Positions 1-64,000 of a stretch of 64,000 nt of DNA are shown one piece after another. Numbering within the stretch: position 1 is the stretch's first letter; every line of letters starts with the position of its first letter. The notes beneath the pieces are model-generated. The model was not told where the DNA came from and ran no database searches. It saw only the letters and a list, made by a program, of their open reading frames with translations. The DNA lies in assembly GCF_019879105.1 (NCBI RefSeq), contig NZ_CP082249.1, positions 1,612,001-1,676,000 on the forward strand, given 5' to 3'. This DNA is from Natrinema sp. SYSU A 869 (GTDB lineage Archaea; Halobacteriota; Halobacteria; Halobacteriales; Natrialbaceae). Position numbers and translations under genes: made by a program.

Positions 1-1
1 G

Positions 2-874
2 GCACAGACGTATTACGGCTACCAACGCGTTCTCGCGGGGACCCACGGTAGCACCGGTGGCGAAGCCCACGCCGTCGCTCGAACGGTTCGACGACTGGCG
101 ATGCGAACCGATATCCCGGAACCGGACGTTCGCGTCGTCGCCGACAACACGGCGAGTTGTTACACCGTCGGCCGGCTCACCGACGCGACGGTCGTCATCA
201 CGACGGGGGTAGTCGAGTCCCTCGACGCCGACGAACTCGAGGCGGTACTGGCCCACGAGATCGCTCACGTCGCCAATCGGGACGTGACGCTGATGACGAT
301 CACGACGCTGTTTCTCGAGGTCGCCGATCGAGCGTATCACGCGGCGCGGCTCGCGCGCCGCGCGCTGGCTGATCCCCGCGAGCTATCGGACGGCGGCCGG
401 GTTGCACTGTACTGGTTTCTCCCGCTGGTCGCGCTGACCTACGTCTTCGTCGCGCCCATCCTGTGGGTGTTTCCCGCCATCGCCGACTGGGCGGCGCGAA
501 CGCTCTCGCAGACCCGGGAGTTCGCCGCCGACGCCGCGGCCGCCCGGATTACCGGGAACCCGATGGCCCTCGCGAGCGCGCTGGTGACCCTCGCCGAGAC
601 GACTGGAACGCCGGAGACGGACCTCCGAGCCGCGAAGACCCGCGCGCTGTGTATCGTCCCGAACGATCCCGTGACGGGCGAGGATACGACGTCGCTGCCC
701 CGGATCCGGCGACCGACGGCCGACACGCGTCGCCGCGAGCGAGTGACCTCGTGGCTCGAGGCCACCACGCCGTCGGGACCAGTCGGCGGTGACGGCTCCG
801 CGACCCACCCGCCCGTCGACGCCCGCGTACAGCAGTTGTACGAGATGGCGGCCGAACTGGAGGGACGAGCGTGA
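2..874 (+). CDS. M48 family (HtpX-like) zinc metalloprotease, C-terminal part
   Basis: The frame is open from the first base, so the amino end lies outside the window; about 290 residues are visible. The zinc-binding motif HEIAH is encoded at 254-268. It is followed by hydrophobic stretches that look membrane-embedded and by the REFAADAAAA segment, which matches the third-ligand helix of M48 peptidases. Such enzymes are membrane-anchored endopeptidases acting on misfolded or surplus membrane proteins. The stop codon overlaps the GTG start of the next gene in a GTGA arrangement, so it heads or belongs to the operon that continues through the DUF4129 and DUF58 genes. The specific substrate cannot be told from sequence. 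Confidence 0.88.
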   Translation, partial: AQTYYGYQRVLAGTHGSTGGEAHAVARTVRRLAMRTDIPEPDVRVVADNTASCYTVGRLTDATVVITTGVVESLDADELEAVLAHEIAHVANRDVTLMTITTLFLEVADRAYHAARLARRALADPRELSDGGRVALYWFLPLVALTYVFVAPILWVFPAIADWAARTLSQTREFAADAAAARITGNPMALASALVTLAETTGTPETDLRAAKTRALCIVPNDPVTGEDTTSLPRIRRPTADTRRRERVTSWLEATTPSGPVGGDGSATHPPVDARVQQLYEMAAELEGRA

Positions 875-2517
875 CTGGGACGCGTCGACTCCTGTTCGTC
901 GTCGGCTGCCTGTGCTGTTTGCTCGCAGTCACGAGTGCCCTTCCTGCGGCTGATCCGCGACTCGACGGTCCCGGCGACAACGGCGGAGAGCCGATCGCTG
1001 GCGACTGGGAATCGATAGATGAGACGCCCGAGTTCGACACGGACCCGCCCGACGACACGACCGAACGGAACGATGATCGCGACGAATCGGATGAAAGTGA
1101 GATCGAGATCAGCGGTGATATCGAACCTGGAAGCGAGGTGACCGTCGATATCGGCCACATCGGCCACTTCAGTACCAAAACGATCGCAGTGAACGGCGAA
1201 AACGTCACGGAAGCCGAGACGCTCGGGAGCACCAAGGTCACCGTTCCGTACGCCGAGGAGATGACCGTCACGGTCCCCGAGGACAACCGCTCGCGGACCG
1301 TCGATGTACCGACCGACGCGACCATTGAGACCCACGGTGGAGCGGCTCCGGCCCGTGATCTCGACATCTCGGCGTCGGTCGGAGAGACACCAATGTCCAA
1401 CGCGACGGTGACCCTCGACGGGAAAGCCGTCGCGACGACCGACGGAGACGGCGAAACCGCGGTGACGATGCCGGAAACCGCCGGACCAGTCGATCTGCAC
1501 GTCGAGCGCGGCCCGGTGACGGGCGACCGGACCGTCGACGTCGCCGAACCGACGGTCGAGTTCATCTCACCGCTTTTGTTCCCCGGCTCGCCCGCTCCCG
1601 TGCAGGTGTCCGCCGACGGGCAGGAGGTTTCGGACGCGACGGTCTCCCTCGAGAGCGGCGGGACGGCGACAACCGGCAGCGACGGGCGGACCCACGTCTG
1701 GCTGCCGATCGGCGACGAGGCGACCGTCACGATCGAGGTTGGCGAAGAGAGCGCGACGGCGACCGTCGGAAACCTCTATCTCCGGCTGACGACGGTCGTA
1801 GTGTTCGTCCCCGGCTTCGTCATCGGCGGCGTCATGACCTATCTCCGGCTGGTCGCGAACAGTGAGCGACGGCGCGGAAACGCGGCGACCGGTCTGTTCG
1901 TCGCGCTCGCGGACGTCTTCGACGCCCTCGCCGACGCGCTCAGTGGACTCTTCAGCGGGGTCGGTGAGTTCAGTTGGCCGTCGATACCGCTCCCGACGAT
2001 ATCGCTGCCGCGCCTCGAGTTCGGCTGGGCTGGTCGCGGGGCCCCGTCACTCGGGCCGGCCCTCTCGTCGGTCGGCCGTGCGTTCGTGACTCTTCCCTCG
2101 TTCGGATCGCTGGGGTCGCTCGGCCGGTCATCGAGCGGCAGCGACGGTTCGGTGCTCGCGGCCGTGTTCGGAACGAGCGACGACGATTCCGACGAGACGA
2201 GCAATCCCGCGGACGACGGTCCCGACCTTGCAGCCGAACCGCTCACGCCCCGCGGGCCTCGGGCGGAGATCCGTGCGACATGGCACGCGTTCCTCGACCG
2301 ACTCGAGGTGGACGACCGCGAGACGGCAACCCCCGGCGAGGTGGCCCGTGACGCGCTCGCTGCCGGGTTCCCGGCCGAGAACGTGCGCCGGCTAGTCGCG
2401 ATCGTTCGCGACGTCGAGTACGGCGGCCGCGAGGCGTCTCCGGATCGAGTGGCGGCGGCGCGAGCGACGGTGCGTGAACTGCTCGATCACGAGTCGGACG
2501 AGGAGGGATCGGAATGA
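871..2517 (+). CDS. Secreted/membrane-anchored DUF4129 domain protein with Ig-like repeats
   Basis: A 548-residue protein starting at GTG, overlapping the protease stop. Residues 1-25 form a signal peptide. An acidic linker follows, then two repeat units near 165-205 and 240-290 that read like surface beta-sandwich (carboxypeptidase-regulatory or Ig-like) domains, each with a T-D/G-S-D-G-x-T turn. A transmembrane helix lies near 303-328. The last 80 residues (RATWHAFLDRLEV onward) match the DUF4129 domain found at the C-terminus of archaeal and bacterial transglutaminase-like proteins. No catalytic Cys-His-Asp transglutaminase core is seen, so it is probably a structural or adaptor subunit with outside repeats and an inside DUF4129. 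It is coupled by ATGA overlap to the next gene. Confidence 0.8.
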   Translation: MTGTRRLLFVVGCLCCLLAVTSALPAADPRLDGPGDNGGEPIAGDWESIDETPEFDTDPPDDTTERNDDRDESDESEIEISGDIEPGSEVTVDIGHIGHFSTKTIAVNGENVTEAETLGSTKVTVPYAEEMTVTVPEDNRSRTVDVPTDATIETHGGAAPARDLDISASVGETPMSNATVTLDGKAVATTDGDGETAVTMPETAGPVDLHVERGPVTGDRTVDVAEPTVEFISPLLFPGSPAPVQVSADGQEVSDATVSLESGGTATTGSDGRTHVWLPIGDEATVTIEVGEESATATVGNLYLRLTTVVVFVPGFVIGGVMTYLRLVANSERRRGNAATGLFVALADVFDALADALSGLFSGVGEFSWPSIPLPTISLPRLEFGWAGRGAPSLGPALSSVGRAFVTLPSFGSLGSLGRSSSGSDGSVLAAVFGTSDDDSDETSNPADDGPDLAAEPLTPRGPRAEIRATWHAFLDRLEVDDRETATPGEVARDALAAGFPAENVRRLVAIVRDVEYGGREASPDRVAAARATVRELLDHESDEEGSE

Positions 2518-3188
2518 GTCGCGGCTCGTCGCCGGGGTCGTGGCAGCGACTGATGAGGCGGCTCGAGACCATTGATTCGGAGGGGATCGCGACGGCGGTG
2601 GTCGGTGGCGGGGCCCTCCTAGCGGTCGGAACGGTGATCCTCGGCGGCTTCCTGCCGTCCGTGCAGCCGCTTATCGTGGTGCTGTATCCGTTCGCAGCGA
2701 TGTTTCCAGTGCTCGGAGCCGTGATCGCTGTAGGCGTGTGCTGGTGGGCGTGGACCACCGACCGATCGAACGGATCGCAGTTGCCTGAGGGGCCGCCGCC
2801 CGAAGCGGGAGCCACCGGCGCGGAGCAACCGGTCGGTCGCGAGACGGAGTGGACCCTCCTCGACGCCGGGGACGGCCGGTACCGCTGCCGTCGGAACGAG
2901 TCAGCCGCGGACGTTCGCCGACGGCTCGTCGACGGTGCGGTTCGCGTCGTCACGACGAAACGCGGACTCGCAGCCGACGCGGCCCGCGAGGCCGTTCGGT
3001 CGGGAACGTGGACCGACGATCCGGTCGCCGCTGCATTCCTCGCCGCGGACCTCCCCCAACCGCCCCGCGAACGGCTGCGTGCCGCGGTCGACCCCGGAGC
3101 GGCGTATCATCGCCGCGTCCGTCGCACGCTCGCGGCGATCGAGGCGATCGACGACGGAACGACCCGGAGCAAGGAGGGGGACCGATGA
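2514..3188 (+). CDS. Small membrane protein of the MoxR/DUF58 cluster (DUF7269-like)
   Basis: A 224-residue protein with two adjacent hydrophobic helices near residues 25-48 and 50-78. A cytosolic part rich in Arg and Asp follows. The segment from about 115 to 210 looks like a compact helical domain. The size and placement between a DUF4129 and a DUF58 gene fit a haloarchaeal family I remember as DUF7269; that name is from memory and no function is known. Start and stop both overlap the flanking genes in ATGA, so translation is probably coupled and the products are likely partners at the membrane. Confidence 0.7.
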   Translation: MSRGSSPGSWQRLMRRLETIDSEGIATAVVGGGALLAVGTVILGGFLPSVQPLIVVLYPFAAMFPVLGAVIAVGVCWWAWTTDRSNGSQLPEGPPPEAGATGAEQPVGRETEWTLLDAGDGRYRCRRNESAADVRRRLVDGAVRVVTTKRGLAADAAREAVRSGTWTDDPVAAAFLAADLPQPPRERLRAAVDPGAAYHRRVRRTLAAIEAIDDGTTRSKEGDR

Positions 3189-4539
3189 CCGGACTGACCG
3201 TCGAACGGCTCGCAGACACCGACTGGGCCGTCGCCGCGACGCTCGCGCTCACCGGACTGGGCATCGCCGTCGGGAGCCAACTCCTCGTCGCCGCCGCCAC
3301 GCTTCCGCTGTGGTATGTCGCCGCGTCCGTCCTAGGGAGTAATCAGTCAGCGATGGTGCGTGTCCACCGCCACGTTGCGGTTCACGACGTCTCGAGCGAG
3401 GCAGTCGACGCTGACGATCCGTCTCGATCCGACGCCGACGCGGAGCCGATAGCCGGTGACCCGGGGACATCGCCACCGTGCGGACGACCGTCCAGAACGC
3501 CGGGTCGGAGACGGTCGTCGATCTGCGCGTCGTCGACAGCGTTCCCGACGCGTTGCCGGTCGTATCCGGCTCGCCGCGCGCTTGCGAGACGCTCGAGCCT
3601 CTCGAGGAGACGACCCTCGAGTACGAGGTTGAACTCCGGCGCGGCGAACACGCGTTCGGCGACGCGACGGTGCGAACGCGCGATCTCACGGGGACGGTCG
3701 CCGAGACCTGGACGGCGAGCGTCGAGGGCAACGATGCGATTCGCTGCTCGTCGACCGTCGAGACGGTTGGGCTGGGCGACGGGACGAACGACTACGCGGG
3801 CGAGGTCCCCACCGACGAGGGTGGCAGCGGCCTCGAGTTCTACGCCGTCCGCGAGTACGAGCCGGGCGATCCGGTGCGCTCGATCGACTGGCGGCGGTAC
3901 GCCGGCACGCGGGAGTTAGCGACCGTCGAGTACCGCGCCGAGCGGGCGACGCGGATCGTCTGCGTCGTCGACGCGCGGCCGAATCAGTTCTACGCGGCGA
4001 CGACCGAACGGGTCCCCGCGGTCGAGCACTCGGCCAACGCCGCCGAGCGGACGTTCGAGACGCTGGTGGCCGCGGGCCACCCGACCGGCATCGTCGGCAT
4101 CCACGACCGGCGGTTGACGAGCGTCTCGCCGGGTACCGGCCCAGCGACGAGACGGGAAGCGACGGAGCTGCTGGATGCGATGCAGATGCCGGAAGACTAC
4201 GATCATGTGTCGTACACCCGGACGCGGACGGACAACCCGAGCGAAGCGCTCTCCCGGACGCTTCCCGGCGAGGCACAGGTGTACCTCTTTTCTTCGTTCA
4301 TCGACGACGAGCCCCTCGAGCTCGTCGAGGCGCTTCGGGCGCGAGGATACGCCGTTCGCGTCGTCTCTCCCAATGTCACGGCCGGTGCCGACGACGTCGC
4401 GACTCGGCTAACGGCTCTCGACCGGGGGACGCGACTCGCTCGCGCCCGCTCGACCGGGGCTCGCGTCCTCGACTGGGATCGCGAGCGATCGCTCGGCGTG
4501 GTACTCCGCGACGCCGTCGGGGAGGTGGCGACCCGATGA
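3185..4539 (+). pseudogene. DUF58 domain protein, interrupted by a one-base frameshift
   Basis: The ATG at 3185 overlaps the previous stop and opens a frame with two membrane helices, then a beta-rich segment to about 3465. There the frame changes: the true continuation (GDIATVRTTVQNAG) lies one frame over and runs to 4539 without a break. One extra G in the GGGG run at 3463-3466 would join the two parts. The downstream part carries the DUF58 signature YEPGDPVRSIDWRRYA and a VWA-like core (IVCVVDARPN). DUF58 proteins pair with MoxR ATPases. ATGA coupling at both ends shows that the gene was built as one reading frame, so a sequencing error is more likely than decay. Confidence 0.85.
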
Positions 4540-5921
4540 GCGTTCCGGACGACCGATTGCCAACGACTGTCGGATGGGGGATCGCGCTCGCCACCCTCGT
4601 CGGTGCGATCGCGCTCGCCATCCACGAGCCGATGGTTGCCGCCGGCGTCCCCGTTGGATTCGGTCTCGCGGCGGCGATCGGAGCCGTCGCCGGGTCGAAC
4701 TGCCGCGTCACGATCGGGGCCGCGCTGTTACCGCTCGCCGTCGTCGTCGGGATCGCGGTCGTCGGTCTCGCGGGTGTGCCGGTCGCAGGTCTCTTGGCGG
4801 TCATCGGAGTGGGTCTCGGCGTCTCTGTCTGCGGTGTCGTCTTCGGCCAGCCAACGTCGGTCGCACTCATGCGAACGGGCGGGGCCGCGCTCTGTGCGGC
4901 GGTCCTCGCCGGCGCGAGTGCATTGCTCGCGCTCGGCATCGATTCGGTGGGCGGTACACGGGCGGCACTCACCGCGGTCCTGTGGCTCACCGGCGACGGC
5001 GTCTCCGGACTGCTCGTCGCGCTCATCGTCGCCCCCACCGCGGTCGCGTGTGTCCTCTTCGTCGTCCCGCCGGCGGTGGTTACTGTCCCCACGAGGCACG
5101 ATTCGTACGTCGCGAGCAGAAACGCGCTCGCGAAGCTCGTCGGGTTCGCGGCCGCGCTCGCGGTCGTCGGGCTTTCGATACTGGTGGTGCTCTCCTCGCT
5201 CGTCCCGGCGCTCGAGCCCGTCGTCGAAGCGGTCACCGGCAGCGTCGCGGTCCGCGGACTGCTCGTGGCCGTGACGGGGATGGCCCTCATCGTTGCCACG
5301 GTGGCGGTCGTCGTCCGGGGCGCGTGGGTACAGCGGAGCAACCGACGGAACGCCGCCATCGCGGTCGTCGCGGGCTCGGTTCCGGGGGTGGGGCTCCCGT
5401 TCGCGGCGGCGATCGGCGTTGGCGGTACCGAGACGACGCTGGTGGCAACGCTCTTCGGTGCAACGGCGGCCGTACTCGGTATCGGCTGGCTGGCGACCTG
5501 GCTGTACGAGGGCGTCGTCACGAGAGACGAGGCCCCGGGCTCCGCCACTGCGGTCGCTGCCGCGCTCGCCGCGGGCGGTATTGTCAGCGGTGCGAGCGTC
5601 GACACCGTGACGTTCGGACTCGCGACGATCCGGGCGGCGGCGGCGACGTTCGTCCCGATCGCGGCCGCACTGTTCGCGTACGACGTGGGCCGCTATGGGC
5701 GGACGCTCGCCCGCAAGATCGGGGCCGAGACATCGTCTCGCCGGCCACAGCTCGTGCGACTTGGCTGGAGCGGTGGCGTCGCGACCGTCGGCGTCCCCGT
5801 TGCGGCGCTCGGGCTAGCGGGCGCGGCGGTGCTCGCACCGACGCTGTCGGTGCCGGCGACGGCGGGCGTGGTCGTCGCCGTGGCCGCGATCGTCGGCGGG
5901 ACGTGGGTGCTAGTCCGCTGA
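4536..5921 (+). CDS. Polytopic membrane protein of the MoxR/DUF58 cluster (DUF7519-like)
   Basis: A 461-residue protein made almost entirely of Ala/Val/Leu/Gly helices; I count around twelve membrane segments and no sizeable soluble domain. It starts in ATGA overlap with the DUF58 gene and is the last gene of the operon. Its final 12 bases overlap, on the opposite strand, the end of moxR. The position matches a haloarchaeal family I recall as DUF7519, of unknown function. A channel, scaffold or flippase-like role would be guesswork. Confidence 0.72.
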   Translation: MSVPDDRLPTTVGWGIALATLVGAIALAIHEPMVAAGVPVGFGLAAAIGAVAGSNCRVTIGAALLPLAVVVGIAVVGLAGVPVAGLLAVIGVGLGVSVCGVVFGQPTSVALMRTGGAALCAAVLAGASALLALGIDSVGGTRAALTAVLWLTGDGVSGLLVALIVAPTAVACVLFVVPPAVVTVPTRHDSYVASRNALAKLVGFAAALAVVGLSILVVLSSLVPALEPVVEAVTGSVAVRGLLVAVTGMALIVATVAVVVRGAWVQRSNRRNAAIAVVAGSVPGVGLPFAAAIGVGGTETTLVATLFGATAAVLGIGWLATWLYEGVVTRDEAPGSATAVAAALAAGGIVSGASVDTVTFGLATIRAAAATFVPIAAALFAYDVGRYGRTLARKIGAETSSRRPQLVRLGWSGGVATVGVPVAALGLAGAAVLAPTLSVPATAGVVVAVAAIVGGTWVLVR

Positions 5922-6875
5922 CGGCGGCTCCATTGCCGGGACGTCACACTCCTCGAGAACGGCGTCGATGACCGCGCGCCGGGAGACGCCGTCCACGCTC
6001 GCCTCGGGAGTCAGGACGAGCCGATGGGCAAGTGCGGGACCGGCGATCCGTTTGACGTCTTCCGGGACGACGTACTCGCGGCCCTCGAGGGCGGTACAGG
6101 CACGACTGACCTCGAACAGCCGCTGGACGCCGCGGGGCGAGACGCCGACGTCGACGCGGCCGTCGGTCCGGGTCGATCGGCAGAGCTCGCCGATGTAGTC
6201 CCGAACCGGTCCCTCGACGGTGATCTCCTCGGGAACACGCTGGAGCTCGAGCACTCGCTCGCGATCGACGATCGGCTCAACGGTCGGGTCCGGGCGGTCG
6301 CGGTCGGCCCGGCGGTCGATCAACTCGCGCGTCCCCTCGGCGTCGGGATAGCCGAGCGACGTCTTCACCATGAAGCGGTCGCGTTGGGCCTCCGGCAGTT
6401 CGAAGGTTCCTTCCTGCTCGACGGGGTTCTGTGTCGCGATGACGACGAACGGGTCGGGAAGCTCGTGGGTTTCGCCGTCGACTGTCACCTGTCCTTCCCC
6501 CATCGCTTCCAGCAACGCGGACTGGGTCTTCGGCGGCGCGCGGTTGATTTCGTCTGCGAGAACGACGTTCGCGAACACCGGGCCCGGGGTGAAGTGGAAC
6601 TCGCCCGTCTCCTCCTCGAAGACGTACGAGCCGGTGATATCGGCGGGCATCAGATCCGGCGTGAACTGGATCCGGGAGAACTCGAGACCGAGCGCGGTCG
6701 CGAACGAGCGCGCGGTGAGCGTCTTGCCCGTTCCGGGCACGTCCTCGAGCAACACGTGTCCGCGGGCGAGCACGCCGGCGGTGACTTCCTCGAGGACGGA
6801 ACGATCGGCGACGACTGCGGAGAGGATTTCGTCGACGACGGCCTCCGCCGTCGCCGCGGCGTCGGGGACTGACAT
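5910..6875 (-). CDS. moxR: MoxR family AAA+ ATPase
   Basis: A 321-residue AAA+ ATPase. Walker A EDVPGTGKT is at residues 44-52 and Walker B VVLADEI at about 104-110. The MoxR-type Q-N-P sensor region (ATQNPVEQEGTFELPEAQ) and the C-terminal lid domain are both present. MoxR proteins act as chaperones that assemble or activate VWA/DUF58 partners, and a DUF58 gene lies just across the convergent boundary. In most archaea moxR is co-directional with DUF58; here it converges on the operon with a 12-bp tail overlap, which could allow antisense effects between the two transcripts. A TATA-like box about 28 bp ahead of the ATG fits a leaderless transcript. Confidence 0.95.
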   Translation of the reverse strand: MSVPDAAATAEAVVDEILSAVVADRSVLEEVTAGVLARGHVLLEDVPGTGKTLTARSFATALGLEFSRIQFTPDLMPADITGSYVFEEETGEFHFTPGPVFANVVLADEINRAPPKTQSALLEAMGEGQVTVDGETHELPDPFVVIATQNPVEQEGTFELPEAQRDRFMVKTSLGYPDAEGTRELIDRRADRDRPDPTVEPIVDRERVLELQRVPEEITVEGPVRDYIGELCRSTRTDGRVDVGVSPRGVQRLFEVSRACTALEGREYVVPEDVKRIAGPALAHRLVLTPEASVDGVSRRAVIDAVLEECDVPAMEPPSAD

Positions 6876-6898
6876 ACCGATAGCGGCCCCTCCGTGAA

Positions 6899-6906
6899 CT
6901 TATATC
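6899..6906 (-). promoter_or_regulatory. TATA box of moxR
   Basis: On the minus strand AGATATAA lies about 27 bp upstream of the moxR ATG at 6875. This is the spacing expected for an archaeal TATA box driving a leaderless mRNA. Confidence 0.6.
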
Positions 6907-6958
6907 TCACGACAGCCGACACGATCGGGCGGGGTTGCGTGGTGCTCGAGAGCGCGGA

Positions 6959-7306
6959 CTAGTCGTCCGATTCGGGAGCGAGACCGTCGTTCGTCGGCCC
7001 ACTTCGGTAGACTGCATAGAGGACCAACACCGCGATCAGGAAGTCGAAGCCGTGCTCGACGAGATGGTGGACCGTCATCGGGACGAGTCCGAGGACGGTC
7101 CCCAGCCCGGTCACCGAACGGACGACGAGCACACCGAGGACGACCGTAATCAGCAGATAGCGGAGCGTCCGACGCCGGGAGTATGCGACGAGTCCGGCGA
7201 CGAACAACACCGTCGTTCCCAGTGCTGCGAGAGCGATCACGCAGATAAGGATGGGCGCGAGCTGGGGATCCAACCACTCGCTGGCGACCGACAGTGCGAG
7301 CACCAT
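6959..7306 (-). CDS. Small four-helix membrane protein (DUF7471-like)
   Basis: A 115-residue protein with about four hydrophobic helices separated by a short basic loop (YSRRRTLRY). A conserved-looking segment, VHHLVEHGFD, precedes the last helix. It resembles a haloarchaeal family I recall as DUF7471, often found near winged-helix regulators; such a regulator lies at 8656. Function is unknown. The paired His residues next to the membrane could bind metal, but that is speculation. It is transcribed away from the SPW gene. Confidence 0.65.
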   Translation of the reverse strand: MVLALSVASEWLDPQLAPILICVIALAALGTTVLFVAGLVAYSRRRTLRYLLITVVLGVLVVRSVTGLGTVLGLVPMTVHHLVEHGFDFLIAVLVLYAVYRSGPTNDGLAPESDD

Positions 7307-7542
7307 GAATCGATACCCATACTGGGGTGGACGCCCACCTATTCGCTTCGGTTCCTCGATTGGAGACGACGTGGATCGCTATCCCACCGCTGTCTCGTCC
7401 GGATCGGCCGGCGCTGATCGTCCGGGTCGAGTCGTCTCGGAACGGTCGAATAGCAGGATCAGAACCGCTGACAAGGATCGTCCCGACAGGTGCAGGCACG
7501 CTCGTTTTACTCGAATGGAGGCTATCGTAACGTGAGTGTAAC

Positions 7543-7977
7543 ATGAGTGACACACCAAATACCGAAACCGACCGGGATACTCGAGCCGACTACAACGCTC
7601 TGAACACGGACGCGATGCAGTGGCTGAGCGCCCTCGTCGCGCTGATCGGGCTCTACATCGTCGCCTCGCCGTTCATCCTCGAGTCGACGAACGCGGCGAT
7701 CTGGAACGACACGCTCGTCGGGACAGCGATCTTCCTGACCGCGGGCTACAACTTCTACCGGCTGTCGAAGGATCGGTTGGCGAGCGTCGGCGTCGCATCG
7801 CTGGCCGTCCTGCTCGGCCTGTGGGCACTCGTTTCGCCCGCCGTCATCGAGATGGGGAGCAACGAACTCGCGACCGGCACCGCCATCTCCGGGCTGGTCG
7901 TCGCTGCCCTCTCGGCCTACAACGCGTACGCGAATAGGAAGGCCGACACGCCCGAACGGACCCGTGCTCGAGCCTGA
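7543..7977 (+). CDS. SPW repeat membrane protein
   Basis: A 144-residue protein with four membrane helices arranged as two repeats. Each repeat carries the hallmark small-Pro element of SPW proteins: SPFIL in the first and SPAVIE in the second. The repeats start with W-L-S-A-L-V-A and L-A-V-L-L-G-L-W. SPW proteins are small integral membrane proteins of unknown function, common in haloarchaea. The ends are hydrophilic, and the Arg-rich tail probably faces the cytosol. A weak T-rich box (GTTTTACT) lies about 35 bp upstream. Confidence 0.85.
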   Translation: MSDTPNTETDRDTRADYNALNTDAMQWLSALVALIGLYIVASPFILESTNAAIWNDTLVGTAIFLTAGYNFYRLSKDRLASVGVASLAVLLGLWALVSPAVIEMGSNELATGTAISGLVVAALSAYNAYANRKADTPERTRARA

Positions 7978-8081
7978 ATCGGCTGACTGCGGTTCGTCAG
8001 TTCGAGCGGGCCGAGTCGGCCCGAACGAGGCGGTACATATATTCGTTCACGATGTGCCGACGCTGTAACTCACGCTCTCGG

Positions 8082-8089
8082 TTTATATT
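8082..8089 (+). promoter_or_regulatory. TATA box of the YbjQ-family gene
   Basis: TTTATATT lies about 28 bp before the ATG at 8114, consistent with a leaderless transcript. Confidence 0.6.
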
Positions 8090-8113
8090 GCACTCGAGTG
8101 TACGCTACTCTGT

Positions 8114-8455
8114 ATGGTAGAGACAGACGTGACGATCACGACGACGGACAGTCTCGAGGGGCGTGAAATTGCGGCGTATCGGGGCGTAATCTCGGGCGAA
8201 GCGGTCATCGGTGCGAACGTCGTCAGCGACATCGCTGCCGGCATTCGGGACGTCGTCGGCGGACGGAGCGGGTCCTACGAGAAGAAGATCGAGCAGGGAC
8301 GGACGGAAGCGATCGCCGACCTCAAAGCCGAGGCAGCGGACTTGGGTGCCGACGCCGTCGTCGGCGCGACGTTCGATTACGAGGAGATGGGAGAGGGAAT
8401 GCTATGGGTCAACCTTTCGGGAACCGCCGTCGAGACGCGCCGCTCTAACGAGTAG
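8114..8455 (+). CDS. YbjQ/UPF0145 family protein
   Basis: A 113-residue protein matching the whole length of the YbjQ family: an N-terminal TTTDSLEGREI strand, the central SGEAVIGANVVSDIAAGIRDVVGGRSGSYEKK stretch (positions 8186-8284), then the helix with EAIADLKAEAADLGADAVVG. These proteins form pentameric beta-barrels and have been called putative heavy-metal-binding proteins, but their role is unsettled. It is monocistronic, with its own TATA box. Confidence 0.9.
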   Translation: MVETDVTITTTDSLEGREIAAYRGVISGEAVIGANVVSDIAAGIRDVVGGRSGSYEKKIEQGRTEAIADLKAEAADLGADAVVGATFDYEEMGEGMLWVNLSGTAVETRRSNE

Positions 8456-8655
8456 CGACGAGTAGTTTTCATCACTGTGTCTGCGTTCGCGGCAGCGACC
8501 GCGATCGCTGGAGCCGTATTGGTCGTTTCCCGTCAGCGATTTCTCACGAGATTCGTCCCCGCCATTCCCGAGGGCTGGGAACGCACGAAACCCGTTATAT
8601 GCACCACGGCGCTAGCGGCAGGTACGTCCCAGCACGGGTCGACCACGGGAGAGCA

Positions 8656-9183
8656 ATGACCGACACTCGACAACAGATTCAGGCACACATCGGTGCGAAC
8701 GCCGGTATCCATTTCAACGAACTCGTCAGGGAATCAGACTTCGCGCCGGGACAGGTCCAGTATCACGTCCGGCGGCTGCGCGAAAACGGGCGACTCGTCC
8801 GCGAGGAGTTCTACGGCCGCACTCACTACTACCCGCCGGCGTACGACGAGTGGGAACGGGCTGCTCTGGCGCTGTTTCGTCGGGAAACCGCCCGAGAGAC
8901 CGTCGTCTACCTGATCGAACACGAACCGGCCGGCCCCGGATCGATCACCGACGCCCTCGATATCGCTCGCAGCACGCTCGAGTATCACGTCGACCGGCTG
9001 GTTGAGCACGGCCTCGTCGAGAAGCGCTACGACGAGCGAAACCGCGTCATCCTCGAGCTCGCAGAGCCCGAAGCGACGGGCCAGCTACTGACGACGGTGA
9101 CGCCGACAGTGCCGGACCGACTTGTCGATCGATTCACGCGGCTCGTCGACGAGTTGCTCGCAGGCACAGAGAAGTCACAGTAG
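8656..9183 (+). CDS. Double winged-helix transcriptional regulator
   Basis: A 175-residue protein starting at ATG 8656, four bases after GGGAGA, which could act as a weak ribosome site. An upstream GTTATATG at about 8593 would place the transcript start near 8622. Two winged-helix units are visible. The first spans residues 1-65 (HFNELVRES, QYHVRRLRENGRLVR). The second spans 85-150 (GSITDALDIARSTLEYHVDRLVEHGLVE). This tandem layout is common in haloarchaeal ArsR/MarR-like regulators. The target is unknown; the neighbouring small membrane protein genes are the first candidates. The longer frame reaching back to 8599 is not supported by the promoter position. Confidence 0.82.
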   Translation: MTDTRQQIQAHIGANAGIHFNELVRESDFAPGQVQYHVRRLRENGRLVREEFYGRTHYYPPAYDEWERAALALFRRETARETVVYLIEHEPAGPGSITDALDIARSTLEYHVDRLVEHGLVEKRYDERNRVILELAEPEATGQLLTTVTPTVPDRLVDRFTRLVDELLAGTEKSQ

Positions 9184-9201
9184 GGCGGCGCGGCTCGCTG
9201 A

Positions 9202-10227
9202 TTATTGCATTCCGGGCTCGTTCTCGAGGCGATCATAGTGGTCGTTCATGACGGACAGCGTCGCGATCAGCGCACCGAGGACGACGGGGCCGTAGAACAG
9301 TCCCATGACGCCGAACGCGTAGACGCCGCCGAGGACCCCGAGGATGATGACGGCGGGGTTGAGCTCGGCGTAGCGATCGACAACGATCGGACGGAGATAG
9401 TCGTCGGAGAGGCCGACGACGATCACGCTGTAGCCAAATAATCCCGCCGCGAGCAGCGGTTCGTTGGTCAAGAGGAGATAGATCACGGCTGGTCCCCATA
9501 CCAGGAATGACCCGATCAACGGAATCAGCGAGAGGATGATCATGATGAACGTCCAGAACGCGGCGTTGGGAATGCCGGTCGCGAGCAGCCCCAATCCGGC
9601 GATGGTGCCCTGGATAATCGCGATCAGGACGTGTCCGGCGAGGACGGCCCACATGACCTCATCCAGTCGCTGGTAGAAATCATCCTGAACGTCGTCCGGA
9701 AGCGGCGTCAACTCCCGCATCCAGGCCAGGAGCTCGCTGCCGTCCTTGAGCAGGTAGTAGAGCAGGAAGATGGTGAGTCCCAGTCCGATCAGGACGTGGG
9801 TGATCGCGCTGAACCACTCCGTCGAGCGCCCGAGAACCACCGATCCGATATTCTGTGCGACGTCGGCGAGCACCGACGGAAGGTCGACGGTCTGTCCGGT
9901 CTCTTCTTCGATCACCCGCTCGAAGTCACCCATTTCCAACGAGTCGGTGTTGACCTGTTCGAGGAGGCGTCGGGCGTCGTTGGCAACCGCCACAACGATG
10001 AGGATAAGTGGGACGACGAAGCCGGCGACCGCGAGCAAGACGAGCGCACCCGCAGCGAGCACCGGTGACACCCGCCGCTCGAGGCGCTCTTGGACGGGAT
10101 AGAGGACGTACGCGATGAGGATAGCACCGAGGATATACTGAGAAAACGGGCGGACAAGTAACAGCGAGAGGTACGCGAAGAGGGCGATAAGGACGAGGAG
10201 GAACCCCTTACTGAGATTCACACCCAT
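9202..10227 (-). CDS. AI-2E family transporter (UPF0118/PerM)
   Basis: A 341-residue polytopic membrane protein with the AI-2E exporter layout: two helices at the start (LVRPFSQYILGAILIAYVLYP), a long soluble loop with LEQVNTDSLEMGDFERV, and then five or six helices. The C-terminal signature YGPVVLGALIA is present. Family members include a proposed autoinducer-2 exporter and Na+/H+ antiporters, so the substrate is open. I place the start at MGVNLSKG because a TATA-like GGTTTTATGC lies about 23 bp upstream. The longer frame would run through that promoter and into the leader of the divergent gene. Confidence 0.88.
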   Translation of the reverse strand: MGVNLSKGFLLVLIALFAYLSLLLVRPFSQYILGAILIAYVLYPVQERLERRVSPVLAAGALVLLAVAGFVVPLILIVVAVANDARRLLEQVNTDSLEMGDFERVIEEETGQTVDLPSVLADVAQNIGSVVLGRSTEWFSAITHVLIGLGLTIFLLYYLLKDGSELLAWMRELTPLPDDVQDDFYQRLDEVMWAVLAGHVLIAIIQGTIAGLGLLATGIPNAAFWTFIMIILSLIPLIGSFLVWGPAVIYLLLTNEPLLAAGLFGYSVIVVGLSDDYLRPIVVDRYAELNPAVIILGVLGGVYAFGVMGLFYGPVVLGALIATLSVMNDHYDRLENEPGMQ

Positions 10228-10338
10228 TATTTCTGCAGTCGCCTGCATAAAACCACGGTATGAACCTGTCCCTACATCGGACTGTCGTGTGTACCCGTCA
10301 CACGGCTTCAAGGGCCTGCTTCGTGAATTTCGAACCGA

Positions 10339-11076
10339 ATGTCGACTCAGCTCGATCCCCTCTCGCTCTCGGCCGATCTCCTCTATACGGTCAAGACCGA
10401 GGGTGACGCCGATCCGTTGCGGGAGCATCTGGCGTCGCTCGAGCGATCGCAATTAGAGCGGGCGCTCGCCAGTCGCGAGGGAAAACTCTCTTTCTGGCTC
10501 AATTGTTATAACGCCTACGCCCAGTTGCTGTTGGAGGAGGAAGAGCCCGACTTGGTCGAGGGAGGCCTCCTCGATCATTGGAAGTTCTTCGCACGCGATC
10601 GGATTCCCGTAAGCGGGGTCTGGCTGAGTCTCAACGATATCGAGCACGGACTGCTCCGCAGTTCGAAGCAGCCATGGGGCTTTGGCTACCTCCCGCGCCT
10701 GTTTCCCTCCACGTTCGAACGGCAGTTCCGCCTCGCGGAGTGTGATCCACGGATTCATTTCGCGCTGGGTCACAGCCCCGAACATTGCCCGCCAATCGCG
10801 GTCTACTCGCCACGGGATGTCGACGAGGAACTCGACATCGCGATCGAGTGGTTCCTAGAGGAGAACGTCACTTATGACGATGCGGAAAACACCGCGACGG
10901 CTCCGCGACTGTTCCGCCAGTACCGCGGTGATTTCGGCGGCAAACGGGGCATCATTGACTTCCTCCGGGAGTACAATGCCGTTCCGGACGACACCACGCC
11001 CGCACTCGAGTACGAACGAGTCGACCACTCCGCGGAGCTCGACGTGGATTTAGAGGCCGACGACGTTCGGCCGTAG
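10339..11076 (+). CDS. DUF547 domain protein
   Basis: A 245-residue protein with the DUF547 core: SFWLNCYNAYAQ near residue 50, then RDRIPVSGVWLSLNDIEHGLLR, and DPRIHFALGHSPEHCPPI near 135 (usually HFALNCGAxSCPPI). The Cys before PPI and the His-rich surroundings may bind a ligand or form a cysteine-protease-like site; no activity has been proven for the family. There is no signal peptide, so it is cytosolic as drawn. It is divergent from the AI-2E gene and convergent with the amphi-Trp gene. Confidence 0.85.
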   Translation: MSTQLDPLSLSADLLYTVKTEGDADPLREHLASLERSQLERALASREGKLSFWLNCYNAYAQLLLEEEEPDLVEGGLLDHWKFFARDRIPVSGVWLSLNDIEHGLLRSSKQPWGFGYLPRLFPSTFERQFRLAECDPRIHFALGHSPEHCPPIAVYSPRDVDEELDIAIEWFLEENVTYDDAENTATAPRLFRQYRGDFGGKRGIIDFLREYNAVPDDTTPALEYERVDHSAELDVDLEADDVRP

Positions 11077-11103
11077 TTCGCCGACGGGCCGTCGGCGGCG
11101 CGC

Positions 11104-11807
11104 CTATTCGAGACGCCGAATACTCGCCGTCGGTGCGCTCCGCATCACGCTCCGGGCCGCTCGTTCGGCGTTCGATCGCGAGCTGTACCCCTCGCCGCTG
11201 TCGGCGACGATATTCCCATTCCAGTGGACGAGCCGCCAGCGCCATTGCCCCCCTTGTCCTCGTAGACCTCGAAGCGGCTGGTTCGACCGGAGTCAGCCGC
11301 CTGGTCGGCGGTCGCGTCGTCTGCTCCGTCAGCCGTCACCGCTGTTTCCGCTGCATCGACGTCGTCCCCGTCACCGTCGCGATCCGCCACCCCTTCGAGG
11401 GGCATCACTGCCGCTGCGGGATCGACGTCCTCCGACTCCGTCTCCGCACCGCGCTCAGCGGTCTCAGCGGTCTCATCGTCGGCGGTCGAGTCGCGATCGG
11501 AGACGCGAACGCTCGAGCCATCAGGATCGTCCCACTCGAGTTCGAGTTCCAGTTCGCCGACTGGCAGTTCGGCGTCGGAATCGTACTCGACCTCGAATTC
11601 GGCAACGACACGCTCCGGGACGGTGATCCTAACGGTCCGGTCATCGCTGTCCAGACGAAGGGGACGGCCGGACTCAAAGGCGGTCGCGAACTCACGGAAG
11701 ACGGCAGCGAGTTCCGAGCGGTCGTATCCCCGCTCGAGTTCGAACTCGTCCCCGTCGGCCGCGTCCGATTCCTCCGGTCGGTCCGTATCGTCCGGCGAGT
11801 CGCTCAT
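11104..11807 (-). pseudogene. Amphi-Trp domain protein with C-terminal DUF1508-like module, frameshifted near the end
   Basis: It starts at ATG 11807, with a TATA-like box at 11832-11840. Residues 20-105 match the amphi-Trp domain (FELERGYDRSELAAVFREFA, LELELEWDDPD). A long acidic linker follows, then SRFEVYEDKGG. Here the frame slips: read in the next frame, the sequence continues QWRWRLVHWNGNIVADSGEG and YSSRSNAERA to a stop at 11104, which is the DUF1508/YegP-type module. One more C in the six-C run at 11248-11253 restores a single protein of about 234 residues. Without it the product ends at 11145 with an unrelated tail. Confidence 0.8.
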
Positions 11808-11856
11808 AGGAACACGTACGACCGACTGCGAGTTAATATTTCGCACTGCCCGTGCG

Positions 11857-11894
11857 GGATAGCAACGGGCTGTCCGTTCAGGATAGCAACGGGC
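11857..11894. repeat. 14-bp direct repeat upstream of the amphi-Trp promoter
   Basis: GGATAGCAACGGGC occurs at 11857-11870 and again at 11881-11894, 24 bp apart. The pair sits between two divergent genes, about 17 bp beyond the TATA box of the amphi-Trp gene, where an activator or repressor could bind. Confidence 0.5.
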
Positions 11895-11949
11895 GTCGAC
11901 CGCGCGGACTGTCGGAGCGTTTTTGTCGCCGCGCTGTCTTCGCTCGCCC

Positions 11950-12753
11950 GTGACTTCACGCGACTGGCGTGCCGACCGAGAGGCCGTTTTCGACCGCGAC
12001 GCGTTCACGTGTCGCCACTGCGGGACCGACGGCGGCGATGACCCGGAGATGCTCCGAGCCTACCCCGTCGGCGAGGTTCCCCTCGAGGGAGACGTCCACG
12101 AGAGTGCACTCGTTACCGTCTGTGACGAGTGTTTCGAGACACTTGACTCCCCGCGGGCGACGGAGGCCCCGGCTACCGACGATTTGTTTCACCTCGTCCG
12201 CGAGACCACCCGACTGCAGGGGACGACCATCTCGGCGGTCGCCGACTTCGCGTCGCTCGCGACGTCGCTCCCGTCGACCCTCGAGTCCGCCCTCGAGGAG
12301 GAGACCGATGCCGACGTCGGTGAATCTGTGTCGGAGTATCGCCGAACCAGACGCGATATTCTGCTCGCTGTCGCCGTCGTCGACGCCCGACTCGAGCGAC
12401 TCGCGTCACTCGATGACGACACATATGACCCGGCGATCCAGCGCCCGCTCGCAGCGTTTTCCGACACCGCGGCCGAACTGCAGTCGACTCTGCGTGAGGT
12501 CATCGCACTGAGCGAAACGGTTGCGGTCGGCCTCGAGCGCTGTCAGGGCTGTTTCGACCCGATCGAGGGAGAGACGTGTTCAACCTGCGGACTCAAGGGA
12601 CGCGAGACGGCCAACTGGCAGGAGGACGACGGAACCCTTGCGTTCGAGCGGCTGTTCGCGACGATCAACGAGCGGCTCCAGGGTGCCTCCGAGACGACCG
12701 AAACGTTGACCGACCGAACGACGGCACTGGCTGAGCAGCTCACAGCGGCGTAA
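11950..12753 (+). CDS. HNH-fold zinc protein, catalytic histidines apparently lost
   Basis: A 267-residue protein from GTG 11950 (VTSRDWRADREAVFDRDAF). The N-terminal 60 residues form an HNH/treble-clef fold with two zinc pairs, CRHC and CDEC. The usual HH pair is replaced by AY (LRAYPVGEVPLEG) and the final His of the motif by Phe, so nuclease activity is doubtful. The middle is helical, and the C-terminal part carries another zinc pair set (CQGC and CSTC). Haloarchaeal proteins of this type are annotated as HNH endonucleases; a structural or nucleic-acid-binding role seems likelier here. It shares its upstream region with the divergent amphi-Trp gene. Confidence 0.75.
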   Translation: MTSRDWRADREAVFDRDAFTCRHCGTDGGDDPEMLRAYPVGEVPLEGDVHESALVTVCDECFETLDSPRATEAPATDDLFHLVRETTRLQGTTISAVADFASLATSLPSTLESALEEETDADVGESVSEYRRTRRDILLAVAVVDARLERLASLDDDTYDPAIQRPLAAFSDTAAELQSTLREVIALSETVAVGLERCQGCFDPIEGETCSTCGLKGRETANWQEDDGTLAFERLFATINERLQGASETTETLTDRTTALAEQLTAA

Positions 12754-12822
12754 CGGCAACGTGACGGTCGAGTACGCCGCTGTCAGCGTCTGCGACGGGG
12801 ACGACTACGTGTCGCGTGGCCG

Positions 12823-13581
12823 TCAGGAGTCCGATTCCTGACTCGAGTTGAAGTTTGCGATCGTTTCTTCGGTCACCCCACCTCGTGAGAAGAGCGTAAC
12901 GATGTCGTCGGGGCGGATTTCCGTGTCACCGTGGGGCGTGAGCACGGTATCGTCCCGTTCGATGGCGATAACGAGCGTGTCATCGGTGAGCGCGTCGCAG
13001 CGGGCCGCCTCCTGAATGCTCATTCCGGCGGCCGGCGCATCCCGATCGACGGTCACTTCGGCGACTTCGGCATCACCGGAAAGACTGATGAAGTCAGTGA
13101 GGATGGCGTTCTTCGTCTCGTCGGTGGGTCCGTACGGCGAGTACGCGCATGTCGTCTCGGTCTGGACGAGGACCTCGTCCTCGATCTCGACGCCGAGATC
13201 CGAAAGCGACCGCGCGATCCGCCGCAGATCCTCGGTGTCCTTTCCGACCGCGAGCACGTGCAGATTCCGCCGGCCGGTCATCAACTCCCGAACGTTGGTA
13301 ACCCCCGGGATGATCTGTGCCTGCCGCGCGACCGATTCTCGCTCCGAGACGGGCGCGTTACACATGAAGAGGTTCGTGAGATGCCCCTCTGCCCGTTCGA
13401 AATCGATGCTGGCGTGGTAGCCGGTGATCACGCCCTGTTCCTCGAGTTGTGCGATACGGTTTCGGATCGTTCCGGGAGAGACGTGTACCTCCTCCGCAAT
13501 CGTCGGAGCCGAGGTGTTTCGAGCGTTGCTCATGAGCGCGTGTATGATTCGACGATCGATCTCGTCGAGTCGATAGTCCAT
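12823..13581 (-). CDS. Lrp/AsnC family regulator with C-terminal TrkA_C (RCK_C) domain
   Basis: A 252-residue regulator. Residues 1-55 form the AsnC-type helix-turn-helix (LDEIDRRIIHALMSNAR, SPGTIRNRIAQLEEQGVITG). An Lrp-type ligand domain follows, then at about 165-240 a TrkA_C/RCK_C domain (SIQEAARCDALTDDTLVIAI, IRPDDIVTLFSRGG) that normally binds small ligands in K+ uptake systems. It is transcribed away from an APC permease with UspA domains and is likely to control it. A TATA-like box lies about 27 bp ahead of the ATG. Confidence 0.93.
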   Translation of the reverse strand: MDYRLDEIDRRIIHALMSNARNTSAPTIAEEVHVSPGTIRNRIAQLEEQGVITGYHASIDFERAEGHLTNLFMCNAPVSERESVARQAQIIPGVTNVRELMTGRRNLHVLAVGKDTEDLRRIARSLSDLGVEIEDEVLVQTETTCAYSPYGPTDETKNAILTDFISLSGDAEVAEVTVDRDAPAAGMSIQEAARCDALTDDTLVIAIERDDTVLTPHGDTEIRPDDIVTLFSRGGVTEETIANFNSSQESDS

Positions 13582-13604
13582 ACTGGCTCTGTCGTCCGTC
13601 GGCT

Positions 13605-13612
13605 ACTATATG
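13605..13612 (-). promoter_or_regulatory. TATA box of the AsnC-TrkA_C regulator
   Basis: CATATAGT on the minus strand, centred 27 bp before the ATG at 13581, consistent with a leaderless transcript. Confidence 0.55.
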
Positions 13613-13642
13613 CTGCGTTGATCGATTGCATAATAATCATTT

Positions 13643-13660
13643 ACCTGTCGTCTTTCAGGT
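13643..13660. promoter_or_regulatory. Possible operator between the AsnC regulator and the permease
   Basis: ACCTG at 13643-13647 and CAGGT at 13656-13660 form a short inverted repeat in an AT-rich stretch of the divergent intergenic region. This is the kind of site an Lrp/AsnC protein could bind. The match is short, so this is only a candidate. Confidence 0.3.
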
Positions 13661-13867
13661 GTAAGTAATTTCATGCCCGTAGAATCCGTTATCATCAATA
13701 ATACCGGGTACTTTATGGCGCTGTCAGGGAAAGAGCCGCGCAAATGATCGAGACCGCGATCCGACGAGGGCAACCGTCAGGCAATGGGACGGAATCGGTA
13801 CGTGGATTCGATCGATCTCACACGAGTGCGGATCGGCCGCGAGCCACACTGCGACGACGCCGTACCC

Positions 13868-16169
13868 ATGAGTAACGACGAACTCGCTAAGGATCTGGGT
13901 CTCGCCTCCGCGCTTGCGATCGGCATGGGGACGATGATCGGGGCAGGTATCTTCGTCCTTCCCGGCGCTGCCGCCCAAGAGGCCGGTCCGATCGTGGTCG
14001 TCTCGTTTGTCATCGGCGGTGCGATCGCGATGGTCAACGCCCTGTCAGTGAGCGAACTCGGGACGGCGATGCCGAAAGCTGGCGGCGGCTACTACTATGT
14101 CAATCGGGGCCTTGGCCCGTTGTTCGGTTCGATCTCCGGCATGGGCGACTGGATGGGGCTGGCCTTCGCCTCAGCGTTTACTGCATCGGCTTTGGCGGCT
14201 ATCTCACCGACCTGCTGGCCGGGACGATGCTCGCCCTGCCGACGCTCGAGGCCGGCCTGTTCGCGATCTCTGACATCCAACTCGGCGCGCTGATCGCCGG
14301 ACTGCTGTTCGTCGGCGTCAACTACGTGGGCGCAAAGGAGACCGGCGGCGTCCAGACGGTCATCGTCACGGTCTTGCTCGGCATTCTCACCGTGTTCGCC
14401 GCCACCGGCTTCCTCCACTTCGACTGGGGGACGCTGACGACTGACGGCTTCGCGCCGACCGACCAGGGGTACGGCGGGATCCTCCCCGGAACCGCTCTCG
14501 TCTTCGTCTCCTTCCTTGGCTACGCGAAGATCGCGACCGTCGCGGAGGAGTTGAAAAATCCCGGCCGAAATCTGCCGATCGCCGTCATCGGCAGCGTCGC
14601 CGTCGTGACGGTGATCTACGCCGTCCTCGTCGCCACGATGGTCGGTATCGTCCCCTGGCACTCGCTCGACGATAACGTCCCCGTCTCGCAGGTCGCCGAA
14701 ATCACGTTTGCCGGGGTTCCCGTCCTCGACGCGGTCGGCGTCACCCTGATCTCGCTGGCAGCGATGCTCGCGACCGCCTCGAGCGCCAACGCGTCGATCC
14801 TCTCGTCGGCCCGCATCAACTTCGCGATGGCCGTGACAAGATCGTCACCGACAATCTCAACGAGATTCACCCCCGGTACGCGACGCCGTACCGCTCGATC
14901 TTGCTGACCGGCAGCATCATCATCGTGTTCATCGTCGCGCTCGGCCAGAGCCTCGAGATCCTGGCCAAGGCGGCGAGCGTGCTCCACCTGATCGTCTACG
15001 GCCTGATGAACCTCGCGCTGATCGCCTTCCGGCAGGCAGACGTGCCCGAGTACGATCCGGACTTCCGGGTGCCGTTCTATCCGGTGACGCCGATCCTTGG
15101 GACAGTGCTTTCCTTTGGGCTCATCGGCTTCATGGATCCGGTCGAGATCGGCTTGAGCCTCGCGTTCGTCGTCATCGCGGTGCTGTGGTACGCGCTGTAT
15201 GCGCGTTCGAAGACGCCACGGCAGGGCGTTCTCGGCCAGTACATCCTCGATCGCGCCGAGGTGATGCCCGACATCGCGGTTTCGGCAGCCAGCGCGGCCA
15301 GACCCGACAGTTCGGGCGAGTACCGCGTGTTGGTACCGCTGGCCAACCCCCGCACCGAACGACACCTAATCGAGTTCGCCAGCACGCTCGCCGCCGACCG
15401 GGACGGCGTCGTCCACGCCGTCCACGTCGTGCAGGTCCCCGACCAGACGCCGCTCAAGCGCGGTGCCGAACAGGTCGAGCAAATCGACGCCGAGTCCGCG
15501 AAACTACTCGAGCAGGCGCATGAACACGCGGCGGAATACGACGCGGCGATCGAAACGACGACGATCGTCTCCCACCGCTCGTTCGAGGAGGTGTTCGACG
15601 CCGCCCGCGAGCACGACGCCGATCAGGTGGTGATGGGTTGGAGCGAGGACCGGCCGTGGACCGCCGGTCGCGCCGAGCAACCGCTCGACGAACTCACTCA
15701 CGATCTCCCGTGTGACGTCCTCGTATTGAAAGACCAGGGCTACGATCCCAGCCGGATCCTCCTGCCGACCGCCGGCGGGCCGGACTCCGATCTCAGCGCC
15801 GAAATCGCAAGCACGTTGCGCTCGGCGACGGGAGCCTCGATCGACCTGCTCCACGTCGTCGACGACGAAAGTGAGCGAGAGGCCGGCGAGGCGTTCCTCA
15901 CGGAATGGGCGGCCGACCACGACATCGGGGACGCCGTACTGACGGTCGACAGCTCCGGCGATGTCGAGAGCGCGATCGCTCGCGAGGCCGCCGACGAGAC
16001 GCTCGTGATTATCGGCGCGACCGAACGCGGCCTGCTCTCCCGACTCGTCCGCGGCTCGCTCGTCTTCGACATCGTGGACGACCTCGAGTGCTCCGTCCTG
16101 TTGGCCGAGCGGCCGACCGAGCGGTCGCTTCGCGAACGGCTGTTCGGGCGCTCGAGAGACGAGGAGTAA
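13868..16169 (+). pseudogene. APC superfamily amino acid permease with two C-terminal UspA domains, two frameshifts
   Basis: It starts at MSNDELAKDLGLASALAIGMG and shows the APC motif GTMIGAGIFVLPG in helix 1. The frame slips twice. The TTT at 14177-14179 needs one more T to give FASAFYCIGFGGYL. The GG at 14829-14830 needs one more G to give FAMGRDKIVTDNL. With both repairs, one protein of about 767 residues results: a 12-helix permease followed by two UspA domains. The second UspA domain ends in GATERGLLSRLVRGSLVFDI, close to the ATP-binding G-x-x-x-x-x-x-x-x-G-S motif. Such fusions are frequent in haloarchaea and are thought to tune uptake to cell state. Substrate specificity is not evident. 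Confidence 0.85.
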
Positions 16170-16190
16170 CGGGGTCGTCGCGTCGAACCG

Positions 16191-16919
16191 CTACAGTTGG
16201 GTTGCGGCCTCGAGCGAGAGATCGATCGCGCGGCCGACATTGTTCTTGGCCTTGTCGGGGAGTTCGTCGTCTTCGGTGTCGGTTCCCTTCTGCGTGCCTT
16301 CGACGAGGTTGCCGTCGACAGTACAGATCGCGCCGGCTCGCAGACCCTTGCGGCGGGCCAGCGAGAAGACGGCGGCGGCCTCCATTTCGACGGCGAGCAT
16401 GCCGGCGGCTTCCCAGTCGTCGACGGCCTCGTCGGTCTCGGCGTAGTAGGCGTCGTCGGAGGCGATCGGGCCGACGTGGACGTCCTCATCGTTTGCTTCG
16501 GCGGAATCGACTAGCGCCGACAGCACGTCGTAGTCCGGGACTGCGGGGTACTCGGCGGCCTCGTAGCGCTTGCTCGTCCCCTCGTTTTTCGCCGCACCGG
16601 TCGCGACGATCATGTCGCCGATCTCGATCCCCGACTGGAGCGCACCGGTCGTCCCGACGCGGATGAACGTCTCGACGCCGACGTTTGCCAGTTCCTCGAT
16701 CGCGATTGCGGCGGAGGGACAGCCGATCCCCGTCGAACAGATCGTCAGCTCTCGGCCCTCGTAGGTGGCGTTAACGGCCTTGTACTCCCGATTCTGTGCG
16801 ATCGTCTCCGACTCATCGCAGTGGTCGGCGATGCGGTCGACCCGCCCGGGATCGCCCGGAATGAGTGCGATGTCTGTCAGGTCGCCGTCATCGACCAACA
16901 AGTGTGGCTGCGTCGCCAT
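16191..16919 (-). CDS. udp: Uridine/guanosine-type nucleoside phosphorylase (NP-I family)
   Basis: A 242-residue NP-I phosphorylase. It shows the phosphate-binding GDPGRV near residue 22, GIGCPSAAIAIEEL near 68, RVGTTGAL near 90 and the ribose/base segment AVEMEAAAVFSLA near 178, as in uridine phosphorylases. It splits nucleosides with phosphate into base and ribose 1-phosphate. It lies next to a PfkB kinase and close to ribose-1,5-bisphosphate isomerase, so the ribose 1-phosphate may feed the haloarchaeal pentose bisphosphate route. A T-rich box 27 bp upstream supports the chosen ATG at 16919. Confidence 0.92.
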   Translation of the reverse strand: MATQPHLLVDDGDLTDIALIPGDPGRVDRIADHCDESETIAQNREYKAVNATYEGRELTICSTGIGCPSAAIAIEELANVGVETFIRVGTTGALQSGIEIGDMIVATGAAKNEGTSKRYEAAEYPAVPDYDVLSALVDSAEANDEDVHVGPIASDDAYYAETDEAVDDWEAAGMLAVEMEAAAVFSLARRKGLRAGAICTVDGNLVEGTQKGTDTEDDELPDKAKNNVGRAIDLSLEAATQL

Positions 16920-16940
16920 ACTGTCGGATTCCGCGGGCGG

Positions 16941-16950
16941 TGCAAAAAAA
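16941..16950 (-). promoter_or_regulatory. TATA-like box of the nucleoside phosphorylase gene
   Basis: TTTTTTTGCA on the minus strand lies 22-31 bp before the ATG at 16919. The spacing fits leaderless initiation, although the box is T-rich rather than a canonical TATA. Confidence 0.45.
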
Positions 16951-17042
16951 GGTTCGAGGAAGGTCGAGGGGAGGACCGATTCGGCCGGCGATCCTTGACG
17001 CCACCCTCTTCCCGCACCCGACAACGGCTCGACCGGCGGATC

Positions 17043-17345
17043 TCAGTCGGTCGGACGGACATCGACGCGCTCGGGCCGAATCGTGACTACCGCGTCATCG
17101 ATCTCGAACTCGACGAGCCCCGTCGCTCGGGTATCGCCGCGGTTCGTCTCGGCGAAGAGGCTGTCGAGTGCATCCGGATCGATGTGATCGTAGAGCTGCG
17201 TGCTGGTCCCGGTGACGTCATCACCGAAATACTGGGCCAGTGCCATTGCAGCGGCGATACTCGGCGGTTCGTCCAATCGTCGCTCGTATCGGACGGGCCG
17301 TCTGAGGCCACATCCGTGCGAGTCGTTTACCCTTCCTTCCGTCAT
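17043..17345 (-). CDS. HalOD1 output domain protein
   Basis: A 100-residue protein that is one HalOD1 domain: SIAAAMALAQYFGDDVTGTS helix, the LYDHIDPDALDSLF motif near residue 52, and the VEFEIDDAVVTI strands at the end. HalOD1 is a small haloarchaeal output domain seen alone or attached to response regulators; its molecular job is not established. The leader contains a perfect 20-bp palindrome just before the start codon, and a TATA box lies about 58 bp upstream, so the gene may be under specific control. Confidence 0.88.
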   Translation of the reverse strand: MTEGRVNDSHGCGLRRPVRYERRLDEPPSIAAAMALAQYFGDDVTGTSTQLYDHIDPDALDSLFAETNRGDTRATGLVEFEIDDAVVTIRPERVDVRPTD

Positions 17346-17351
17346 GTCTCT

Positions 17352-17371
17352 CAGTCACCATATGGTGACTG
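17352..17371. promoter_or_regulatory. Perfect 20-bp palindrome in the leader of the HalOD1 gene
   Basis: CAGTCACCAT and its exact reverse complement abut with no spacer, ending 7 bp before the start codon at 17345. The TATA-like GTTATATG on the minus strand (17399-17406) predicts a transcript start near 17376, so the palindrome lies in the first transcribed bases. A repressor operator or an RNA hairpin masking the start are both possible. Confidence 0.55.
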
Positions 17372-17435
17372 TTCACTCGAGTGGGCAACGGCCCAACGCA
17401 TATAACTACCGTCAGACGACACCCGGTGAGAATCG

Positions 17436-17451
17436 CAGGACTGCGGTCCTG
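17436..17451. terminator. Hairpin downstream of the PfkB gene
   Basis: CAGGAC and GTCCTG are separated by TGCG, about 35 bp past the PfkB stop on the minus strand. It is followed on that strand by no clear T run, so a terminator role is only possible. Confidence 0.25.
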
Positions 17452-17485
17452 TCAAGGATTCACAAGAGAGGGAAGAAACCACCGG

Positions 17486-18370
17486 TCATGATCGGCGTGT
17501 GAGAACGTCCTCGACTGCCCCAATCGTCGGCGCACTCCGTGCGCCGTCTCGGCCCGCGGTCAGCGCACCGCAGGCGTTCCCGTACGCGAGCGCACGGTCG
17601 ATATCACCCCCCTCGAGCCACGTCGCGAGAAACCCAGCGGCGAAGGCGTCGCCCGCCCCGGCGGTATCGACGGGGTCGACGTCGAATCCCGCGTGAACGA
17701 CGGTACGGTCCGGTGTGTACGCTTCCGCCCCATTAGCCCCGCAGGTGACGACGACGATCCCATCGTCGTCCGCGTCCGTCCGGTCGTCCCCGAACAGCGC
17801 CGCGGCTTCCCGATCGGTCACGAAGACGATATCCGCGAGTGCGAGCGCCTCGTCATACTCTCGATCCCCGAGTCGACGGCCGGGATCGAAACTGACGGGA
17901 ATCCCCGCGTCGCTCGCGATCCGTGCGATCGCGGCGGCCGTATCGGGCTGTTGCCCTGTGAGGTGAACGTGATCGGCCGCCCGAACCCGGGCCGGCTCGA
18001 TATCGCCGGGCGTGACCGCCTCGTTGACCCCGTCGTTGCCGAGTATCGCGACCTCGCCCGTTTCATCGACGAGGAGATACTTGACGGCCGTCTCGGCCCC
18101 CTCGATCACGCGCACGCCCGAAATCGAGACGCCCGTGGCCTCGAGCTCGCGACGAGCGAGCAGGCCGTGATCGTCGTCACCGACGCTGCCGATCAGCCCG
18201 GCCTCGACCTCGAGCCCGGCAAGCGCGGCGGCGACGTTGGCGGCGCTGCCGCCACCAGACTGGCGTTGCGAGCGGATCGAGGCCTCGCCGTCGGGTTCGG
18301 GGAACCTGTCGACGCGGAGAGTCACGTCCCAGTTGACGTGGCCGGCAGCGAGTACCGTGACCAAATCCAT
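17486..18370 (-). CDS. PfkB family carbohydrate kinase, candidate ribose-1-phosphate kinase
   Basis: A 294-residue ribokinase-fold enzyme. The N-terminal SGGGSAANVAAALAGL motif and the C-terminal DTAGAGDAFAAGF motif, which carries the catalytic Asp and anion hole, are intact. PfkB kinases phosphorylate sugars or nucleosides. Between a nucleoside phosphorylase and ribose-1,5-bisphosphate isomerase, the most economical reaction is ribose 1-phosphate plus ATP to ribose 1,5-bisphosphate, as described for the haloarchaeal nucleoside pathway. That assignment rests on context; a ribokinase or nucleoside kinase cannot be excluded. Confidence 0.9.
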   Translation of the reverse strand: MDLVTVLAAGHVNWDVTLRVDRFPEPDGEASIRSQRQSGGGSAANVAAALAGLEVEAGLIGSVGDDDHGLLARRELEATGVSISGVRVIEGAETAVKYLLVDETGEVAILGNDGVNEAVTPGDIEPARVRAADHVHLTGQQPDTAAAIARIASDAGIPVSFDPGRRLGDREYDEALALADIVFVTDREAAALFGDDRTDADDDGIVVVTCGANGAEAYTPDRTVVHAGFDVDPVDTAGAGDAFAAGFLATWLEGGDIDRALAYGNACGALTAGRDGARSAPTIGAVEDVLTRRS

Positions 18371-18452
18371 TCGATGATAGTGAGAAGACGGCCTCACGCG
18401 GCAAAAGTCTAGGTGACGGCGCGGCGCGCGATCGCGGTGGGTATTGCGAGGC

Positions 18453-19274
18453 TCAGCCGACGATGAACAGCAGCGTGTTGTGGACGGCCGGTCCGAGTCC
18501 GACCGCGGCGACCAACGCGAGGATGATCCGGGCTTGCTGGGGCCGTTCCTCGACGTATTCACGGAAGAGTCCGAGGATAACCATCGCGAGGGCGACCTTG
18601 ACGAGGACGAACAGCCAGCCGGCACCGATGTACTCGGCGGTCGGCAGCGCCGCGCCGGCCTCGAGGAGCAACAGGGAGAGCGGCACGTCCTCGCCGGCCG
18701 CGAGGACGTCGTACCCGATCGCAGTCGTGACCCCATCTAACGTGTGCCCGAAGACGACGAGTGCCCCCGTCGCGCCCGTGGTCGCCGCGACGTCGGTAAA
18801 CCAGAGACTCAGTGCGACCCAGGCAATCGCAGTGACGATGCCAGCGACGACGACGGCGATGACCGGCCAGAACGGCGCAATAGTCCCGTTCTCGATGCTG
18901 AGAAAGAGCGTGAAAACCGTGAAGACAGTGAAAAACGCCGTTCCGGCGATACCGACGAACCGGGAGATCGTTCGCTGGAGCCCGCCGACGTGGAGGAAGA
19001 TGGCGACGATCCAGACGGCCCCCGCGATGATCGCCGTCACCCCGTAGACCATCGGCGCGGTAAACAGCAACTCGATACTTGGCGGGAACGCGGCCAACTT
19101 GTAGAGAACGTGGAGACTCGCACCGAACATCATCCACGGTGCGAACGCGATAACCGTTCGATCGGTCACCGGCGGCTCGAGCGCCCACAACAGTGCAATG
19201 ACGCTGCCGAGGATGACGATGACCGGTACCAACAGGTACCACGGTGGAACGACGAACCCCTCGGGTAATACCAT
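18453..19274 (-). CDS. DUF63 family integral membrane protein
   Basis: A 273-residue protein with about eight hydrophobic helices and short loops. The segment GHTLDGVTTAIGYDV near residue 180, followed by PTAEYIGAGWLFVLVKV, is typical of DUF63. The family is archaeal and uncharacterised. It sits 81 bp after the isomerase and 82 bp before the kinase on the same strand, so it may be cotranscribed with nucleoside-sugar genes. A transporter for a nucleoside or for a pathway end product is a testable idea, not a conclusion. Confidence 0.87.
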   Translation of the reverse strand: MVLPEGFVVPPWYLLVPVIVILGSVIALLWALEPPVTDRTVIAFAPWMMFGASLHVLYKLAAFPPSIELLFTAPMVYGVTAIIAGAVWIVAIFLHVGGLQRTISRFVGIAGTAFFTVFTVFTLFLSIENGTIAPFWPVIAVVVAGIVTAIAWVALSLWFTDVAATTGATGALVVFGHTLDGVTTAIGYDVLAAGEDVPLSLLLLEAGAALPTAEYIGAGWLFVLVKVALAMVILGLFREYVEERPQQARIILALVAAVGLGPAVHNTLLFIVG

Positions 19275-19392
19275 ATAGGGTCAATGGCTCACACCAGTAA
19301 CTAACACTTTCCGATCATCGAATATTCAGAGCAGTGAAACGTTTTCTCGCAATCGGCGGCGAATACGAGGTGTGTAACCGAGAGCCGTCGGC

Positions 19393-20397
19393 TCAGACCG
19401 CCCACGGTTCGTCTGTCGTCTCGCCGAATAGCTCTCGCATGAGTGTCACGATGCTCTCCGGCGGGAACTGGCCGCGCTCGGTGACGATCGCGTCGACGTA
19501 CCGTGCCGGCGTCACGTCGAAGGCGGGATTGTCGACAGTCAGCTCGTCGTCTTCGGCGACGGGTTCGTCGCTATCCTCGCCCCCACCGCCGGCGATCGTC
19601 GCTCGCTCCTCGTTGGAAAGCACTTCGCGCTCGTCGCGCAGTTCGATCTCGACGGTGTGGCCTGTCATCGTGTCCGGGTGCAACTTGATCGTCTGGGCCG
19701 CGACCATCACCGGCACGCCCCGCTCGCGGGCGTTGACTGCGAGGCCGCTCGTCCCGATCTTGTTGATCACGCTGCCGTCGGCCGCGATGCTGTCGGCCCC
19801 GACTAACACGTGATCCGCCCCGTCCAGATACCGGCGGGCCGCGTTATCCACGATCACGGTCACCGGAACGCCCCACTCCCGGAGCTGTCGTGCCGTGATA
19901 TGTCCCTGTTTTCGGGGCCGGGTCTCCTTGACGATCGCCTCGAGGTCTTTCCCCGCCTCGAGGGCGGCCTCGATACAGGCGAGCGCATCCGTCGAGTGAC
20001 AGTGGGTCAGCACGACGTCGCCGTCTCGGAGCCGGTTCGCGCCGATCTCGCCGAGCGTCTCCTGGGCCCGCTCGAGATCGTGACGGAAGGCCTCGGCGCG
20101 GGCAATGGTCGATGCCCGGAGATCGGCGACGGTCTCGCCGTCCATCCCTCGGAGCACGTACCGAAGGGCGTTCGGGAGACTGACCGCGGTCGGCCGCGTC
20201 TCGTAGAGCGTTCTGGCGGCGGCTCGCAGTTGGCGTCGGAACGCCGCCGGGCTCTCGGCTACGGAGTGGTCGGCTTGGGTCGCGAGTGCCGCCGCGGCCG
20301 CGTCGGCGATCGTCGCCGCGCCGCGGATCTCCATCGCGGCGATGTCATCGGCGGTGGCTTCGACGGCCGGCACGACGCGGGGATCGACATTTCCCAT
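19393..20397 (-). CDS. Ribose-1,5-bisphosphate isomerase (eIF2B-like)
   Basis: A 334-residue enzyme of the eIF2B alpha/R15P isomerase family. It keeps the candidate catalytic Cys in VVLTHCHSTDAL (about residue 128) and Asp in LVGADSIAADGSVINKIGT (about residue 197), which match the Cys/Asp pair of the Thermococcus enzyme. It converts ribose 1,5-bisphosphate to ribulose 1,5-bisphosphate. No Rubisco lies in the window. An acidic insert of about 20 residues sits before the last 50. I chose ATG 20397 because a T-rich box lies 27 bp upstream; an in-frame ATG at 20412 is too close to it. Confidence 0.9.
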   Translation of the reverse strand: MGNVDPRVVPAVEATADDIAAMEIRGAATIADAAAAALATQADHSVAESPAAFRRQLRAAARTLYETRPTAVSLPNALRYVLRGMDGETVADLRASTIARAEAFRHDLERAQETLGEIGANRLRDGDVVLTHCHSTDALACIEAALEAGKDLEAIVKETRPRKQGHITARQLREWGVPVTVIVDNAARRYLDGADHVLVGADSIAADGSVINKIGTSGLAVNARERGVPVMVAAQTIKLHPDTMTGHTVEIELRDEREVLSNEERATIAGGGGEDSDEPVAEDDELTVDNPAFDVTPARYVDAIVTERGQFPPESIVTLMRELFGETTDEPWAV

Positions 20398-20420
20398 GAG
20401 AAGTGATTCCATGCCCCGAG

Positions 20421-20446
20421 CAAAAAGTGATCGGGCGGCTTTTTCC
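20421..20446. promoter_or_regulatory. Back-to-back promoters for the isomerase and deoC
   Basis: CTTTTTG on the minus strand (20421-20427) is centred 27 bp before the isomerase ATG. CTTTTTCC on the plus strand (20439-20446) is centred 28 bp before the deoC ATG. The 72-bp gap therefore holds two divergent leaderless promoters that could share one regulator. Confidence 0.5.
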
Positions 20447-20469
20447 CCGTCCGCCGAGTCCGCTCGCGT

Positions 20470-21147
20470 ATGGACCGCAGCGAACTCGCCCCCCTGATCG
20501 ACCACACCGTTCTCGGTCCCGAGACGACCCCCGCCGACGTCCGGAACGTCCTCAACGAGGCCGCCGAGTGCGGAATGAACGCCTGTATCCCGCCGTACGC
20601 GGTCGAACTGGCAACCGAGTACGCCCCCGACGTGACTCTCGCGACGGTGATCGGGTTCCCACATGGGCAGCACGCTCCCAAGGCGAAACGAAAAGAGGGG
20701 GTCGCCGCCTGGCAGGAGGGCGCGGACGAACTCGACGTCGTGATCAACGTCGGTCGGCTGCGAGCGGGGGAGGACGGCGCGGTCAGAGCCGAACTCGAGG
20801 AACTGGTCGCCGCCGTCCCGATCCCGGTCAAAGTGATCATCGAGGCCCCGCTGCTGACCGACGCCGAGAAACGACGAGCCTGCGAGGCTGCCGCGGCGGC
20901 CGACGCAGCGATGGTCAAGACCGCGACCGGGTTCGCTAGCGTTGCTTCTCCGAAGCAACGTGCGAACGGCGAAGCCGTGAGTGCCGGCGCAACCATCGAC
21001 GACGTCGAACTCATGAGCGAGTTCCTCCCCGTCAAGGCCAGCGGCGGGATCGGCAGCTACGAGGAGGCCATCGCCATGCTCGAGGCCGGAGCCGAACGAA
21101 TCGGGGCCTCGAGCGGGGTGGCAATCCTCGAGGGTGCGCCGGAGTAG
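20470..21147 (+). CDS. deoC: Deoxyribose-phosphate aldolase with a palindromic in-frame insert
   Basis: A 225-residue TIM-barrel aldolase. It has [10 protein letters not shown] near residue 92, [11 protein letters not shown] near 122, the Schiff-base Lys in MVKTATGF near 152 and the second Lys in [14 protein letters not shown] near 190. It cleaves deoxyribose 5-phosphate to glyceraldehyde 3-phosphate and acetaldehyde, the last step of deoxynucleoside use. Directly after the Schiff-base strand, where relatives have about three residues, there are some 17 extra ([18 protein letters not shown]). They are encoded by DNA with two hairpins. The insert keeps frame and lies in a loop beside the active site. 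It is divergent from the isomerase. Confidence 0.93.
20940..20978. repeat. Palindromic element inside deoC
   Basis: CGTTGCTTC and its reverse complement flank TCC at 20940-20960, a perfect 9-bp stem with a 3-nt loop. A second hairpin, ACGGC-GAA-GCCGT, follows at 20966-20978. Together they encode most of the extra loop of DeoC. Confidence 0.6.
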
Positions 21148-21267
21148 CCGGTCTCGTTCAATCTAACCAGCATCTGCCAGAAAACGCGTGCAAGATACAG
21201 AGAACGTATTCCCTGCTATTAGTAGCCGTCAGAAGTGATTTCCACTCCTATTACCTCTGAAGGTGGA

Positions 21268-21411
21268 TCACTCCTGTGGTTTACTGATATTTAGCATTTC
21301 ACCCTCGCATTTCGGGCACTCCATCGGATGTTGGTCGGCCTTCATTCTGTGTCCACACCTCGTACATTCGAATGTGTACGGAGGCGATGTCCTGGTTGTT
21401 TGTTCCCCCAT
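21268..21411 (-). CDS. Rubrerythrin-like mini zinc protein (DUF7129-like)
   Basis: A 47-residue protein. Two CxxC knuckles, FECTRCGHRM and MECPKCEGEM, spaced as in a rubredoxin-type zinc ribbon, take up most of it. Similar short haloarchaeal proteins are annotated as rubrerythrin-like or DUF7129 zinc-binding proteins; their partners are unknown. A TATA-like GATTATTG 26 bp before the ATG supports a real leaderless gene. The region is more AT-rich than its surroundings. Confidence 0.8.
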   Translation of the reverse strand: MGEQTTRTSPPYTFECTRCGHRMKADQHPMECPKCEGEMLNISKPQE

Positions 21412-21728
21412 CGCATTTCTAGCTAATACGCCCACAATAATCAATCTTAGGACTACATTCGACCAGTTATTGCGACATGATCGCTATAGATGGGGAGTTA
21501 GGTATCAGCCTTGATCATTGCGGATTCAGAATGAGTTCTCCTCGCATACTCGTGATGGTGTGGGAATATGATGGAAAATAGTTAATAACTATTTGTTCTC
21601 TCATAGCGTCTCTAGGACCTGTCTTACGATGACAGTACAGGCAAACCCGGTAGATGGTAGTGCAGTGATAGACTTCCGAGAGAGACTTCACAGTCCTATA
21701 CTCTGGCCTACCAAAGCAGGGAACACTC
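21412..21728. other. AT-richer intergenic stretch
   Basis: About 317 bp between the mini zinc protein and the methyltransferase, with visibly more A and T than the flanks. I see no convincing gene on either strand. CCTATACTC at about 21693-21701 is a possible TATA box for the methyltransferase at 21729. Confidence 0.5.
21433..21442 (-). promoter_or_regulatory. TATA box of the mini zinc protein
   Basis: GATTATTGTG on the minus strand, centred about 26 bp before the ATG at 21411. Confidence 0.5.
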
Positions 21729-22559
21729 ATGACCGCTGAGGACCGCCTCGAAACGCAGGCCGCGTGGGACAAGGTCGCAGCTGGTTTCGACGAGTATACC
21801 ACACCCTTGACTATCTCCTTTGCGGAGATGGCCCTTGATAGAGTCGATCTCGGCCCAGAGATGCGGTTTCTCGACGTGGCCGCCGGCAGCGGAGCCCTCA
21901 GCATTCCGGCGGCACGCCTCGGCGCGGAGGTAGTGGCGACCGACATCTCTCCCGCGATGGTTGAGTTGCTCACTGCGCGTGCACGGTATGAGGAACTGGC
22001 CGATATCGAGGCCCGTGTCATGGATGGCCACGCCCTCGAGTTGGCGGACGATACCTTCGATGTCTCCGCATCTCAGAACGGTGTCTCGCTGTTTCCGGAC
22101 ATGCAGCGCGGACTGCGCGAGATGGTACGTGTCACGAAACCAGATGGGCAGGTGCTGATCCTCGCGTTTGGTCCACCGACGGAGGCAGAATTTCTCACGT
22201 TCTTCATGGAGGCAATGCAAGCGGCCATTCCTGGCTTCGATGGCCTCCCGGTGGACCCCCCGCCCTTACCATTCCAGGTGGCAGATGCCGAGAAGTTGCG
22301 CGCACAGCTTGCCGACGCTGGACTGAACGATATCCGCATTGACACCGAGACATGGGACATGGAAATCCAGTCCGCCGAGCACCTCTGGGACGTGGTGGTC
22401 AACAGCAACCCAATTACCACAACTCTGGTCGCCGACCTGACCCAAGAGCAAATTGCCGAGGTCCAGAGGGTCCTAGAGACCAAACTCCGAGACCGTTCCG
22501 GAGGGAGCGGCCCCGCCGTCCTGACCAACCGAATGCATATCGCCATCGGGACCAAGTGA
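21729..22559 (+). CDS. Class I SAM-dependent methyltransferase (UbiE-like)
   Basis: A 276-residue enzyme. Motif I is FLDVAAGSGALSIPAARLGA near residue 48, followed by the acidic VVATDISPAM. SASQNGVSLFPDMQRGLREM forms the region between motifs IV and V, and the C-terminal half is a substrate-binding cap. The fold matches UbiE/COQ5-type small-molecule methyltransferases; the acceptor is unknown. It stands alone next to an AT-rich stretch, and its codons (for example GGA, CTT and ACC mixed) look slightly less GC-biased than the neighbours, so recent acquisition is possible. Confidence 0.85.
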   Translation: MTAEDRLETQAAWDKVAAGFDEYTTPLTISFAEMALDRVDLGPEMRFLDVAAGSGALSIPAARLGAEVVATDISPAMVELLTARARYEELADIEARVMDGHALELADDTFDVSASQNGVSLFPDMQRGLREMVRVTKPDGQVLILAFGPPTEAEFLTFFMEAMQAAIPGFDGLPVDPPPLPFQVADAEKLRAQLADAGLNDIRIDTETWDMEIQSAEHLWDVVVNSNPITTTLVADLTQEQIAEVQRVLETKLRDRSGGSGPAVLTNRMHIAIGTK

Positions 22560-22794
22560 CAACGCTGGTCTGGCCGACAGTATCGAGTACATCAACTCAG
22601 TTCACGTGGTCGAGGTCAGTACTGGATATAGCTGAAAGATACACGCTGTCTATTCAGCATGCCTCAGCGAACATCACTTGCCTCCGATAGACTGTCCATC
22701 GCTCACTAAGCACAGAGACTTACTGACGCATTCGTCCGATCAACTCCCGAGCGAAGCCGAACAGTTTTGGTCGCTCCACGAGCAACGAAACCCC

Positions 22795-24272
22795 ATGCTC
22801 GAGCAGGTGCGCGCACGACTTCGCGCGCTCGCGAGGCGACTCCGTCGGTTGGAGCGACGCGAACTCGACGCGTTCGTCCGGTGGATCGAGCACACTGGGA
22901 ACCTCCTGCATCTCTCGATCTTGGTGTTCGTCCCGCTGCTGATCGCCGCGGTGACGTGGTTAGCGAACATGACGGCGGCGATCTCGTTCTTGCTGTTTCC
23001 GCCGTTGGCCTCCGGAACGTACACGCTCTTCGCCAATCCGGAAGGGAAGTACGCCATGCCGTGGACGTTCGTCGGTGGGATGACCGTCGGGGCGCTCTGC
23101 GGGTGGCTCGCAGTTGCGCTCGCGGCCGCGATCGGTCTAGATGGTGGCGGAGCCAGCGCGTCCGGTGCCGCTCTGGGCGTCTTCTTCACCGGCGTTTGTA
23201 CCTGGGCGCTCGATCTCGAGGTGCCGACGGCGTTCTCGACTGCCTTGCTCGTGCTCGTCACTGGGAACGCACAGTTGGCCTACGTCCTCGGCATCGTCGT
23301 CTCGAGTGCGTTCGTCGCGAGTGCGTTCGTCCTCTGGCGGGATCGCTTCTACGAACAGCGCGCTCGGTATCTCTACCAGACGACCAGCGGGGACGACCAC
23401 GTCCTCGTCCCGATGGATGACTGCGAGGAGACTGTCGCCCGCTTCGCCGCGTCGATCGCCGGTGCCCACGACGCCGGGAAGGTGGTCCTCTTCGACGTCA
23501 TTGACGAGGCCGAGGCCGAGCAACGACGCGACGAACCGTCTACGAGTGAGCGTCAGGACGAGACGAGCCCCACCGAACGCGCGGCCAGCGACGCCGCTCG
23601 CCACCTCGAGTCGCTCGCGGCTGATCTCGAGATGGCATACGACGTTCCCTGCGAGGTCGTGGTCGCGGCCGACAGTGGTGAGCGACCTTTTGGGTCGCGA
23701 TCCTCGTCGGAGCGCGGCTCCGACGGCGGACTCTCGGCTGGGCTCACCCTCCAGACTGCACGGCAGCAAAACTGCGACCTCATCGTCGCGCCGTACGCCG
23801 AACGTGAGAGCGGCGGTCTCTCGTCGTTCATCACAGGGCTGTTCGACAGCGAAATCGACGTGATCGCGTTCCATTCGAACGGCACCCCGCGACGGCGATG
23901 GCGGGACAGCCTCGTGGCGGTCCGCGGGGCGGGCGACACTGCCCGTGCGATGCTCGACTTTGCGATCCGGGTGACCGAAGCCGGCAGACCGGTCAGCGTC
24001 CTGACCTGCATCGATAGCGAATCGCGTCGCCGGACCGCCGAGGGTACGCTCGCAGACCTCGTCGATGCGTTCTCGGGACGCTTCGAGACACACGTCGCTA
24101 CCGCGTCGGTCGAATCCTATCTCAGCCGGGCCGCCCCCGGTATGACGTCTGCTTCGTCGGCTCGAGCACCGATCGCTCGGCTGCCTCGCGGTTCGTCTCC
24201 CCGCCGACGTTTCGGAAGCTCAGCGACCTCGAGGCCGACGTGGCGATCGTCCACCGCGGTCGACATCGATAG
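22795..24272 (+). pseudogene. HPP family membrane protein with UspA-like C-terminus, frameshifted near the end
   Basis: It starts at ATG 22795 (MLEQVRARLRALARR). After a basic helix come the HPP membrane helices, with FLLFPPLASGTYTLFANPEG as the signature near residue 65 and PWTFVGGMTVGALCG. Two UspA-like domains follow (HVLVPMDDCEETVARFAAS; NCDLIVAPYAE). In the five-C run at 24134-24138 the frame slips. One more C gives RYDVCFVGSSTDRSAASRF and VAIVHRGRHR, ending at 24272. A hydrophilic linker near residue 300 is encoded by a perfect palindrome. HPP proteins have been linked to nitrite transport in plants; the role here is open. Confidence 0.8.
23682..23725. repeat. Palindromic element inside the HPP-UspA gene
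   Basis: GCGACC and GGTCGC pair at 23682-23698. Then CGTCGGAGC and its reverse complement flank GCG at 23705-23725, again a perfect 9-bp stem with a 3-nt loop. The DNA is read in frame as a Ser/Gly/Arg-rich linker. Confidence 0.55.
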
Positions 24273-24687
24273 CGTACGTACGTTTGTGAATGGAACGGAG
24301 AATCGGTAGCATGGAAACAGTGACGACGTGTGTCCTGCTATCGTGGCGACATGGAATGGCCACGCCCTCCCCAGCCGATTTCTGCTCACGGGCGCGTAGC
24401 GCCCGTTCGCATGGTTCACGGAACCCTCGGTTCCGCGCTAACGCTCACGCCTACCGGGTTCGCTCATCCACAGGAAGACGCTTCGCGTCTTCCACGCCTT
24501 CGTTCACTGCGTTCACGAAGACCTCGCGCAGTATCGTCAGCCGTCCACACTATCGTTCGGACGGTTGACAGCGCGCGTCACTGCATAGCAGGTGATCGAT
24601 CGGAGCGATACATAGGTCACCTGTACTGACTGTGTCTCTCACGATTCAATCTGAATGAAAACCGTTCGACACCCTCCTGCAGAGACC
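24273..24687. other. Long intergenic region with a cluster of palindromes
   Basis: 415 bp without a supported gene between the HPP-UspA gene and the 3' end of the K+ channel gene. The middle is packed with hairpins, listed separately. Short frames here are all Arg/Ser-rich by-products of the repeats. Confidence 0.6.
24389..24520. repeat. Array of small perfect hairpins
   Basis: Four hairpins lie within 132 bp. CGGGCGC-GTA-GCGCCCG is at 24389-24405 (7-bp stem). CGGAACC-CTC-GGTTCCG is at 24419-24435 (7-bp stem). The pair around TTC with arm GGAAGACGC is at 24473-24493 (9-bp stem). CTTCGT/ACGAAG is at 24498-24520 (6-bp stem, 11-nt loop). The first three all have 3-nt loops, as do the palindromes inside deoC and the HPP-UspA gene. 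Confidence 0.7.
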
Positions 24688-25875
24688 TTAATCTCGCTCG
24701 AGAATGCGATCGATCAGCCCGCTCTCGTCGCTGCCGAGCGCCGACCGCACGAGCAGGTGGCCACCGAGCATCGAGGGGCTGATCACGGAATCTGCGCCGG
24801 CACGCTCGAGTTTCTTCGTGTTCTCGCGGTCGGTTGCAGCGGCGACGATGCGCGTGTTCGGTGCAAGTTCGCGCGCGGTGAGAACGGTTAGCGCGTCCTC
24901 GGCGTCGTGGTTCGTGGCGACGAGGATTGCGGCCGCACGGTCGATTTTCGCGCGGCGGAGCGGTTCCTCATCGCTCGGGTCGCCCTTGACGACCGAGATT
25001 CCGCGATCGGTGAGCTCCGTTGCGGCCTCGCGGTCGCTTGTGACGACGACGAACTCCCGGCCGTTGTCCGCGAGTTCGTCGACGATCGGTTCGGTCAGTT
25101 CGCCGTAGCCGAGCACGAGGATGTGGTCGTCGAGGAGTTGCAGTTGTGATTCTGTCATTTTTCCGAGTGTTTTCGAGATGCGGTCTTGGATCAGCGGGCC
25201 GACGAGTGCACCGATGGCGATACCGAAGCTGGCGACGCCCAGAACGAGCACGGACATCGTGAACAACATTCCCTGAACCGATTCGGGGTCGGGTGTCACG
25301 TCACCGTAGCCGACCGTACTCGAGGTGATCAGCGTGAAGTAGAACGCGTCGAGGATGTTGTTGATACCGTCGAAGTGCTCCCGGAGCGCGTAGCCACCGA
25401 TGGTGCCGTACAGCTGGACACCGACGAGCGACGAGCCGGCCGCGATCTGGGTGGTCGAGAGCGAGAGCGGTTTGTCGAATCGATTGCGAGTAAGCAAGAG
25501 AAACGGCATCGCGACCAGCGAGAGGACGACCAGCGGGAGCGAGTACTGGCTCGTTTGGAGCAACCCCTGCGCTGCTGTCAGCGGCAAGAGCAGGAGTGTC
25601 GCCCGCCAGCCCGCCTTGAGCCCGCGCCGGAGTGCGAGCGCACTGCCGACCATCAGGAAGCCGGTGAGTGCGCCGGTGAACCCAGCAGCGTCCTGGACGG
25701 CGTCGGGAACGTACCCCGCGAGCGGCCCATAAACGGTCTCGGTCCCGATGTTGATGACCGCAGTGGCGACTGAGAGCAAAGCGACGAGCAGCACGAGGAC
25801 GACGGCGATCCGTGTCGTGAACACTCGCCGCCAGTTCTCCGGGAGCCGACCTCGAAACGACCGGTCGTCGTCCAT
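24688..25875 (-). CDS. Potassium channel with RCK (TrkA_N) domain
   Basis: A 395-residue protein. Several N-terminal membrane helices lead to a pore with the K+ selectivity filter STVGYGD near residue 190. A TrkA_N Rossmann domain follows (ILVLGYGELTEPIVDELADN, with G-x-G-x-x), ending in VISPSMLGGHLLVRSAL. It is a ligand-gated K+ channel in the cytoplasmic membrane; NAD(H) or a nucleotide is the usual RCK ligand. The extra helices before the pore exceed the minimal two-helix channel. ATG 25875 is preferred over GTG 25881 because GTTTAACT lies 27 bp upstream. It opens a run of K+/stress genes. Confidence 0.93.
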   Translation of the reverse strand: MDDDRSFRGRLPENWRRVFTTRIAVVLVLLVALLSVATAVINIGTETVYGPLAGYVPDAVQDAAGFTGALTGFLMVGSALALRRGLKAGWRATLLLLPLTAAQGLLQTSQYSLPLVVLSLVAMPFLLLTRNRFDKPLSLSTTQIAAGSSLVGVQLYGTIGGYALREHFDGINNILDAFYFTLITSSTVGYGDVTPDPESVQGMLFTMSVLVLGVASFGIAIGALVGPLIQDRISKTLGKMTESQLQLLDDHILVLGYGELTEPIVDELADNGREFVVVTSDREAATELTDRGISVVKGDPSDEEPLRRAKIDRAAAILVATNHDAEDALTVLTARELAPNTRIVAAATDRENTKKLERAGADSVISPSMLGGHLLVRSALGSDESGLIDRILERD

Positions 25876-25898
25876 ACACACCGCTGGGCGGCGATGTT

Positions 25899-25906
25899 AG
25901 TTAAAC
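25899..25906 (-). promoter_or_regulatory. TATA box of the K+ channel gene
   Basis: GTTTAACT on the minus strand, centred 27 bp before the ATG at 25875. Confidence 0.5.
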
Positions 25907-25959
25907 GTCTCCGTCTCGGTTCCGTCCGGAACGGGCGTCATATCAGTGATTGAACCCGA

Positions 25960-26379
25960 TCAGCGGACGACGGTCACCGGAACGGGCGAGCGCTCGAATA
26001 CGGTTTCGGCGACGTCACCGACGAACAACCGACCGATCACGTCACCGCTGTGACTGCCCATCACGACCGCGTCGTAGTCATCGGCGCGGGTGATGATCGC
26101 CCGCGCGGGACGACCGATCGCGACGACGGTATCGATCTCGGCGTCGTGCTCGGTGGCCACCTCTCGAGCGCGGTCGAAGACCTCCGCGGCGCGCTCCGTC
26201 GCGGCCGTCTCAAGGTCGTCCTCGAAGGCGAGACTCACCGCGTCGCCCATCATCATGGATGGCTCGCCGACGACGGTGAGGACGGTGACCGACGCGTCGG
26301 GATGGTTCTCGAGGGCGTAGGTAAGCGCGTGCTCGGAGAGCGTCGAGCCGTCCATCGGAACGAGAACGCGAGCGAGCAT
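25960..26379 (-). CDS. Universal stress protein UspA family
   Basis: A 139-residue single UspA domain: LARVLVPMDGSTLSEHAL at the start, AIGRPARAIITRADDYDAVVMGSH in the middle and SGDVIGRLFVGDVAETV with the ATP-binding GxxxG(S/D) region, ending PVPVTVVR. It is a small cytosolic nucleotide-binding stress protein. It lies 84 bp before the K+ channel gene on the same strand, so the two may be cotranscribed or coregulated. GATTTATCGC about 26 bp upstream is its likely TATA box. Confidence 0.92.
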   Translation of the reverse strand: MLARVLVPMDGSTLSEHALTYALENHPDASVTVLTVVGEPSMMMGDAVSLAFEDDLETAATERAAEVFDRAREVATEHDAEIDTVVAIGRPARAIITRADDYDAVVMGSHSGDVIGRLFVGDVAETVFERSPVPVTVVR

Positions 26380-26448
26380 AGGAGCGCTACCACGCGCGTA
26401 GCGATAAATCCCACTCCGTGCCCGTCGGGATGGGCGGACAGGGACGAG

Positions 26449-26781
26449 TTACGTCGGCAGTTCGATCTCGTGGGCCTCGTCGGTCAATTCTGCAGTCGAA
26501 TTCACCGGCCCTCTGCGGAAGATCGTGTCATAGATCAGGGCGATGCCGATGAGCGCTGCCACCGGCACGGTGATCGCCGTCGAAACCGTCATCACGTAGC
26601 CGATGGCGACGCCCAGAAGCAAACGACACAGGATACCGATACGGACCAGATCGGAGTCCTGAATCCGAACAGGTATGAGATCCCCCTCCGTCTCGAGCGC
26701 GCAAAAACCCGTATCTGGGTCCGACAGAATATCCGGGCCAGGCCGGGAACTCCTCTCGTCGATGCCCGTGTCGGTGCTGAT
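26449..26781 (-). pseudogene. Membrane protein frame with no normal start codon
   Basis: An open frame of 110 residues ends at TAA 26449-26451 and reads like a real protein: polar start, DLIPVRIQDSDLVRIGILC, two hydrophobic helices (VAIGYVMTVSTAITVPVAAL; LIGIALIYDTIF) and an acidic tail. A TAA lies immediately upstream. The first codons read I-S-T-D-T-G, so an ATC stands where ATG would be expected. The only in-frame ATG leaves 47 residues. Either ATC is used, or one base has changed or been misread. I do not recognise the family. It faces away from the RCK_C gene pair. Confidence 0.5.
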
Positions 26782-26808
26782 TTAATGAATCCGCCCCACG
26801 GTCCCACA

Positions 26809-28086
26809 ATGCAATCGCTTCCGGTCAACCTGCTGGTCGAAGTGCTGCTCGGGCTTTACCTCGGGCTCCTGACCGGTATCGTCCCCGCGTTCGTCGCCGG
26901 TTCGCTGGGCTTTCTCGTGCGGTACTTCACCGGCGTTACGCTACCCGGATTCGGTGTCGTCGTCCTCGCGCTCTCGATCGCCAGCGTCCAGGGCGGGCTG
27001 CTCGGTCTCGTCGAACCGACGATCGCGCAGTCGCCGCGACTGCTCATCGCTGTGCTGATCGTCCTCATGCTTGCGCTCTATGCGCACAGTCAGGGCGACA
27101 AGCTCGGAGCCGAACTCCCGCGCCGACTCTCCTTTACTCGCCTCCGACAGCGGACCCTCTCGGCCGACGTCGTCGAACTCGTCGGCTCGGTCGGCCAGGT
27201 TACTGTCCGCCCCACCGGCGAGGTCCGCGACATGGAAGGCTACCCGCCACTCTCTCCCGACCTCCGGGGAGCGCTGAAGGCCGATTCGTGGCGACTGCCG
27301 GCCGATCTCCCCCTCTCGGAACTCGAGGCGCGGCTCGAGGAGCGGCTGCGGACGGACCACGACCTCGCGGATGTCGATGTCGCGATTGACGAACAGGCGC
27401 GGGCGACGATCGTCGCGGCACCGCCGTCCGGAAGCCTTTCGCAACGCGTGCCGGCGGGTCAGCGCGCCGTCTCGATCGCGACGCTCGTCCCCACGGGGGT
27501 CGCCCGGGGCGACGAGGTGACCGTCCGCGCCGGCGAGCGCTCGATCTCCGGGACGGTACTGAGCGCCCGGACCGATATCGACGGCAAACACGACCCGGCC
27601 GCCGCTCCCGGCGCGTCGGACGAAGCGGTAGCGACCGACGGCGGGGAAGACACCGAGTCCGCGATCGACGACTCGAAATCGAACGCGGTGACCGCCGGCG
27701 GCCCGGGCCGCGTGACCGTCGCCGTCGCTCGGCGGGACGTGAAACCGATCCTCGAGGTCGAGTCACCGCGTCTCGTCGTTCGGTCTCGAGGAACGAGTCG
27801 CGAGTTCGAGGCGCTCGCGCTGGTCAAACGCGAGGGGTACGCCATCCGTCGATTCACCGTCGGAGCCACCGGTGCGGACAATGAGACCGGCGGCCTCGAG
27901 CCGACTGATTCGCCGGCGAACGTGACGATCCTCGCGGTGCGACGGCAGGGCAGCGAGACGAGCGGCCGTCGCCACGGCTGGGTGTTCGGTCCCGGCATCG
28001 AACGACGACTCGAGGCCGGCGACGAGGCGTTCGTCGCGGGGCCGGACGACGCGACCGAGGCGTTCGCGGAGGCGATTGCTCGATGA
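26809..28086 (+). CDS. Membrane RCK_C (TrkA_C) protein, first of a tandem pair
   Basis: A 425-residue protein. Three membrane helices at residues 1-95 are followed by a long cytosolic part with TrkA_C-like domains (VELVGSVGQVTVRPTGEV; YPPLSPDLRGALKADSWRLP; VPAGQRAVSIATLVPTGVA). There is no TrkA_N Rossmann domain and no TVGYG filter. A disordered acidic insert lies near 265-290. The next gene has the same layout, so the two probably form a heteromeric membrane complex with ligand-sensing domains. An in-frame ATG at 26785 is an alternative start. Confidence 0.8.
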   Translation: MQSLPVNLLVEVLLGLYLGLLTGIVPAFVAGSLGFLVRYFTGVTLPGFGVVVLALSIASVQGGLLGLVEPTIAQSPRLLIAVLIVLMLALYAHSQGDKLGAELPRRLSFTRLRQRTLSADVVELVGSVGQVTVRPTGEVRDMEGYPPLSPDLRGALKADSWRLPADLPLSELEARLEERLRTDHDLADVDVAIDEQARATIVAAPPSGSLSQRVPAGQRAVSIATLVPTGVARGDEVTVRAGERSISGTVLSARTDIDGKHDPAAAPGASDEAVATDGGEDTESAIDDSKSNAVTAGGPGRVTVAVARRDVKPILEVESPRLVVRSRGTSREFEALALVKREGYAIRRFTVGATGADNETGGLEPTDSPANVTILAVRRQGSETSGRRHGWVFGPGIERRLEAGDEAFVAGPDDATEAFAEAIAR

Positions 28087-28138
28087 GCAGCCGTCACCGT
28101 GCCGGAGACGGCTGTCGTACTGACGGCGGTGATCGCGT

Positions 28139-29401
28139 GTGATAGATCCCATCGTCGCCCAGTTCGTTCCCACCGAAACGCTCCTGGAAGCGGTCGTCCG
28201 AATCCTCGGCTTCGCAGCGCTCGCGGCCGGCGCGGGAGCCAGTGTAGCGTTTCTCTATCGCTGGTACAGCGCCGACGAGATTCCGGAGGGCGTCGCGGTC
28301 CTCGTCGGCGTCGCCCTCATCGCGATTTGGTTGAACACCCAGAGCGCGCTGTCACAAGCGATCATCGGTAACACGGGGCTGACCGAGCCGACCACTGCCA
28401 TCTTCACCATCGCCGCGTTCGTCGGCAGTGCGATCGCCGCCGACGCGGGGCGACGGCTGGGCGACTACCTCGCGCTGGACGTGTTCATGGTCGCGACGCC
28501 GCGGACGATCACCGAGGTCACACAGCTCGTTCGCTCGGCCGGCCGCGTTGTCACGGTCGAGCTCCCGGACGAGATCGGCGATATCGACGGTTACGACGCC
28601 GTCGACGAGTCGGTGAAAACGGACATAGCGGGCCAGACATTACTCTTCCCGCGTCGGCTCACCGTCGAGAAGCTACGCGAGAGACTGATCACCCGCCTCG
28701 AGCGCGACTTCGGGATCGGACACGTCGACGTCGATCTCACCGCGGACGGGACGGTGGAGTACCTCGCGGTCGGGAGCCGACCGGCGGGGATCGGGCCGAC
28801 GCTCGCGCCGGGGACTGTCGCCGTCGCACTGGCGGGTGATCCCGCGGCCGACGCTAGTCCGGGCGACGCGGTCCGGATCTGGGCGCGCGACGACGAGGGC
28901 GGCACCGCCCGGCGGGTGGCCGGCGGCGAACTGCGCGCGACCGCCAACGACACTGCGACCGTCGCCCTTGACGCCGACGACGCCCGCGACCTCAAGCCCG
29001 ATCGCAGCTACCGGCTCGTGACGCTGCCGGGTAGTCCGGACGCCGAACGAGACCTCGTCTCCCTGCTCCGGGCGGCCGACGAGACGGTCACGACCGTCTC
29101 GATCGAGTCGGACGACCCGCTCGTGGACGTGCCGATCGATGCGCTGCCGGTCTTGGTACTCGCACTCGAGCGAGAGACCGCCGAGGGCGACAACGATGGC
29201 GACGAGCGGCTGCCGCTGCCGGCCGGCGATGTGCGGCTCGCTGCCGGCGACGTCGCCTACGTACTCGGTCGCCCGGAGGCGCTTCGACGGGTGACGGAGC
29301 GGACGCTGGTCCAGACGACGGAGCGAAGCGAGGACCCGAACCGAGATCCGGGCCCGGATTCCGATCAGGAGTGGGAGCGGGAACGGACACGGGAGCGGTA
29401 G
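28139..29401 (+). CDS. Membrane RCK_C (TrkA_C) protein, second of a tandem pair
   Basis: A 420-residue protein from GTG 28139, 52 bp after the previous stop. Three N-terminal helices and a cytosolic part repeat the layout of its neighbour (TQLVRSAGRVVTVELPDEIG; LLFPRRLTVEKLRERLITRLE; LAPGTVAVALAGDP). Again there is no Rossmann domain and no pore filter. The C-terminal RCK_C-like unit ends LAAGDVAYVLGRPEALRRV and is followed by an Asp/Glu/Arg tail. Known RCK_C domains bind nucleotides or cyclic dinucleotides; the ligand here is unknown. Together the pair could sense a ligand and gate a partner transporter. Confidence 0.8.
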   Translation: MIDPIVAQFVPTETLLEAVVRILGFAALAAGAGASVAFLYRWYSADEIPEGVAVLVGVALIAIWLNTQSALSQAIIGNTGLTEPTTAIFTIAAFVGSAIAADAGRRLGDYLALDVFMVATPRTITEVTQLVRSAGRVVTVELPDEIGDIDGYDAVDESVKTDIAGQTLLFPRRLTVEKLRERLITRLERDFGIGHVDVDLTADGTVEYLAVGSRPAGIGPTLAPGTVAVALAGDPAADASPGDAVRIWARDDEGGTARRVAGGELRATANDTATVALDADDARDLKPDRSYRLVTLPGSPDAERDLVSLLRAADETVTTVSIESDDPLVDVPIDALPVLVLALERETAEGDNDGDERLPLPAGDVRLAAGDVAYVLGRPEALRRVTERTLVQTTERSEDPNRDPGPDSDQEWERERTRER

Positions 29402-29432
29402 CTACTTGCCGTCGGCACCGATAGCGCCACGT

Positions 29433-29714
29433 ATGCCCACGGAGTGGAAACTGTTCGCCGATCTCGCCGAGCGCGCGGGCGACAAACACGTGACCGTCGA
29501 TGCCGCGGCCGGCGACACCGTCGGGGACGCCTTCGAGGCGCTGCTCGAAGCGGCACCCGAACTCGAGGGCCGCGTGCTCGAGGACGGCGAGTTGCGCTCG
29601 CAGATCAACGTGCTTCGAAACGGAACGAATGTCCTGGTCGAAGAGGACGGAATGGAGACGGTGCTCGAGGAGGGCGACGAGTTGGCGCTGTTCCCACCGG
29701 TCAGCGGCGGCTGA
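29433..29714 (+). CDS. samp1: Small archaeal modifier protein SAMP1 (MoaD-like)
   Basis: A 93-residue ubiquitin-fold protein starting MPTEWKLFADLAERAG and ending in the exposed diglycine FPPVSGG. The length and both ends match haloarchaeal SAMP1, which is joined to protein lysines by the E1-like enzyme UbaA and may also act in molybdopterin sulfur transfer. ATG 29433 is preferred to the longer frame from 29406, because homologues begin at this Met-x-x-x-W-K-L-F motif. The stop of the RCK_C gene is 31 bp upstream. Confidence 0.93.
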   Translation: MPTEWKLFADLAERAGDKHVTVDAAAGDTVGDAFEALLEAAPELEGRVLEDGELRSQINVLRNGTNVLVEEDGMETVLEEGDELALFPPVSGG

Positions 29715-29877
29715 GAACTCGAAGGTAGCGGTTCGTTGCGAGTGCAGGGAGTCGTGGCGGGAGATACTCGCAGTTGGCTGAAGCTGATCGCCGTCGACGA
29801 GAGCCGGGTTCACTCGAATCGCGTCTTGTTCTATCGGGATTCTTAACACTCACTGATCGAAACGTGACGACGTGCGA

Positions 29878-30807
29878 ATGCGGACGACTCTCAGTCTTGC
29901 GGGACGGGCAATCGGTGCCGCCGTGGTCGGGCTCGGCACGCTCGTCGGGTTGGGACTGGCGCTCGCGGCGATCGGCGGCGTCTGCTTCGCCGCGTTTGCC
30001 GTCATCGTGGCCGCACAGGTGATCGATCCCGGGCTCGGAACGCTCGCCGTCGGATTCGTCGCGGGGACGATCCTCTCGTTCGTCCTGTGGATGGCAGGCG
30101 TTCGGCGAATGATCCGTCGCAGTCGGCGGCAACTCCTTCGAGAGACGGACCCGATTGACCTGACGGAAAACGGTCGCATCGGGGCGGCGACCCGCAGAAT
30201 CGCGGCCACCTTCGGGCTGCCGATGCCGAAACTTCGACACCACCCCGCGACGACGCCGATCGCGTGTACGATGTCGTACGGCGGCGAGCCGCTCGTCGTC
30301 GTTTCCGACGGCCTCCTCGAGACCCTCTCCGACGCGGAACTCGAGGCCGTCATCGCGCACGAACTCGCCCACCTCTCGAACGGTGACCAGCGGTTGATGA
30401 CGTGGATGCTCGTCCCGCTGGTCGCGTCGGAGGAGTTCTACGAAATGTTCCGCGAGGAAGGCGAGTTCGACCCGCGCGACCTCCCCTGGCTCGCCGTCGG
30501 CCGGCTCCTGGTCGGCAGTTCGGCCCTCGGCGTCGGACTGTTCTCTCGCGGACGGGAGTTCGCCGCCGACCGAGCGGCCGTCGCCGCGACCGGCGACCCC
30601 GGCGCGCTCGCGTCGGCGCTCGAACGCCTCGACGGGGCGACGCCGGAGCGACCGCCCGAGGACCTCCGGAGACACGCCCGCTCAGTCGACGCGATGTCGG
30701 TGCTCCCGGCGCTGGATCCGGAGCGCGACGGCGGTGGCGGCCTCTTCGCGACCCACCCCGCCACGGAGCGCCGCCTCGAGCGGTTGTGGCGGCTGGCGTC
30801 GGAGTAG
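29878..30807 (+). CDS. htpX: M48 family (HtpX-like) membrane metalloprotease
   Basis: A 309-residue enzyme with two N-terminal membrane helices (residues 5-70), a cytosolic catalytic domain with HELAH near residue 160 (VIAHELAHLSNGDQRL) and the third-ligand helix GREFAADRAAVAATG near 223. The C-terminal THPATERRLERL is typical of HtpX. It degrades damaged membrane proteins. It is distinct from the partial M48 gene at the window start, which belongs to another subgroup. GATTCTTAAC about 35 bp upstream is a weak promoter candidate. Confidence 0.92.
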   Translation: MRTTLSLAGRAIGAAVVGLGTLVGLGLALAAIGGVCFAAFAVIVAAQVIDPGLGTLAVGFVAGTILSFVLWMAGVRRMIRRSRRQLLRETDPIDLTENGRIGAATRRIAATFGLPMPKLRHHPATTPIACTMSYGGEPLVVVSDGLLETLSDAELEAVIAHELAHLSNGDQRLMTWMLVPLVASEEFYEMFREEGEFDPRDLPWLAVGRLLVGSSALGVGLFSRGREFAADRAAVAATGDPGALASALERLDGATPERPPEDLRRHARSVDAMSVLPALDPERDGGGGLFATHPATERRLERLWRLASE

Positions 30808-30811
30808 AGCG

Positions 30812-31771
30812 TCAGTAGCCCGAGAGATCGATTCCCAGCACGAAGTCCGGCTCTTCCGAGATACCGGCCCCCGCGTAGGGCGCGTCGCTGACGTGGCGGG
30901 GAGTTTCGGGAATCAGGACGCGCGTCTCGTCGGCACCGCAGTCGGCCGCGTCGCGAGCGATCGCGGCGAACAGCGAGCGGGCGGCGTCGACGCTGTCCCA
31001 CGCGCCGACGCCGTATTCGGCCCACGTCTCGGTCGTCGGTTCGTCGCTCGAGTCGTCCGGGTCGTCGCCCTCGACCTCGTGGTCATACGTTCGCGATCGA
31101 TAGGCCGTTCCTGCGAGCCCGTCCTCGTTCTCGACCGCGAAGACGGCCGTCTCGTCGGCGAGGCGTTCGATGTCGTCGCGCGTGAGTTCGCGGACGGCCC
31201 ACGACTCCTCGGGAGCCATACCGAGGCCGTTCAGATGTTCGCGCGCGTCGCTGTGAGTCCAGTGCCGCCAGGCCGCCGTGGGGCCGCTCGAGACCGCATA
31301 GGGACCCTCAGCGTCCGGATCGGGGTCGGGATGCGCGAAGCGAAACTCGGTGATCGGCTCGAAGCCGCTCGCCCGCGCCGCACCGATCGAGGCCGCGTTC
31401 CACGAGAAGATCATGACCCGGCCGACGGTCGCCCCCTGCTCGCGGGCCCACTCGAAGGTCGCCTCGTTCAGCCGGTTGCTCACGCCTTGTCGCCGGTAGT
31501 CGGCGGCGACGCGCATCCCCTGAAACCAGGCCTCGTCGGGCGAGAGCATGACACCCTGGACGATCCCCGCGGCCTCACCGTCGATTTCGGCGAGGAAGGT
31601 CTTCGTGCCCTGACCCGGCTCGTCCTCGAGCCAGTCGTGGTAGATCCGCGGGATGTAGTCGCCGCCGCGGTCGGGCCAGATATCGCTGGTGAAGTCGGCG
31701 ACGGCCTCGTAATCGTCGTGGGTGGCGCGGCGGATTTCGATGGAAGGGGCTGCGTCTGAATCAGGTGACAT
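30812..31771 (-). CDS. GNAT family N-acetyltransferase
   Basis: A 319-residue protein whose first 150 residues form a GNAT domain: IEIRRATHDDYEAVADFTSD at the start and the acetyl-CoA motif MRVAADYRRQGVSNRLN, with R/Q-x-x-G-x-S. The C-terminal 150 residues look like a second, more divergent GNAT unit (SWAVRELTRDDIERLADET), as in tandem-GNAT proteins. The acceptor is unknown. It is convergent with the HtpX gene, with only four bases between stops. Confidence 0.88.
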   Translation of the reverse strand: MSPDSDAAPSIEIRRATHDDYEAVADFTSDIWPDRGGDYIPRIYHDWLEDEPGQGTKTFLAEIDGEAAGIVQGVMLSPDEAWFQGMRVAADYRRQGVSNRLNEATFEWAREQGATVGRVMIFSWNAASIGAARASGFEPITEFRFAHPDPDPDAEGPYAVSSGPTAAWRHWTHSDAREHLNGLGMAPEESWAVRELTRDDIERLADETAVFAVENEDGLAGTAYRSRTYDHEVEGDDPDDSSDEPTTETWAEYGVGAWDSVDAARSLFAAIARDAADCGADETRVLIPETPRHVSDAPYAGAGISEEPDFVLGIDLSGY

Positions 31772-31799
31772 CGTCCGTCAAGCAGTGACACCTCATGTG

Positions 31800-32080
31800 G
31801 TCGTGCGGGAAAGAACTTCGCAGGATCAATGTGAATTAGCCGATGCGGTGGCGCGCGCTGCGCCGCGACGAGCAGTGCGAGGCCAACGCAGTGAGGCTTC
31901 GAAACGCGAACGGGGAGTGAAACGACCCGTGAGCTGACGGCGAGTCGCGGTGCAAATTCGTGCGAGGTCTTCGCGAACATCGTGAGCGAATCGGTTGGGG
32001 AGGGTGTGGTAATTCCAGGCCGCCAGCATTCGCAGGACACTCTGTTCGGTTTGAACCATCAATAGTGAATATTACGAATG
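31800..32080. repeat. Non-coding stretch resembling a haloarchaeal dispersed repeat
   Basis: The segment between two minus-strand genes is full of imperfect short inverted repeats (for example ACGGG and CCCGT around GAGTGAAACGA at about 31906-31926) and the motif GTGCGAGGTCTTCGCGAAC. It closely resembles dispersed elements I remember from Natrialba-group genomes, but this could not be checked here. No frame in it looks like a protein. The whole gap from 31772 to 32125 holds nothing else. Confidence 0.4.
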
Positions 32081-32125
32081 ATTCGTTCAATTTCTAAAGC
32101 GGAAGTCACGATACGTACCGAGAAT

Positions 32126-32386
32126 TCAGGTGTCAATATGGTGTACTGCGTCAGGAGAGAGAAGGCGACCAGTCGGTAGTTTCACCCACCCATTCGCCAG
32201 TATCCGAGGCTCTCCCTCATGGAGGATCGTTTCTTGCTCTAAGTCGGCGTAGACAACGGCATCTTGGTATTCCTGCGCGAATTCATCGGTGACCTCCTCC
32301 CAAATCGGTTCAGTCGAAACAATCATATCGTCATGTTCGTCGACTGGACAAAAGTAGTTACGAGCCACCTTGTTCACTGGTCTCAC
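32126..32386 (-). CDS. Hypothetical small protein
   Basis: An 86-residue acidic protein from GTG 32386 (VRPVNKVARNYFCPVDEHDD) with a balanced composition unlike the Arg/Ser-rich shadow frames. The C-terminal half, LHEGEPRILANGWVKLPTGR, reads like a beta-rich fold. I do not recognise a family. The region has lower GC than its flanks. GAGTATTC about 22 bp upstream could be a TATA box. It is flanked by the repeat-like stretch and by gatD on the same strand. Confidence 0.5.
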   Translation of the reverse strand: MRPVNKVARNYFCPVDEHDDMIVSTEPIWEEVTDEFAQEYQDAVVYADLEQETILHEGEPRILANGWVKLPTGRLLSPDAVHHIDT

Positions 32387-32436
32387 AGCAGTGTCGAATA
32401 CTCAGTTCGCACTGTGAGTACCAGTGCGAACTCGAC

Positions 32437-33690
32437 CTATTCCCAGGGGACCGACCGTTCCTGAATCTCACCGGCGAGCGAGGTTCCCATCGCCTCCTCG
32501 ACGTCCGCGCTGTTCTCGAGCGCCCACATCAGCTTCACTTTCGCCGTTCCCGGCAGCGTGTCGCCCGCCTCGACGACGCCCGCCTCGAGCAGATCCCGAC
32601 CCGTATCGTAGACTCGATCGCAGACCCGACCCTCGAGACATTGACTCGTCATGACGACCGTCGTGCCGTCCGCGATCAGGTCCTCGATTCGCGGGATGAG
32701 GTCCGTGTGGACGTGACCGAGGCCGGTGCCCTCGATGATCAGCCCCTCGCTTCCCTCGACGACGTCGAGGAACGCTGGATCCATCCCAGGCGTGAATTTG
32801 AGGAGTTCCACATCGCTCTCGAGGTCCGATTCGATTGCGAGGTCGGTGTCGCCCCGCTGCTGGTAGTCACGTCGGAAACTGACCTCCTCGGTCTCGTAGT
32901 CAACCTCGCCCAGCGGCTCCGCGCCGACGGTCTCGAAGGCGTCACGGCGCGAAGTGTGGTTCTTCCGCACGCGCGTGCCCCGATGGAGCGCACAGCGGTC
33001 GTCCGACTCGGTGGCGTGCATACAGACCATGACCTCCGCGCAGTCGCTCTTGGCAGCCTCGACGGCCGAAACCGCGTTCATCACGTTGTCCGAAGACGGC
33101 CGGTCGGCCGAGCGCTGGGAGCCGGTGAAGACGATCGGGACCGGCGTCTCGAGCATGAACGAGAGCGCCGACGCGGAGTACTGCATCGTGTCGGTGCCGT
33201 GCATGACGACGACGCCGTCGGCACCGGCCTCGATTTCCTCGCGGACTGCGTCGGCGAGATCCTGCCAGATCGGCGGGTCCATGTTCTCTGAGAGGATGTT
33301 CGCGACGACGCGGCCGCGGTAGTTCGCGCGGCCCGCGAGGTCTGGAACGGCGCGCAGGACGTCCTCGGCGTCGAACTGTGCCGTCACCGCGCCGGTCCGG
33401 TAGTCGACCGTCGAGGCAATCGTCCCGCCGGTCGAGATGAGCGAAATCGTCGGCAGGTCGTCGTCGAACTCGATCTCCGAGCCCGTCTCATCGGCCCCCG
33501 TCGAATCGGTGCCGTCGATTTCGTAGACGTCCTCCGCAAGGACCTCCACGTCGGCTCTCTTCCGGTCGACGCCGACATTGTACCCGCCCTCAAGTTTCAC
33601 TACGAGCTGCTCGTCCGTGCTCGAGGGGAGCAACACGCCTTCGTACGTGCGGTCCGCGCGATCCACGCGGACGCGGTCGCCTGGGTTCAT
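32437..33690 (-). CDS. gatD: Glu-tRNA(Gln) amidotransferase subunit D
   Basis: A 417-residue protein with the GatD layout. An N-terminal beta-barrel (PGDRVRVDRADRTYEGVLLP) leads into an asparaginase-like domain with ISTGGTIASTVDYRTGA near residue 85 and VVMHGTDTMQYSASALSF near 165. These carry the catalytic Thr residues. GatD releases ammonia from Gln or Asn for GatE, which amidates Glu-tRNA(Gln). gatE is not in the window, so the subunits are unlinked. ATG 33690 is where homologues begin; the longer frame back to 33852 lacks support. Confidence 0.95.
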   Translation of the reverse strand: MNPGDRVRVDRADRTYEGVLLPSSTDEQLVVKLEGGYNVGVDRKRADVEVLAEDVYEIDGTDSTGADETGSEIEFDDDLPTISLISTGGTIASTVDYRTGAVTAQFDAEDVLRAVPDLAGRANYRGRVVANILSENMDPPIWQDLADAVREEIEAGADGVVVMHGTDTMQYSASALSFMLETPVPIVFTGSQRSADRPSSDNVMNAVSAVEAAKSDCAEVMVCMHATESDDRCALHRGTRVRKNHTSRRDAFETVGAEPLGEVDYETEEVSFRRDYQQRGDTDLAIESDLESDVELLKFTPGMDPAFLDVVEGSEGLIIEGTGLGHVHTDLIPRIEDLIADGTTVVMTSQCLEGRVCDRVYDTGRDLLEAGVVEAGDTLPGTAKVKLMWALENSADVEEAMGTSLAGEIQERSVPWE

Positions 33691-33888
33691 GCGTGGCCGT
33701 TGCGCGGCAGCGGACTTGAAGGCACGCTTTCCATCTAGCGTGGTTCGGTGAATTACACGGGAATCATCAGTACAGTCGAGAACACCCTGAAAGCCCCTTT
33801 CAGTCCTATCCGACGGTGGGTCGTCTAAGTAGCAGTCACTCGAGTAAGACAACCGCCGAAACGCTCGAGGGCCGAATCTACCCCGCAG

Positions 33889-35181
33889 TTACGAACCCGT
33901 TTTCTCGACGTGGTACCAGGTGCCGTCCCAGCTGAGTCCGTACTCGAGCAGCGATTTGAGCGTGAGAACGCCGAAGGCGGGATAGAGCAGCGGCGCGAGG
34001 GCGACACTCCAGCTGAGGCCGTCGATCCGGCCGTCGCTGGCGTCGCGCCACGCGACGAAGCCGATGGTCGCGACGAGGATCGTCGCGAGGACCAGAAACG
34101 CTGATTCGATGCCCAGGACGAGCAACAGGAGCAGTTTCGAGGTGAGGGCGAGCGTGAACAGGCTCCCGAGCAGGCTCGAGCACATCCGGCCAATCGAGAT
34201 GAAGCCGCGGCGGTCGAGTTCACCATCGAGCAACTCGAGAACGGTCGCGTGGAGCACCTCGATCTGGCCGACGCGCCAGCGCTTGCGCTGGCCCCAGAGG
34301 TCGCGCAGGGTGTGTGGTGCCTCCATCGTATTCGTACACTGACGGGCCTGTCTGACGGTCAAGCCCTCGCGATAGCAGTCGTGGGCGAAGTCGAGGTCTT
34401 CGGTGAGCATGTCGTCGTAGCCGCCGACGCGCTCAAACGCATCGCGGGACAGCACCGTCGAGGAACTCCGGCAGTTCGCGAAGCCGGAGAGTTCGACCAG
34501 CTTGTAGCTCGCGTGGAAGACGATCCGCTCGCAGTAGGCGACCGTCTCGATGACGCCGGCCGGCCGCGGAATCCGGCGGCCTTGGAAGACGTCCGCGCCG
34601 TCGAGCAACGAGCCCATCGCCCGCGGCAGGAACTCGGGCGTGATCGACTCGTCGGCGTCGAAGACCGCGATGTACTCGGCGTCAGTCTCGCGAACGGCGT
34701 AGTTGATCGCGCCCGCTTTCGAGCCCGGGTTTCCGTTGACCAGACACTCGACCCGGTCGTGGGCGCTCGCGAATTCGCGGGCCCGCTCGAGCGTCGCCGC
34801 GTCGTTCGGTTCGGCGACGATGACGATCTCGAGGGTCTCGTACGCGCTCTCACAGAGGCTCTCGACGCTTTCGTCCATCACGTCGTGATCGCGGTAGACC
34901 GGGACGACAGCGGTCAGCCGCGGGCCGTCGGTCACCGACTCGAAAGCGTCCCGCGACGACCATACCTCGCGGACCAGCAACAGGCTGGTAATCGCCACGA
35001 AGCCGGTGAACACGGCCATCGACGACAGCGCATCGAGGAACACCACCTGGACAGACACCACGAGCAGGTCGAGTGAGTACTGCTGGATCTCTCGTCCCTG
35101 CGTGAATCCGAACGCCAACAGGGTGAGCACACCGACGACGGTGGCCCCGTGTTCGACGGCTCGAGGGACTGTCGAAATCAT
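33889..35181 (-). CDS. Membrane-bound family 2 glycosyltransferase
   Basis: A 430-residue GT2 enzyme. Two N-terminal helices are followed by the GT-A domain: LTAVVPVYRDHDVMDESVES, NGNPGSKAGAINYAV, the metal-binding IAVFDADESITPEF, the acceptor motif TEDLDFAHDCY and the QRKRWRVGQ (QxxRW) signature. Three or four C-terminal helices follow. The layout is that of processive beta-glycan synthases such as hyaluronan or poly-GlcNAc synthases, so it may build a surface polysaccharide or modify a lipid carrier. ATG 35181 is chosen from the TATA-like TTAATAAAAC 26 bp upstream. Confidence 0.9.
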   Translation of the reverse strand: MISTVPRAVEHGATVVGVLTLLAFGFTQGREIQQYSLDLLVVSVQVVFLDALSSMAVFTGFVAITSLLLVREVWSSRDAFESVTDGPRLTAVVPVYRDHDVMDESVESLCESAYETLEIVIVAEPNDAATLERAREFASAHDRVECLVNGNPGSKAGAINYAVRETDAEYIAVFDADESITPEFLPRAMGSLLDGADVFQGRRIPRPAGVIETVAYCERIVFHASYKLVELSGFANCRSSSTVLSRDAFERVGGYDDMLTEDLDFAHDCYREGLTVRQARQCTNTMEAPHTLRDLWGQRKRWRVGQIEVLHATVLELLDGELDRRGFISIGRMCSSLLGSLFTLALTSKLLLLLVLGIESAFLVLATILVATIGFVAWRDASDGRIDGLSWSVALAPLLYPAFGVLTLKSLLEYGLSWDGTWYHVEKTGS

Positions 35182-35201
35182 TATCGTGGGTTCAAGTCGA
35201 C

Positions 35202-35211
35202 GTTTTATTAA
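35202..35211 (-). promoter_or_regulatory. TATA box of the glycosyltransferase gene
   Basis: AATAAAAC lies within an AT-rich 20-bp stretch centred 26 bp before the ATG at 35181 on the minus strand. Confidence 0.55.
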
Positions 35212-35360
35212 CATTATCATGAGACGACCGGCGCACCAGCGTCGAGGGTGGGCCACCTGCGTTCCAGTTCGCGTCCGTTCGAATCGACCGCTCCCGTCCA
35301 GGGAACCGAGCGAGACGAACCGAGACGAGTGAACAGCCGCGAGAAACATCGCCAAACGCA

Positions 35361-35370
35361 ACAAATAAAC
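35361..35370 (+). promoter_or_regulatory. TATA box of mfnA
   Basis: ACAAATAAAC is centred about 28 bp before the ATG at 35394. Confidence 0.5.
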
Positions 35371-35393
35371 CGCCGACCGATTACATACGTGAT

Positions 35394-36479
35394 ATGCAAA
35401 TCGAGCCGCAAGCGTTCGACCGGGTTCTCTCCTCGATGTGTACGGACCCCCACCCGGCGGCGCGCGACGCGGCCGAGCGGTTTCTCGCGACGAACCCTGG
35501 CGATCCCAGCACCTACCCGAACGTCGCGGCGCTCGAGGACGACGCGATCGATCTGCTAGGCGAAATTGCAGGGCTTGACGACCCGGCGGGCTACATCACG
35601 AGCGGCGGCACCGAGGCCAACATTCAGGCCGTCCGGATCGCCCGCGAGCGAGCCGACAGCCGGACGCCGAACGTCGTCATGCCCGAATCCGGTCACTTCA
35701 GTTTCCAGAAGGCCGCCGACCTGCTCGGTGTCGAACTGCGAATCGTTCCGACCGATGACCGGCATCGGGCCGACCTCGAGGCCGTCCGCGCCTCGGTCGA
35801 CGACGACACCGCGCTGGTGGTTGGCGTCGCCGGGACGACCGAATACGGTCGCGTCGACCCCATTCCGGAACTGGGCGAGATCGCACGCTCGGCCGGTGCG
35901 ATGCTCCACGTCGACGCCGCGTGGGGCGGCTTCATCCTCCCCTTTACCGACTACAACTGGCACTTCGGCCACGCAGCGGTCGATACGATGGCGATCGACC
36001 CCCACAAGATGGGCCAGGCCGCGGTGCCCGCCGGCGGGCTGCTCGTCCGCTCGCCCGACCTGCTCGACGAACTCGCCGTCGACACGCCGTACCTCGAGTC
36101 GACCTCCCAGGCGACGCTGACCGGCACCCGATCGGGAGCGGGCGTCGCGAGCGCCGTCGCCGCAATGGAGGAACTGTGGCCCGGCGGCTACCGCCGCCAG
36201 TACGATCGCTCGCAGAATAACGCCGAGTGGCTCGCCGACGCCTTAGAGAAGCGCGGCTATGCGGTCGCAGACCCCACACTGCCGCTGGTCGCGGCCGACG
36301 TGCCGCGATCGACGTTCGACGCGCTGCGGGCCAAGGGCTGGCGGATCTCACGGACTGCCACGGGTGAGCTTCGCATCGTCTGCATGCCTCACGTCACTCG
36401 CGAGATGCTGGCCTCGTTTATCGGGGATCTGGATCGGCTCGAGGTGCGTGCGAGCGTGCCGGTCGTGAGCGACGACTAA
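35394..36479 (+). CDS. mfnA: L-tyrosine/L-aspartate decarboxylase (PLP-dependent)
   Basis: A 361-residue type II PLP decarboxylase. It shows [19 protein letters not shown] near residue 65, the cofactor-stacking His in [14 protein letters not shown] near 102, HVDAAWGGF near 174 and the Schiff-base Lys in [11 protein letters not shown] near 204. Archaeal MfnA makes tyramine in methanogens and beta-alanine from aspartate (for coenzyme A) in non-methanogens. A haloarchaeon lacks methanofuran, so aspartate decarboxylase is the likelier job. It is divergent from the glycosyltransferase gene. Confidence 0.93.
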
Positions 36480-36720
36480 ATGGACATCTCGAGCGGTTTC
36501 AGACGTTGTTGATACGAACCAGCTGCTGCTCTGCTATTCGATCGAATGGGACGGTCACGGAAGCCATACCGCTCGCTCCAGCAGTTCGAACGCTACTCGA
36601 CCGGTACCGGCCGAACCAGGCGTTACACGGCAACACGTCGTTGGAGGTGACGATCGTATAGATAGTGCCGGCGTTAGCCTTAGATAGACCTGTCTCTAAA
36701 TATGTGTGTGATTGACAACC

Positions 36721-37329
36721 ATGAGCAACGACAGAGATCGAACGCTAGTTTCCCGAACTATCGAGGGAGTGGAAACGCTGGTCAGTACCGAGTCCGGCGA
36801 GATTTTTGTCGATGTCCCCGCTGCAAATGAGCGCTATATTCGCGTCGAAGAAGGCGACACGGTTCAGGAAGGGGATATTCGGTCACGAACAGCGGACGAA
36901 CTCGCGTCCGAATCGCTCAGGAAATGGACGATAGAGACGATCGGACCGGAGACAGTTATCGGGGCAGATCAACAAACGGGCGAGCGGCGCGAATGGGACC
37001 GTGAGTCACTCGATCAAAAACTCGCGATCGGCGGACTCAGCACGGACCTCACCAACTTCGAACGGGTGAAGGTAAGTGGAGCAGCGAATACATCGAAGCA
37101 AGAGGGACGACCTTCGGAGGCAGAATCCGTAACAGTGACCGTCTACGGGAACGATAGCCGAAAATTCACCGAAACGTACCGGCGCATCGATGACACTGCC
37201 GACGGCAGCGAACGTCGCCTTGAACTGACTGAACCCGATGAGCGTGTCGAACGGTTCGACCCCGATCTTCGAGAGCGGTTTGATCAAGCGGTCGAACTCG
37301 CCCTGCGAAACGAAGGATATGCCGTCTGA
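36721..37329 (+). CDS. Hypothetical haloarchaeal protein
   Basis: A 202-residue soluble acidic protein starting MSNDRDRTLVSRTIEGVETL. The N-terminal 60 residues look beta-rich (IFVDVPAANERYIRVEEGDTV). The middle has many Glu and Ser, and the C-terminal FDPDLRERFDQAVELALRNE is helical. There is no signal peptide, membrane helix or recognisable catalytic motif. Codon use is a little less GC-biased than the adjoining metG and mfnA genes. CTCTAAATATG about 25 bp upstream is a plausible promoter; the TTG at 36712 is less likely as start. Function unknown. Confidence 0.65.
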   Translation: MSNDRDRTLVSRTIEGVETLVSTESGEIFVDVPAANERYIRVEEGDTVQEGDIRSRTADELASESLRKWTIETIGPETVIGADQQTGERREWDRESLDQKLAIGGLSTDLTNFERVKVSGAANTSKQEGRPSEAESVTVTVYGNDSRKFTETYRRIDDTADGSERRLELTEPDERVERFDPDLRERFDQAVELALRNEGYAV

Positions 37330-37517
37330 CCGACGGTCCTGTTCTCCTCGAAATTCCATAGCCGTCGACTGTCAGGGGATTCCCCGCGTTACTGGTACTC
37401 GAGTCGGGAGACCGTGATCTCGCCCGTGATCGGAGCGGACGCAATGAAACGCACAGCGGCGTAAGCCCAGCGATCGAAACCGGCGGGTTTTACGCCCGTG
37501 AGCGCAACGTGACGATC

Positions 37518-39638
37518 ATGAGCCACGACGAGTTTCCGACGGACGAACCCGCCGTCGTGACCTGCGGGTTGCCCTACGCCAACGGCGACCTGCACATCGG
37601 TCACCTGCGGGGATATATCGGCGCAGACGCATTTAATCGCGCGCTCGAGACGCTGGGTCAGGAATCGATCTACGTCTGCGGATCAGACATGCACGGGACG
37701 CCGGTCGCCGTCAACGCCGAACAGCAGGGCGTCGATCCCGAGGACTTCGCCGTAGAGTGGCACGACCAGTACGAGGAGACGTTCCCGAAGTTCAACGTCG
37801 ACTTCGACAACTATGGCCACACGCACGACGAGACGAACACCGAACTCACGCAGGAGATCGTCCGGACATTGGACGACGAGGGTTATATTTACGAAAAGGA
37901 GATCCAGGTCGCCTACGACCCCGAGGCCGACCAGTACCTCCCCGACCGCTACGTCGAGGGGACCTGTCCCTACTGCGGTGCGAAGGCCCGCGGCGACGAG
38001 TGTGACGAGGGCTGTCAGCGCCACTTAGAGCCGGGCGAAGTCGAGGATCCCACGAGCACGATCACGGGCAACCCCGCGGAGTACCGCGAGCGGACCCACA
38101 AGTTCTTCGAGGTCTCGGAGTTTTCCGACTTCCTCACCGAGTTCCTCGACGGGCTCGAGGGAACGTCGAACGCACGTAACCAGCCCCGCCAGTGGATCGA
38201 AGACGGCCTGCAGGACTGGTGTATCACGCGAGATATGGACTGGGGGATCGACTACCCCAACGGAGAGACCGACGACAGCGGCGACGACCTCGTCCTCTAC
38301 GTCTGGGTCGACGCCCCGGTCGAGTACATCTCGAGCACGAAGCAGTACTCCGAGCGCGTCGGCACGGACGAGTACGACTGGGAGCAGGTCTGGAAGGGTG
38401 ACGGCGAGATCATGCACATTATCGGCCGAGATATCATCCAGCACCACTCGATCTTCTGGCCGGCGATGCTCGAGGGGGCGAACTACAACAAGCCCCGCGG
38501 GATCGCCGCGACCGGCTTCATCACGATCAACGGCAAGGGGCTCTCGACGAGTCGTAACCGCGCGATCTGGGCGAAAGAGTACTTAGACGAAGGATTCCAC
38601 CCGGATCTGCTGCGCTACTACCTGACGACGACCGGCGGCCTCCAGCAGGACGTCGACTTCTCGTGGGACGCCTTCCAAGAGAAGGTCAACGGGGAACTCG
38701 TCGGCACCGTGGGTAACTTCTGGTACCGCTCGCTGCTCTTTGCCTACCGCAACTACGAGGGGACGCCGGAAGCTGACGTCTCCGAGGAAGTTCGAGAGCG
38801 CATCGAGGGCGCGATCGGCGACGTACGCGAGAACGTCAACGACTACTCCATGCGCGGGGTGGGTCAGGCCGCGACCCAACTCGCACAGTTCGGTAACGAG
38901 TACATCCAGCGCAACGAGCCCTGGAAGCTCACCGACGAAGAGCCCGAGAAAGCCGCACAGGTCATCCGGGACTGCGTCCAGATCGCCAAGGCCGTCGCCG
39001 TCCTGCTCGAGCCGATCACCCCCGACAAGGCCCAAGAGCTGTGGGCACAGATCGACGAGGACGGCGATATCGCGGACGCTCGCCTCGAGGACGCACTCGA
39101 GGCCCCGCCCCGCAACTTCGACGAACCTGGCGAACTCTTCGAGAAGATCGAGGACGACCGCGTCGCGGAACTCACCGAAAAGCTCGAGGAGCGCGTCGAC
39201 GCCGCGTCGGACGACGACGATACAGCAGCGGCGGACGCGGCCGAAACCGAAAGCGACGATACCGACGCCGGTGAATCCGAGGGTATGGCAGACACGGACG
39301 ACCTCGAAGCGCTGGCGGACGAGCGCATCAGTTTCGACGACTTCCAAGAACTCGACATTCGCGTCGGCCGGATCGAATCGGCCGAGGGGATCGAAGATGC
39401 GGACGATCTCGCGCGCCTCGAGGTCGACATCGGCTTCGAGACGCGGCAGATCGTCGCGGGGATCAAGCAACTGCACGATCTCGACGAACTGCCGGGAACG
39501 AAGTGCGTCCTGCTCGCGAACATGGAGAAAGCGGAGCTGTTCGGCGTCGAATCCAACGGGATGATCCTCGCCGCCGGCGAGGAGGCGGACCTGCTGACGA
39601 CTCACGGCGACGCCGACGTCGGCGAGAAGATCAAGTAG
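37518..39638 (+). CDS. metG: Methionyl-tRNA synthetase with C-terminal tRNA-binding domain
   Basis: A 706-residue class I synthetase. It has the HIGH motif in NGDLHIGHLRGYIG near residue 25, a zinc knuckle CPYCGAKARGDECDEGC near 150 and the KMSKS-equivalent KGLSTSRNR near 340. A very acidic linker near residues 570-600 leads to a C-terminal OB-fold (FQELDIRVGRIESAE) of the EMAP-II type that binds tRNA and aids dimerisation. It charges tRNA(Met). The start at ATG 37518 fits a TATA-like GTTTTACG about 25 bp upstream. Confidence 0.97.
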   Translation: MSHDEFPTDEPAVVTCGLPYANGDLHIGHLRGYIGADAFNRALETLGQESIYVCGSDMHGTPVAVNAEQQGVDPEDFAVEWHDQYEETFPKFNVDFDNYGHTHDETNTELTQEIVRTLDDEGYIYEKEIQVAYDPEADQYLPDRYVEGTCPYCGAKARGDECDEGCQRHLEPGEVEDPTSTITGNPAEYRERTHKFFEVSEFSDFLTEFLDGLEGTSNARNQPRQWIEDGLQDWCITRDMDWGIDYPNGETDDSGDDLVLYVWVDAPVEYISSTKQYSERVGTDEYDWEQVWKGDGEIMHIIGRDIIQHHSIFWPAMLEGANYNKPRGIAATGFITINGKGLSTSRNRAIWAKEYLDEGFHPDLLRYYLTTTGGLQQDVDFSWDAFQEKVNGELVGTVGNFWYRSLLFAYRNYEGTPEADVSEEVRERIEGAIGDVRENVNDYSMRGVGQAATQLAQFGNEYIQRNEPWKLTDEEPEKAAQVIRDCVQIAKAVAVLLEPITPDKAQELWAQIDEDGDIADARLEDALEAPPRNFDEPGELFEKIEDDRVAELTEKLEERVDAASDDDDTAAADAAETESDDTDAGESEGMADTDDLEALADERISFDDFQELDIRVGRIESAEGIEDADDLARLEVDIGFETRQIVAGIKQLHDLDELPGTKCVLLANMEKAELFGVESNGMILAAGEEADLLTTHGDADVGEKIK

Positions 39639-39772
39639 CGGACTCGCCGCTCCTCGCTAGGAACGTTCCTGTATAGTCGAAGCGGTCTGTTATCTTCCCG
39701 TTCTATGGCGTACTGTTCCCTATTCTCGAATTAAGTCAGCCGAACGTGCATTAAAAATGCTCTCAGATAGCT

Positions 39773-39780
39773 ATTTATAT
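39773..39780 (+). promoter_or_regulatory. TATA box of the filterless TrkA_N gene
   Basis: ATTTATAT is centred 25 bp before GTG 39801 and decides that start over the upstream TTG at 39792. Confidence 0.55.
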
Positions 39781-39800
39781 ACCCACACTGATTGCCAACT

Positions 39801-40565
39801 GTGTTCCCTGATAGCGTATCACACTTCGAGGATCGACCGATTGTGCGCCACACGGTCGCTCCGATCGGCGTCTTCGTCGCGATTGTCGCGGCGGGGGTCG
39901 GGGGATTTGCAGTGCTCGGGAACGTCGGCCTCGTGGAGGCGGCGTTCTGGCTGGTCGACCTGACGAGTATCGATCTGCACTTCCAGGAGCACGCCGGCCC
40001 CGAACGAGCGACTAAGGCCTACGCCGTTCTGGTGACGGCCAGCCTCGTCCTCTCGGGGCTGTGGATCGGCGAAACGGTCGTCACCAAGGTGTTCGGGGGA
40101 CGGATTTCCACGGAGATATCACGAGCAACAATGCAACGACGCATCGACGGTAGCGACGATCACGTCATCGTCTGTGGCTACGGTATGTTCGGACGCACGA
40201 TTGCCAACCGGCTCGCGGAGGCCGATCGGACGGTCGTCGTCATCGAAATAGACGCGGACAATGCAGAGCGCGCTCGAGCGGACGGCCATCTCACTGTCGA
40301 GGGCGACGCCAGACGGGAGCAGGTGCTCCGAACTGCCGGGGTCGGCCGGGCGAAGAAACTCGTCGCCGCGATCGACGACTCGAACGTCAACATCCAGATC
40401 GCGATCGTCAGCGGGACAGCCACGTCCGCGCCCGAAATCATCGTTCGCGTCGGTGATGAGATGTACGAGTCGGTCGCGCAGGAGGCCGGGGCCGACGAGG
40501 TCGTCATCCCCGAAGTCGTCAGCGGTGAGCGCGTGACGCGGCTCGTCGAGCGGCCGGCGGACTGA
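39801..40565 (+). CDS. Two-helix membrane protein with TrkA_N domain, K+ filter absent
   Basis: A 254-residue protein from GTG 39801. Two membrane helices (PIGVFVAIVAAGVGGFAVLG; AYAVLVTASLVLSGLWIGET) frame what should be a pore loop. The loop reads AAFWLVDLTSIDLHFQEHAG, with no TVGYG filter. A complete TrkA_N Rossmann domain follows (HVIVCGYGMFGRTIANRLAEADRTVVVIEID). The layout is that of an RCK-linked K+ channel that has lost or never had selectivity residues. It may regulate a partner channel or act as an NAD-binding membrane sensor. Confidence 0.85.
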   Translation: MFPDSVSHFEDRPIVRHTVAPIGVFVAIVAAGVGGFAVLGNVGLVEAAFWLVDLTSIDLHFQEHAGPERATKAYAVLVTASLVLSGLWIGETVVTKVFGGRISTEISRATMQRRIDGSDDHVIVCGYGMFGRTIANRLAEADRTVVVIEIDADNAERARADGHLTVEGDARREQVLRTAGVGRAKKLVAAIDDSNVNIQIAIVSGTATSAPEIIVRVGDEMYESVAQEAGADEVVIPEVVSGERVTRLVERPAD

Positions 40566-40598
40566 GCACCGCCGACGGTGTCCCGTCGCAGGTCCCGA

Positions 40599-40886
40599 TC
40601 AGACCTCGTCGACGACCTGCGCGAAGTCGTCGGTGTCAACAATTTCCATCGTCTTTCCCTCGAGACCGTGTCGGTGGAGCGTCAGCGCCGACTTGAACGC
40701 TCCCTCGTTGTCGTCGGTTTCGAATACGATGAGGAAGTCGTGTTCGCCGAGAGCGGCGTAGGAGTCGTGGAGGTCCGCGCCGTGGTCCTCGAACTCCGTC
40801 CGGATTTCGCCCCAGATCGTCGCGAGTTCCTGGGCGTTCTGGACATCGCGATCGGCGAGGTCGACGAGCGTTGCGTAGGTCGGCAT
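40599..40886 (-). CDS. GYD domain protein
   Basis: A 95-residue protein of the GYD family: MPTYATLVDLADRDVQNAQE at the start, FEDHGADLHDSYAALGEHDF in the middle and LHRHGLEGKTMEIVDTDDFAQ at the end. GYD proteins have a ferredoxin-like dimeric alpha-beta barrel fold and no settled role. It is convergent with the TrkA_N gene and divergent from pyruvate kinase. Confidence 0.88.
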   Translation of the reverse strand: MPTYATLVDLADRDVQNAQELATIWGEIRTEFEDHGADLHDSYAALGEHDFLIVFETDDNEGAFKSALTLHRHGLEGKTMEIVDTDDFAQVVDEV

Positions 40887-41019
40887 GTCGTTTGAAAGGG
40901 GCGATCCGCGGAAAACGGTTAACGTGGCAGACGACGGGATCGATACTCGGCGGACGAGGCTGGTACTCGAATTCGAGTAAGTGACCATCTTTTAGGCAAT
41001 GCTGGCAGTATCTTCCGAC

Positions 41020-42777
41020 ATGAGAAATGCGAAAATCGTCTGTACGCTGGGACCGGCATCGAACGACCGGGAAACGATCCGAGAGCTCGCCGCGGCTGGG
41101 ATGTCCGTTGCACGGCTGAACGCGAGCCACGGCAGCCCCGAGGACCGCGCGGACGTAATCGACCGCGTCCGCGAAGTCGACGAAGAGCGAACGGAGCCCG
41201 TTGCGGTCATGCTCGACATGCAGGGTCCAGAGATCCGGACCGCGCCGCTGCCCGAGGGCGAGACGGTGACCCTCGAGACCGACTCCGAGATTCGGTTCGT
41301 CGAGAGCGAGGAGACGACGCCGGAGACGGTCGGCCTCTCGCTGTCGATCGACGCTGTTGAGCCGGGGGATCGCATCCTGCTCGCCGACGGATTAATCGAG
41401 ACAACTGTTCTCGAGCGCGACGGCGACGCGGTTCGGGCGCGAGTCGACACCGGCGGCGAACTGGGCGGTCGAAAAGGGGTCAACGTCCCCGGCGTCGAGC
41501 TGGGACTCGATATCGTCACCGAAAAGGATCGCAGAGACCTCGAACTGGCCGCAGAGAAGGGCGTCGATTTCGTCGCGGCGAGTTTCGTCCGGGACGCCGA
41601 GGACGTCTACGAGGTCGGCGAGGTTCTCGAAGAGAACGATGCCGATATCCCCATCATCGCGAAGATCGAGCGAGCGGGTGCGGTCGAAAACCTAGACGAG
41701 ATCATCGACGCCGCCTACGGCGTGATGGTCGCACGCGGTGACCTCGGTGTCGAGTGTCCGATGGAGGACGTCCCGATGATTCAAAAGCGGATCATCCGGA
41801 AGTGTCGCGAGGCCGGCCGGCCGGTCATCACGGCGACGGAGATGCTCGACTCGATGGTCCACGCCCGCCGGCCCACGCGCGCAGAGGCCTCTGACGTCGC
41901 AAACGCCGTCCTCGACGGCACCGACGGGGTCATGCTGTCGGCCGAGACGGCGGTCGGCGACCACCCCGTCGAGGTCGTCGACGCGATGGACAGCATCGTC
42001 CGCGAGGTCGAAGGCTCCGAGGAGCACGCCGAGTTGTTCGAGCAGCGGGTGCCGGCGTCGGGGGAGGCGCGGACGGACGCGCTGGCGCGTTCGGCACGGT
42101 TCCTGGCACGAGACATCGGCGCGGATGCGGTCGTCGCCGCGACGGAGTCCGGCTATACGGCGCTGAAAACGGCGAAATACCGACCGGGCGTCCCGGTCGT
42201 CGCCTCGACACCGAGCCAGACGGTTCGCCGCCAGCTCGCCTTGACCTGGGGCGTGACGCCGCTATACGCGCCCGTCTCGGACCAGGGCGCTGACGCCGTC
42301 GTCGAGAAGGCGGTCCAGGCCGCACTGGACGCTGGCGTCGCCCAGAGCGGGGACACCGTCGTCGTCCTCTGTGGGATGATGACCGACCTCGAGGGGGCGA
42401 ACACGACGAACATGCTGAAGGTCCACGTCGCCGCGGACGCGCTGACGACCGGACGGGTCGTCGTCGAAGGGCGGACCACCGGTCCCGTCGTCCGCGTTAC
42501 GGACGGCGACCTCACCGACGTTCCCGACGGGGCGATCCTCGCGCTTCCCACCGATTTCGACGAGGAGTTTTCCGGCGACACGAGTCGAATCGGCGGTATC
42601 GTCAACGCCGAGCGGGGCATGACCGGCTATCCGGCGCTGGTCGCACGCGAACTCGGGATTCCGATGATCAGCGATGCGGACATCGCGGACCTCGTGGACG
42701 GCGACACCGTTACCGTCGACGCCGAACGCGGCGTCATCTACGGCGGCGAGATTGGCAATCGAACCGAGCGGCTCTGA
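41020..42777 (+). CDS. pyk: Pyruvate kinase with C-terminal swivel-like domain
   Basis: A 585-residue enzyme. It has the substrate segment RLNASHGSPEDR near residue 33, the catalytic Lys in IPIIAKIERAGAV near 212, MVARGDLGVE near 235 and GRPVITATEMLDSM near 268. The last 100 residues form the extra PEP-utilising (phosphohistidine swivel) domain found in some pyruvate kinases, but the usual TCH/TSH motif reads MTGYPALVARELGIP, so the phosphorylatable His is missing. It makes pyruvate and ATP from PEP at the end of glycolysis. It is followed on the same strand by three genes. Confidence 0.96.
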   Translation: MRNAKIVCTLGPASNDRETIRELAAAGMSVARLNASHGSPEDRADVIDRVREVDEERTEPVAVMLDMQGPEIRTAPLPEGETVTLETDSEIRFVESEETTPETVGLSLSIDAVEPGDRILLADGLIETTVLERDGDAVRARVDTGGELGGRKGVNVPGVELGLDIVTEKDRRDLELAAEKGVDFVAASFVRDAEDVYEVGEVLEENDADIPIIAKIERAGAVENLDEIIDAAYGVMVARGDLGVECPMEDVPMIQKRIIRKCREAGRPVITATEMLDSMVHARRPTRAEASDVANAVLDGTDGVMLSAETAVGDHPVEVVDAMDSIVREVEGSEEHAELFEQRVPASGEARTDALARSARFLARDIGADAVVAATESGYTALKTAKYRPGVPVVASTPSQTVRRQLALTWGVTPLYAPVSDQGADAVVEKAVQAALDAGVAQSGDTVVVLCGMMTDLEGANTTNMLKVHVAADALTTGRVVVEGRTTGPVVRVTDGDLTDVPDGAILALPTDFDEEFSGDTSRIGGIVNAERGMTGYPALVARELGIPMISDADIADLVDGDTVTVDAERGVIYGGEIGNRTERL

Positions 42778-42810
42778 ACTGAACGTGAGGCGACCCGCGA
42801 CCGGACCGCG

Positions 42811-42820
42811 GGTTTTTGAC
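42811..42820 (+). promoter_or_regulatory. T-rich promoter element of the acidic membrane-anchored gene
   Basis: GGTTTTTGAC is centred 28 bp before the ATG at 42843 and lies between the pyk stop and the next gene. It may also help end the pyk transcript. Confidence 0.4.
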
Positions 42821-42842
42821 GACGGATCCATTACGACCGAGT

Positions 42843-43234
42843 ATGGCAGACGAGCCCCCGGGAACGGCAACGCCACCGACGACCGATGGAACGATCCCTC
42901 GGGGACGGAGCCGGGAGCTGACAGAGGAGACGGTTCGAACAGCGTCGACTCGAGCAACGAGTGGGGCGTAACCGATCGAGCCGACCGACCGACGGTCGGC
43001 GGCGACCCGGATGATGACCGCGACGACGAGCGGGACCGAATCCCGCTCGATCTCTCCGGCTCGAGCGAGGATACGTCGGACGGTGACGACGAGGGCGAGG
43101 ACGAGTACGCACCCGAATCCAGTGCGACGCCGATCGAACCCGGCGATCCAGACCTCGAGAACGCGCTGTTCGTCGTTCTGGGGGCGATCGCCATGGTACT
43201 CGTGCTCGCGCGGTTAATTATAGTCCCCCTGTGA
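42843..43234 (+). pseudogene. Acidic protein with C-terminal membrane anchor (DUF7312-like), frameshifted at its start
   Basis: ATG 42843 opens MADEPPG and soon loses frame. The long acidic frame continues NGNATDDRWNDPSG and ends in one membrane helix (ALFVVLGAIAMVLVLARLII). One more C in the five-C run at 42855-42859, or a G in the adjoining GGG, gives a single protein of about 130 residues. The layout, disordered acidic body plus a C-terminal helix, resembles haloarchaeal proteins I recall as DUF7312. It follows pyk by 65 bp and has its own T-rich promoter element. Confidence 0.7.
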
Positions 43235-43289
43235 CGGAATTCGGGGACGAAGACTCGAGTACTGTACCCGCTTCGAACAGCCGACCGAA

Positions 43290-43293
43290 GGAG
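43290..43293 (+). promoter_or_regulatory. Shine-Dalgarno site ahead of the 43298 gene
   Basis: GGAG within GAAGGAG lies four bases before ATG 43298. Most genes here lack such a site, so this points to internal translation within a polycistronic mRNA. Confidence 0.55.
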
Positions 43294-43297
43294 ACCC

Positions 43298-43630
43298 ATG
43301 CGCGTTCAGAGTTATATATACAACAGCGAGACTGCCGCGGAGCACGTCGAGACCGTCCTCGAGCGACTGTCGGATCGCGACGAGTCGATCGACTATCTGG
43401 ATATCGCTGCGGCGGACGACCGGGACGACGCGATCCGAGAGGCGATGCTGACGGTCCGCGAGTCAGTCCGAATCGGCACGAATCCAGACGAAATCTACGA
43501 TGAGGACGGAAACCCGGACTTTTCGGCCGGCGTCCTCGTCACTAAAGCGCCGACCGGGCGTCGGACCCTCACGATCGGAGCGGACGCGCTCGAGGAACTG
43601 GACGACGAGACCGAGACGGACGGCGGGTAA
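43298..43630 (+). CDS. Conserved haloarchaeal hypothetical protein
   Basis: A 110-residue acidic protein starting MRVQSYIYNSETAAEHVE, with an alpha/beta pattern and a closing GVLVTKAPTGRRTLTIGADA segment. No motif I can name. It has a good ribosome site and lies 63 bp after the acidic membrane-anchored gene and 61 bp before the methylthiotransferase, so it is likely in their transcription unit. The composition fits a genuine gene. Function unknown. Confidence 0.72.
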   Translation: MRVQSYIYNSETAAEHVETVLERLSDRDESIDYLDIAAADDRDDAIREAMLTVRESVRIGTNPDEIYDEDGNPDFSAGVLVTKAPTGRRTLTIGADALEELDDETETDGG

Positions 43631-43691
43631 CTGACGGCGGCCCCGATCCGTCGAGTTTTTGCGTTACCAGCCCTGAGAACGGTCCAAGCGA

Positions 43692-44945
43692 ATGGCCCGG
43701 TATCACATCGAAACCTACGGCTGTACGTCGAATCGCGGGGAGAGCCGTGAGATCGAGCGCCGGCTCCGCGATGCGGGCCACTATCAGGTCGACGGGGCCG
43801 AGGAGGCCGACGTCGCCATCCTCAACACCTGCACCGTCGTCGAGAAGACCGAGCGCAACATGCTCCGGCGGGCCGAAGAACTAGCCGACGAGACGGCCGA
43901 CCTCTTCATCACGGGCTGTATGGCGCTGGCCCAGGGCGAGGAGTTTGCGCGGGCGGACGTCGACGGACAGGTACTCCACTGGGACGAGGTTCCCGAAGCC
44001 GTCACCAACGGCGAGTGTCCGACGACAACCCCCGATGCGGAACCGATCCTCGACGGCGTCGTCGGCATCCTCCCGATTGCACGGGGCTGTATGTCCGATT
44101 GTTCCTACTGCATCACCAAGCAGGCGACCGGCAAGATCGACTCGCCCTCAATCGAGGAAAACGTCGAGAAGGCCCGCGCGCTGATCCACGCCGGCGCGAA
44201 GGAGATCCGCATCACCGGCCAGGACACCGGTGTCTACGGCTGGGACGAGGGCGAACGCAAGCTCCACCGGCTGCTCGAGGAGATCTGCGAGATCGAAGGC
44301 GACTTCCGGGTCCGCGTGGGGATGGCCAACCCAAAGGGCGTCCATGGCATCAGCGAGGAACTAGCCGCGGTCTTCGCCGCGAACGACGAACTCTATGACT
44401 TCCTGCACGCGCCCGTCCAGTCCGGGAGCGACGATGTCCTCGGCGATATGCGCCGCCAACATCAAGTCGAGGAGTACGTCGAGGTCGTCGAGACCTTCGA
44501 CGAGCACCTCGACTACTGGACGCTATCGACCGATTTCATCGTCGGCTTCCCGACCGAGACCGACCACGACCACGAGCAGTCGATGGCGCTGCTGCGCGAG
44601 ACCCGTCCGGAGAAGATCAACGTTACCCGCTTCTCGAAGCGTCCCGGCACGGACGCCGCCGAGATGAAGGGCCTAGGTGGGACGATCAAGAAGGAGCGGT
44701 CCAAGGAGATGAGCGAAGTCAAGCGCGAAATCGTCCGCGAGGCCTACGCGGACATGGTCGGCGAGCGTCGCGAGGACTGTCTCGTCGTCGAGCAGGGCAC
44801 CGCCGACTCCGTGAAGTGTCGTGACTCGGCCTATCGCCAGATCATCATCCAGAACGCCAGCGAACACGGTATCGAGCCCGGCGACTTCGTCGATCTCGAG
44901 GTGACGGCCCACGAGACGATGTACGCGTTCGGTGAGCCGGTCTAA
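43692..44945 (+). CDS. tRNA t6A37 methylthiotransferase (radical SAM, MtaB/CDKAL1 type)
   Basis: A 417-residue enzyme with the three MTTase parts. The UPF0004 domain begins YHIETYGCTSNRGESREIE and has NTCTVVEKTERNML near residue 45. The radical SAM core has the cluster motif ARGCMSDCSYC near 135. The C-terminal TRAM domain covers about 350-417. It inserts a methylthio group at C2 of threonylcarbamoyl-adenosine 37 in tRNA. It is the last gene of the run that starts at pyk. Confidence 0.94.
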   Translation: MARYHIETYGCTSNRGESREIERRLRDAGHYQVDGAEEADVAILNTCTVVEKTERNMLRRAEELADETADLFITGCMALAQGEEFARADVDGQVLHWDEVPEAVTNGECPTTTPDAEPILDGVVGILPIARGCMSDCSYCITKQATGKIDSPSIEENVEKARALIHAGAKEIRITGQDTGVYGWDEGERKLHRLLEEICEIEGDFRVRVGMANPKGVHGISEELAAVFAANDELYDFLHAPVQSGSDDVLGDMRRQHQVEEYVEVVETFDEHLDYWTLSTDFIVGFPTETDHDHEQSMALLRETRPEKINVTRFSKRPGTDAAEMKGLGGTIKKERSKEMSEVKREIVREAYADMVGERREDCLVVEQGTADSVKCRDSAYRQIIIQNASEHGIEPGDFVDLEVTAHETMYAFGEPV

Positions 44946-45003
44946 CGGGTCGCCGTCGTCGCTTCCTGTTCTGCATCCGGCTTCGAGTGCACGAAATCCG
45001 CCG

Positions 45004-45483
45004 TTAGAGGTTCGCAACGGCGTCTTCGATCTCCTTGCGGGGAAGCGGCGAGATCCAGTCGTCCGCGACGAAGGCGTACTTGACCTCGCGATCCGGGTCG
45101 AGGACGAACGCGGACCGCCAGGGCGTCGAGACGTTCGCCATGTGTGATCGCTCGGCGAGCAGTTCGAGCGATTCGCTGACGTCGCCGTTGACGTCGGCGA
45201 AGAACCAGAAATCCGGCCGATCCAGCCAGCGGAGGAACTCGTTTTGCGCGTAGGGGCCGTCACGGCTCACACCGAGTACCGGAACGCCCTCGAACTCCCC
45301 CCAGCCGGCGCGAACGAACTGTTTCCACCAGTTCTGTGCGATCGCGCTAAACGCGAAACCGGTACAGACCACGACGCCGCCGCGAGCCCCGAGCGCCTCG
45401 GAGAGGGGCGTCGAACGGAACGTCTCGCCGTCACAGAGGAGCGCCTCGAAGTCGGCAACGGTCTCGCCCTCGGTCGGTGGCAT
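45004..45483 (-). CDS. Peroxiredoxin-like (AhpC/TSA fold) protein without the peroxidatic Cys
   Basis: A 159-residue thioredoxin-fold protein. The PTEGETVADFEALLCDGETF start and the VLGVSRDGPYAQNEF strand match the AhpC/TSA family. Where the peroxidatic Cys should be the sequence reads TGFAFSAIAQNWWKQF, with Ala/Gln in place of Cys. Two other Cys remain, at about residues 16 and 39. Peroxidase activity by the usual route is unlikely. Haloarchaeal relatives often look the same, so this may be a stable subfamily. Confidence 0.8.
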   Translation of the reverse strand: MPPTEGETVADFEALLCDGETFRSTPLSEALGARGGVVVCTGFAFSAIAQNWWKQFVRAGWGEFEGVPVLGVSRDGPYAQNEFLRWLDRPDFWFFADVNGDVSESLELLAERSHMANVSTPWRSAFVLDPDREVKYAFVADDWISPLPRKEIEDAVANL

Positions 45484-45595
45484 ACCCGAGGACTCTCGCG
45501 CGGATAGAAAAAACTCCGTCTCGCAGTCGAATGGAGCGATGGCGAGCAGCCGGCGTTCGGCGTACCCTTTTCAGTGATACCGCACAACAACCACC

Positions 45596-45832
45596 ATGCT
45601 CACGCTCTACCGGCTGGAGGGCTGTCCGTACTGCGAACACGTCGTGGATCGCCTCGAGGAACTCGATCTTGACTACGAGAGCGTCTGGGTCGAGGGGCTC
45701 CACTCGAAGCGCAACGAGGTCAAGCGCGTCTCGGGCCAGCGACAGGTTCCCGTCGTCGTCGACGAGGCGTCCAGCGTGACGATGGCCGAATCCGAGCGGA
45801 TCCTCGACTACCTCGAGACGACCTACGCCTGA
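45596..45832 (+). CDS. Glutaredoxin-like protein
   Basis: A 78-residue thioredoxin-fold protein with the active-site CPYC at residues 10-13 (RLEGCPYCEHVVD), the cis-Pro in QRQVPVVVDEAS and the closing helix MAESERILDYLETTYA. This layout matches the glutaredoxin and GST N-terminal family. Haloarchaea use gamma-glutamylcysteine in place of glutathione, so that is the likely thiol partner. It is divergent from the peroxiredoxin-like gene. Confidence 0.9.
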   Translation: MLTLYRLEGCPYCEHVVDRLEELDLDYESVWVEGLHSKRNEVKRVSGQRQVPVVVDEASSVTMAESERILDYLETTYA

Positions 45833-45854
45833 GGTCTTCAGGTCCGGGTCCGTG

Positions 45855-46259
45855 TCAGTCTTCCTCGAGTCCGTGCGGGTCCAGTCCCGGATCCTCGACC
45901 GCGGGCGCGCCAATCGCGAGCACGACTCCCTCCTCGTCGCCGACGTTGCGGTGGCCGTGCCCGATGTCCGGTTTGGCGATCCAGAACGTTCCCGGACCGG
46001 CCTCGACGTACTCCTCCTCGCCCGAACGGCCGAGTTTCAGAGAGAACTCGCCCTCAAGGACGTAGTAGAGTTCCTCCTGTTCAGTGTGCGCGTGGTACTG
46101 GATCTCCTCGCCGGGCTCGAAATACCAGAGCTTGACGTTGAGCGCGTCGGTTTCGAAGAACTCGTCGAGCGCGCGGATGCGCAGATCCGGCGGAATCTCG
46201 TCGACGTCGGAGAGGTCGGTCATCGGTACGTCGTCGATCTGAACCACGTCGTATTCCAT
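45855..46259 (-). CDS. Cupin domain protein
   Basis: A 134-residue single cupin. Motif 1 is PGEEIQYHAHTEQEELYYVLEGE and motif 2 is PGTFWIAKPDIGHGHRNVG, with the metal-binding His and Glu residues kept. The core is preceded by about 40 residues starting MEYDVVQIDDVPMTDL. It may bind a metal and a small ligand; no enzyme class can be assigned. It is convergent with the glutaredoxin gene. Confidence 0.9.
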   Translation of the reverse strand: MEYDVVQIDDVPMTDLSDVDEIPPDLRIRALDEFFETDALNVKLWYFEPGEEIQYHAHTEQEELYYVLEGEFSLKLGRSGEEEYVEAGPGTFWIAKPDIGHGHRNVGDEEGVVLAIGAPAVEDPGLDPHGLEED

Positions 46260-46372
46260 GCCACTTCATCGCACAATAACGCCCACCAAAAGTGTCCCGT
46301 CAGCTGTTCCAGATTGCTGGCTGTGGCAAGACGGGTCGTTCGGTCTGCCTCTCACCGTTCGAGCGGTCACTG

Positions 46373-46651
46373 CTATGATTGCCCATCGGGATCGTTGTCT
46401 CCGCTCCGAGACGCTACCCCCTGGCCGATACTGATCGACTCCTCGAGTCCCTGCTGGAGCGGCGGTTCGGTATCGCGGTAGTCCAGCGTGGCGCGGACGA
46501 GCGGCCGGACGGCGAACCGACCGATCGCGTACACCAGCGCGAACGTGAGCAGGAAGGTCGCGACGTTGTCGAGTAGGGAGAGATACGCACGATCAGTTCC
46601 TCGAGACGAGTTAATTCGCACACGGCCGGCGTTCGACGGAGACTCGTACAA
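46373..46651 (-). CDS. Short MscS-like N-terminal fragment or single-helix membrane protein
   Basis: A 92-residue frame. After a basic start it has one hydrophobic helix, LDNVATFLLTFALVYAIGRF, then VRPLVRATLDYRDTEPPLQQ. That passage resembles the first helix and linker of haloarchaeal mechanosensitive MscS proteins. The rest of MscS, including the pore helix and beta domain, is absent and does not appear in other frames nearby. It is either a remnant or a small independent protein. Confidence 0.45.
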   Translation of the reverse strand: MYESPSNAGRVRINSSRGTDRAYLSLLDNVATFLLTFALVYAIGRFAVRPLVRATLDYRDTEPPLQQGLEESISIGQGVASRSGDNDPDGQS

Positions 46652-46725
46652 GGGTTGGGCCGGCAGTCGCGCTCGCGGCGCGGACCGACCGCCGGGGCGT
46701 CCCGTCGTCGCGCAGATTCGCGCCG

Positions 46726-47265
46726 TTACTCGACGACGACGGCGCTGTCTTCGTCGGGGACCGTCGCTCCCTCCTGTGCGGCGAACGCGTCGTGGACGTG
46801 TTCGTATGTCGCCTCGAGCGCCTCGACGATCACCGTCGTGTCACTGAGGACGGGCATGAAGTTGGTGTCGCCCTCCCACCGCGGCACGACATGAGTATGG
46901 AGGTGGTCATCGATCGAGCCACCGGCCCCATCACCGAGGTTCAAGCCGGCATTGAAACCGTCCGGTTCGAGTGCGGCCTCGAGTGCATCGAACGTTCGCT
47001 GTTTCAAGCAGGCATGATCGAGCAGGATATCGTCCGCGAGAGCCGTGTACTCGCCGGTATGGGTGTGCGGGATTACCATCAGGTGTCCCGGGTTGTACGG
47101 ATAGTTGTTCAACATAACGAACGCGTGGTCGCTTCGCGCGACGAGCAGGTTCTCCCGATCGTCACCCAGATCGGGGAGTTCACAGAAGACGCACTCCTCG
47201 ATGTCGGGGTTTCCTTTGTCGCGTCGGATCCACTCGATTCGCCACGGTGCGAACACCTGCTCCAT
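46726..47265 (-). CDS. HIT family nucleotide hydrolase/transferase
   Basis: A 179-residue protein with a zinc pair CVFC near residue 25, LVARSDHAFVMLNNYPYNPG near 42 and the histidine triad DHLHTHVVPRW near 140. The family hydrolyses or transfers nucleoside monophosphates, for example Ap4A or adenylated substrates. ATG 47265 (MEQVFAPWRIEWI) is chosen over the GTG 12 bases upstream, since homologues start with the W-R-x-x-Y/W motif. Confidence 0.93.
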   Translation of the reverse strand: MEQVFAPWRIEWIRRDKGNPDIEECVFCELPDLGDDRENLLVARSDHAFVMLNNYPYNPGHLMVIPHTHTGEYTALADDILLDHACLKQRTFDALEAALEPDGFNAGLNLGDGAGGSIDDHLHTHVVPRWEGDTNFMPVLSDTTVIVEALEATYEHVHDAFAAQEGATVPDEDSAVVVE

Positions 47266-47277
47266 GTTCGATACCAC

Positions 47278-47519
47278 TCGAGGTGCCCCTAAAGCGTTTC
47301 AGTCCGCCGGATCAGGTCGGATCCTACTGGTAATATTACTGTAAATCCATGCGAAAGTGACTCATAATTGCGCTATAAAGCCACGAAAACAGGATCTAAA
47401 CGGTATCGAACGCTCTCAGACGATTTCGCGAGGAGGGCGACGCCCTCTTGCGGTTTTGGCGGCTCACGGCTCAAAATGAAACGTGGGTTTAAGATAGGGC
47501 TACCGCAAGTAAGCCGGTA
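47278..47519. other. Gap between HIT and zinc ribbon genes
   Basis: An AT-containing intergenic stretch with a GAGGGC-GAC-GCCCTC hairpin near 47433-47447. No gene is seen. Confidence 0.35.
47487..47494 (+). promoter_or_regulatory. TATA box of the zinc beta-ribbon gene
   Basis: GTTTAAGA is centred 29 bp before ATG 47520. Confidence 0.5.
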
Positions 47520-47720
47520 ATGGCAACGACTGACGACTCTGTTAACGGGATGACCGAGCACTGCGAGGAATGCGACTTGGAAACACTTCACGAGGTATCC
47601 GTCCAGATCAGAACTGAGAGCCTCAAGCAAGAAAACGCACAGTTCTCTCGCGAACCGTACCGTGTGAGCGAGTGTCAGCGGTGTGGTGACCGCTCGAGTC
47701 AGCGGATGAATAACGCGTAA
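47520..47720 (+). CDS. Small zinc beta-ribbon protein (DUF7835-like)
   Basis: A 66-residue protein with CEEC near residue 15 (TEHCEECDLETLHEVSVQIR) and CQRC near 53 (YRVSECQRCGDRSSQRMNNA), spaced as a zinc beta-ribbon. Haloarchaea hold many such mini proteins; this one resembles the family I recall as DUF7835. The function is unknown, perhaps in nucleic-acid binding or as an accessory subunit. It is leaderless, with its own TATA box. Confidence 0.85.
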   Translation: MATTDDSVNGMTEHCEECDLETLHEVSVQIRTESLKQENAQFSREPYRVSECQRCGDRSSQRMNNA

Positions 47721-47851
47721 GCCTCCGCCGGTTGTGAATCGGGACGACAAATCACCCTCGTTGCCCGGTCTCCCGCGGCCGGCGCTCGACTCGCACGTCG
47801 GGCGTTCGGCCGTCCGAACTATTACCAATACGAATTTCCAGTTTCGGCGAA

Positions 47852-48751
47852 TTACATCTCAGTTGTCACTTCGCAGCCGTCCTCGGTAATGATGATCGTA
47901 TGTTCTTTCTGACTGACGAGATAGCCGTCGTCTTCCTTGAGCACCGGATAGCCGTGGACGATATCGTTACGCTCGAGTCGGCGCAGCGCCATCTCGGGTC
48001 GATCGGTCTCGAGCCACCGCGTCGCGAACGGTAGCGTTCGGAACTCCTCGGTGATCTGTTCGAGTGCCTCGCGGGCCTGTCGGTTTCGGACGGTTCCCTC
48101 GCGCTCGAGCGAGAAGATTTCCTCGCTGGCCCCCTCGGTGACCTTGCCGCCGCCGTCGGTCGCGAACGGCTCGATCGCGACGACATCGCCGACCTCGAGC
48201 GTCGTTCCCTGCGAGACGGCGCGGTTCGGAATGTTCGGACTGGTGTGTTGCTCCCAGTGACCTAGTCCGTGACCGGTGAGATTGACGACGGGGTTGTAGC
48301 CGTAGCCGTCGATGATGTCCTCGATCTCGGCACCGATCTCGCCGGTCCCGATTCCGGGCTCGATGATGTCGAGCGCGGCCTCGAGGGCCTGTTCGGAGGC
48401 TTCGGCCAAGTCGGGGTTACCGGAGAGGTCGACGGTAATCGCGGTGTCCGCCAGCCAGCCGTCGACGTGGACACCGATGTCCAGGTTGATCATCTCCTCA
48501 CCGAAGGTCGTCTCGTCGTCGATCGACGGCGTCGCGTGGGCTGCCTCCTCGTCGACAGAGATGTTGACGGGGAACGCGGGTTGTCCGCCCAGTTCTTGAA
48601 TGCGATCCTCCGCCCACTCGGCTACCTCGAGGTGGCTCGCACCGACCTCGACGCGTTCGGCGGTTTCTTCGCGTACCTGGGCGAGGATTTCCCCCGCTTC
48701 GCGGTGTTTCTCGTACTGCTCGGACTCGAGGTCCACCTCGGTTTCGGCCAT
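47852..48751 (-). CDS. map: Type II methionine aminopeptidase
   Basis: A 299-residue enzyme. The metal ligands are in VHVDGWLADTAITVD (two Asp, near residue 95), NLTGHGLGHWEQH (His, near 157), EGASEEIFSLE (Glu, near 207) and the final EHTIIITEDGCEV (Glu). The helical insert near 215-275 marks type II. It removes initiator Met from new proteins and is essential in most archaea. CTCTTTTTG about 28 bp upstream fits a leaderless start. Confidence 0.96.
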   Translation of the reverse strand: MAETEVDLESEQYEKHREAGEILAQVREETAERVEVGASHLEVAEWAEDRIQELGGQPAFPVNISVDEEAAHATPSIDDETTFGEEMINLDIGVHVDGWLADTAITVDLSGNPDLAEASEQALEAALDIIEPGIGTGEIGAEIEDIIDGYGYNPVVNLTGHGLGHWEQHTSPNIPNRAVSQGTTLEVGDVVAIEPFATDGGGKVTEGASEEIFSLEREGTVRNRQAREALEQITEEFRTLPFATRWLETDRPEMALRRLERNDIVHGYPVLKEDDGYLVSQKEHTIIITEDGCEVTTEM

Positions 48752-48827
48752 GTCTCCGGGTTGGACAGGTCGACAAAAAGAGGTTCCGTCTCTCCGACGG
48801 TCGACGCGGCCGGTCCCTGTCTCCGAG

Positions 48828-48953
48828 TCAGCGATTCGCGGGCTCCCCGTCGACCCAGTTACACGACGGACAGGCGACGATTCCCTGTACGTTCGACAGC
48901 GTCACGTCACAGCGCGGACACCGGCTCGAAGCGTACTGCGGCGCTCGCAACAT
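48828..48953 (-). CDS. Mini zinc-finger protein
   Basis: A 41-residue protein: [20 protein letters not shown] at the start, then [13 protein letters not shown]. The two CxxC pairs are 17 residues apart, enough for one zinc ribbon. AATAATAAAT centred 27 bp before the ATG (minus-strand TATA at 48975-48984) argues for a real leaderless gene. Partners unknown. Confidence 0.72.
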
Positions 48954-49557
48954 AGTTCGCCTCACGGATACGTCAATAATAAATGTTCCTCACGACGATC
49001 GTCGAACCCACGACATCGAGCAACGGGGGGTGTACTCGAGCGGTGACTGAACGTCTCCCCGAACCGACCGTTTGCGAAAGAAATGATGCGTAACGACACC
49101 GGGACCTGTGAAACGGTCGCCACAGATTATATCCGGCGCGCGTCTGGATATGACTGGCGTGAGAGACGCCATCGATCCGAGTCGGCGTCACTGACACCGA
49201 CTCAAGCACCGTGACGCCACTGCGAGAACGAGGGCACGAACGCGATGCATCCGGCGGGTGGATCCGCGGTCTCGCAGTGGCAGTCACTGGCAGCTTTCCG
49301 TTACGGCCGTTCGCTTGGGAGCGTCCCCGGTCGTGTGGGCGCATCGAGAGTCAAAAGTGTTGATTTTGCGGCGAACACACTATCATCTGACGGACTATTA
49401 TATCGAGGCAGTGACCGTATTTTGTCGATTAGACCGTTCAGCCGACCGTTTTCACGACAATGAGGGGATATAGAACGAATGGGTATCGTTCAACTTTTGC
49501 CGGCCCGCGATGGAAATGGTAGACCTTTTACCCCCGTCGAAGAACCGTACAGACGAG
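48954..49557. other. 600-bp gap upstream of isocitrate dehydrogenase
   Basis: Apart from the promoters at its two ends (minus strand at 48975-48984; CCTTTTAC for icd at about 49524-49531) I see no convincing protein or RNA gene. A 42-codon frame at 49084-49212 (MRNDTGTCETVATDYIRRAS) has no recognisable features. A non-coding RNA cannot be ruled out by eye. Confidence 0.4.
48975..48984 (-). promoter_or_regulatory. TATA box of the mini zinc-finger gene
   Basis: ATTTATTATT on the minus strand, about 27 bp before the ATG at 48953. Confidence 0.5.
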
Positions 49558-50820
49558 ATGAGCTACGACAAGATCGAGGTCCCCGAAGCGGGGGAGCAGA
49601 TCACGCTGAAAGAGGGTACCGAGGACGAACTCGAGGTACCTGACAACCCGATTATCCCGATTATCTACGGTGACGGTGTCGGGAGCGACGTCGGTCCCGC
49701 CGCACAGAAGGTTCTGGAGGCAGCCGCGGAGGCGACCGGCCGCGACATCAACTGGATGCGTCTCTACGCCGGCGAGTCCGCACGCGAGAAGTACGACGAG
49801 AACCTGCCCGTCGAGACCGTCGAGGCGATCAAGGAACACCGCGTCGCGATCAAGGGCCCGCTGACGACCCCCGTCGGTGCCGGCTTCCGTTCGCTGAACG
49901 TCGCCCTGCGAAAGAAGCTCGACCTCTACGCGAACGTCCGCCCGACCTATTACATGGACGGCGTCCCGTCACCGGTCAAGGACCCCAGCGAGATGGATAT
50001 GGTCACCTTCCGTGAGAACACGGAAGACGTCTATGCCGGCATCGAGTGGGAGGCCGGCACCGACGAAGTCCAGCAGGTCAAGGAATTCGTCGAAGACGAG
50101 ATGGGCGACGACGACGTCATCCACGACGGTCCCGTCGGCATCGGCATCAAGCCGATCACCGAGTTCGGATCCAAGCGCCTCATCCGCCGCGCCATCGACT
50201 ACGCCCTCGAGCACGACCGCGACTCGGTCACGCTGGTCCACAAGGGTAACATCATGAAGTTCACCGAGGGCCAGTTCCGCGACTGGGGCTACGAGGTCGC
50301 CAACGAGGAGTACGGTGACGAGGTCATCACCGAGGATACCCTCTGGGAGGAGCGAGACGGCGAAGCGCCAGAAGACGCGGTCGTCGTCAACGACCGCATC
50401 GCCGACAACATGCTCCAGCAGCTGCTGACCCGGACCGATAACTACGACGTCATCGCGACGATGAACCTCAACGGGGACTACATGTCCGACGCCGCCGGCG
50501 CACAGATCGGTGGCCTCGGCATCGCCCCCGGTTCGAACTTCGGCGACGGCCTCCTGCTGGCCGAACCCGTCCACGGCTCCGCGCCCAAGTACGAGGGTCA
50601 GGACAAGGTCAACCCGACCGCCATGATCCTCTCGGGCCGCATGATGCTCGACTACATCGGCTGGGACGACGCCGCCGACCTCGTCCGTGACGCCGTCGAG
50701 GAGACCATCTCCTCCGGCAAGGTCACCTACGACCTCGAGCGCAACCTCGAGGACGCCGAGAAGCTCGCAACCAGCAAGTACGCCGAGGAAGTCGTCAAGA
50801 ATATCGAAAAGCTGTCGTAA
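49558..50820 (+). CDS. icd: NADP-dependent isocitrate dehydrogenase
   Basis: A 420-residue enzyme of the Icd/IPMDH family. It has IPIIYGDGVGSDV near residue 33, the substrate-binding Ser in GAGFRSLNVALRKKLDLYAN near 108, TFRENTEDVYAGIEWE near 152, LVHKGNIMKFTEG near 225 and GDYMSDAAGAQIGGLGIAPG near 305. It oxidises isocitrate to 2-oxoglutarate in the citric acid cycle. I place the start at ATG 49558 (MSYDKIEVPEAG), as in homologues, with a T-rich box 30 bp upstream; the 16 codons before it have no support. Confidence 0.96.
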   Translation: MSYDKIEVPEAGEQITLKEGTEDELEVPDNPIIPIIYGDGVGSDVGPAAQKVLEAAAEATGRDINWMRLYAGESAREKYDENLPVETVEAIKEHRVAIKGPLTTPVGAGFRSLNVALRKKLDLYANVRPTYYMDGVPSPVKDPSEMDMVTFRENTEDVYAGIEWEAGTDEVQQVKEFVEDEMGDDDVIHDGPVGIGIKPITEFGSKRLIRRAIDYALEHDRDSVTLVHKGNIMKFTEGQFRDWGYEVANEEYGDEVITEDTLWEERDGEAPEDAVVVNDRIADNMLQQLLTRTDNYDVIATMNLNGDYMSDAAGAQIGGLGIAPGSNFGDGLLLAEPVHGSAPKYEGQDKVNPTAMILSGRMMLDYIGWDDAADLVRDAVEETISSGKVTYDLERNLEDAEKLATSKYAEEVVKNIEKLS

Positions 50821-50970
50821 GACAGTTTCTCGCACTCGCGCGGTTCTCCGTGCGAATATCGAGACGCGTTCGCTGAACACGTCTCACCCGCATATTCTCG
50901 TTCTCTCTCGTCGTTCGATATCGCGAGTCGATCGCTGCTGTACTCCCGAGTCGATCGGTTCCGCTCAACC

Positions 50971-52701
50971 TCACTCGCGATAGCGCTGCAGTTCGACGAC
51001 GAAGGCGGCTCCACCCAGCTCGCTCGATTCGATCCACACGTCGCCGTCGTACTGCGAGACGAGCGTGTCGACGAGATAGAGACCGACTCCCGATCCCTCG
51101 CTCTCGAGGCCCTTCTCGCCGCGACCGAAGACGGTGTCGCGGCGATCGGGGGGAATCCCGGGACCGTTGTCCGCGATGCGGACATTCACCCTCTCGGCCT
51201 CGGCTCGGACAGAAATCTCGACGCGCGGCTCGGCTGCGTCGGTGTGCTGGACCGCGTTGTTCAGGAGGTTCCTGAACACGGTCGACAGGAGCGGCCCGGC
51301 ACGGACGGCGACCGGTGGGATGGCCCCGTCGACGACGAAGTCGGCGTCGGGGTACGCCTCGCGGCGGCGTCGGAGCGTCTCCATAAGCGTCGCCGCGAGC
51401 GGGACCGATTCCGTGCCACGATCGTCGTCATCCCAGAGTTCGGTAAAGGCCTGCAGCGTCTGGGTGAGTTCGATCGTGTGCCGCGTCGTGTCGAGCATTC
51501 GCTCGAGCATTTCACGCTCGTCGCCGTCGACGCGGTTGTTCAGTTCCTCGCCCCAGCCGAGGGCGACCGCCATGTCGTTGCGGATGTCGTGGCGGACGAT
51601 CCGATTCAGGAGCAGCAACTCCTCGTTGCGGCGGGACAACGTCGCCTTGTTGCGCTCGAGTCGTCGGCTCAGCGCCGCTGCATCGAAGAAGACGTACGAC
51701 TGCCGGGCGACGAGCGCGAGCAACACGAGCGCGCCGAGCGCGAGTCCGACCCGGTCGAGGGTGCCGGTCGACGCGGCGTACCCGGTGACGGCCATCGCGA
51801 GCAGGAACGGCACGTAGGGGGCGATCGCCTCCCTGAACGCGTACCGGCGTCGGTCGATATCGAGCGGTGGTGTTGCCGCCGACGGATGGAGCGCGGCGAG
51901 CCCGACCATCAGATTGCCAGCGAGCCAGATCATGTCGAACTCGCTGTAGACGTATCCCCCCGTGACCGACAGGTAGGCAAATACGCTGTCGGAGAGCGCC
52001 CAGACGACAGTGCCCGCGGCGAAGAGCGTAATCGGGACGCGTCGCGGACCGCGTTCGTAGGCCGCGACGATGAACGCGATCGCTCCGATGACGATACCGA
52101 GCGACGGGTACGCCGCGGACACCAAGATCGTCGCGGTGTTGGCATCGCTGGTCGCCAGAATCGACTCGAGCACGAACTGCCAGCTGATTGTGAACAGTGC
52201 GACCGCGACGAGGAGTCCGTCGAGGGCGATGCGAAGAGCCGATCCCAGACGGTGCTGGGAAGCGGCGATCACCAGCAGTCCGCCTGTGAGGAAGAGGTAG
52301 TCCCCGAGATAGAACAAATCCGGCACGCCGGGATACGGAACGCCGCCCAGCCACAGTTCGTAGCACATCCATGCGAACTCGCCGGCCGCGAACAGTCCAG
52401 CGCTGACCGCGATGAGCCCCCAGCCGAGCGCGTCCGGCGGCTCGCTCCGGCGGGCCAGCAGTCCCAGCGCGACGGCGGCCGCGGTCGCACTGCTCGTGAG
52501 GACGATATTCGAGAAGAGGAGGATTCCCTCAGGGCCCCCGATCGAGAAGTGCATCCAGCCGATCGATCCGAGGACGAACAGTCCCGCGGCGATCCACGCC
52601 CGTCGGAACTGGTGGGGCTCCAATCGGAACGGCGCGCTCGACTCGAGGTCCAGCTCGGATGTCGAGGAATCGGATACGTCCGTGTGTGGCTCGGCGCTCA
52701 T
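50971..52701 (-). CDS. Multi-spanning membrane sensor histidine kinase
   Basis: A 576-residue kinase. About nine membrane helices occupy residues 32-330. The dimerisation helix follows with the phospho-acceptor His in LNRIVRHDIRNDMAVALGWG near 370, then the ATPase domain: N box VFRNLLNNAVQHTD near 487, G1 box RIADNGPGIPP near 520 and GLESEGSGVGLYLV near 548. The membrane part is probably the sensor, perhaps for a lipid-soluble or membrane-state signal. No response regulator gene is adjacent. Two palindromes lie upstream of its promoter. Confidence 0.92.
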   Translation of the reverse strand: MSAEPHTDVSDSSTSELDLESSAPFRLEPHQFRRAWIAAGLFVLGSIGWMHFSIGGPEGILLFSNIVLTSSATAAAVALGLLARRSEPPDALGWGLIAVSAGLFAAGEFAWMCYELWLGGVPYPGVPDLFYLGDYLFLTGGLLVIAASQHRLGSALRIALDGLLVAVALFTISWQFVLESILATSDANTATILVSAAYPSLGIVIGAIAFIVAAYERGPRRVPITLFAAGTVVWALSDSVFAYLSVTGGYVYSEFDMIWLAGNLMVGLAALHPSAATPPLDIDRRRYAFREAIAPYVPFLLAMAVTGYAASTGTLDRVGLALGALVLLALVARQSYVFFDAAALSRRLERNKATLSRRNEELLLLNRIVRHDIRNDMAVALGWGEELNNRVDGDEREMLERMLDTTRHTIELTQTLQAFTELWDDDDRGTESVPLAATLMETLRRRREAYPDADFVVDGAIPPVAVRAGPLLSTVFRNLLNNAVQHTDAAEPRVEISVRAEAERVNVRIADNGPGIPPDRRDTVFGRGEKGLESEGSGVGLYLVDTLVSQYDGDVWIESSELGGAAFVVELQRYRE

Positions 52702-53174
52702 CGCTTCGTCTCATCGCAAGACGAGGCCAGCGTAAAGACGCACCGGCCGAATTGACTCACTAGTGAGTGGTATCGGGGGGCTGTCCCCGATCGCTCGACC
52801 TCGAGACCGCCGCGAAACGGAGGTGGGAAGCGTCGTCGGCCCGTTGGCGAGGGAGGAAGACCGTCGCCGAAACGTGACAGTGCCGCGAATGGTCGGCGGG
52901 CTACCGTCCGAACCGAACGAGACGGGATCGACTGCCTCCGTCTCGGAGCGACGGTATTGATCGCGATCAGTAGCGTTTCGGGGCGGTGTCGATGCGTGGC
53001 CAGTGTAATCTAGCGAGTCCCATCCGCGACAGAATGACGATCCGACGCTCGTGATCCGCGCCTCAAGCAACGATCTCATCTCCTGGGAAAGCGCGCTGAA
53101 CCTGTACGACGCCGTCGGCGCGACGAGAGCCGTCTGTCGTAACGTTCTCGTCGCGGCCACGCGTACTCGAGGCC
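52702..53174. other. Gap between the histidine kinase and a GNAT gene
   Basis: 473 bp with the kinase promoter (CGTCTTTACG near 52730 on the minus strand) and two palindromes, listed separately. No gene is supported on either strand; frames here are Arg-rich by-products of high GC. Confidence 0.4.
52755..52791. promoter_or_regulatory. Two palindromes upstream of the histidine kinase
   Basis: ACTCACT abuts its reverse complement at 52755-52768 (14 bp). ATCGGGG and CCCCGAT flank six bases at 52772-52791. Both are upstream of the T-rich promoter element near 52730 and could bind a regulator. Confidence 0.35.
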
Positions 53175-53606
53175 ATGGTCGAGGTACGCGTCGCCGACAC
53201 GGAACGAGCGCGCGAGGACGCCTTCGCGGTCCGACGGACGGTGTTCGTCGAGGAGCAGGGCGTCGACGAGGAACTGGAGTACGACGACCACGACGAGACC
53301 GCCGTCCACTTCGTCGCGTACGACGACAGAGAGCCGATCGGCGCGGCGCGACTTCGTGAGTACGAGGCGGGCGGAGGAAAGGTCGAACGCGTTGCGGCCC
53401 TCGAGTCCCGCCGAGCGGAGGGCGTCGGTCGCGCGCTGATGGAGGCGCTCGAGCGGCGGGCCATCGATTCGGGATTTGCGGCGCTGAAGCTCCACGCACA
53501 GACACGAGCCGCCGACTTCTATCGGAGTCTGGGCTACGAGCGCCGCGGGACGGAGTTCGAGGAGGCCGGTATCCCACACGTCGAGATGCGGAAATCACTG
53601 GCCTAA
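53175..53606 (+). CDS. GNAT family N-acetyltransferase (ElaA-like)
   Basis: A 143-residue single GNAT domain. FAVRRTVFVEEQGVDEELEY near residue 17 is the EL-x-x-R-x-x-V-F-V-x-E-Q motif of the YjcF/ElaA subgroup. The acetyl-CoA motif is RVAALESRRAEGVGRALMEAL near 75, with R-x-x-G-V/I-G-R/K. The end, FYRSLGYERRGTEFEEAGIPH, is typical. The substrate is unknown. Confidence 0.9.
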   Translation: MVEVRVADTERAREDAFAVRRTVFVEEQGVDEELEYDDHDETAVHFVAYDDREPIGAARLREYEAGGGKVERVAALESRRAEGVGRALMEALERRAIDSGFAALKLHAQTRAADFYRSLGYERRGTEFEEAGIPHVEMRKSLA

Positions 53607-53626
53607 TCGGAAATCGGTCGTGGCCC

Positions 53627-53984
53627 TCACTCGAGTCGCGGCAGGTCACCTGTCCGCTCCTGACGAATGAAATCTCGCACGAACAGACGGAGCTGTCGAC
53701 ACAGCTCCTCGCAGTCGTCATATGAGTAGATCCGGGCGTCCCAGCGGTCGCGGACAGCGGCGATCATCGCGCTTCGGACGCCCCAACTCGTGGGCGAACG
53801 CGACTCGTTCTTGGTGGGCCGCTGCATCCTCGTCGAACAGCGATTCGAGGACCGAACCGACCTCGATACCAACGCCGAGGGTGTCGCCGGCGGCGGGGAT
53901 GACGTAGACGACGGCGTTGCTCGCTCGAGCAATACGGCGAGTGAGCTCGTGTCGGTGTCTGTCGACTGTCTGACTGACTTTCAA
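53627..53984 (-). pseudogene. Unknown 117-residue protein, frameshifted in a C run
   Basis: The frame from ATG 53984 (MKVSQTVDRHRHELTRRIAR) reads well to VAFAHELG and then degenerates. The other frame continues VRSAMIAAVRDRWDARIYSY to a stop at 53627. Removing one C from the CCCC at 53781-53784 joins them into one protein of about 118 residues. This is the only candidate here where a base must be removed. I do not recognise the family; it looks soluble and mixed alpha/beta. It is divergent from a tiny membrane protein gene. Confidence 0.6.
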
Positions 53985-54009
53985 GGGTCAGTATGTGGGC
54001 GTCAATAGT

Positions 54010-54159
54010 ATGGCACATGACAGTCACGGTCCTGCAAACGCGGCCACAGAGACGGTACAGATGGCTGCCCGCGTCCTCCTCCCGCTGACGATATCGGCCG
54101 CCGTCACTGCCGGTGGCGTGTTCGTCTTCTTCGCGCTGGTTACCGCCGTTCTGGGTTGA
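54010..54159 (+). CDS. Very small membrane protein
   Basis: A 49-residue protein: MAHDSHGPANAATETVQMAA and then one long or two short hydrophobic helices (LLPLTISAAVTAGGVFVFFA). It has a clean start and stop and a composition unlike shadow frames. It is divergent from the frameshifted 53984 gene and convergent with the NRAMP-like gene. Function unknown; a small subunit of a membrane complex is possible. Confidence 0.5.
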   Translation: MAHDSHGPANAATETVQMAARVLLPLTISAAVTAGGVFVFFALVTAVLG

Positions 54160-54222
54160 CGGCTCGGTCGCGATCTCGAGCGTTGACACAACCCGACTCA
54201 GCGAGCATCAACGCGGCCCAAC

Positions 54223-55589
54223 TCAGCGAGCGTCGATCCGCTTGCGGACGTCTCTCCCGGCGACACCGAGGATCGCCAGCGCCATCGCCGCCGCGAAGAC
54301 GACGACGAACGCCGAGAGCGGCTCGGTCACCGTCTCGAGTTCCGCGAGGACGAACTCGCCCGCGAGAACGGCTGTGACGGCGAAAAGCGCGAGGCCGCCG
54401 GCGTTGGCCGGCAGCGAATTCGTCTCGGAAACGACCGCGGGATCGTTCAGCAGGGAGAGGATCACCGCGATGGCGAAGGGCGTCCCAACGAGCCCGAACG
54501 CCAGCGTGAGGACGAGGAGTTGGAAGAAGGTTCCCCGAGGAACGGGCCGATCGCGGAGGCGAGCGCGACGGCGACGATCGCAGCCCGGTATCGGCCGTCG
54601 CTGACGGACTGCTCCCAGCCGAGTTTGTCTGCGAGCAGGTATGGCGGAACGATCGTGTTGCCCCCGAGCGTCGAGACCGCCGCGCCCAGCAGGCCGGCGA
54701 GGAACAGCCACATGGCGTACTCGCCGGCGATCGGCCCCAGTGTCTGCGCGGCTCCGACCCCGTCAATCGTCGCCGGATCGACGCCGGCCGATGGGAGGAT
54801 ACTCGCCGCAACGAGAAAGACTCCAAGACTGAAAATTCCGAAGGCGACGAACATCGAACTGATGACGTCGAACGTCGCGATATCCGCGTCGCGGCCCGTC
54901 CAGCCGCGGGCCCGCATCGTGTAACTCTGCATGGTCAACAGCGTGATGTGGACCGCACCGCCGAGGATCCCCGCGGCGACGAGCGCCCCGTCGACGCCGG
55001 CCGGGATCGCGGGTTTCAGTCCACTCGCCGCCGCAGCCGGGTCGATCGGGACGACGAACACCGAGGCGACGAACGCGACGACGACGATCGAGACGAGAAC
55101 CTTCGCGCCGACCTCCGCAAGGCGATAGCCGCCACCCGCGAGCCCCAAAGCGAGGATCACTGCCCAGACTACACCCCAGAGGCGCGGGTCGGTCAGTGCA
55201 GCGATACTGACACCCGCGTTGTCGACGATCGTCGCACTCGTGCCCGCCAGCGTCTTCATAATGACGAGCTGTGCTAATCCCGCGGCCAGTACGACGTCGA
55301 CGACGAGTACCCAGGCCCAGACCGAGCCGAGGTGGCGTTCGACGACCGCGACGATGCCCGCTTCGGTGAGCAGCCCCAGCCGCATCGAGAGGTACTGTCC
55401 GACAGTACCCAGGACGGCTGAGAGGACGACCACCCACAGTAAGGCGTAGCCGAAGCTCGCGCCCGCGACCAGCAGACTGGCCATGGTCGCCGGCCCCGCC
55501 GCGATCGCACCGGCGAGCCACGTCGGCCCCAGTCGCTCGAGAAACGATTCGATTCGTCCGAGTCTCACCGATCCCTGCTCGGTTGCCAT
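54223..55589 (-). pseudogene. NRAMP-like transporter lacking the DPGN motif, frameshifted
   Basis: It starts MATEQGSVRLGRIESFLERL. The protein has the eleven-helix NRAMP shape, with GPTWLAGAIAAGPATMASLL as helix 1 and GAVHITLLTMQSYTMRARGW as helix 6. The metal-binding DPGN of helix 1 reads GPAT, and the MPH of helix 6 is changed, so Mn/Fe transport as in classical NRAMP is doubtful. At 54533-54536 the frame slips. One more C joins IGPFLGG to TFFQLLVLTLAFGLVG, giving about 455 residues. The substrate is unknown. Confidence 0.78.
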
Positions 55590-55664
55590 CGGGAACCCTT
55601 GCGAACTGAACTATATAACTGCGTGGTATTCGTCGGTGCTAGACGGGCGAAAGCCCTCTGAGAG

Positions 55665-56057
55665 CTACTCCGACTGCCAGCTCGGGTTCTCCCGGGGCGG
55701 GCTGAAAATATCGATGCCCCGGACCGTCTCGTCGCCGCGGTTCTCGGCAGCGTGGGGCTGGTCGCCGGGAATCGCGTAGGAGTCACCGGGGCCACAGACG
55801 ATCTCCTCGCCGCCATCGGGACTCTCCGATTCCTGATTGCCCGATGAGCTTCGTTCATCGCCGTCAGTGATGAAGACCAGTTCGCCCTCGACAATGAACC
55901 CGGTCTGCTCGTGAGGGTGGCTGTGCTCGTCGACCACCGCGCCGGGTTCGATCTCGAAATGCTGAACGTTCATCGAGTCGGTGCCGGCCAGCAGCGCCAA
56001 GTGGACGCCGTCGGCGGCTTCCGACGGCTCGAGGTCTGAAAGCGAAACGCGTTCCAT
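55665..56057 (-). CDS. Cupin domain protein
   Basis: A 130-residue single cupin. It has PGAVVDEHSHPHEQTGFIVEGE (motif 1, with two His and Glu) and PGDSYAIPGDQPHAAENRGD (motif 2), plus a Ser/Glu-rich loop between them. It probably binds a metal and may act as a small sensor or isomerase. It is not obviously related to the other cupin at 45855 beyond the fold. It is divergent from the SMR gene. Confidence 0.88.
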   Translation of the reverse strand: MERVSLSDLEPSEAADGVHLALLAGTDSMNVQHFEIEPGAVVDEHSHPHEQTGFIVEGELVFITDGDERSSSGNQESESPDGGEEIVCGPGDSYAIPGDQPHAAENRGDETVRGIDIFSPPRENPSWQSE

Positions 56058-56189
56058 ACGCGGGGAAACGACAACGCGGCACATAATTCCGCGGATACCG
56101 GCGGTGACTCTCGGTCGTCGCGGGTTCCGTCGCAGCGGTTTCGACGGCAGTCCGAAACAAATATTAATTTTCTAACGTAACTGAGAGGT

Positions 56190-56522
56190 ATGAACCCGTA
56201 CGTGATACTCGGCGGTGCGATCCTGTCGGAGCTGTTCGGAACGACGGCGCTCAAGCTCTCTAACGGGTTCTCGCGGCCGCTGCCGAGTCTCGGTGTCGTC
56301 GTCGGCTACGGCTTTGCCTTCTATCTGCTCTCGCTGACGCTCGAGGACCTGCCGGTCGGCATCGTCTACGCGACGTGGGCCGCGCTCGGCATCATCGGCG
56401 TCGCGGCGATCGGCGTGGTCGCGTTCGACGAGCCCCTCGACGGGGCAGCCGTCGCCGGGATGGGGCTCATCCTCGCCGGCGTTTACTGTCTGAATATCCT
56501 GTCCGACGTGTCCGCGCACTGA
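56190..56522 (+). CDS. Small multidrug resistance (SMR) efflux protein
   Basis: A 110-residue protein with four membrane helices and the essential Glu at position 14 (GGAILSELFGTTALKLSNGF), as in EmrE. Helix 3 has PVGIVYATWAALGIIG, the SMR signature W-x-G-x-G/A region. The protein pumps cationic or guanidinium-type compounds out in exchange for protons. It is a single SMR gene, so probably a homodimer of dual-topology type. Confidence 0.94.
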   Translation: MNPYVILGGAILSELFGTTALKLSNGFSRPLPSLGVVVGYGFAFYLLSLTLEDLPVGIVYATWAALGIIGVAAIGVVAFDEPLDGAAVAGMGLILAGVYCLNILSDVSAH

Positions 56523-56628
56523 GCCGCGGTCTCCCGTTTCCGGTTGCCGCTCTGACGGTGTCATAGCACCTGACTACTTTCGCCGCGCTTGCCGAACCTT
56601 GAACTACCGCGAGGGGCCACTCCGAGAC

Positions 56629-57153
56629 ATGTACGCCGTCGTCGGCTGTAGCGAGTGTTCGAACCTCTGGATCATCAAGGGCCGCTCTGAGACGACCCAA
56701 TGTCCCCGCTGTGGCTCGCGCCGAGCCTACGAAAAGCGCAAGAAGTTTGTCGAGACCGACGACGCCGCTCACGCCCGCGACGTGCGCGCGTCGATGCTCG
56801 CTAACCGTCAGGGCCAGGGCGAGGCCTTCGCCGAACTGGACTCCTTTGCCGCCCTCGAGGACGAGGTCGCCGACGGCGTCGTCGATGACGACGAGTACCT
56901 CTCGGAATCTGGACTGGATGTCGACGAAGTCGACGCGGCCGGCGACCGCGACCCGCGCGGGCCGAGCCGTAGCGGGAGCAAGAAAGAAATCATCAAGGAA
57001 GCCCTCGAGGCTCTCGACGAGCCGACGGAAGACGAGGTGATCGAATACACCGGCGAGCGCGGCATCTCTGCCGAGTACGTCAGTGACGCGCTCGAGAAAC
57101 TCACACGACGCGGAGTCGTCAGCGAGAGTCGCGGGCGCTACCGGCTGCTGTAG
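56629..57153 (+). CDS. DUF5817 domain protein with zinc ribbon and winged helix
   Basis: A 174-residue protein. The N-terminal zinc ribbon has CSEC and CPRC (YAVVGCSECSNLWIIKGRSE; TTQCPRCGSRRAYEKRKKF). An acidic linker follows, then a C-terminal winged-helix-like segment (SKKEIIKEALEALDEPTEDE to LTRRGVVSESRGRYRLL). The pattern matches the family I recall as DUF5817, haloarchaeal and uncharacterised, and suggests DNA or RNA binding. It starts at ATG 56629; the longer frame reads through a promoter-like region. Confidence 0.85.
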   Translation: MYAVVGCSECSNLWIIKGRSETTQCPRCGSRRAYEKRKKFVETDDAAHARDVRASMLANRQGQGEAFAELDSFAALEDEVADGVVDDDEYLSESGLDVDEVDAAGDRDPRGPSRSGSKKEIIKEALEALDEPTEDEVIEYTGERGISAEYVSDALEKLTRRGVVSESRGRYRLL

Positions 57154-57205
57154 GTCGGCAGGATCGTATCGCCACGGCTATCCCGTCTCGACGGGTCTGT
57201 AGGGT

Positions 57206-57571
57206 ATGGCAGAGACGGTCGACCTTCAGATGCCCGTCGTCGGTGCGGGGCTGGTGGTCGCGATCGGGTTGCTCGTTTACGGAACCGTCATCGGCGAGAC
57301 GTTCGTCGGGATCGACACCTCCACCGGAGCGACGTGGATCCTCGCGGCGACGTTCGCCGTTCTCGCAGTGATCCACGCGAGCGTCGGCCAGTACGATCTC
57401 ACGCTCGGACATGGAGGCGGTGCCGTCGGCTGGCTACTCGTCCTCCTCGGGTCGACGGGAGCGCACGTCGCGCTCGGACTGGTATTGCTTGCCCTGTCGG
57501 GCGGGTACATCGCGATCAGAACGAAGCGACGCCGCAGCGGCGATTCTCAGGAGCCAGCAGCGGGGAGCTAA
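57206..57571 (+). CDS. Small four-helix membrane protein (DUF7548-like)
   Basis: A 121-residue protein with four hydrophobic helices (VVGAGLVVAIGLLVYGTVIG; WILAATFAVLAVIHASVG; WLLVLLGSTGAHVALGLVLL; and the end of it) and a basic tail. It lies 52 bp after the DUF5817 gene. It resembles a haloarchaeal family I remember as DUF7548, without known function. Confidence 0.7.
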   Translation: MAETVDLQMPVVGAGLVVAIGLLVYGTVIGETFVGIDTSTGATWILAATFAVLAVIHASVGQYDLTLGHGGGAVGWLLVLLGSTGAHVALGLVLLALSGGYIAIRTKRRRSGDSQEPAAGS

Positions 57572-57698
57572 CCGGTCGCGTTTCCGGCGGACTGATACTC
57601 ACTACCGACCACCTTCTGGACGCTTTTGGCGGTCACTCGAGGGGTCCGACAATAAAACTGAACGTCGGGAGCGGTCCGCTACAAAGGGATCGCCGGAG

Positions 57699-58925
57699 CT
57701 ACCGGCCCAGATCCTCGTGTGCGCTCGCGAGGTGTCGCGAGGAGAGTGCGCCGAGTAGGGAGAGTTCGCCGGCGAGTGCACCGACGGCGATAATCTCGGC
57801 GAGCGCGTCGGCGTTCGAGCCCGGTGGATCGCCGCCGCCCCGAATACCGAGAATGTCCAGCGCTTCGGCCTGGGTCGGGAGTTTCGTCCCGCCGCCGACG
57901 GTACCGACCTCGAGCGAAGCCAGCGAGACGCTGGCGTAGAGATCGGTGGTGCCGTCCTCGCGCTCGCGGGCGTCCATGGTCGTGATCGTGTTGGCAGCCT
58001 CGACGACCTGGGCCTCGTCCTGGCCGGTCGCGAGGAAGGCCGCGCCGACGACGTTGGCGGCGTGGGCGTTGAACCCCAGACTTCCCGCTTTGGCGCTGCC
58101 GATCAGGTTCTTTCGAGTGTTGGCCTCGGCGATGGCGTCGGCGGTGGTGTGGAGACTGTCCTCGACGAGTTCGCCGGGGAGCAGAACGTCCGCGGTTACG
58201 GAGCGGCCCCGTCCCTCGACAGCGTTGACGGCGGCGGGTTTTTTGTCCGAACAGAGGTTCCCCGAGAGCGCAACGAGCGAGGCGGGCGTCTCCGCTTCGA
58301 CGAGTTCGCAGGCCTCGCCGGTGGCGATCGTGGCCATGTTCATCCCCATCGCGTCCTTGGTATCGTAGGCAAAGCGCAGGTAGACGGAGTCACCGACGAC
58401 GTAGGGCTCGATATCGAGCAGTTCGCCGTGGCTCGTCGTGGACTCGGCGGCCTCCCGAAGTGCCTCGAAGTTGTCCTCGACCCACTCGACGGTCTCGGCG
58501 GCCTCGACGACGCCGGCGACTCGGAAGACTGGCGCTCGAGTCATTCCGTTTTTTGTCACGCGCGCGTCCGCGCCGCCCGCGGACCGGATCACGCTGAGGC
58601 CGCGGTTGACCGACGCCAGCAGCGCGCCCTCGGTCGTCGCGAGAGGGAGGTAGTGTTCGCCGTCGGCCGCGCCGCCCGCTACGGGCACGGGGCCGACGAC
58701 GCCCATCGGAACCTGCGCCGCGCCGATCATATTCTCGATGTTCGGGTCCGCCTGCTCGGCGGGGAAGGCGTAGTCGCCGATCGACTCGAGTTCCGCGCCG
58801 GTCTCCCGTTCGACGAGTAGCCGACGCGCGTGGGCCGCGGTATCATAGTCGGCGTGCTCCTCGAGTTCGTGAATGCGAAGGTCGCCCTCGCGCACTCGCT
58901 CGGCGAGGTCCTCGGGGTCTGTCAT
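57699..58925 (-). CDS. hmgA: HMG-CoA reductase (NADPH)
   Basis: A 408-residue enzyme of class I type. It has ENMIGAAQVPMGVVGPVPVA with the catalytic Glu near residue 64, LRFAYDTKDAMGMNMATIA with substrate contacts near 180, the catalytic Lys in SDKKPAAVNAVEGRG near 228, GTVGGGTKLPTQAEALDILG near 355 and the catalytic His in SSRHLASAHEDLGR near 400. It makes mevalonate for archaeal isoprenoid lipids; statins target it. CTGTTAGG about 28 bp upstream fits a leaderless start. Confidence 0.97.
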   Translation of the reverse strand: MTDPEDLAERVREGDLRIHELEEHADYDTAAHARRLLVERETGAELESIGDYAFPAEQADPNIENMIGAAQVPMGVVGPVPVAGGAADGEHYLPLATTEGALLASVNRGLSVIRSAGGADARVTKNGMTRAPVFRVAGVVEAAETVEWVEDNFEALREAAESTTSHGELLDIEPYVVGDSVYLRFAYDTKDAMGMNMATIATGEACELVEAETPASLVALSGNLCSDKKPAAVNAVEGRGRSVTADVLLPGELVEDSLHTTADAIAEANTRKNLIGSAKAGSLGFNAHAANVVGAAFLATGQDEAQVVEAANTITTMDAREREDGTTDLYASVSLASLEVGTVGGGTKLPTQAEALDILGIRGGGDPPGSNADALAEIIAVGALAGELSLLGALSSRHLASAHEDLGR

Positions 58926-59002
58926 GGATGGGTCAAGAGGGTGGTGGGCCCTAACAGTTGCTGATCATCGCGACTCGAGCGCGACCGCTTGTCACCGGGG
59001 CG

Positions 59003-59401
59003 TCAGCGACCGGGGTCAGTCTGTGACTTCTCCATCCCCGTCACCGAACGTCGGTAGCCGGCGACGAACTCGTAGCCGACGAGACCGAGGAACGCGCCGC
59101 CACCGATCGCCAAGATCAGTTTCTCCTGAAGTTGGCCTGCGTCCCCGGCGAACGCCACTGCGAAGAGCATCGTTACGACGACGGCGAACCGGACTCTGCT
59201 ACGGGGGGAGACGGTGGCGTCGGTCTTCGCGAGGTACAGTTGCGGGAGACAGACGAACAGGCCGGGGAAGAGGAAAAACTCGAGCACTGAATAGTCGTTG
59301 ACCGTAATTCCGAACCGGGACTCCGCGACGACGACACCAGCGAACGCGACCGCGGCGAGGAGAAACGATCCGAGGATAACGCGGTTTTCGCGTGAGAGCA
59401 C
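59003..59401 (-). CDS. Four-helix membrane protein, paralogue of the next gene
   Basis: A 132-residue protein from GTG 59401 with four hydrophobic helices. The same scaffold occurs in the gene at 59559: R-V-I-x-G-S-x-L-L at the start, LPQLYLAxTD in the middle and SRxRFAxV after it. The two are clearly tandem duplicates. No family is recognised; the role is unknown. Confidence 0.68.
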   Translation of the reverse strand: MLSRENRVILGSFLLAAVAFAGVVVAESRFGITVNDYSVLEFFLFPGLFVCLPQLYLAKTDATVSPRSRVRFAVVVTMLFAVAFAGDAGQLQEKLILAIGGGAFLGLVGYEFVAGYRRSVTGMEKSQTDPGR

Positions 59402-59558
59402 AGCTATCCATTCAATCGCAGACTGGTAATGGTTCCTACTGTAATGGCGAGAATCGAAGAGCCGATTTCGCGCGGTTGCCGTCGCCTCGGAGATCCGGTA
59501 GCAGCCAGCTGCCGGATCGGTTCCTGTCCGTTGTCACCCGATCACGGCATCGGTCCGG

Positions 59559-59948
59559 TCACGAGACCCTCGTCACGGACTCGTCGCTCGTCGTACGGTA
59601 GTCAGTGAGGACCTCATAACAGACGAGCGCAACGATCGAACTGATTCCAATCAGGGCAATCAACAGATGTCGTCCGCCGTCCGCGTCGGCGGCGAACGCG
59701 ATCGCGAACGTCGCCATCGCGACCGCGGCGAACCGGAGCCTGCTTCGGGAACGGTCCTCGTCGTCGTCGGTGACCGCGAGGTACAACTGCGGCAACGCCA
59801 CGGCGACGCCGGCGAACAGGAGAAAGGCGAGGAGCGGCCGGTCCCGAATCGCGACCCCGAACTGGCGATCCACGACGATCGAGCCGGCGAGCGCGAGAAC
59901 GACCAGGAGAAGCGAGCCGAAGATGACGCGGCCTTCGCGATCGATCAT
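59559..59948 (-). CDS. Four-helix membrane protein, paralogue of the previous gene
   Basis: A 129-residue protein from ATG 59948 with the same layout as its neighbour (VALPQLYLAVTDDDEDRSRS in the loop). It lies 157 bp away, so each copy may have its own promoter. Similarity is strongest around the middle loop and weak at the C-terminus. Confidence 0.68.
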   Translation of the reverse strand: MIDREGRVIFGSLLLVVLALAGSIVVDRQFGVAIRDRPLLAFLLFAGVAVALPQLYLAVTDDDEDRSRSRLRFAAVAMATFAIAFAADADGGRHLLIALIGISSIVALVCYEVLTDYRTTSDESVTRVS

Positions 59949-60122
59949 ACAGGCCGGTCAACGGATGGACAAGTCAACCTTGCGCTCGAGAGACGGTCGT
60001 AGGGCCGCCGTACGATCTCGTTTCGGCGTTTGGCGGTCCCTACTGGCCCGGCCAGTACTCGCGAACCGGACAGTGAGATCGGTGACCCAACTGTTTTGTC
60101 ACTCGACCGCGCGAACTCTCGC

Positions 60123-61739
60123 ATGACTGCGGCCGCTGACCGCTTGCTGGTCGACGCGGAGGTTCATGCCCTCACCGACCCCGACACCGTCTTCGAGGCA
60201 GTGGCGATCCGTGATGGCAAAATTGTCCGCCTCGGGAGACAGTCCGAGATCGAGTTCCTCGCGGACGTCGAAACCGACGTGATTGACTGCGGCGGACGAG
60301 TCGTCCTCCCGGGATTCATCGACGCGCACACGCACATGGAGCAACTGGGCCAACACCTCGTCCACGCGGATCTCTCGGACGCCGACGGTCCCGATGAATG
60401 CGTCCGACTGCTCCGCGAGCGGGCCGAGCAGGCCCCCGACCGCGAGTGGATACTCGGATTCGGCTACGACGAGAGCGAGTGGACCGACGCGCGGTCGACT
60501 CCACTGACGCGGGCGGAACTCGACCGCGTCAGCAAGGATCGACCGGTCGTCGCAATGCGAGTCGACTTGCACACTGCCTCGCTGAACACGGTCGCGCTCG
60601 AGCGCCTCGCTGACGACCTTCCCGAGGGCGATCTCCGACGCGAGGACGGCGAGCCGACCGGTGTCGCCGTCGAGGACGCCGCCGAAGCGGTCAGGAAACG
60701 GATCACGGCCGATCGCGAAGAGATGCGGACAGTGCTCACGGCCGCGACGGAGTACGCGGTCAAGCGCGGCGTCACCGGCGTCCACGACAAGGTCCGCGGC
60801 TCGGTCGCCCCGCGGGTCTACCGCGAGATGGCCGCCGACGGCGACCTCCCTCTGCGCGTGCGGATCGACTACTGGAGCGACCACCTCGAGGCGCTCATCG
60901 ACGTCGGCGTCGGGACGAACGACGGCAATGAGCGAGTCCAGACCGGGGCAATCAAGTCCTTTTCGGACGGGAGTTTCGGGAGTCGAACGGCGAAACTTGC
61001 GGAGCCATACGTGGATGTCGACGGAGACGGCGGCGAAAGCGGCAACAGCGGCGACAGCGACGGCGAAGACGCATCGTCCGACTCCAGCGGCAAGCGCGGG
61101 CAGTGGGTCGTCGATCCGGCCGACCTCGCTGCCCTCGTCGAGCGAGCCGACAGAGAGGGGTACCAAGTCTGCATCCACGCCATCGGCGACGAAGCGATCG
61201 AGGAGACGCTGTCGGCCCTCGAGGCGACCGTCGATCCCGGCGGGTCGCGCCACCGGATCGAACACGCGGAGCTAGCGACCGACGACCACCTCGAGCGCAT
61301 GGCCGACGCAGGGATCGTCGCCTCAATGCAGCCGAACTTCCACCGCTGGGCCGACGAGGACGGGCTCTACGACCAGCGCCTCGGCGCGGAGCGACGCGAG
61401 CGGACGAACCGGTTCCGCCGGGTGCTCGAGGCCGGTGTTCCCCTCGCCTTCGGCTCGGACTGTATGCCGCTGGATCCGTTACTGGGAATTCACCACGCGG
61501 TGAACGCGCCGACGGACCCACAGCGGCTATCGGTCACCGAGGCGCTGCGAGCGTACACGCGGGGTGCAGCCCTCGCCGGCTTTGACGACGAACGGCTTGG
61601 GACGCTCGAGCCCGGCAAACGCGGCGATCTGGTCGTGCTCGAGGAGTCACCGTGGGAGCGTTCGGATCGGATCGACGAGATCGATATCGCGATGACGCTC
61701 GTCGATGGCGAGATCGTCTTCGACGGACGCGAGATGTAA
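60123..61739 (+). CDS. Amidohydrolase family protein (YtcJ-like)
   Basis: A 538-residue metal-dependent hydrolase. HxH is in FIDAHTHMEQLGQHL near residue 67, CIHAIGDEAIEETL near 350, RIEHAELATDDHLERM near 378 and the catalytic Asp in AFGSDCMPLDPLLGIH near 448. Flanking beta strands form the small sandwich domain. A 30-residue Asp/Ser/Gly-rich insert near 300 is a haloadaptive loop. It probably hydrolyses an amide or formamide bond; the substrate is unknown. ATG 60123 is chosen from the AACTGTTTTG promoter about 30 bp upstream. Confidence 0.9.
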   Translation: MTAAADRLLVDAEVHALTDPDTVFEAVAIRDGKIVRLGRQSEIEFLADVETDVIDCGGRVVLPGFIDAHTHMEQLGQHLVHADLSDADGPDECVRLLRERAEQAPDREWILGFGYDESEWTDARSTPLTRAELDRVSKDRPVVAMRVDLHTASLNTVALERLADDLPEGDLRREDGEPTGVAVEDAAEAVRKRITADREEMRTVLTAATEYAVKRGVTGVHDKVRGSVAPRVYREMAADGDLPLRVRIDYWSDHLEALIDVGVGTNDGNERVQTGAIKSFSDGSFGSRTAKLAEPYVDVDGDGGESGNSGDSDGEDASSDSSGKRGQWVVDPADLAALVERADREGYQVCIHAIGDEAIEETLSALEATVDPGGSRHRIEHAELATDDHLERMADAGIVASMQPNFHRWADEDGLYDQRLGAERRERTNRFRRVLEAGVPLAFGSDCMPLDPLLGIHHAVNAPTDPQRLSVTEALRAYTRGAALAGFDDERLGTLEPGKRGDLVVLEESPWERSDRIDEIDIAMTLVDGEIVFDGREM

Positions 61740-62141
61740 TAGCGGTCGCGGACGCGCCTACCACGTCCACGGTTCATTGCGACCGCCGCCGAACGACACC
61801 TCTGAGCGACGCGAGATCGATCGCCGAGATATCCCCCTCGTCTATCCAAAGCTCGTGTTGACGCCGACGATCCGGGCCGTCACCGAGACAGATGCTGAAC
61901 TCGAAGTGACGGAGTCGGTCTCGCTTCCCCAGCCGGCTCGTCTCCTCGGATTGTGGTCGAGAGCAGCGACCGACCTGACCGTCGCAGCTATAGTAACAAC
62001 TGAAACTATTCACACGACGATCGCACAGCTATCGTGCGATCGGGTATGCAGTGACTTCCAGTGACTACTATCGGAGTCGGGCCCGTCTCCGCGACTATAC
62101 CGGGGATTCGATTTTTGCCACTGGAGCGCAACGAGAGGTGC
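61740..62141. other. Gap upstream of the F420-type oxidoreductase
   Basis: 402 bp without a supported gene. It holds the long hairpin described at 62018-62042. GATTTTTGCC near 62110 is a possible promoter for the next gene. Confidence 0.4.
62018..62042. repeat. Palindromic element, 9-bp arms and 7-nt loop
   Basis: CGATCGCAC and GTGCGATCG flank AGCTATC. The flanks (CTGAAACTATTCACACGA on one side, GTATGCAGTGACTTCC on the other) look to me like those of an element scattered through haloarchaeal genomes; this is memory, not a search. Confidence 0.5.
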
Positions 62142-63125
62142 ATGGACGTTGGACTCATGGTAACAGCCTTCGGCGACGTGGCTCTCGCGGACGTCGCGGT
62201 TCGCGCCGAAGGGAAGGGATACGACACCGTCTGGGTCGGTGAACTCTGGGGGGCCAGCGGCGTCGTCCAGGCGACCGAGATGGCCTGTCGGACCGACGAG
62301 ATCGGAATCGGGACCGCGATTTTGAACGTCTACTCTCGGTCACCGGCCGTCCTCGCGATGACGGCGGCGTCACTCGAGGACGCATCCGACGGCCGGTTCA
62401 CGCTTGGCCTCGGCACGAGCACGGCCACGGCGGTCGAGGGCCTCCACGGGATGACGTTCGACCGGCCGGTGCGACGCGCACACGAGACGATCGAACTGAT
62501 CCGCGAGTTCACCGCAGGGACCGGCGAGCCGGTCGACTACGACGGCGAACTGCTCGAGGCGGCGAACTTCCCGTCGATCGAGACGTCGGTGCCGATCTAC
62601 CACGCCGGGCTCGGGCCGGCGAATCGCCGCGTCGTCGGTCGACTTTGCGACGGCTGGATCCCGCACAACATCCCGTTCTCGCGGCTCGAGGACGCCTTCG
62701 AAGAAGTCGCAACGGCCGCGCGGGAACGCGATCGCGATCCAAGCGAAATTACGATCGCGCCCTACGTGCCCGCGGCAGTCAGCGAGGACCCGACCGAGGC
62801 CCGCGAGACGCTGCGGCGACACATCGCTTACTACGTCGGGAGCGGCGAGGGCTACCGTCGGGCGGTCGCGACCGAGTTCCCGGACGAAGCCGAACGGATC
62901 GCCGCGGCGTGGTGCGATGGCGAGAAGGGCGCGGCCGCGAGTGCCGTCACCGACGAGATGATCGCCGACCTCGGCGTCGCCGGAACGCCTGACGATGCGT
63001 GCGACCAACTACGGACACTCGTCGCCGAAACGGGGATCGACCACCCCATCGTCGTCGTTCCGGAACCGGCCTCGAGCGAGGTCACGGAGACGACGATCGA
63101 CGCGCTCGCACCGGACCAGTTGTAG
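62142..63125 (+). CDS. LLM-class F420-dependent oxidoreductase
   Basis: A 327-residue TIM-barrel protein of the bacterial-luciferase/F420 family. It has MDVGLMVTAFGDVALADVAV at the start, GYDTVWVGELWGASG near residue 28, IGIGTAILNVYSRSPAVLAM near 52 and FTLGLGTSTATAVEGLHGM near 85. Relatives include methylenetetrahydromethanopterin reductase-like enzymes; haloarchaea have F420, so it is the expected cofactor. The substrate is unknown. ATG 62142 is the homologue-like start; upstream in-frame codons are inside the palindrome-bearing leader. Confidence 0.88.
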   Translation: MDVGLMVTAFGDVALADVAVRAEGKGYDTVWVGELWGASGVVQATEMACRTDEIGIGTAILNVYSRSPAVLAMTAASLEDASDGRFTLGLGTSTATAVEGLHGMTFDRPVRRAHETIELIREFTAGTGEPVDYDGELLEAANFPSIETSVPIYHAGLGPANRRVVGRLCDGWIPHNIPFSRLEDAFEEVATAARERDRDPSEITIAPYVPAAVSEDPTEARETLRRHIAYYVGSGEGYRRAVATEFPDEAERIAAAWCDGEKGAAASAVTDEMIADLGVAGTPDDACDQLRTLVAETGIDHPIVVVPEPASSEVTETTIDALAPDQL

Positions 63126-63233
63126 CGTTTGCGTCGGGGACCCGGTCGAAGCACCGCAACTGTCGGCGGCCCTTGCGAATCCGCGGACAGTGTTTTTGAG
63201 GTCACGCCCGACAGTCTCGACAGTGGAACGATC

Positions 63234-63689
63234 ATGAGTGCGAGTTACACCGATTTCGTCGGCGAGGTACAGCACCGGATCGAAGCCGGGACACAGGCCG
63301 AAGCCGTCCGAACGACGCGTGCGGTCCTCGAGACCCTCGGCGAGCGCGTCGGAGAAGGTGGGGCGACGGATATTGCGAGCCCGCTCCCGATGGAGATCGA
63401 TCGATACCTGCTGGCCGCCGACCACGGCCAGACGTACGACTACGACGCGTTCGTCGACCGGGTCCTCGAGCGGCTGAACTACGACGATCTCGACCTCGAT
63501 GCGTCGTACGGCCGGCCGTCGAATATCGACCGGTCCGAGGCCGTCTACCGGATCAAGGCCGCCGTCGAACTCCTCAGCGAACGAGTTCCCGGCGGGGAAC
63601 TGGCTCACGCCGAGGAGCAGTTACCCGGCGAGTTCGGAGACATGTTCGAGTTCGTCGACGCCGAGACCAAGCCTTGGGAGGAGGCCTGA
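63234..63689 (+). CDS. DUF2267 domain protein
   Basis: A 151-residue protein matching DUF2267 along its length: YTDFVGEVQHRIEAGTQAEA at the start, TTRAVLETLGERVGEGGATDIASPLP in the middle (two pieces), and LSERVPGGELAHAEEQLPGEFGDMF at the end. The family is a two-repeat helical protein of unknown function, common in haloarchaea and in stress-related operons. It lies 108 bp after the F420-type gene. Confidence 0.92.
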   Translation: MSASYTDFVGEVQHRIEAGTQAEAVRTTRAVLETLGERVGEGGATDIASPLPMEIDRYLLAADHGQTYDYDAFVDRVLERLNYDDLDLDASYGRPSNIDRSEAVYRIKAAVELLSERVPGGELAHAEEQLPGEFGDMFEFVDAETKPWEEA

Positions 63690-63836
63690 CGACGACCGCG
63701 AGCAGGACCTCGATAGGCGAATAGCGCGGGACCCTCGGTCTCGTGGACCGTGCGAACGGACAGGGCACAACGCGACTCGAGGAGAGAGATTCAGTGCCGC
63801 GGCGGGTGAGAAATCGAACGCCGAGTCAACAGCGAG

Positions 63837-64000
63837 TCAGCGCCGGTCGTAGATCCGGACCGCGCGGTCGTGGCGCTCCGAGAGCCCGTGTGGGTTGCGC
63901 TGGCTCGAGCGATCGGTATACCGGGCACGAACGCCATCCCACAGCCCGCGCGTAATGTTCGTAATGACGTCAGTGCCGTCCGAGACCCAGCCCGTCGGCG
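63837..64000 (-). CDS. C-terminal part of an unknown protein, running off the window
   Basis: The stop TGA is at 63837-63839 on the minus strand. The last 53 residues are visible, ending QRNPHGLSERHDRAVRIYDR and one more Arg, preceded by GWVSDGTDVITNITRGLWDG. Well-spaced acidic and basic residues and the absence of stops argue for a real gene. I do not recognise the family. The rest lies beyond the window edge. Confidence 0.6.
   Translation of the reverse strand, partial: PTGWVSDGTDVITNITRGLWDGVRARYTDRSSQRNPHGLSERHDRAVRIYDRR

Follow-up and report, generated by a model that had tools for sequence, protein, structure and literature searches.

The small palindromes of Natrinema sp. SYSU A 869 probably represent a dispersed family of Halobacteria sequences, the double-hairpin element (DHE), which behaves as a non-autonomous mobile or horizontally spreading sequence. 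The elements are dispersed, share a sequence consensus, show compensatory changes, are present in some orthologues and absent from others, and keep to a single sense and a single frame where they occur in genes. In the window, the whole stretch of 64,000 nucleotides analysed here, the initial annotation had pointed out three perfect 9+3+9 hairpins, which are found at 20940-20960, 23705-23725 and 24473-24493, and had regarded them as a family of lone palindromes. The family was borne out, with the correction that two hairpins together, framed by conserved letters, make up its unit.

Architecture and copies in the window

The DHE unit, TAGCG-hairpin 1-(R)ACCATGCGAACGG-hairpin 2-CCGTGAGCAGA, measures about 45-65 bases and combines two perfect hairpins, whose loops are usually of 3 nt, with flanking letters that are unpaired and conserved. 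The two hairpins are unlike, the consensus ends being TAGCG.. and ..GAGCAGA, and in the stem of hairpin 2 a tandem G.A/A.G mismatch is conserved (GCGAAC opposite GTGAGC). DHEs were found alone between genes, nested in each other's loops, as modules of a larger repeat, and in frame in conserved enzyme genes. Copies were scored with a covariance model (R2) trained on intergenic copies alone, because a MAFFT alignment of coding and intergenic copies misplaced deoC. The features of the window are as follows:

20937..20982, + strand: DHE inside deoC, CGTTGCTTC(tcc)GAAGCAACG, then TGCGAACGGC(gaa)GCCGTGAG
23677..23727, + strand: insert of two hairpins within the HPP-Usp gene, GTGAGCGACC(tttt)GGGTCGCGA, then CGTCGGAGC(gcg)GCTCCGACG
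24332..24584, - strand: large multi-hairpin repeat, full copy, core GCGGTGGCGCGCGCTG..GGATGAGC..AATCGGCTGGGGAGGGCGTGGC..GCCACGATAGCAGGAC
24381..24442, - strand: canonical DHE within the large repeat, GTTAGCGCGGAACC(gag)GGTTCCGTGAACCATGCGAACGGGCGC(tac)GCGCCCGTGAGCAGA; R2 84.7 bits, E 1.2e-19
24473..24493, - strand: third 9+3+9 hairpin, GGAAGACGC(gaa)GCGTCTTCC
31845..32038, + strand: the large repeat again, in a second and more diverged copy; R1 24 bits, E 0.006; R2 19.7 bits
63720..63785, + strand: double-hairpin-like sequence AATAGCGCGGGACCCTCGGTCTCGTGGACCGTGCGAACGG..., with no open frame across it; R2 31.7 bits, E 2.8e-5

The deoC insert, of about 42 nt (14 aa), is in frame and directly follows KTATGF, the segment in which the catalytic lysine lies. 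It is missing from the solved DeoC structure 5dbu and appears in a structure model as a low-confidence loop (pLDDT <50 at residues 159-163 and 165-168). The window copy scores 22.4 bits with R2, and orthologous copies reach 29.3 (deoC copies overall: 29.3/25.1/22.4). A consensus extends beyond the stem, a point that the initial annotation had proposed to test: the string TGCGAACGG..CCGTGAG is common to deoC and the intergenic copy, with 0 expected from shuffled sequences.

The HPP-Usp insert encodes GERPFGSRSSSERGSDG, and its SSERGSD hairpin has the same codon phase as the SAERSSAD of the family. It is an insertion of the same style, but R2, the family model, gave it no score in the window scan and does not recognise the copy, which therefore belongs to the DHE family only probably. 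Among the loci compared for an empty site in the TrkA-HPP interval, no syntenic relative was found.

The intergenic hairpins near 24.4 kb form part of a larger repeat with several hairpins, in which intergenic copies serve as modules. The two shorter ones also exist, although the one at 24388-24406 has arms of 8 bp and the arms are 7 bp long, as first stated, in the one at 24419-24435 alone. The full repeat lies about 100 nt past the stop codon of a same-strand K+ channel/TrkA gene, has a fold z of -4.2 and scores 156 bits with R1, whose training set includes this copy. The hairpin at 24473..24493 is an optional peripheral part, which short copies lack, and the diverged copy at 31845..32038 retains the GCGGTGGCGCGCGCTG start and a GGTTGGGGAGGGTGTGG core. 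The repeat has at least 17 copies and mostly sits after gene ends. No Rfam 15 family matched the window above its gathering score, and six repeat loci returned only one tRNA and chance hits. TnpB omega-RNA or IS605 ends were rejected as its source for want of shared sequence: the 26 places with a tnpB domain have scattered 11-mers in common with it and nothing longer.

Hairpin excess and its origin

Against 20 dinucleotide shuffles, the window contains 6 loop-3 hairpins whose arms reach 9 bp or more (shuffle mean 0.65, largest 3) and 14 whose arms reach 8 bp or more (2.95 in shuffles). Over 2.06 Mb of the same genome, 110 hairpins of the first kind (3-nt loop, arms of 9 bp or longer) were counted where 27.0 were expected, a 4.1-fold excess, compared with 1.5-2-fold for loops of 4-8 nt. 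The excess is real and strongest at 3-nt loops, and perfect 9+3+9 palindromes are indeed rare by chance, as the initial annotation had supposed. The described elements, which cover 0.36% of this sequence, hold 35 of the 110 loop-3 hairpins and none of the 176 hairpins with loops of 4-8 nt.

Chance hairpins promoted by GC-rich codon usage would agree with the fact that most genic loop-3 hairpins are not insertions: among 32 with arms of at least 9 bp and orthologues available, 7 are inserted, 6 of them at the same deoC site (random control positions: 24/584). A lone 9+3+9 hairpin was therefore rejected as an insertion marker and is not diagnostic by itself. The fourfold excess, its peak at loop 3, the consensus flanks and the orthologue gaps nevertheless make this explanation hardly credible for the family, and for the three noted hairpins a chance origin is refuted by consensus and orthologue comparison.

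Alternatively, each hairpin could have arisen independently at its own site through template switching during replication (palindrome correction), with no mobile family involved. Perfect arms, variable stems and 3-nt loops fit such a process, which can also yield perfect arms with compensatory changes, and the loop-3 excess extends beyond the listed elements (75/110). However, letters outside the stems are conserved and shared between copies, in-frame inserts have a common peptide, and the tandem G.A mismatch stays uncorrected in canonical copies, so that we consider this origin highly improbable. Compensatory changes were observed in intergenic copies that had not been selected for pairing, and in coding copies synonymous third positions covary so that the hairpin is preserved (A-T 25, G-C 27, unpaired 2). 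Tandem G.A internal loops were rejected as a general feature of the genome, in which they are mildly enriched, mostly through the DHE family.

Distribution and insertion into genes

With R2, DHEs were detected in 230 of 292 Halobacteria genomes and 65 of 77 genera, the counts per genome being lower bounds. The model also scored coding copies that it had not seen, which besides those of deoC were Top6B at 41.1 bits (E 1e-7), ArgH at 36.2 and TmcA at 34.4. A coding-type DNA pattern that takes no account of strand or frame matched 101 genomes within the class; reversed-pattern controls gave 0, and outside the order none of 312 genomes was matched. No exact match was found among viral contigs.

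About 30 unrelated genes carry a DHE, with equivalent in-frame inserts in ArgH, Top6B, TmcA, LigA, IleS, ValS, TrpB, HemD and others. Orthologues were compared for deoC, HPP-Usp, ArgH, Top6B and TmcA, and TrpB with a solved structure, which lacks the insert. That genic hairpins encode extra in-frame residues, as first claimed, was confirmed for deoC and HPP-Usp, and the inserts are not shared by all orthologues: deoC's is carried by about 9 of 81 species, and that of HPP-Usp is missing in 34/34 orthologues (carried by 0/34). The insert occurs in ArgH in 4/30 genomes from 3 genera, in Top6B (54 nt) in 2/30 and in TmcA in 2/30.

Strand and frame were determined for 70 loci fetched by the coding-type pattern, with genes called from base composition and family hits instead of annotation. 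On this basis, about 50 of the 70 copies are genic, in one orientation and one codon phase. By composition, 43/70 are coding, and 43/43 of these are sense and in one phase; by GC3, 49/52 are in the sense phase, the other 3 being borderline antisense, one of them sense according to an NCBIfam hit. Five of the six reading frames are open across nearly all 70 copies. Wherever a good check was possible, genic copies have the same strand and reading frame.

It is also conceivable that the inserts are not mobile, but are ancient, vertically inherited and repeatedly lost, or that halophiles swapped them together with the gene around them by homologous recombination. Several genera have the insert at the same site in deoC, ArgH and Top6B, and haloarchaea recombine freely, both of which suit this account. 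Against it, the carriers of the deoC insert were rejected as a single clade (7 changes, AU p 0.0066), the Top6B insert is 92% identical between two genera, as compared with 77% and 73% for the 60-nt blocks next to it, and is lacking in congeners, and some 30 unrelated genes are concerned. We regard non-mobility as rather unlikely.

Mode of spread and related systems

The preferred reading, a spreading DHE family, would involve insertion of copies by transposition or short-tract recombination. The single frame may then be retained by selection for a soluble, flexible, acidic surface-loop peptide, SAERSSADxSSGQSPRE.

Movement by a Y1 (HUH) transposase (RAYT, IS200/IS605 TnpA), as in REPIN/REP-type elements, or descent from IS605 ends (PATEs) was also considered. 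DHEs are small hairpins that, as bacterial REPs do (PMC3733652), lie mostly between genes that converge or run in the same direction, NTAG precedes hairpin 1 in many copies, and 202 of 292 genomes encode Y1 transposases. Dependence on Y1 is nevertheless unsupported: among the listed genomes of the same family without a Y1_Tnp match, 18/19 carry DHEs, some with at least 12-18 copies, and several Y1-rich genomes (e.g. G014 and G054) have no detected DHE. In the Natrinema genome itself, the DHEs found are chromosomal, whereas the two smaller contigs carry most of the TnpB genes. DHEs do not require a Y1 (RAYT/IS200) transposase in the same genome, and this origin is very unlikely. GTAG-/CGTC-tagged REPs and REPINs (PMC3733652, PMC3116915) resemble DHEs as short hairpins near gene ends, some of them genic, but differ in their link to Y1/RAYT, in having other conserved flanks and in lacking two unlike hairpins; the GTAG/CGTC tag, found at the end of inverted REP doublets, is absent from the DHE consensus.

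DHEs appear to be the haloarchaeal counterpart of the Rickettsia palindromic elements (RPEs; Ogata 2000, 2002; reviewed in PMC10969869), which have Wolbachia counterparts, and the likeness suspected initially proved close. Both are palindromic DNA inserted in frame in unrelated housekeeping genes, tolerated in loops and also found between genes. As in RPEs, the repeat lies in many unrelated genes whose orthologues lack it, in one orientation and reading frame. The two are likened by description and differ in size and composition: RPEs measure about 150 bp in Rickettsia, whereas DHEs are archaeal, of 45-65 bp, with a double hairpin, 3-nt loops and the tandem G.A motif. Methanocaldococcus jannaschii, which belongs to another class, offers an archaeal precedent for coding potential in its protein-coding palindromic repeats (Suyama, Lathe and Bork 2005, cited in PMC2996958), also compared by description. 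Mitochondrial GC clusters and double-hairpin or repetitive hairpin-forming elements (PMC4478555, PMC2800124) are similarly tiny, insert sporadically and merge their units; they belong to other genomes and sequences, and in-frame, one-phase coding insertion is the rule for DHEs. In the sections of PMC3119063 consulted, the MITEs, PATEs and SMRs of Haloquadratum are likewise small, transposase-free mobile haloarchaeal repeats capable of nesting; SMRs have 80-110 bp and terminal inverted repeats, whereas DHEs have internal hairpins, and those sections mention no in-frame coding insertion. The DHE consensus lacks the terminal inverted repeat pair of MITEs, and at ArgH, Top6B and deoC nothing exceeding 2-3 nt could clearly be taken for a target-site duplication.

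No description of DHEs was found in Rfam or the literature searched. "Selfish" palindromes that code for protein, so far familiar chiefly from bacteria living inside cells, are shown to be widespread in free-living, genetically tractable archaea, where they occupy essential enzymes (DNA ligase, tRNA synthetases, topoisomerase VI, tryptophan synthase). The regularity of DHEs in strand, frame and peptide makes two questions testable in the laboratory: how tiny repeats spread with no obvious transposase, and whether proteins gain new peptide segments in this way. A caution concerns protein alignments, in which many of the haloarchaeal "insertions" are repeats.

The large, RNA-like repeat family is itself undescribed and has no Rfam model. 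A more speculative possibility, to which we give little credence, is that DHEs are mobile as RNA, the folded module inserting in sense into transcripts and returning to the chromosome; the large repeat would then be a new multi-hairpin RNA class collecting DHEs, and the proteome would be continually extended by one acidic peptide. The sense bias would also suit RNA-level insertion, and selection on the encoded peptide accounts for the frame at least as well. The all-sense orientation, the location after gene ends, the pairing at synonymous sites and the lack of a transposase link are compatible with RNA-level mobility.

A double-hairpin element behind the triloop hairpins

As the initial annotation had stated, three perfect hairpins with 9-bp arms and a 3-nt loop are present, at 20940-20960 (deoC), 23705-23725 (the HPP-UspA gene, HPP-Usp) and 24473-24493 (intergenic). 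The two shorter ones that it had listed, both with 7-bp arms, were also found, with arms of 8 and 7 bp. The expectation that such palindromes are rare by chance was borne out: the window holds six loop-3 hairpins whose arms reach 9 bp or more, versus 0.65 in dinucleotide shuffles, and 2.06 Mb of the same genome hold 110 versus 27.0 expected, a 4.1-fold excess, against just 1.5-2-fold for loops of 4-8 nt. In that sequence, the elements described here cover 0.36% and contain 35 of the 110 loop-3 hairpins and none of the 176 with loops of 4-8 nt. A lone hairpin is a poor insertion marker, since only 7 of 32 coding loop-3 hairpins (arm of at least 9 bp, orthologues at hand) were insertions, six of them at the single deoC site, with 24 insertions at 584 random control positions.

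The consensus extends beyond the stem, with TGCGAACGG..CCGTGAG common to the deoC and intergenic copies on the element strand and none expected in shuffles. Lists of hairpins with their flanks revealed a double-hairpin element (DHE, ~45-65 bp) of the form TAGCG-[hairpin 1, triloop]-(R)ACCATGCGAACGG-[hairpin 2, triloop]-CCGTGAGCAGA, whose stems vary and whose unpaired letters are almost constant. In hairpin 2, GCGAAC lies opposite GTGAGC, forming a tandem G.A/A.G mismatch within the stem. Intergenic copies were selected by an unpaired 15-mer, without regard to pairing, and in these both sides had changed in 11 of the 35 predicted pairs; a further alignment, biased by its selection for perfect hairpins, agrees. 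In coding copies, both members of one stem pair are third codon positions at which the change is synonymous (GAA/GAG with AGT/AGC). With a DNA pattern that permitted all combinations there, A-T was found in 25 copies, G-C in 27 and an unpaired state in only 2 (p = 3e-14, indicative only because copies are non-independent), which supports maintenance of the hairpin inside genes independently of the peptide.

Elements also nest. At four loci (L468, L487, L491 and L492), the deoC-type element (CAGCGTTGCGTCGGAGACGCAACGAGC..) holds TAGCGCGG..GAGAAGA in the loop of its second hairpin, and intergenic copies nest similarly at L153, L159 and L165, resembling the merging of yeast mitochondrial GC clusters (PMC4478555).

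The large intergenic repeat

The DHE is also a module of a large multi-hairpin repeat, of which the window has a full copy:

24332-24584, minus strand: large repeat, one of at least 17 in the genome

Searches gave 18 matches in this genome, of which one (L163) resembles a chance match. The repeat is 180-370 nt long and runs from GCGGTGGCGCGCGCTG to GCCACGATAGCAG. As RNA, it has a better fold than its shuffled versions (z -3.7 and -4.2), and it has no match in Rfam. R1, a model built from its 3' part, has matches in 153 of the 292 Halobacteria genomes and in 46 of 77 genera. Short copies lacking the double hairpin (L031, L037, L038) read GAGCG-AATCGG, as against GAGCG-[TTAGCG...GAGCAGA]-AATCGG with it. 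Gene calls made roughly, from composition, place a co-oriented gene upstream in 19 of 27 cases and an oppositely oriented one downstream in 22 of 31; a like arrangement has been reported for bacterial REPs (PMC3733652). A diverged form in Halococcus thailandensis (L089, 13920-14330; TTGGCGCGCGCTTGCG..GTGCGAGGGATGAGC..GTCGGTTGGGGAGG) suggests that the core is old within the class.

In-frame insertions in protein-coding genes

The hairpins inside genes had been proposed to encode extra residues. In deoC, the hairpin is an in-frame insertion of 42 extra nt after KTATGF, missing in most of 81 species. The full insert is found in the window, Natrinema ejinorense, Halostagnicola, Natronorubrum and three Natrialba, with a partial one in Salinadaptatus and a related one in Halorussus ruber. 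A single clade of carriers is rejected (AU p 0.0066, Halorussus left out), and the insert requires 7 changes on the tree when Halorussus is included. The solved DeoC 5dbu lacks it, and in the deoC model it is the sole region with pLDDT below 50 (residues 159-163 and 165-168; mean 91.6).

The HPP-Usp hairpin is likewise an insertion, absent from 34 of 34 orthologues, and is not scored by R2, the covariance model of the DHE. The reading frame of this gene apparently shifts near a C run at ~24130-24140 (window 24120-24260), past which the other frame has a native-looking end, YDVCFVGSSTDRSAASRFVSPPTFRKLSDLEADVAIVHRGRHR; the break seems to be a pseudogene, a true frameshift or a sequence error.

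Trained on intergenic copies only, R2 also scored copies within Top6B, ArgH, TmcA, acyl-CoA ligase and LysA (2.0 Mb of the genome); a copy in a TRM5/TYW2-type gene, found by pattern, reached 20.5 bits, this match and that in LysA being weak. Orthologues from 30 genomes per gene show sporadic inserts in ArgH (four genomes, three genera), Top6B (this genome and one other genus) and TmcA (two genomes). Between the two genera, the Top6B insert is 92% identical and the adjacent 60-nt blocks 77% and 73%. PurH of Halostagnicola carries a similar insert. Two further genomes have a shorter, single-hairpin ArgH insert at the identical codon; at these loci (L340 and L347, two other genera) it is hairpin 2 alone, of GCGAACGGTGAAACCGTGAGC type, which would fit either a hot spot at this codon or decay of the DHE by loss of hairpin 1.

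Two other insert types were noted. A perfect 13+4+13 coding hairpin in Halovivax (L044, 5441-5471), outside the DHE family, encodes ELELGLEFEFEAEGEE and is an insertion when compared with 16 of 23 homologues. Histidine kinases (L146, 17871-17938; L106, 6460-6479) carry repeated in-frame N box inserts (NSVEHGSTSPASGSQRDAVEHGSTSPDSQARQ..), hairpin-bearing (8+3+8), missing in most homologues and distinct from the DHE.

Strand, frame and spread

A coding-type DNA pattern blind to gene strand and frame matches 101 of 292 Halobacteria genomes and none of 312 outside the order; the reversed-pattern control had no match among the genomes listed. Across the 70 loci read, 43 copies were genic by amino-acid composition and GC3, every one sense and in a single codon phase. 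GC3 alone gave 49 sense copies in the same phase and 3 borderline antisense; among these three, L428 is identified by its family match as a sulfurtransferase in sense. The encoded peptide is near SAERSSADxSSGQSPRE, and hosts include IleS, ValS, LigA, MoeA, TrpB (the solved structure of which lacks the segment), acetylglutamate kinase, HemD, Hel308, AhcY and chorismate synthase.

Five of the element's six frames are open in nearly all copies, so the absence of stop codons does not cause the single frame. The most likely cause is selection for a peptide that is soluble and acidic, as the canonical element's other frames give arginine-rich segments. Insertion at the RNA level also fits, the sense bias being compatible with it.

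Dispersed, united by a consensus, covarying in its stems, sporadic at orthologous sites and read in one sense frame, the DHE would have spread by insertion. A Y1 transposase (RAYT/IS200-type) in the same genome is not required, because the DHE is present in 18 of the 19 listed own-family genomes that lack one. At the ArgH, Top6B and deoC sites, no duplication of the target longer than 2-3 nt can be seen.

The suggested likeness to the coding palindromes of Rickettsia holds for in-frame inserts, mostly missing in orthologues, in one sense phase. Such palindromes are already known in Rickettsia and Wolbachia, with one archaeal case, Methanocaldococcus jannaschii, cited in PMC2996958 (Suyama, Lathe and Bork 2005); small repeats without transposase are known from Haloquadratum (PMC3119063). 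In agreement with the initial annotation, which knew of no haloarchaeal counterpart, we found no description of the DHE family in the searchable literature, which omits most subscription journals. One genome (G274:C1) has five copies identical across the 35-nt pattern, a possible sign of recent spread.

Follow-up and report, generated by a model that had tools for sequence, protein, structure and literature searches.

The window, a 64,000-nucleotide stretch of the 5.67 Mb genome of the haloarchaeon Natrinema sp. SYSU A 869, includes a 6.6-kb segment in which the first-pass annotation had recognized six genes, and every one of them was found in its place. The first gene (22795-24309, plus strand) encodes an HPP-Usp membrane protein (Pfam TM_HPP, 2.2e-07; Usp, 6.3e-05) with a frame shift near position 24140, which affects the last ~55 codons, the Usp tail continuing in another frame. 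Three genes on the minus strand follow: a Kch-type K+ channel (24688-25881; TrkA_N, 5.6e-31; Ion_trans_2, 1.1e-13) composed of membrane helices with the filter TVGYGD and of RCK_N only; a UspA protein (25960-26379; Pfam, 8e-24), located between the channel and the gene for protein A; and a small two-helix ORF of 57 aa with a TTG start (26449-26622). A relative of this ORF in locus L018 has an ATG start, located further upstream. The segment ends with two genes on the plus strand, encoding proteins A (26809-28086; 425 aa) and B (28139-29401; 420 aa), each with three predicted membrane helices followed by an alpha/beta domain, a beta-clip region and RCK_C; the two genes are separated by a short gap, with no overlap. 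The conserved downstream neighbour of B is the gene for SAMP1, a ubiquitin-like modifier (29433-29714, plus strand), which served as our linkage control.

The same annotation had treated the six genes as a potassium and universal-stress island, which did not hold as a conserved unit. At 29 loci (28 from Natrinema and one from a related genus, with 1.5-kb flanks), UspA was present in 13, near full length in 9 and partial in 4, and the two-helix ORF in 5, so that both occur in only part of the Natrinema loci; the wider loci yielded a single weak UspA match, which did not adjoin the A/B pair. The six-gene unit was rejected on account of this patchiness. Relatives of HPP-Usp adjoin the channel at loci of five families.

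Domain architecture of proteins A and B

A and B are conserved over many genera, which rules out chance ORFs, and are paralogous (BLASTP, 27% identity over 172 residues, E 4e-09). Their architecture was analyzed with AlphaFold models, all of monomers and built on alignments that comprised 37 sequences for A and 38 for B. The models had mean pLDDT values of 75.7 (A) and 83.8 (B) and low pTM values of 0.32 and 0.39, respectively, so that the individual domains are credible and their mutual arrangement is not. Three long N-terminal helices were modelled in each protein, the third helix of B falling under a simple hydropathy cut-off. Sequence comparison, models and the profile and fold matches described below thus agree with the earlier description of a paralogous pair carrying three predicted helices and an RCK_C domain each.

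The membrane region (A, 26824-27114, residues 6-102; B, 28172-28495, residues 12-119) is the most conserved part of A: across 31 sequences, mean pairwise identity was 0.65 in this region, then 0.59 and 0.46 in the next two domains, and 0.43 in RCK_C. Its second helix is rich in Gly and Ala, and Y17, P26, Y39, P46, H93 and D97 are conserved. The membrane region of B is moderately conserved, with a mean pairwise identity of 0.40. The alpha/beta domains (A, 27151-27420, residues 115-204; B, 28508-28783, residues 124-215) have no fold assigned, the fold comparisons having covered mainly the RCK_C and beta-clip parts of both proteins and barely the membrane and alpha/beta parts. Neither A nor B matched a transporter or channel family of Pfam, NCBIfam returned zero matches for either, and a phmmer search of the PDB with A alone gave no credible match.

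The beta-clip regions (A, 27421-27783, residues 205-325; B, 28784-29038, residues 216-300) resemble RcpC/CpaB of the Tad pilus, with matches to RcpC (9gzr) at Z 8.2 and 3.4 Å over 83 residues for A and at Z 8.5 and 1.9 Å over 83 residues for B. Pfam RcpC was detected in 5 of the 37 A members (best value, 9.8e-04); the B families listed at E<=0.01 did not include it. The B profile also matches a SMUBP-2 chain (E 3.9e-05), and the SMUBP-2 1B domain is matched in 3 of the 38 B members; we therefore limit the claim to a general barrel relation. RcpC/CpaB proteins are not known to carry an RCK_C domain and differ from A and B in membrane part and function.

By profile and fold, A and B belong to the RCK_C (TrkA_C, PF02080) domain proteins. 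The Pfam profile matched A and B of the window at 3.1e-04 and 5.3e-05, respectively, both under the curated cut-off when taken as whole proteins, and was matched at E<=0.01 by 28 of 37 A and 35 of 38 B members, the window proteins included, with best values of 1.3e-17 and 4e-09. Furthermore, the A profile matches the solved RCK_C domains of KtrA, KhtT and PH0236, and the B profile those of the RCK_C-bearing TM1088B (E 3.3e-05) and of MthK. The best fold matches of the B domain (29039-29308, residues 301-390), with Z about 10, were KhtT (7ahm; Z 10.2, 2.5 Å, 80 residues) and the C lobe of MthK (Z 9-10). The A domain (27799-28080, residues 331-424), the weaker model, had KhtT as its best RCK_C match (Z 7.1, 2.3 Å, 69 residues).

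The claim that the pair carries neither a pore filter nor a TrkA_N part was borne out by Pfam and motif scans. TrkA_N matched neither the window proteins nor any of the 37 A and 38 B members, and Ion_trans_2 was unmatched in A and B. A scan of 31 sequences each of A and B revealed neither a K+ filter-like motif nor GxGxxG as a consistent feature; filter-like matches were scattered over 4 A and 1 B, and GxGxxG occurred in 4 A and 6 B. Thus, a classical, MthK-type RCK channel made of A and B, with neither filter nor RCK_N, was ruled out.

In c-di-AMP-binding RCK_C domains of the KtrA/KhtT type, the Arg in a (V/I)R..Y(G/D)V-like ligand loop is important. A ligand-loop-like motif, VR..Y[GD]V, is present in 13 of 31 A sequences, for instance in the extra Natrinema copies L057-L059 and L066, and is missing from all 8 A sequences taken at the channel-side Natrinema locus (window A and 7 others sampled). 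The pattern scan covered A only; the B alignment reads as devoid of the ligand loop. Binding of c-di-AMP by window A is not supported, and this nucleotide was rejected as its ligand because of the missing loop motif, despite the DAC diadenylate cyclase encoded in the genome. According to one study, Haloferax volcanii cannot dispense with c-di-AMP under standard growth conditions (PMC6741144).

Spread of the pair and its linkage to the channel

Queries with the single A and B proteins each matched 52 of 61 genomes, their own included, and at a threshold of E<=1e-20 the A profile found matches in 117 of 145 class genomes, which represent 46 of the 58 genera sampled; since 13 of these 117 belong to the genus of the window, the counts are not independent. 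In a phylum sample of 295 genomes, class members included, the best match outside the class among the matches listed had an E-value of 8.6e-09, and the outside matches listed covered the C-terminal, RCK_C-bearing part only. A contig scan that used one A relative as the query gave just 6 loci, one of them labelled Thermoplasmata on a 3.9-kb contig and perhaps misbinned. In the 63 loci with calls for both genes, A and B always shared a strand, and in 36 of these they overlapped by exactly 4 bases, which is indicative of translational coupling. Searches of one open-access library gave no paper on the pair, which is apparently unstudied so far.

The channel is present in 144 of the 145 class genomes, and the linkage counts use the 143 listed channels. 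Co-occurrence of the pair and the channel across haloarchaea was confirmed: 99 of the 117 A-bearing genomes have the channel at most 1 kb upstream of A, divergently in 97 and in tandem in 2, at under 500 bp in 91 of the 99 (median, 126 bp). In the remaining genomes the channel is 1.9-14 kb away (5 genomes) or farther or on another contig (13 genomes). The pair is thus linked to a K+ gene in most of the genomes that carry it, contrary to the lack of linkage that would have counted as a refutation in the first-pass annotation. The interpretation given there was nevertheless supported only in part: SAMP1, with no known K+ role, lies beside the pair on the other side of B in 92 of the 117 genomes (89 by a 3.5-kb rule and three placed by hand) and is nearly as tightly linked, so that conserved gene order explains much of the association.

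Both neighbours are kept in 82 of the 117 genomes, the channel alone in 17 (9 genera), SAMP1 alone, with no channel within 1 kb, in 10 (7 genera), and neither in 8. In the 10 genomes with SAMP1 alone, the channel is 1.9-14 kb off in 5 and over 50 kb off or on another contig in 5 (G060, G070, G102, G110 and G135, in all of which SAMP1 stays with B). When one neighbour is gone, the channel is retained more often than SAMP1, and the excess is modest.

Of the 143 listed channels, 26 come from genomes without A. In 11 of these 26 genomes, the channel and SAMP1 are 115-460 bp apart, which indicates that A and B are missing as a unit; the same junction occurs in 6 further genomes with A elsewhere. 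Within the family of the window, identity to the window channel is 69-73% in 12 A-less genomes, 70-73% in four A-bearing ones and 77-79% in three others with A. Channels left without A and B are thus no more diverged than those of the four, and the channel does not strictly depend on the pair.

Other copies of the pair have other neighbours. The window's own genome carries a second, diverged pair (C3:3546266-3548742), flanked by CDC48-type AAA+ genes on one side and a HerA-like gene on the other. At locus L052, the pair adjoins a TrkA_N/TrkA_C protein as well as a Na_H_Exchanger with a separate TrkA_C protein, which we label KhtTU-like. Four plasmid records contain a relative under the name 'TrkA C-terminal domain-containing protein', and some plasmid copies neighbour metal-transport or unrelated genes. 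On a plasmid of Natrinema versiforme, the pair is accompanied by cation:proton antiporters, an ion transporter and a CBS protein, and around two plasmid pairs with overlapping genes no K+ channel is annotated within 8 kb, in a gene table that is incomplete. Together with the loss of A and B beside kept channels, these plasmid pairs argue that neither partner strictly needs the other. Given the antiporter-side and solitary copies, the pair may serve further K+ systems.

All 16 channels scanned contain TrkA_N, and none contains TrkA_C at E<=0.01. The window channel aligns to residues 17-253 of MthK, that is, to the pore and N lobe without the C lobe, and the RCK_C domain of B aligns to about residues 243-340; that the two look like complementary pieces of MthK is the strongest mechanistic hint we have. 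The best NCBIfam match of the window channel is PRK10537, at 204 bits, under the cut-off of 425 for that family. Two reports may bear on these genes: kch transcripts of Halorubrum kocurii rose with NaCl (PMC9222508), and trkA6 of Halobacterium NRC-1 was 2.0-fold up in low salt (PMC1971269). The former gene might be the haloarchaeal channel described here and the latter one of the A/B genes.

Possible roles of the pair in K+ flux

We tentatively favour, at somewhat less than even confidence, the reading of A and B as the two obligate subunits of one membrane RCK_C protein that regulates K+ flux, at this locus likeliest through the neighbouring channel. In favour of it are the proximity of the channel, kept more often than SAMP1, the lack of TrkA_C in all channels scanned, the complementary MthK alignments, the antiporters, the Na_H_Exchanger, TrkA_C and TrkA_N/TrkA_C proteins, the ion transporter and the CBS protein beside other copies, and the constant strand and frequent overlap of the two genes. 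Taken together, the gene and domain arrangement suggests that the pair may sense a signal on behalf of the neighbouring channel. A and B would assemble as two subunits, with RCK_C lobes dimerizing on the cytoplasmic side, where a ligand or the ionic state would alter their conformation. By way of the beta-clip and alpha/beta domains, the change would reach the membrane part and thereby set K+ flux. The likeliest target would be the Kch-type channel, which has an MthK pore and N lobe and no C lobe, and for which A and B could act as membrane-anchored C lobes in trans.

A stricter form of this reading, which we regard as doubtful and as the least probable of those considered, is a split K+ channel in which Kch would provide the pore and RCK N lobe and the membrane A/B heteromer the C lobes in trans, so that the gating ring would consist of three gene products and be detachable or losable. 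The linkage of SAMP1, the A-less genomes with a kept channel, the 5 genomes in which SAMP1 stays with B far from the channel and the second-copy pairs lying elsewhere speak against the favoured reading itself. Furthermore, Kch of Escherichia coli, which the channel resembles by its best NCBIfam match, likewise has RCK_N and no RCK_C, so that the missing lobe need not be filled; E. coli Kch is not known to have an A/B-like partner.

Several known systems resemble the A/B locus in part. As in MthK/GsuK-type RCK channels, a pore with N lobe and a superposable C lobe are available at the locus, but here pore plus RCK_N and RCK_C reside on separate proteins, and A and B carry three helices and two extra domains. 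KhtT, a K+/H+ antiporter subunit solved with c-di-AMP, is an RCK_C subunit that works on a transporter in trans, as proposed here for A and B; unlike these, KhtT is soluble, and window A lacks the VR..Y motif. TM1088A and TM1088B of Thermotoga are soluble, and TM1088B retains RCK_N. Judging by the entry title (PDB 3l4b, 3jxo), they form an RCK ring, a two-gene gating assembly, and the RCK_N of the channel matches TM1088A (E 2.7e-05) as the B profile matches TM1088B. A and B differ from them as predicted membrane proteins without RCK_N.

A close rival, somewhat less probable than the regulator reading, is that transport is carried out by the pair itself: its six helices, in multiples, would make up a hetero-oligomeric pathway for ions, with RCK_C as the gate in cis, and the channel would be only functionally related. 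RCK_C domains fused in cis to transporters are a known arrangement (CpaA, AspT), and the solitary plasmid pairs, with the reservation made above for their gene table, and the genomes with A and a far-off channel would be readily understood. The conservation of the A membrane region, which exceeds that of RCK_C and the needs of an anchor, with its Gly/Ala-rich second helix and conserved residues, points the same way, but would fit a pore or a tight interface alike. Own transport leaves the adjacency of the channel unexplained, and it has to accommodate the missing pore filter, the lack of any Pfam transporter or channel match and the only moderate conservation of the B membrane region.

We consider it unlikely, and a little less probable than transport by A and B, that the pair is not K+-specific, its position reflecting an old gene order and its role being that of a membrane-bound ligand or osmotic sensor acting elsewhere. 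The SAMP1 control, the 11 genomes in which A and B were lost and the channel kept next to SAMP1, the second pair among CDC48-type and HerA-like genes and the plasmid copies near metal-transport or unrelated genes would all fit. However, the pair adjoins different K+ systems in separate contexts, namely the Kch-type channel, the KhtTU-like antiporter and an Ion_trans channel, and RCK_C domains are typical of K+ and osmolyte regulation.

Haloarchaea, which produce c-di-AMP, maintain very high cytoplasmic KCl and have to control K+ flux. With a two-gene membrane RCK_C system present, by the A profile, in 46 of the 58 sampled genera and mostly located beside a channel that lacks this lobe, the gating of K+ in haloarchaea becomes a directly testable question.

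Genes around the channel and the A/B pair

Window 25960-26622, between the Kch-type K+ channel gene and A, the first of the two paralogous genes for predicted membrane proteins with three helices and RCK_C, carries a UspA gene and a small two-helix open reading frame, an arrangement found in part of Natrinema only. UspA matches in this interval were partial at 4 of 13 loci, and, as aligned by eye, the relative of the two-helix frame at locus L018 starts with ATG at the place where the window has ATA. The gene for the ubiquitin-like modifier SAMP1 (29433-29714) lies 3' of B, and in 11 genomes lacking A it directly faces the channel gene. Next to the channel, the HPP-Usp membrane protein gene is frame-shifted at 24100-24309, with the other frame carrying on the conserved Usp tail; this reflects either a sequencing error or a broken gene.

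A further RCK_C protein

The protein encoded at 12823-13581 (minus strand) is likely an RCK_C-controlled regulator, because it matches the TrkA_C profile above the cut-off (E 2.6e-10; genome contig C3:1624889-1625065) and its N-terminus, on reading the sequence, resembles an AsnC-type helix-turn-helix.

A/B pairs at other loci

A second, diverged A/B pair of the window's own genome (L055, C3:3537000-3556500) is flanked by two genes for CDC48-type AAA+ proteins and one for a HerA-like protein, and other Natrinema loci are similarly arranged. On a Natrinema versiforme plasmid, A-B belongs to a cluster with a mechanosensitive channel, Usp, two cation:proton antiporters, an AstE-like protein, CBS, an ion transporter and a TrkA protein, which is perhaps a portable module for K+ and osmotic functions.
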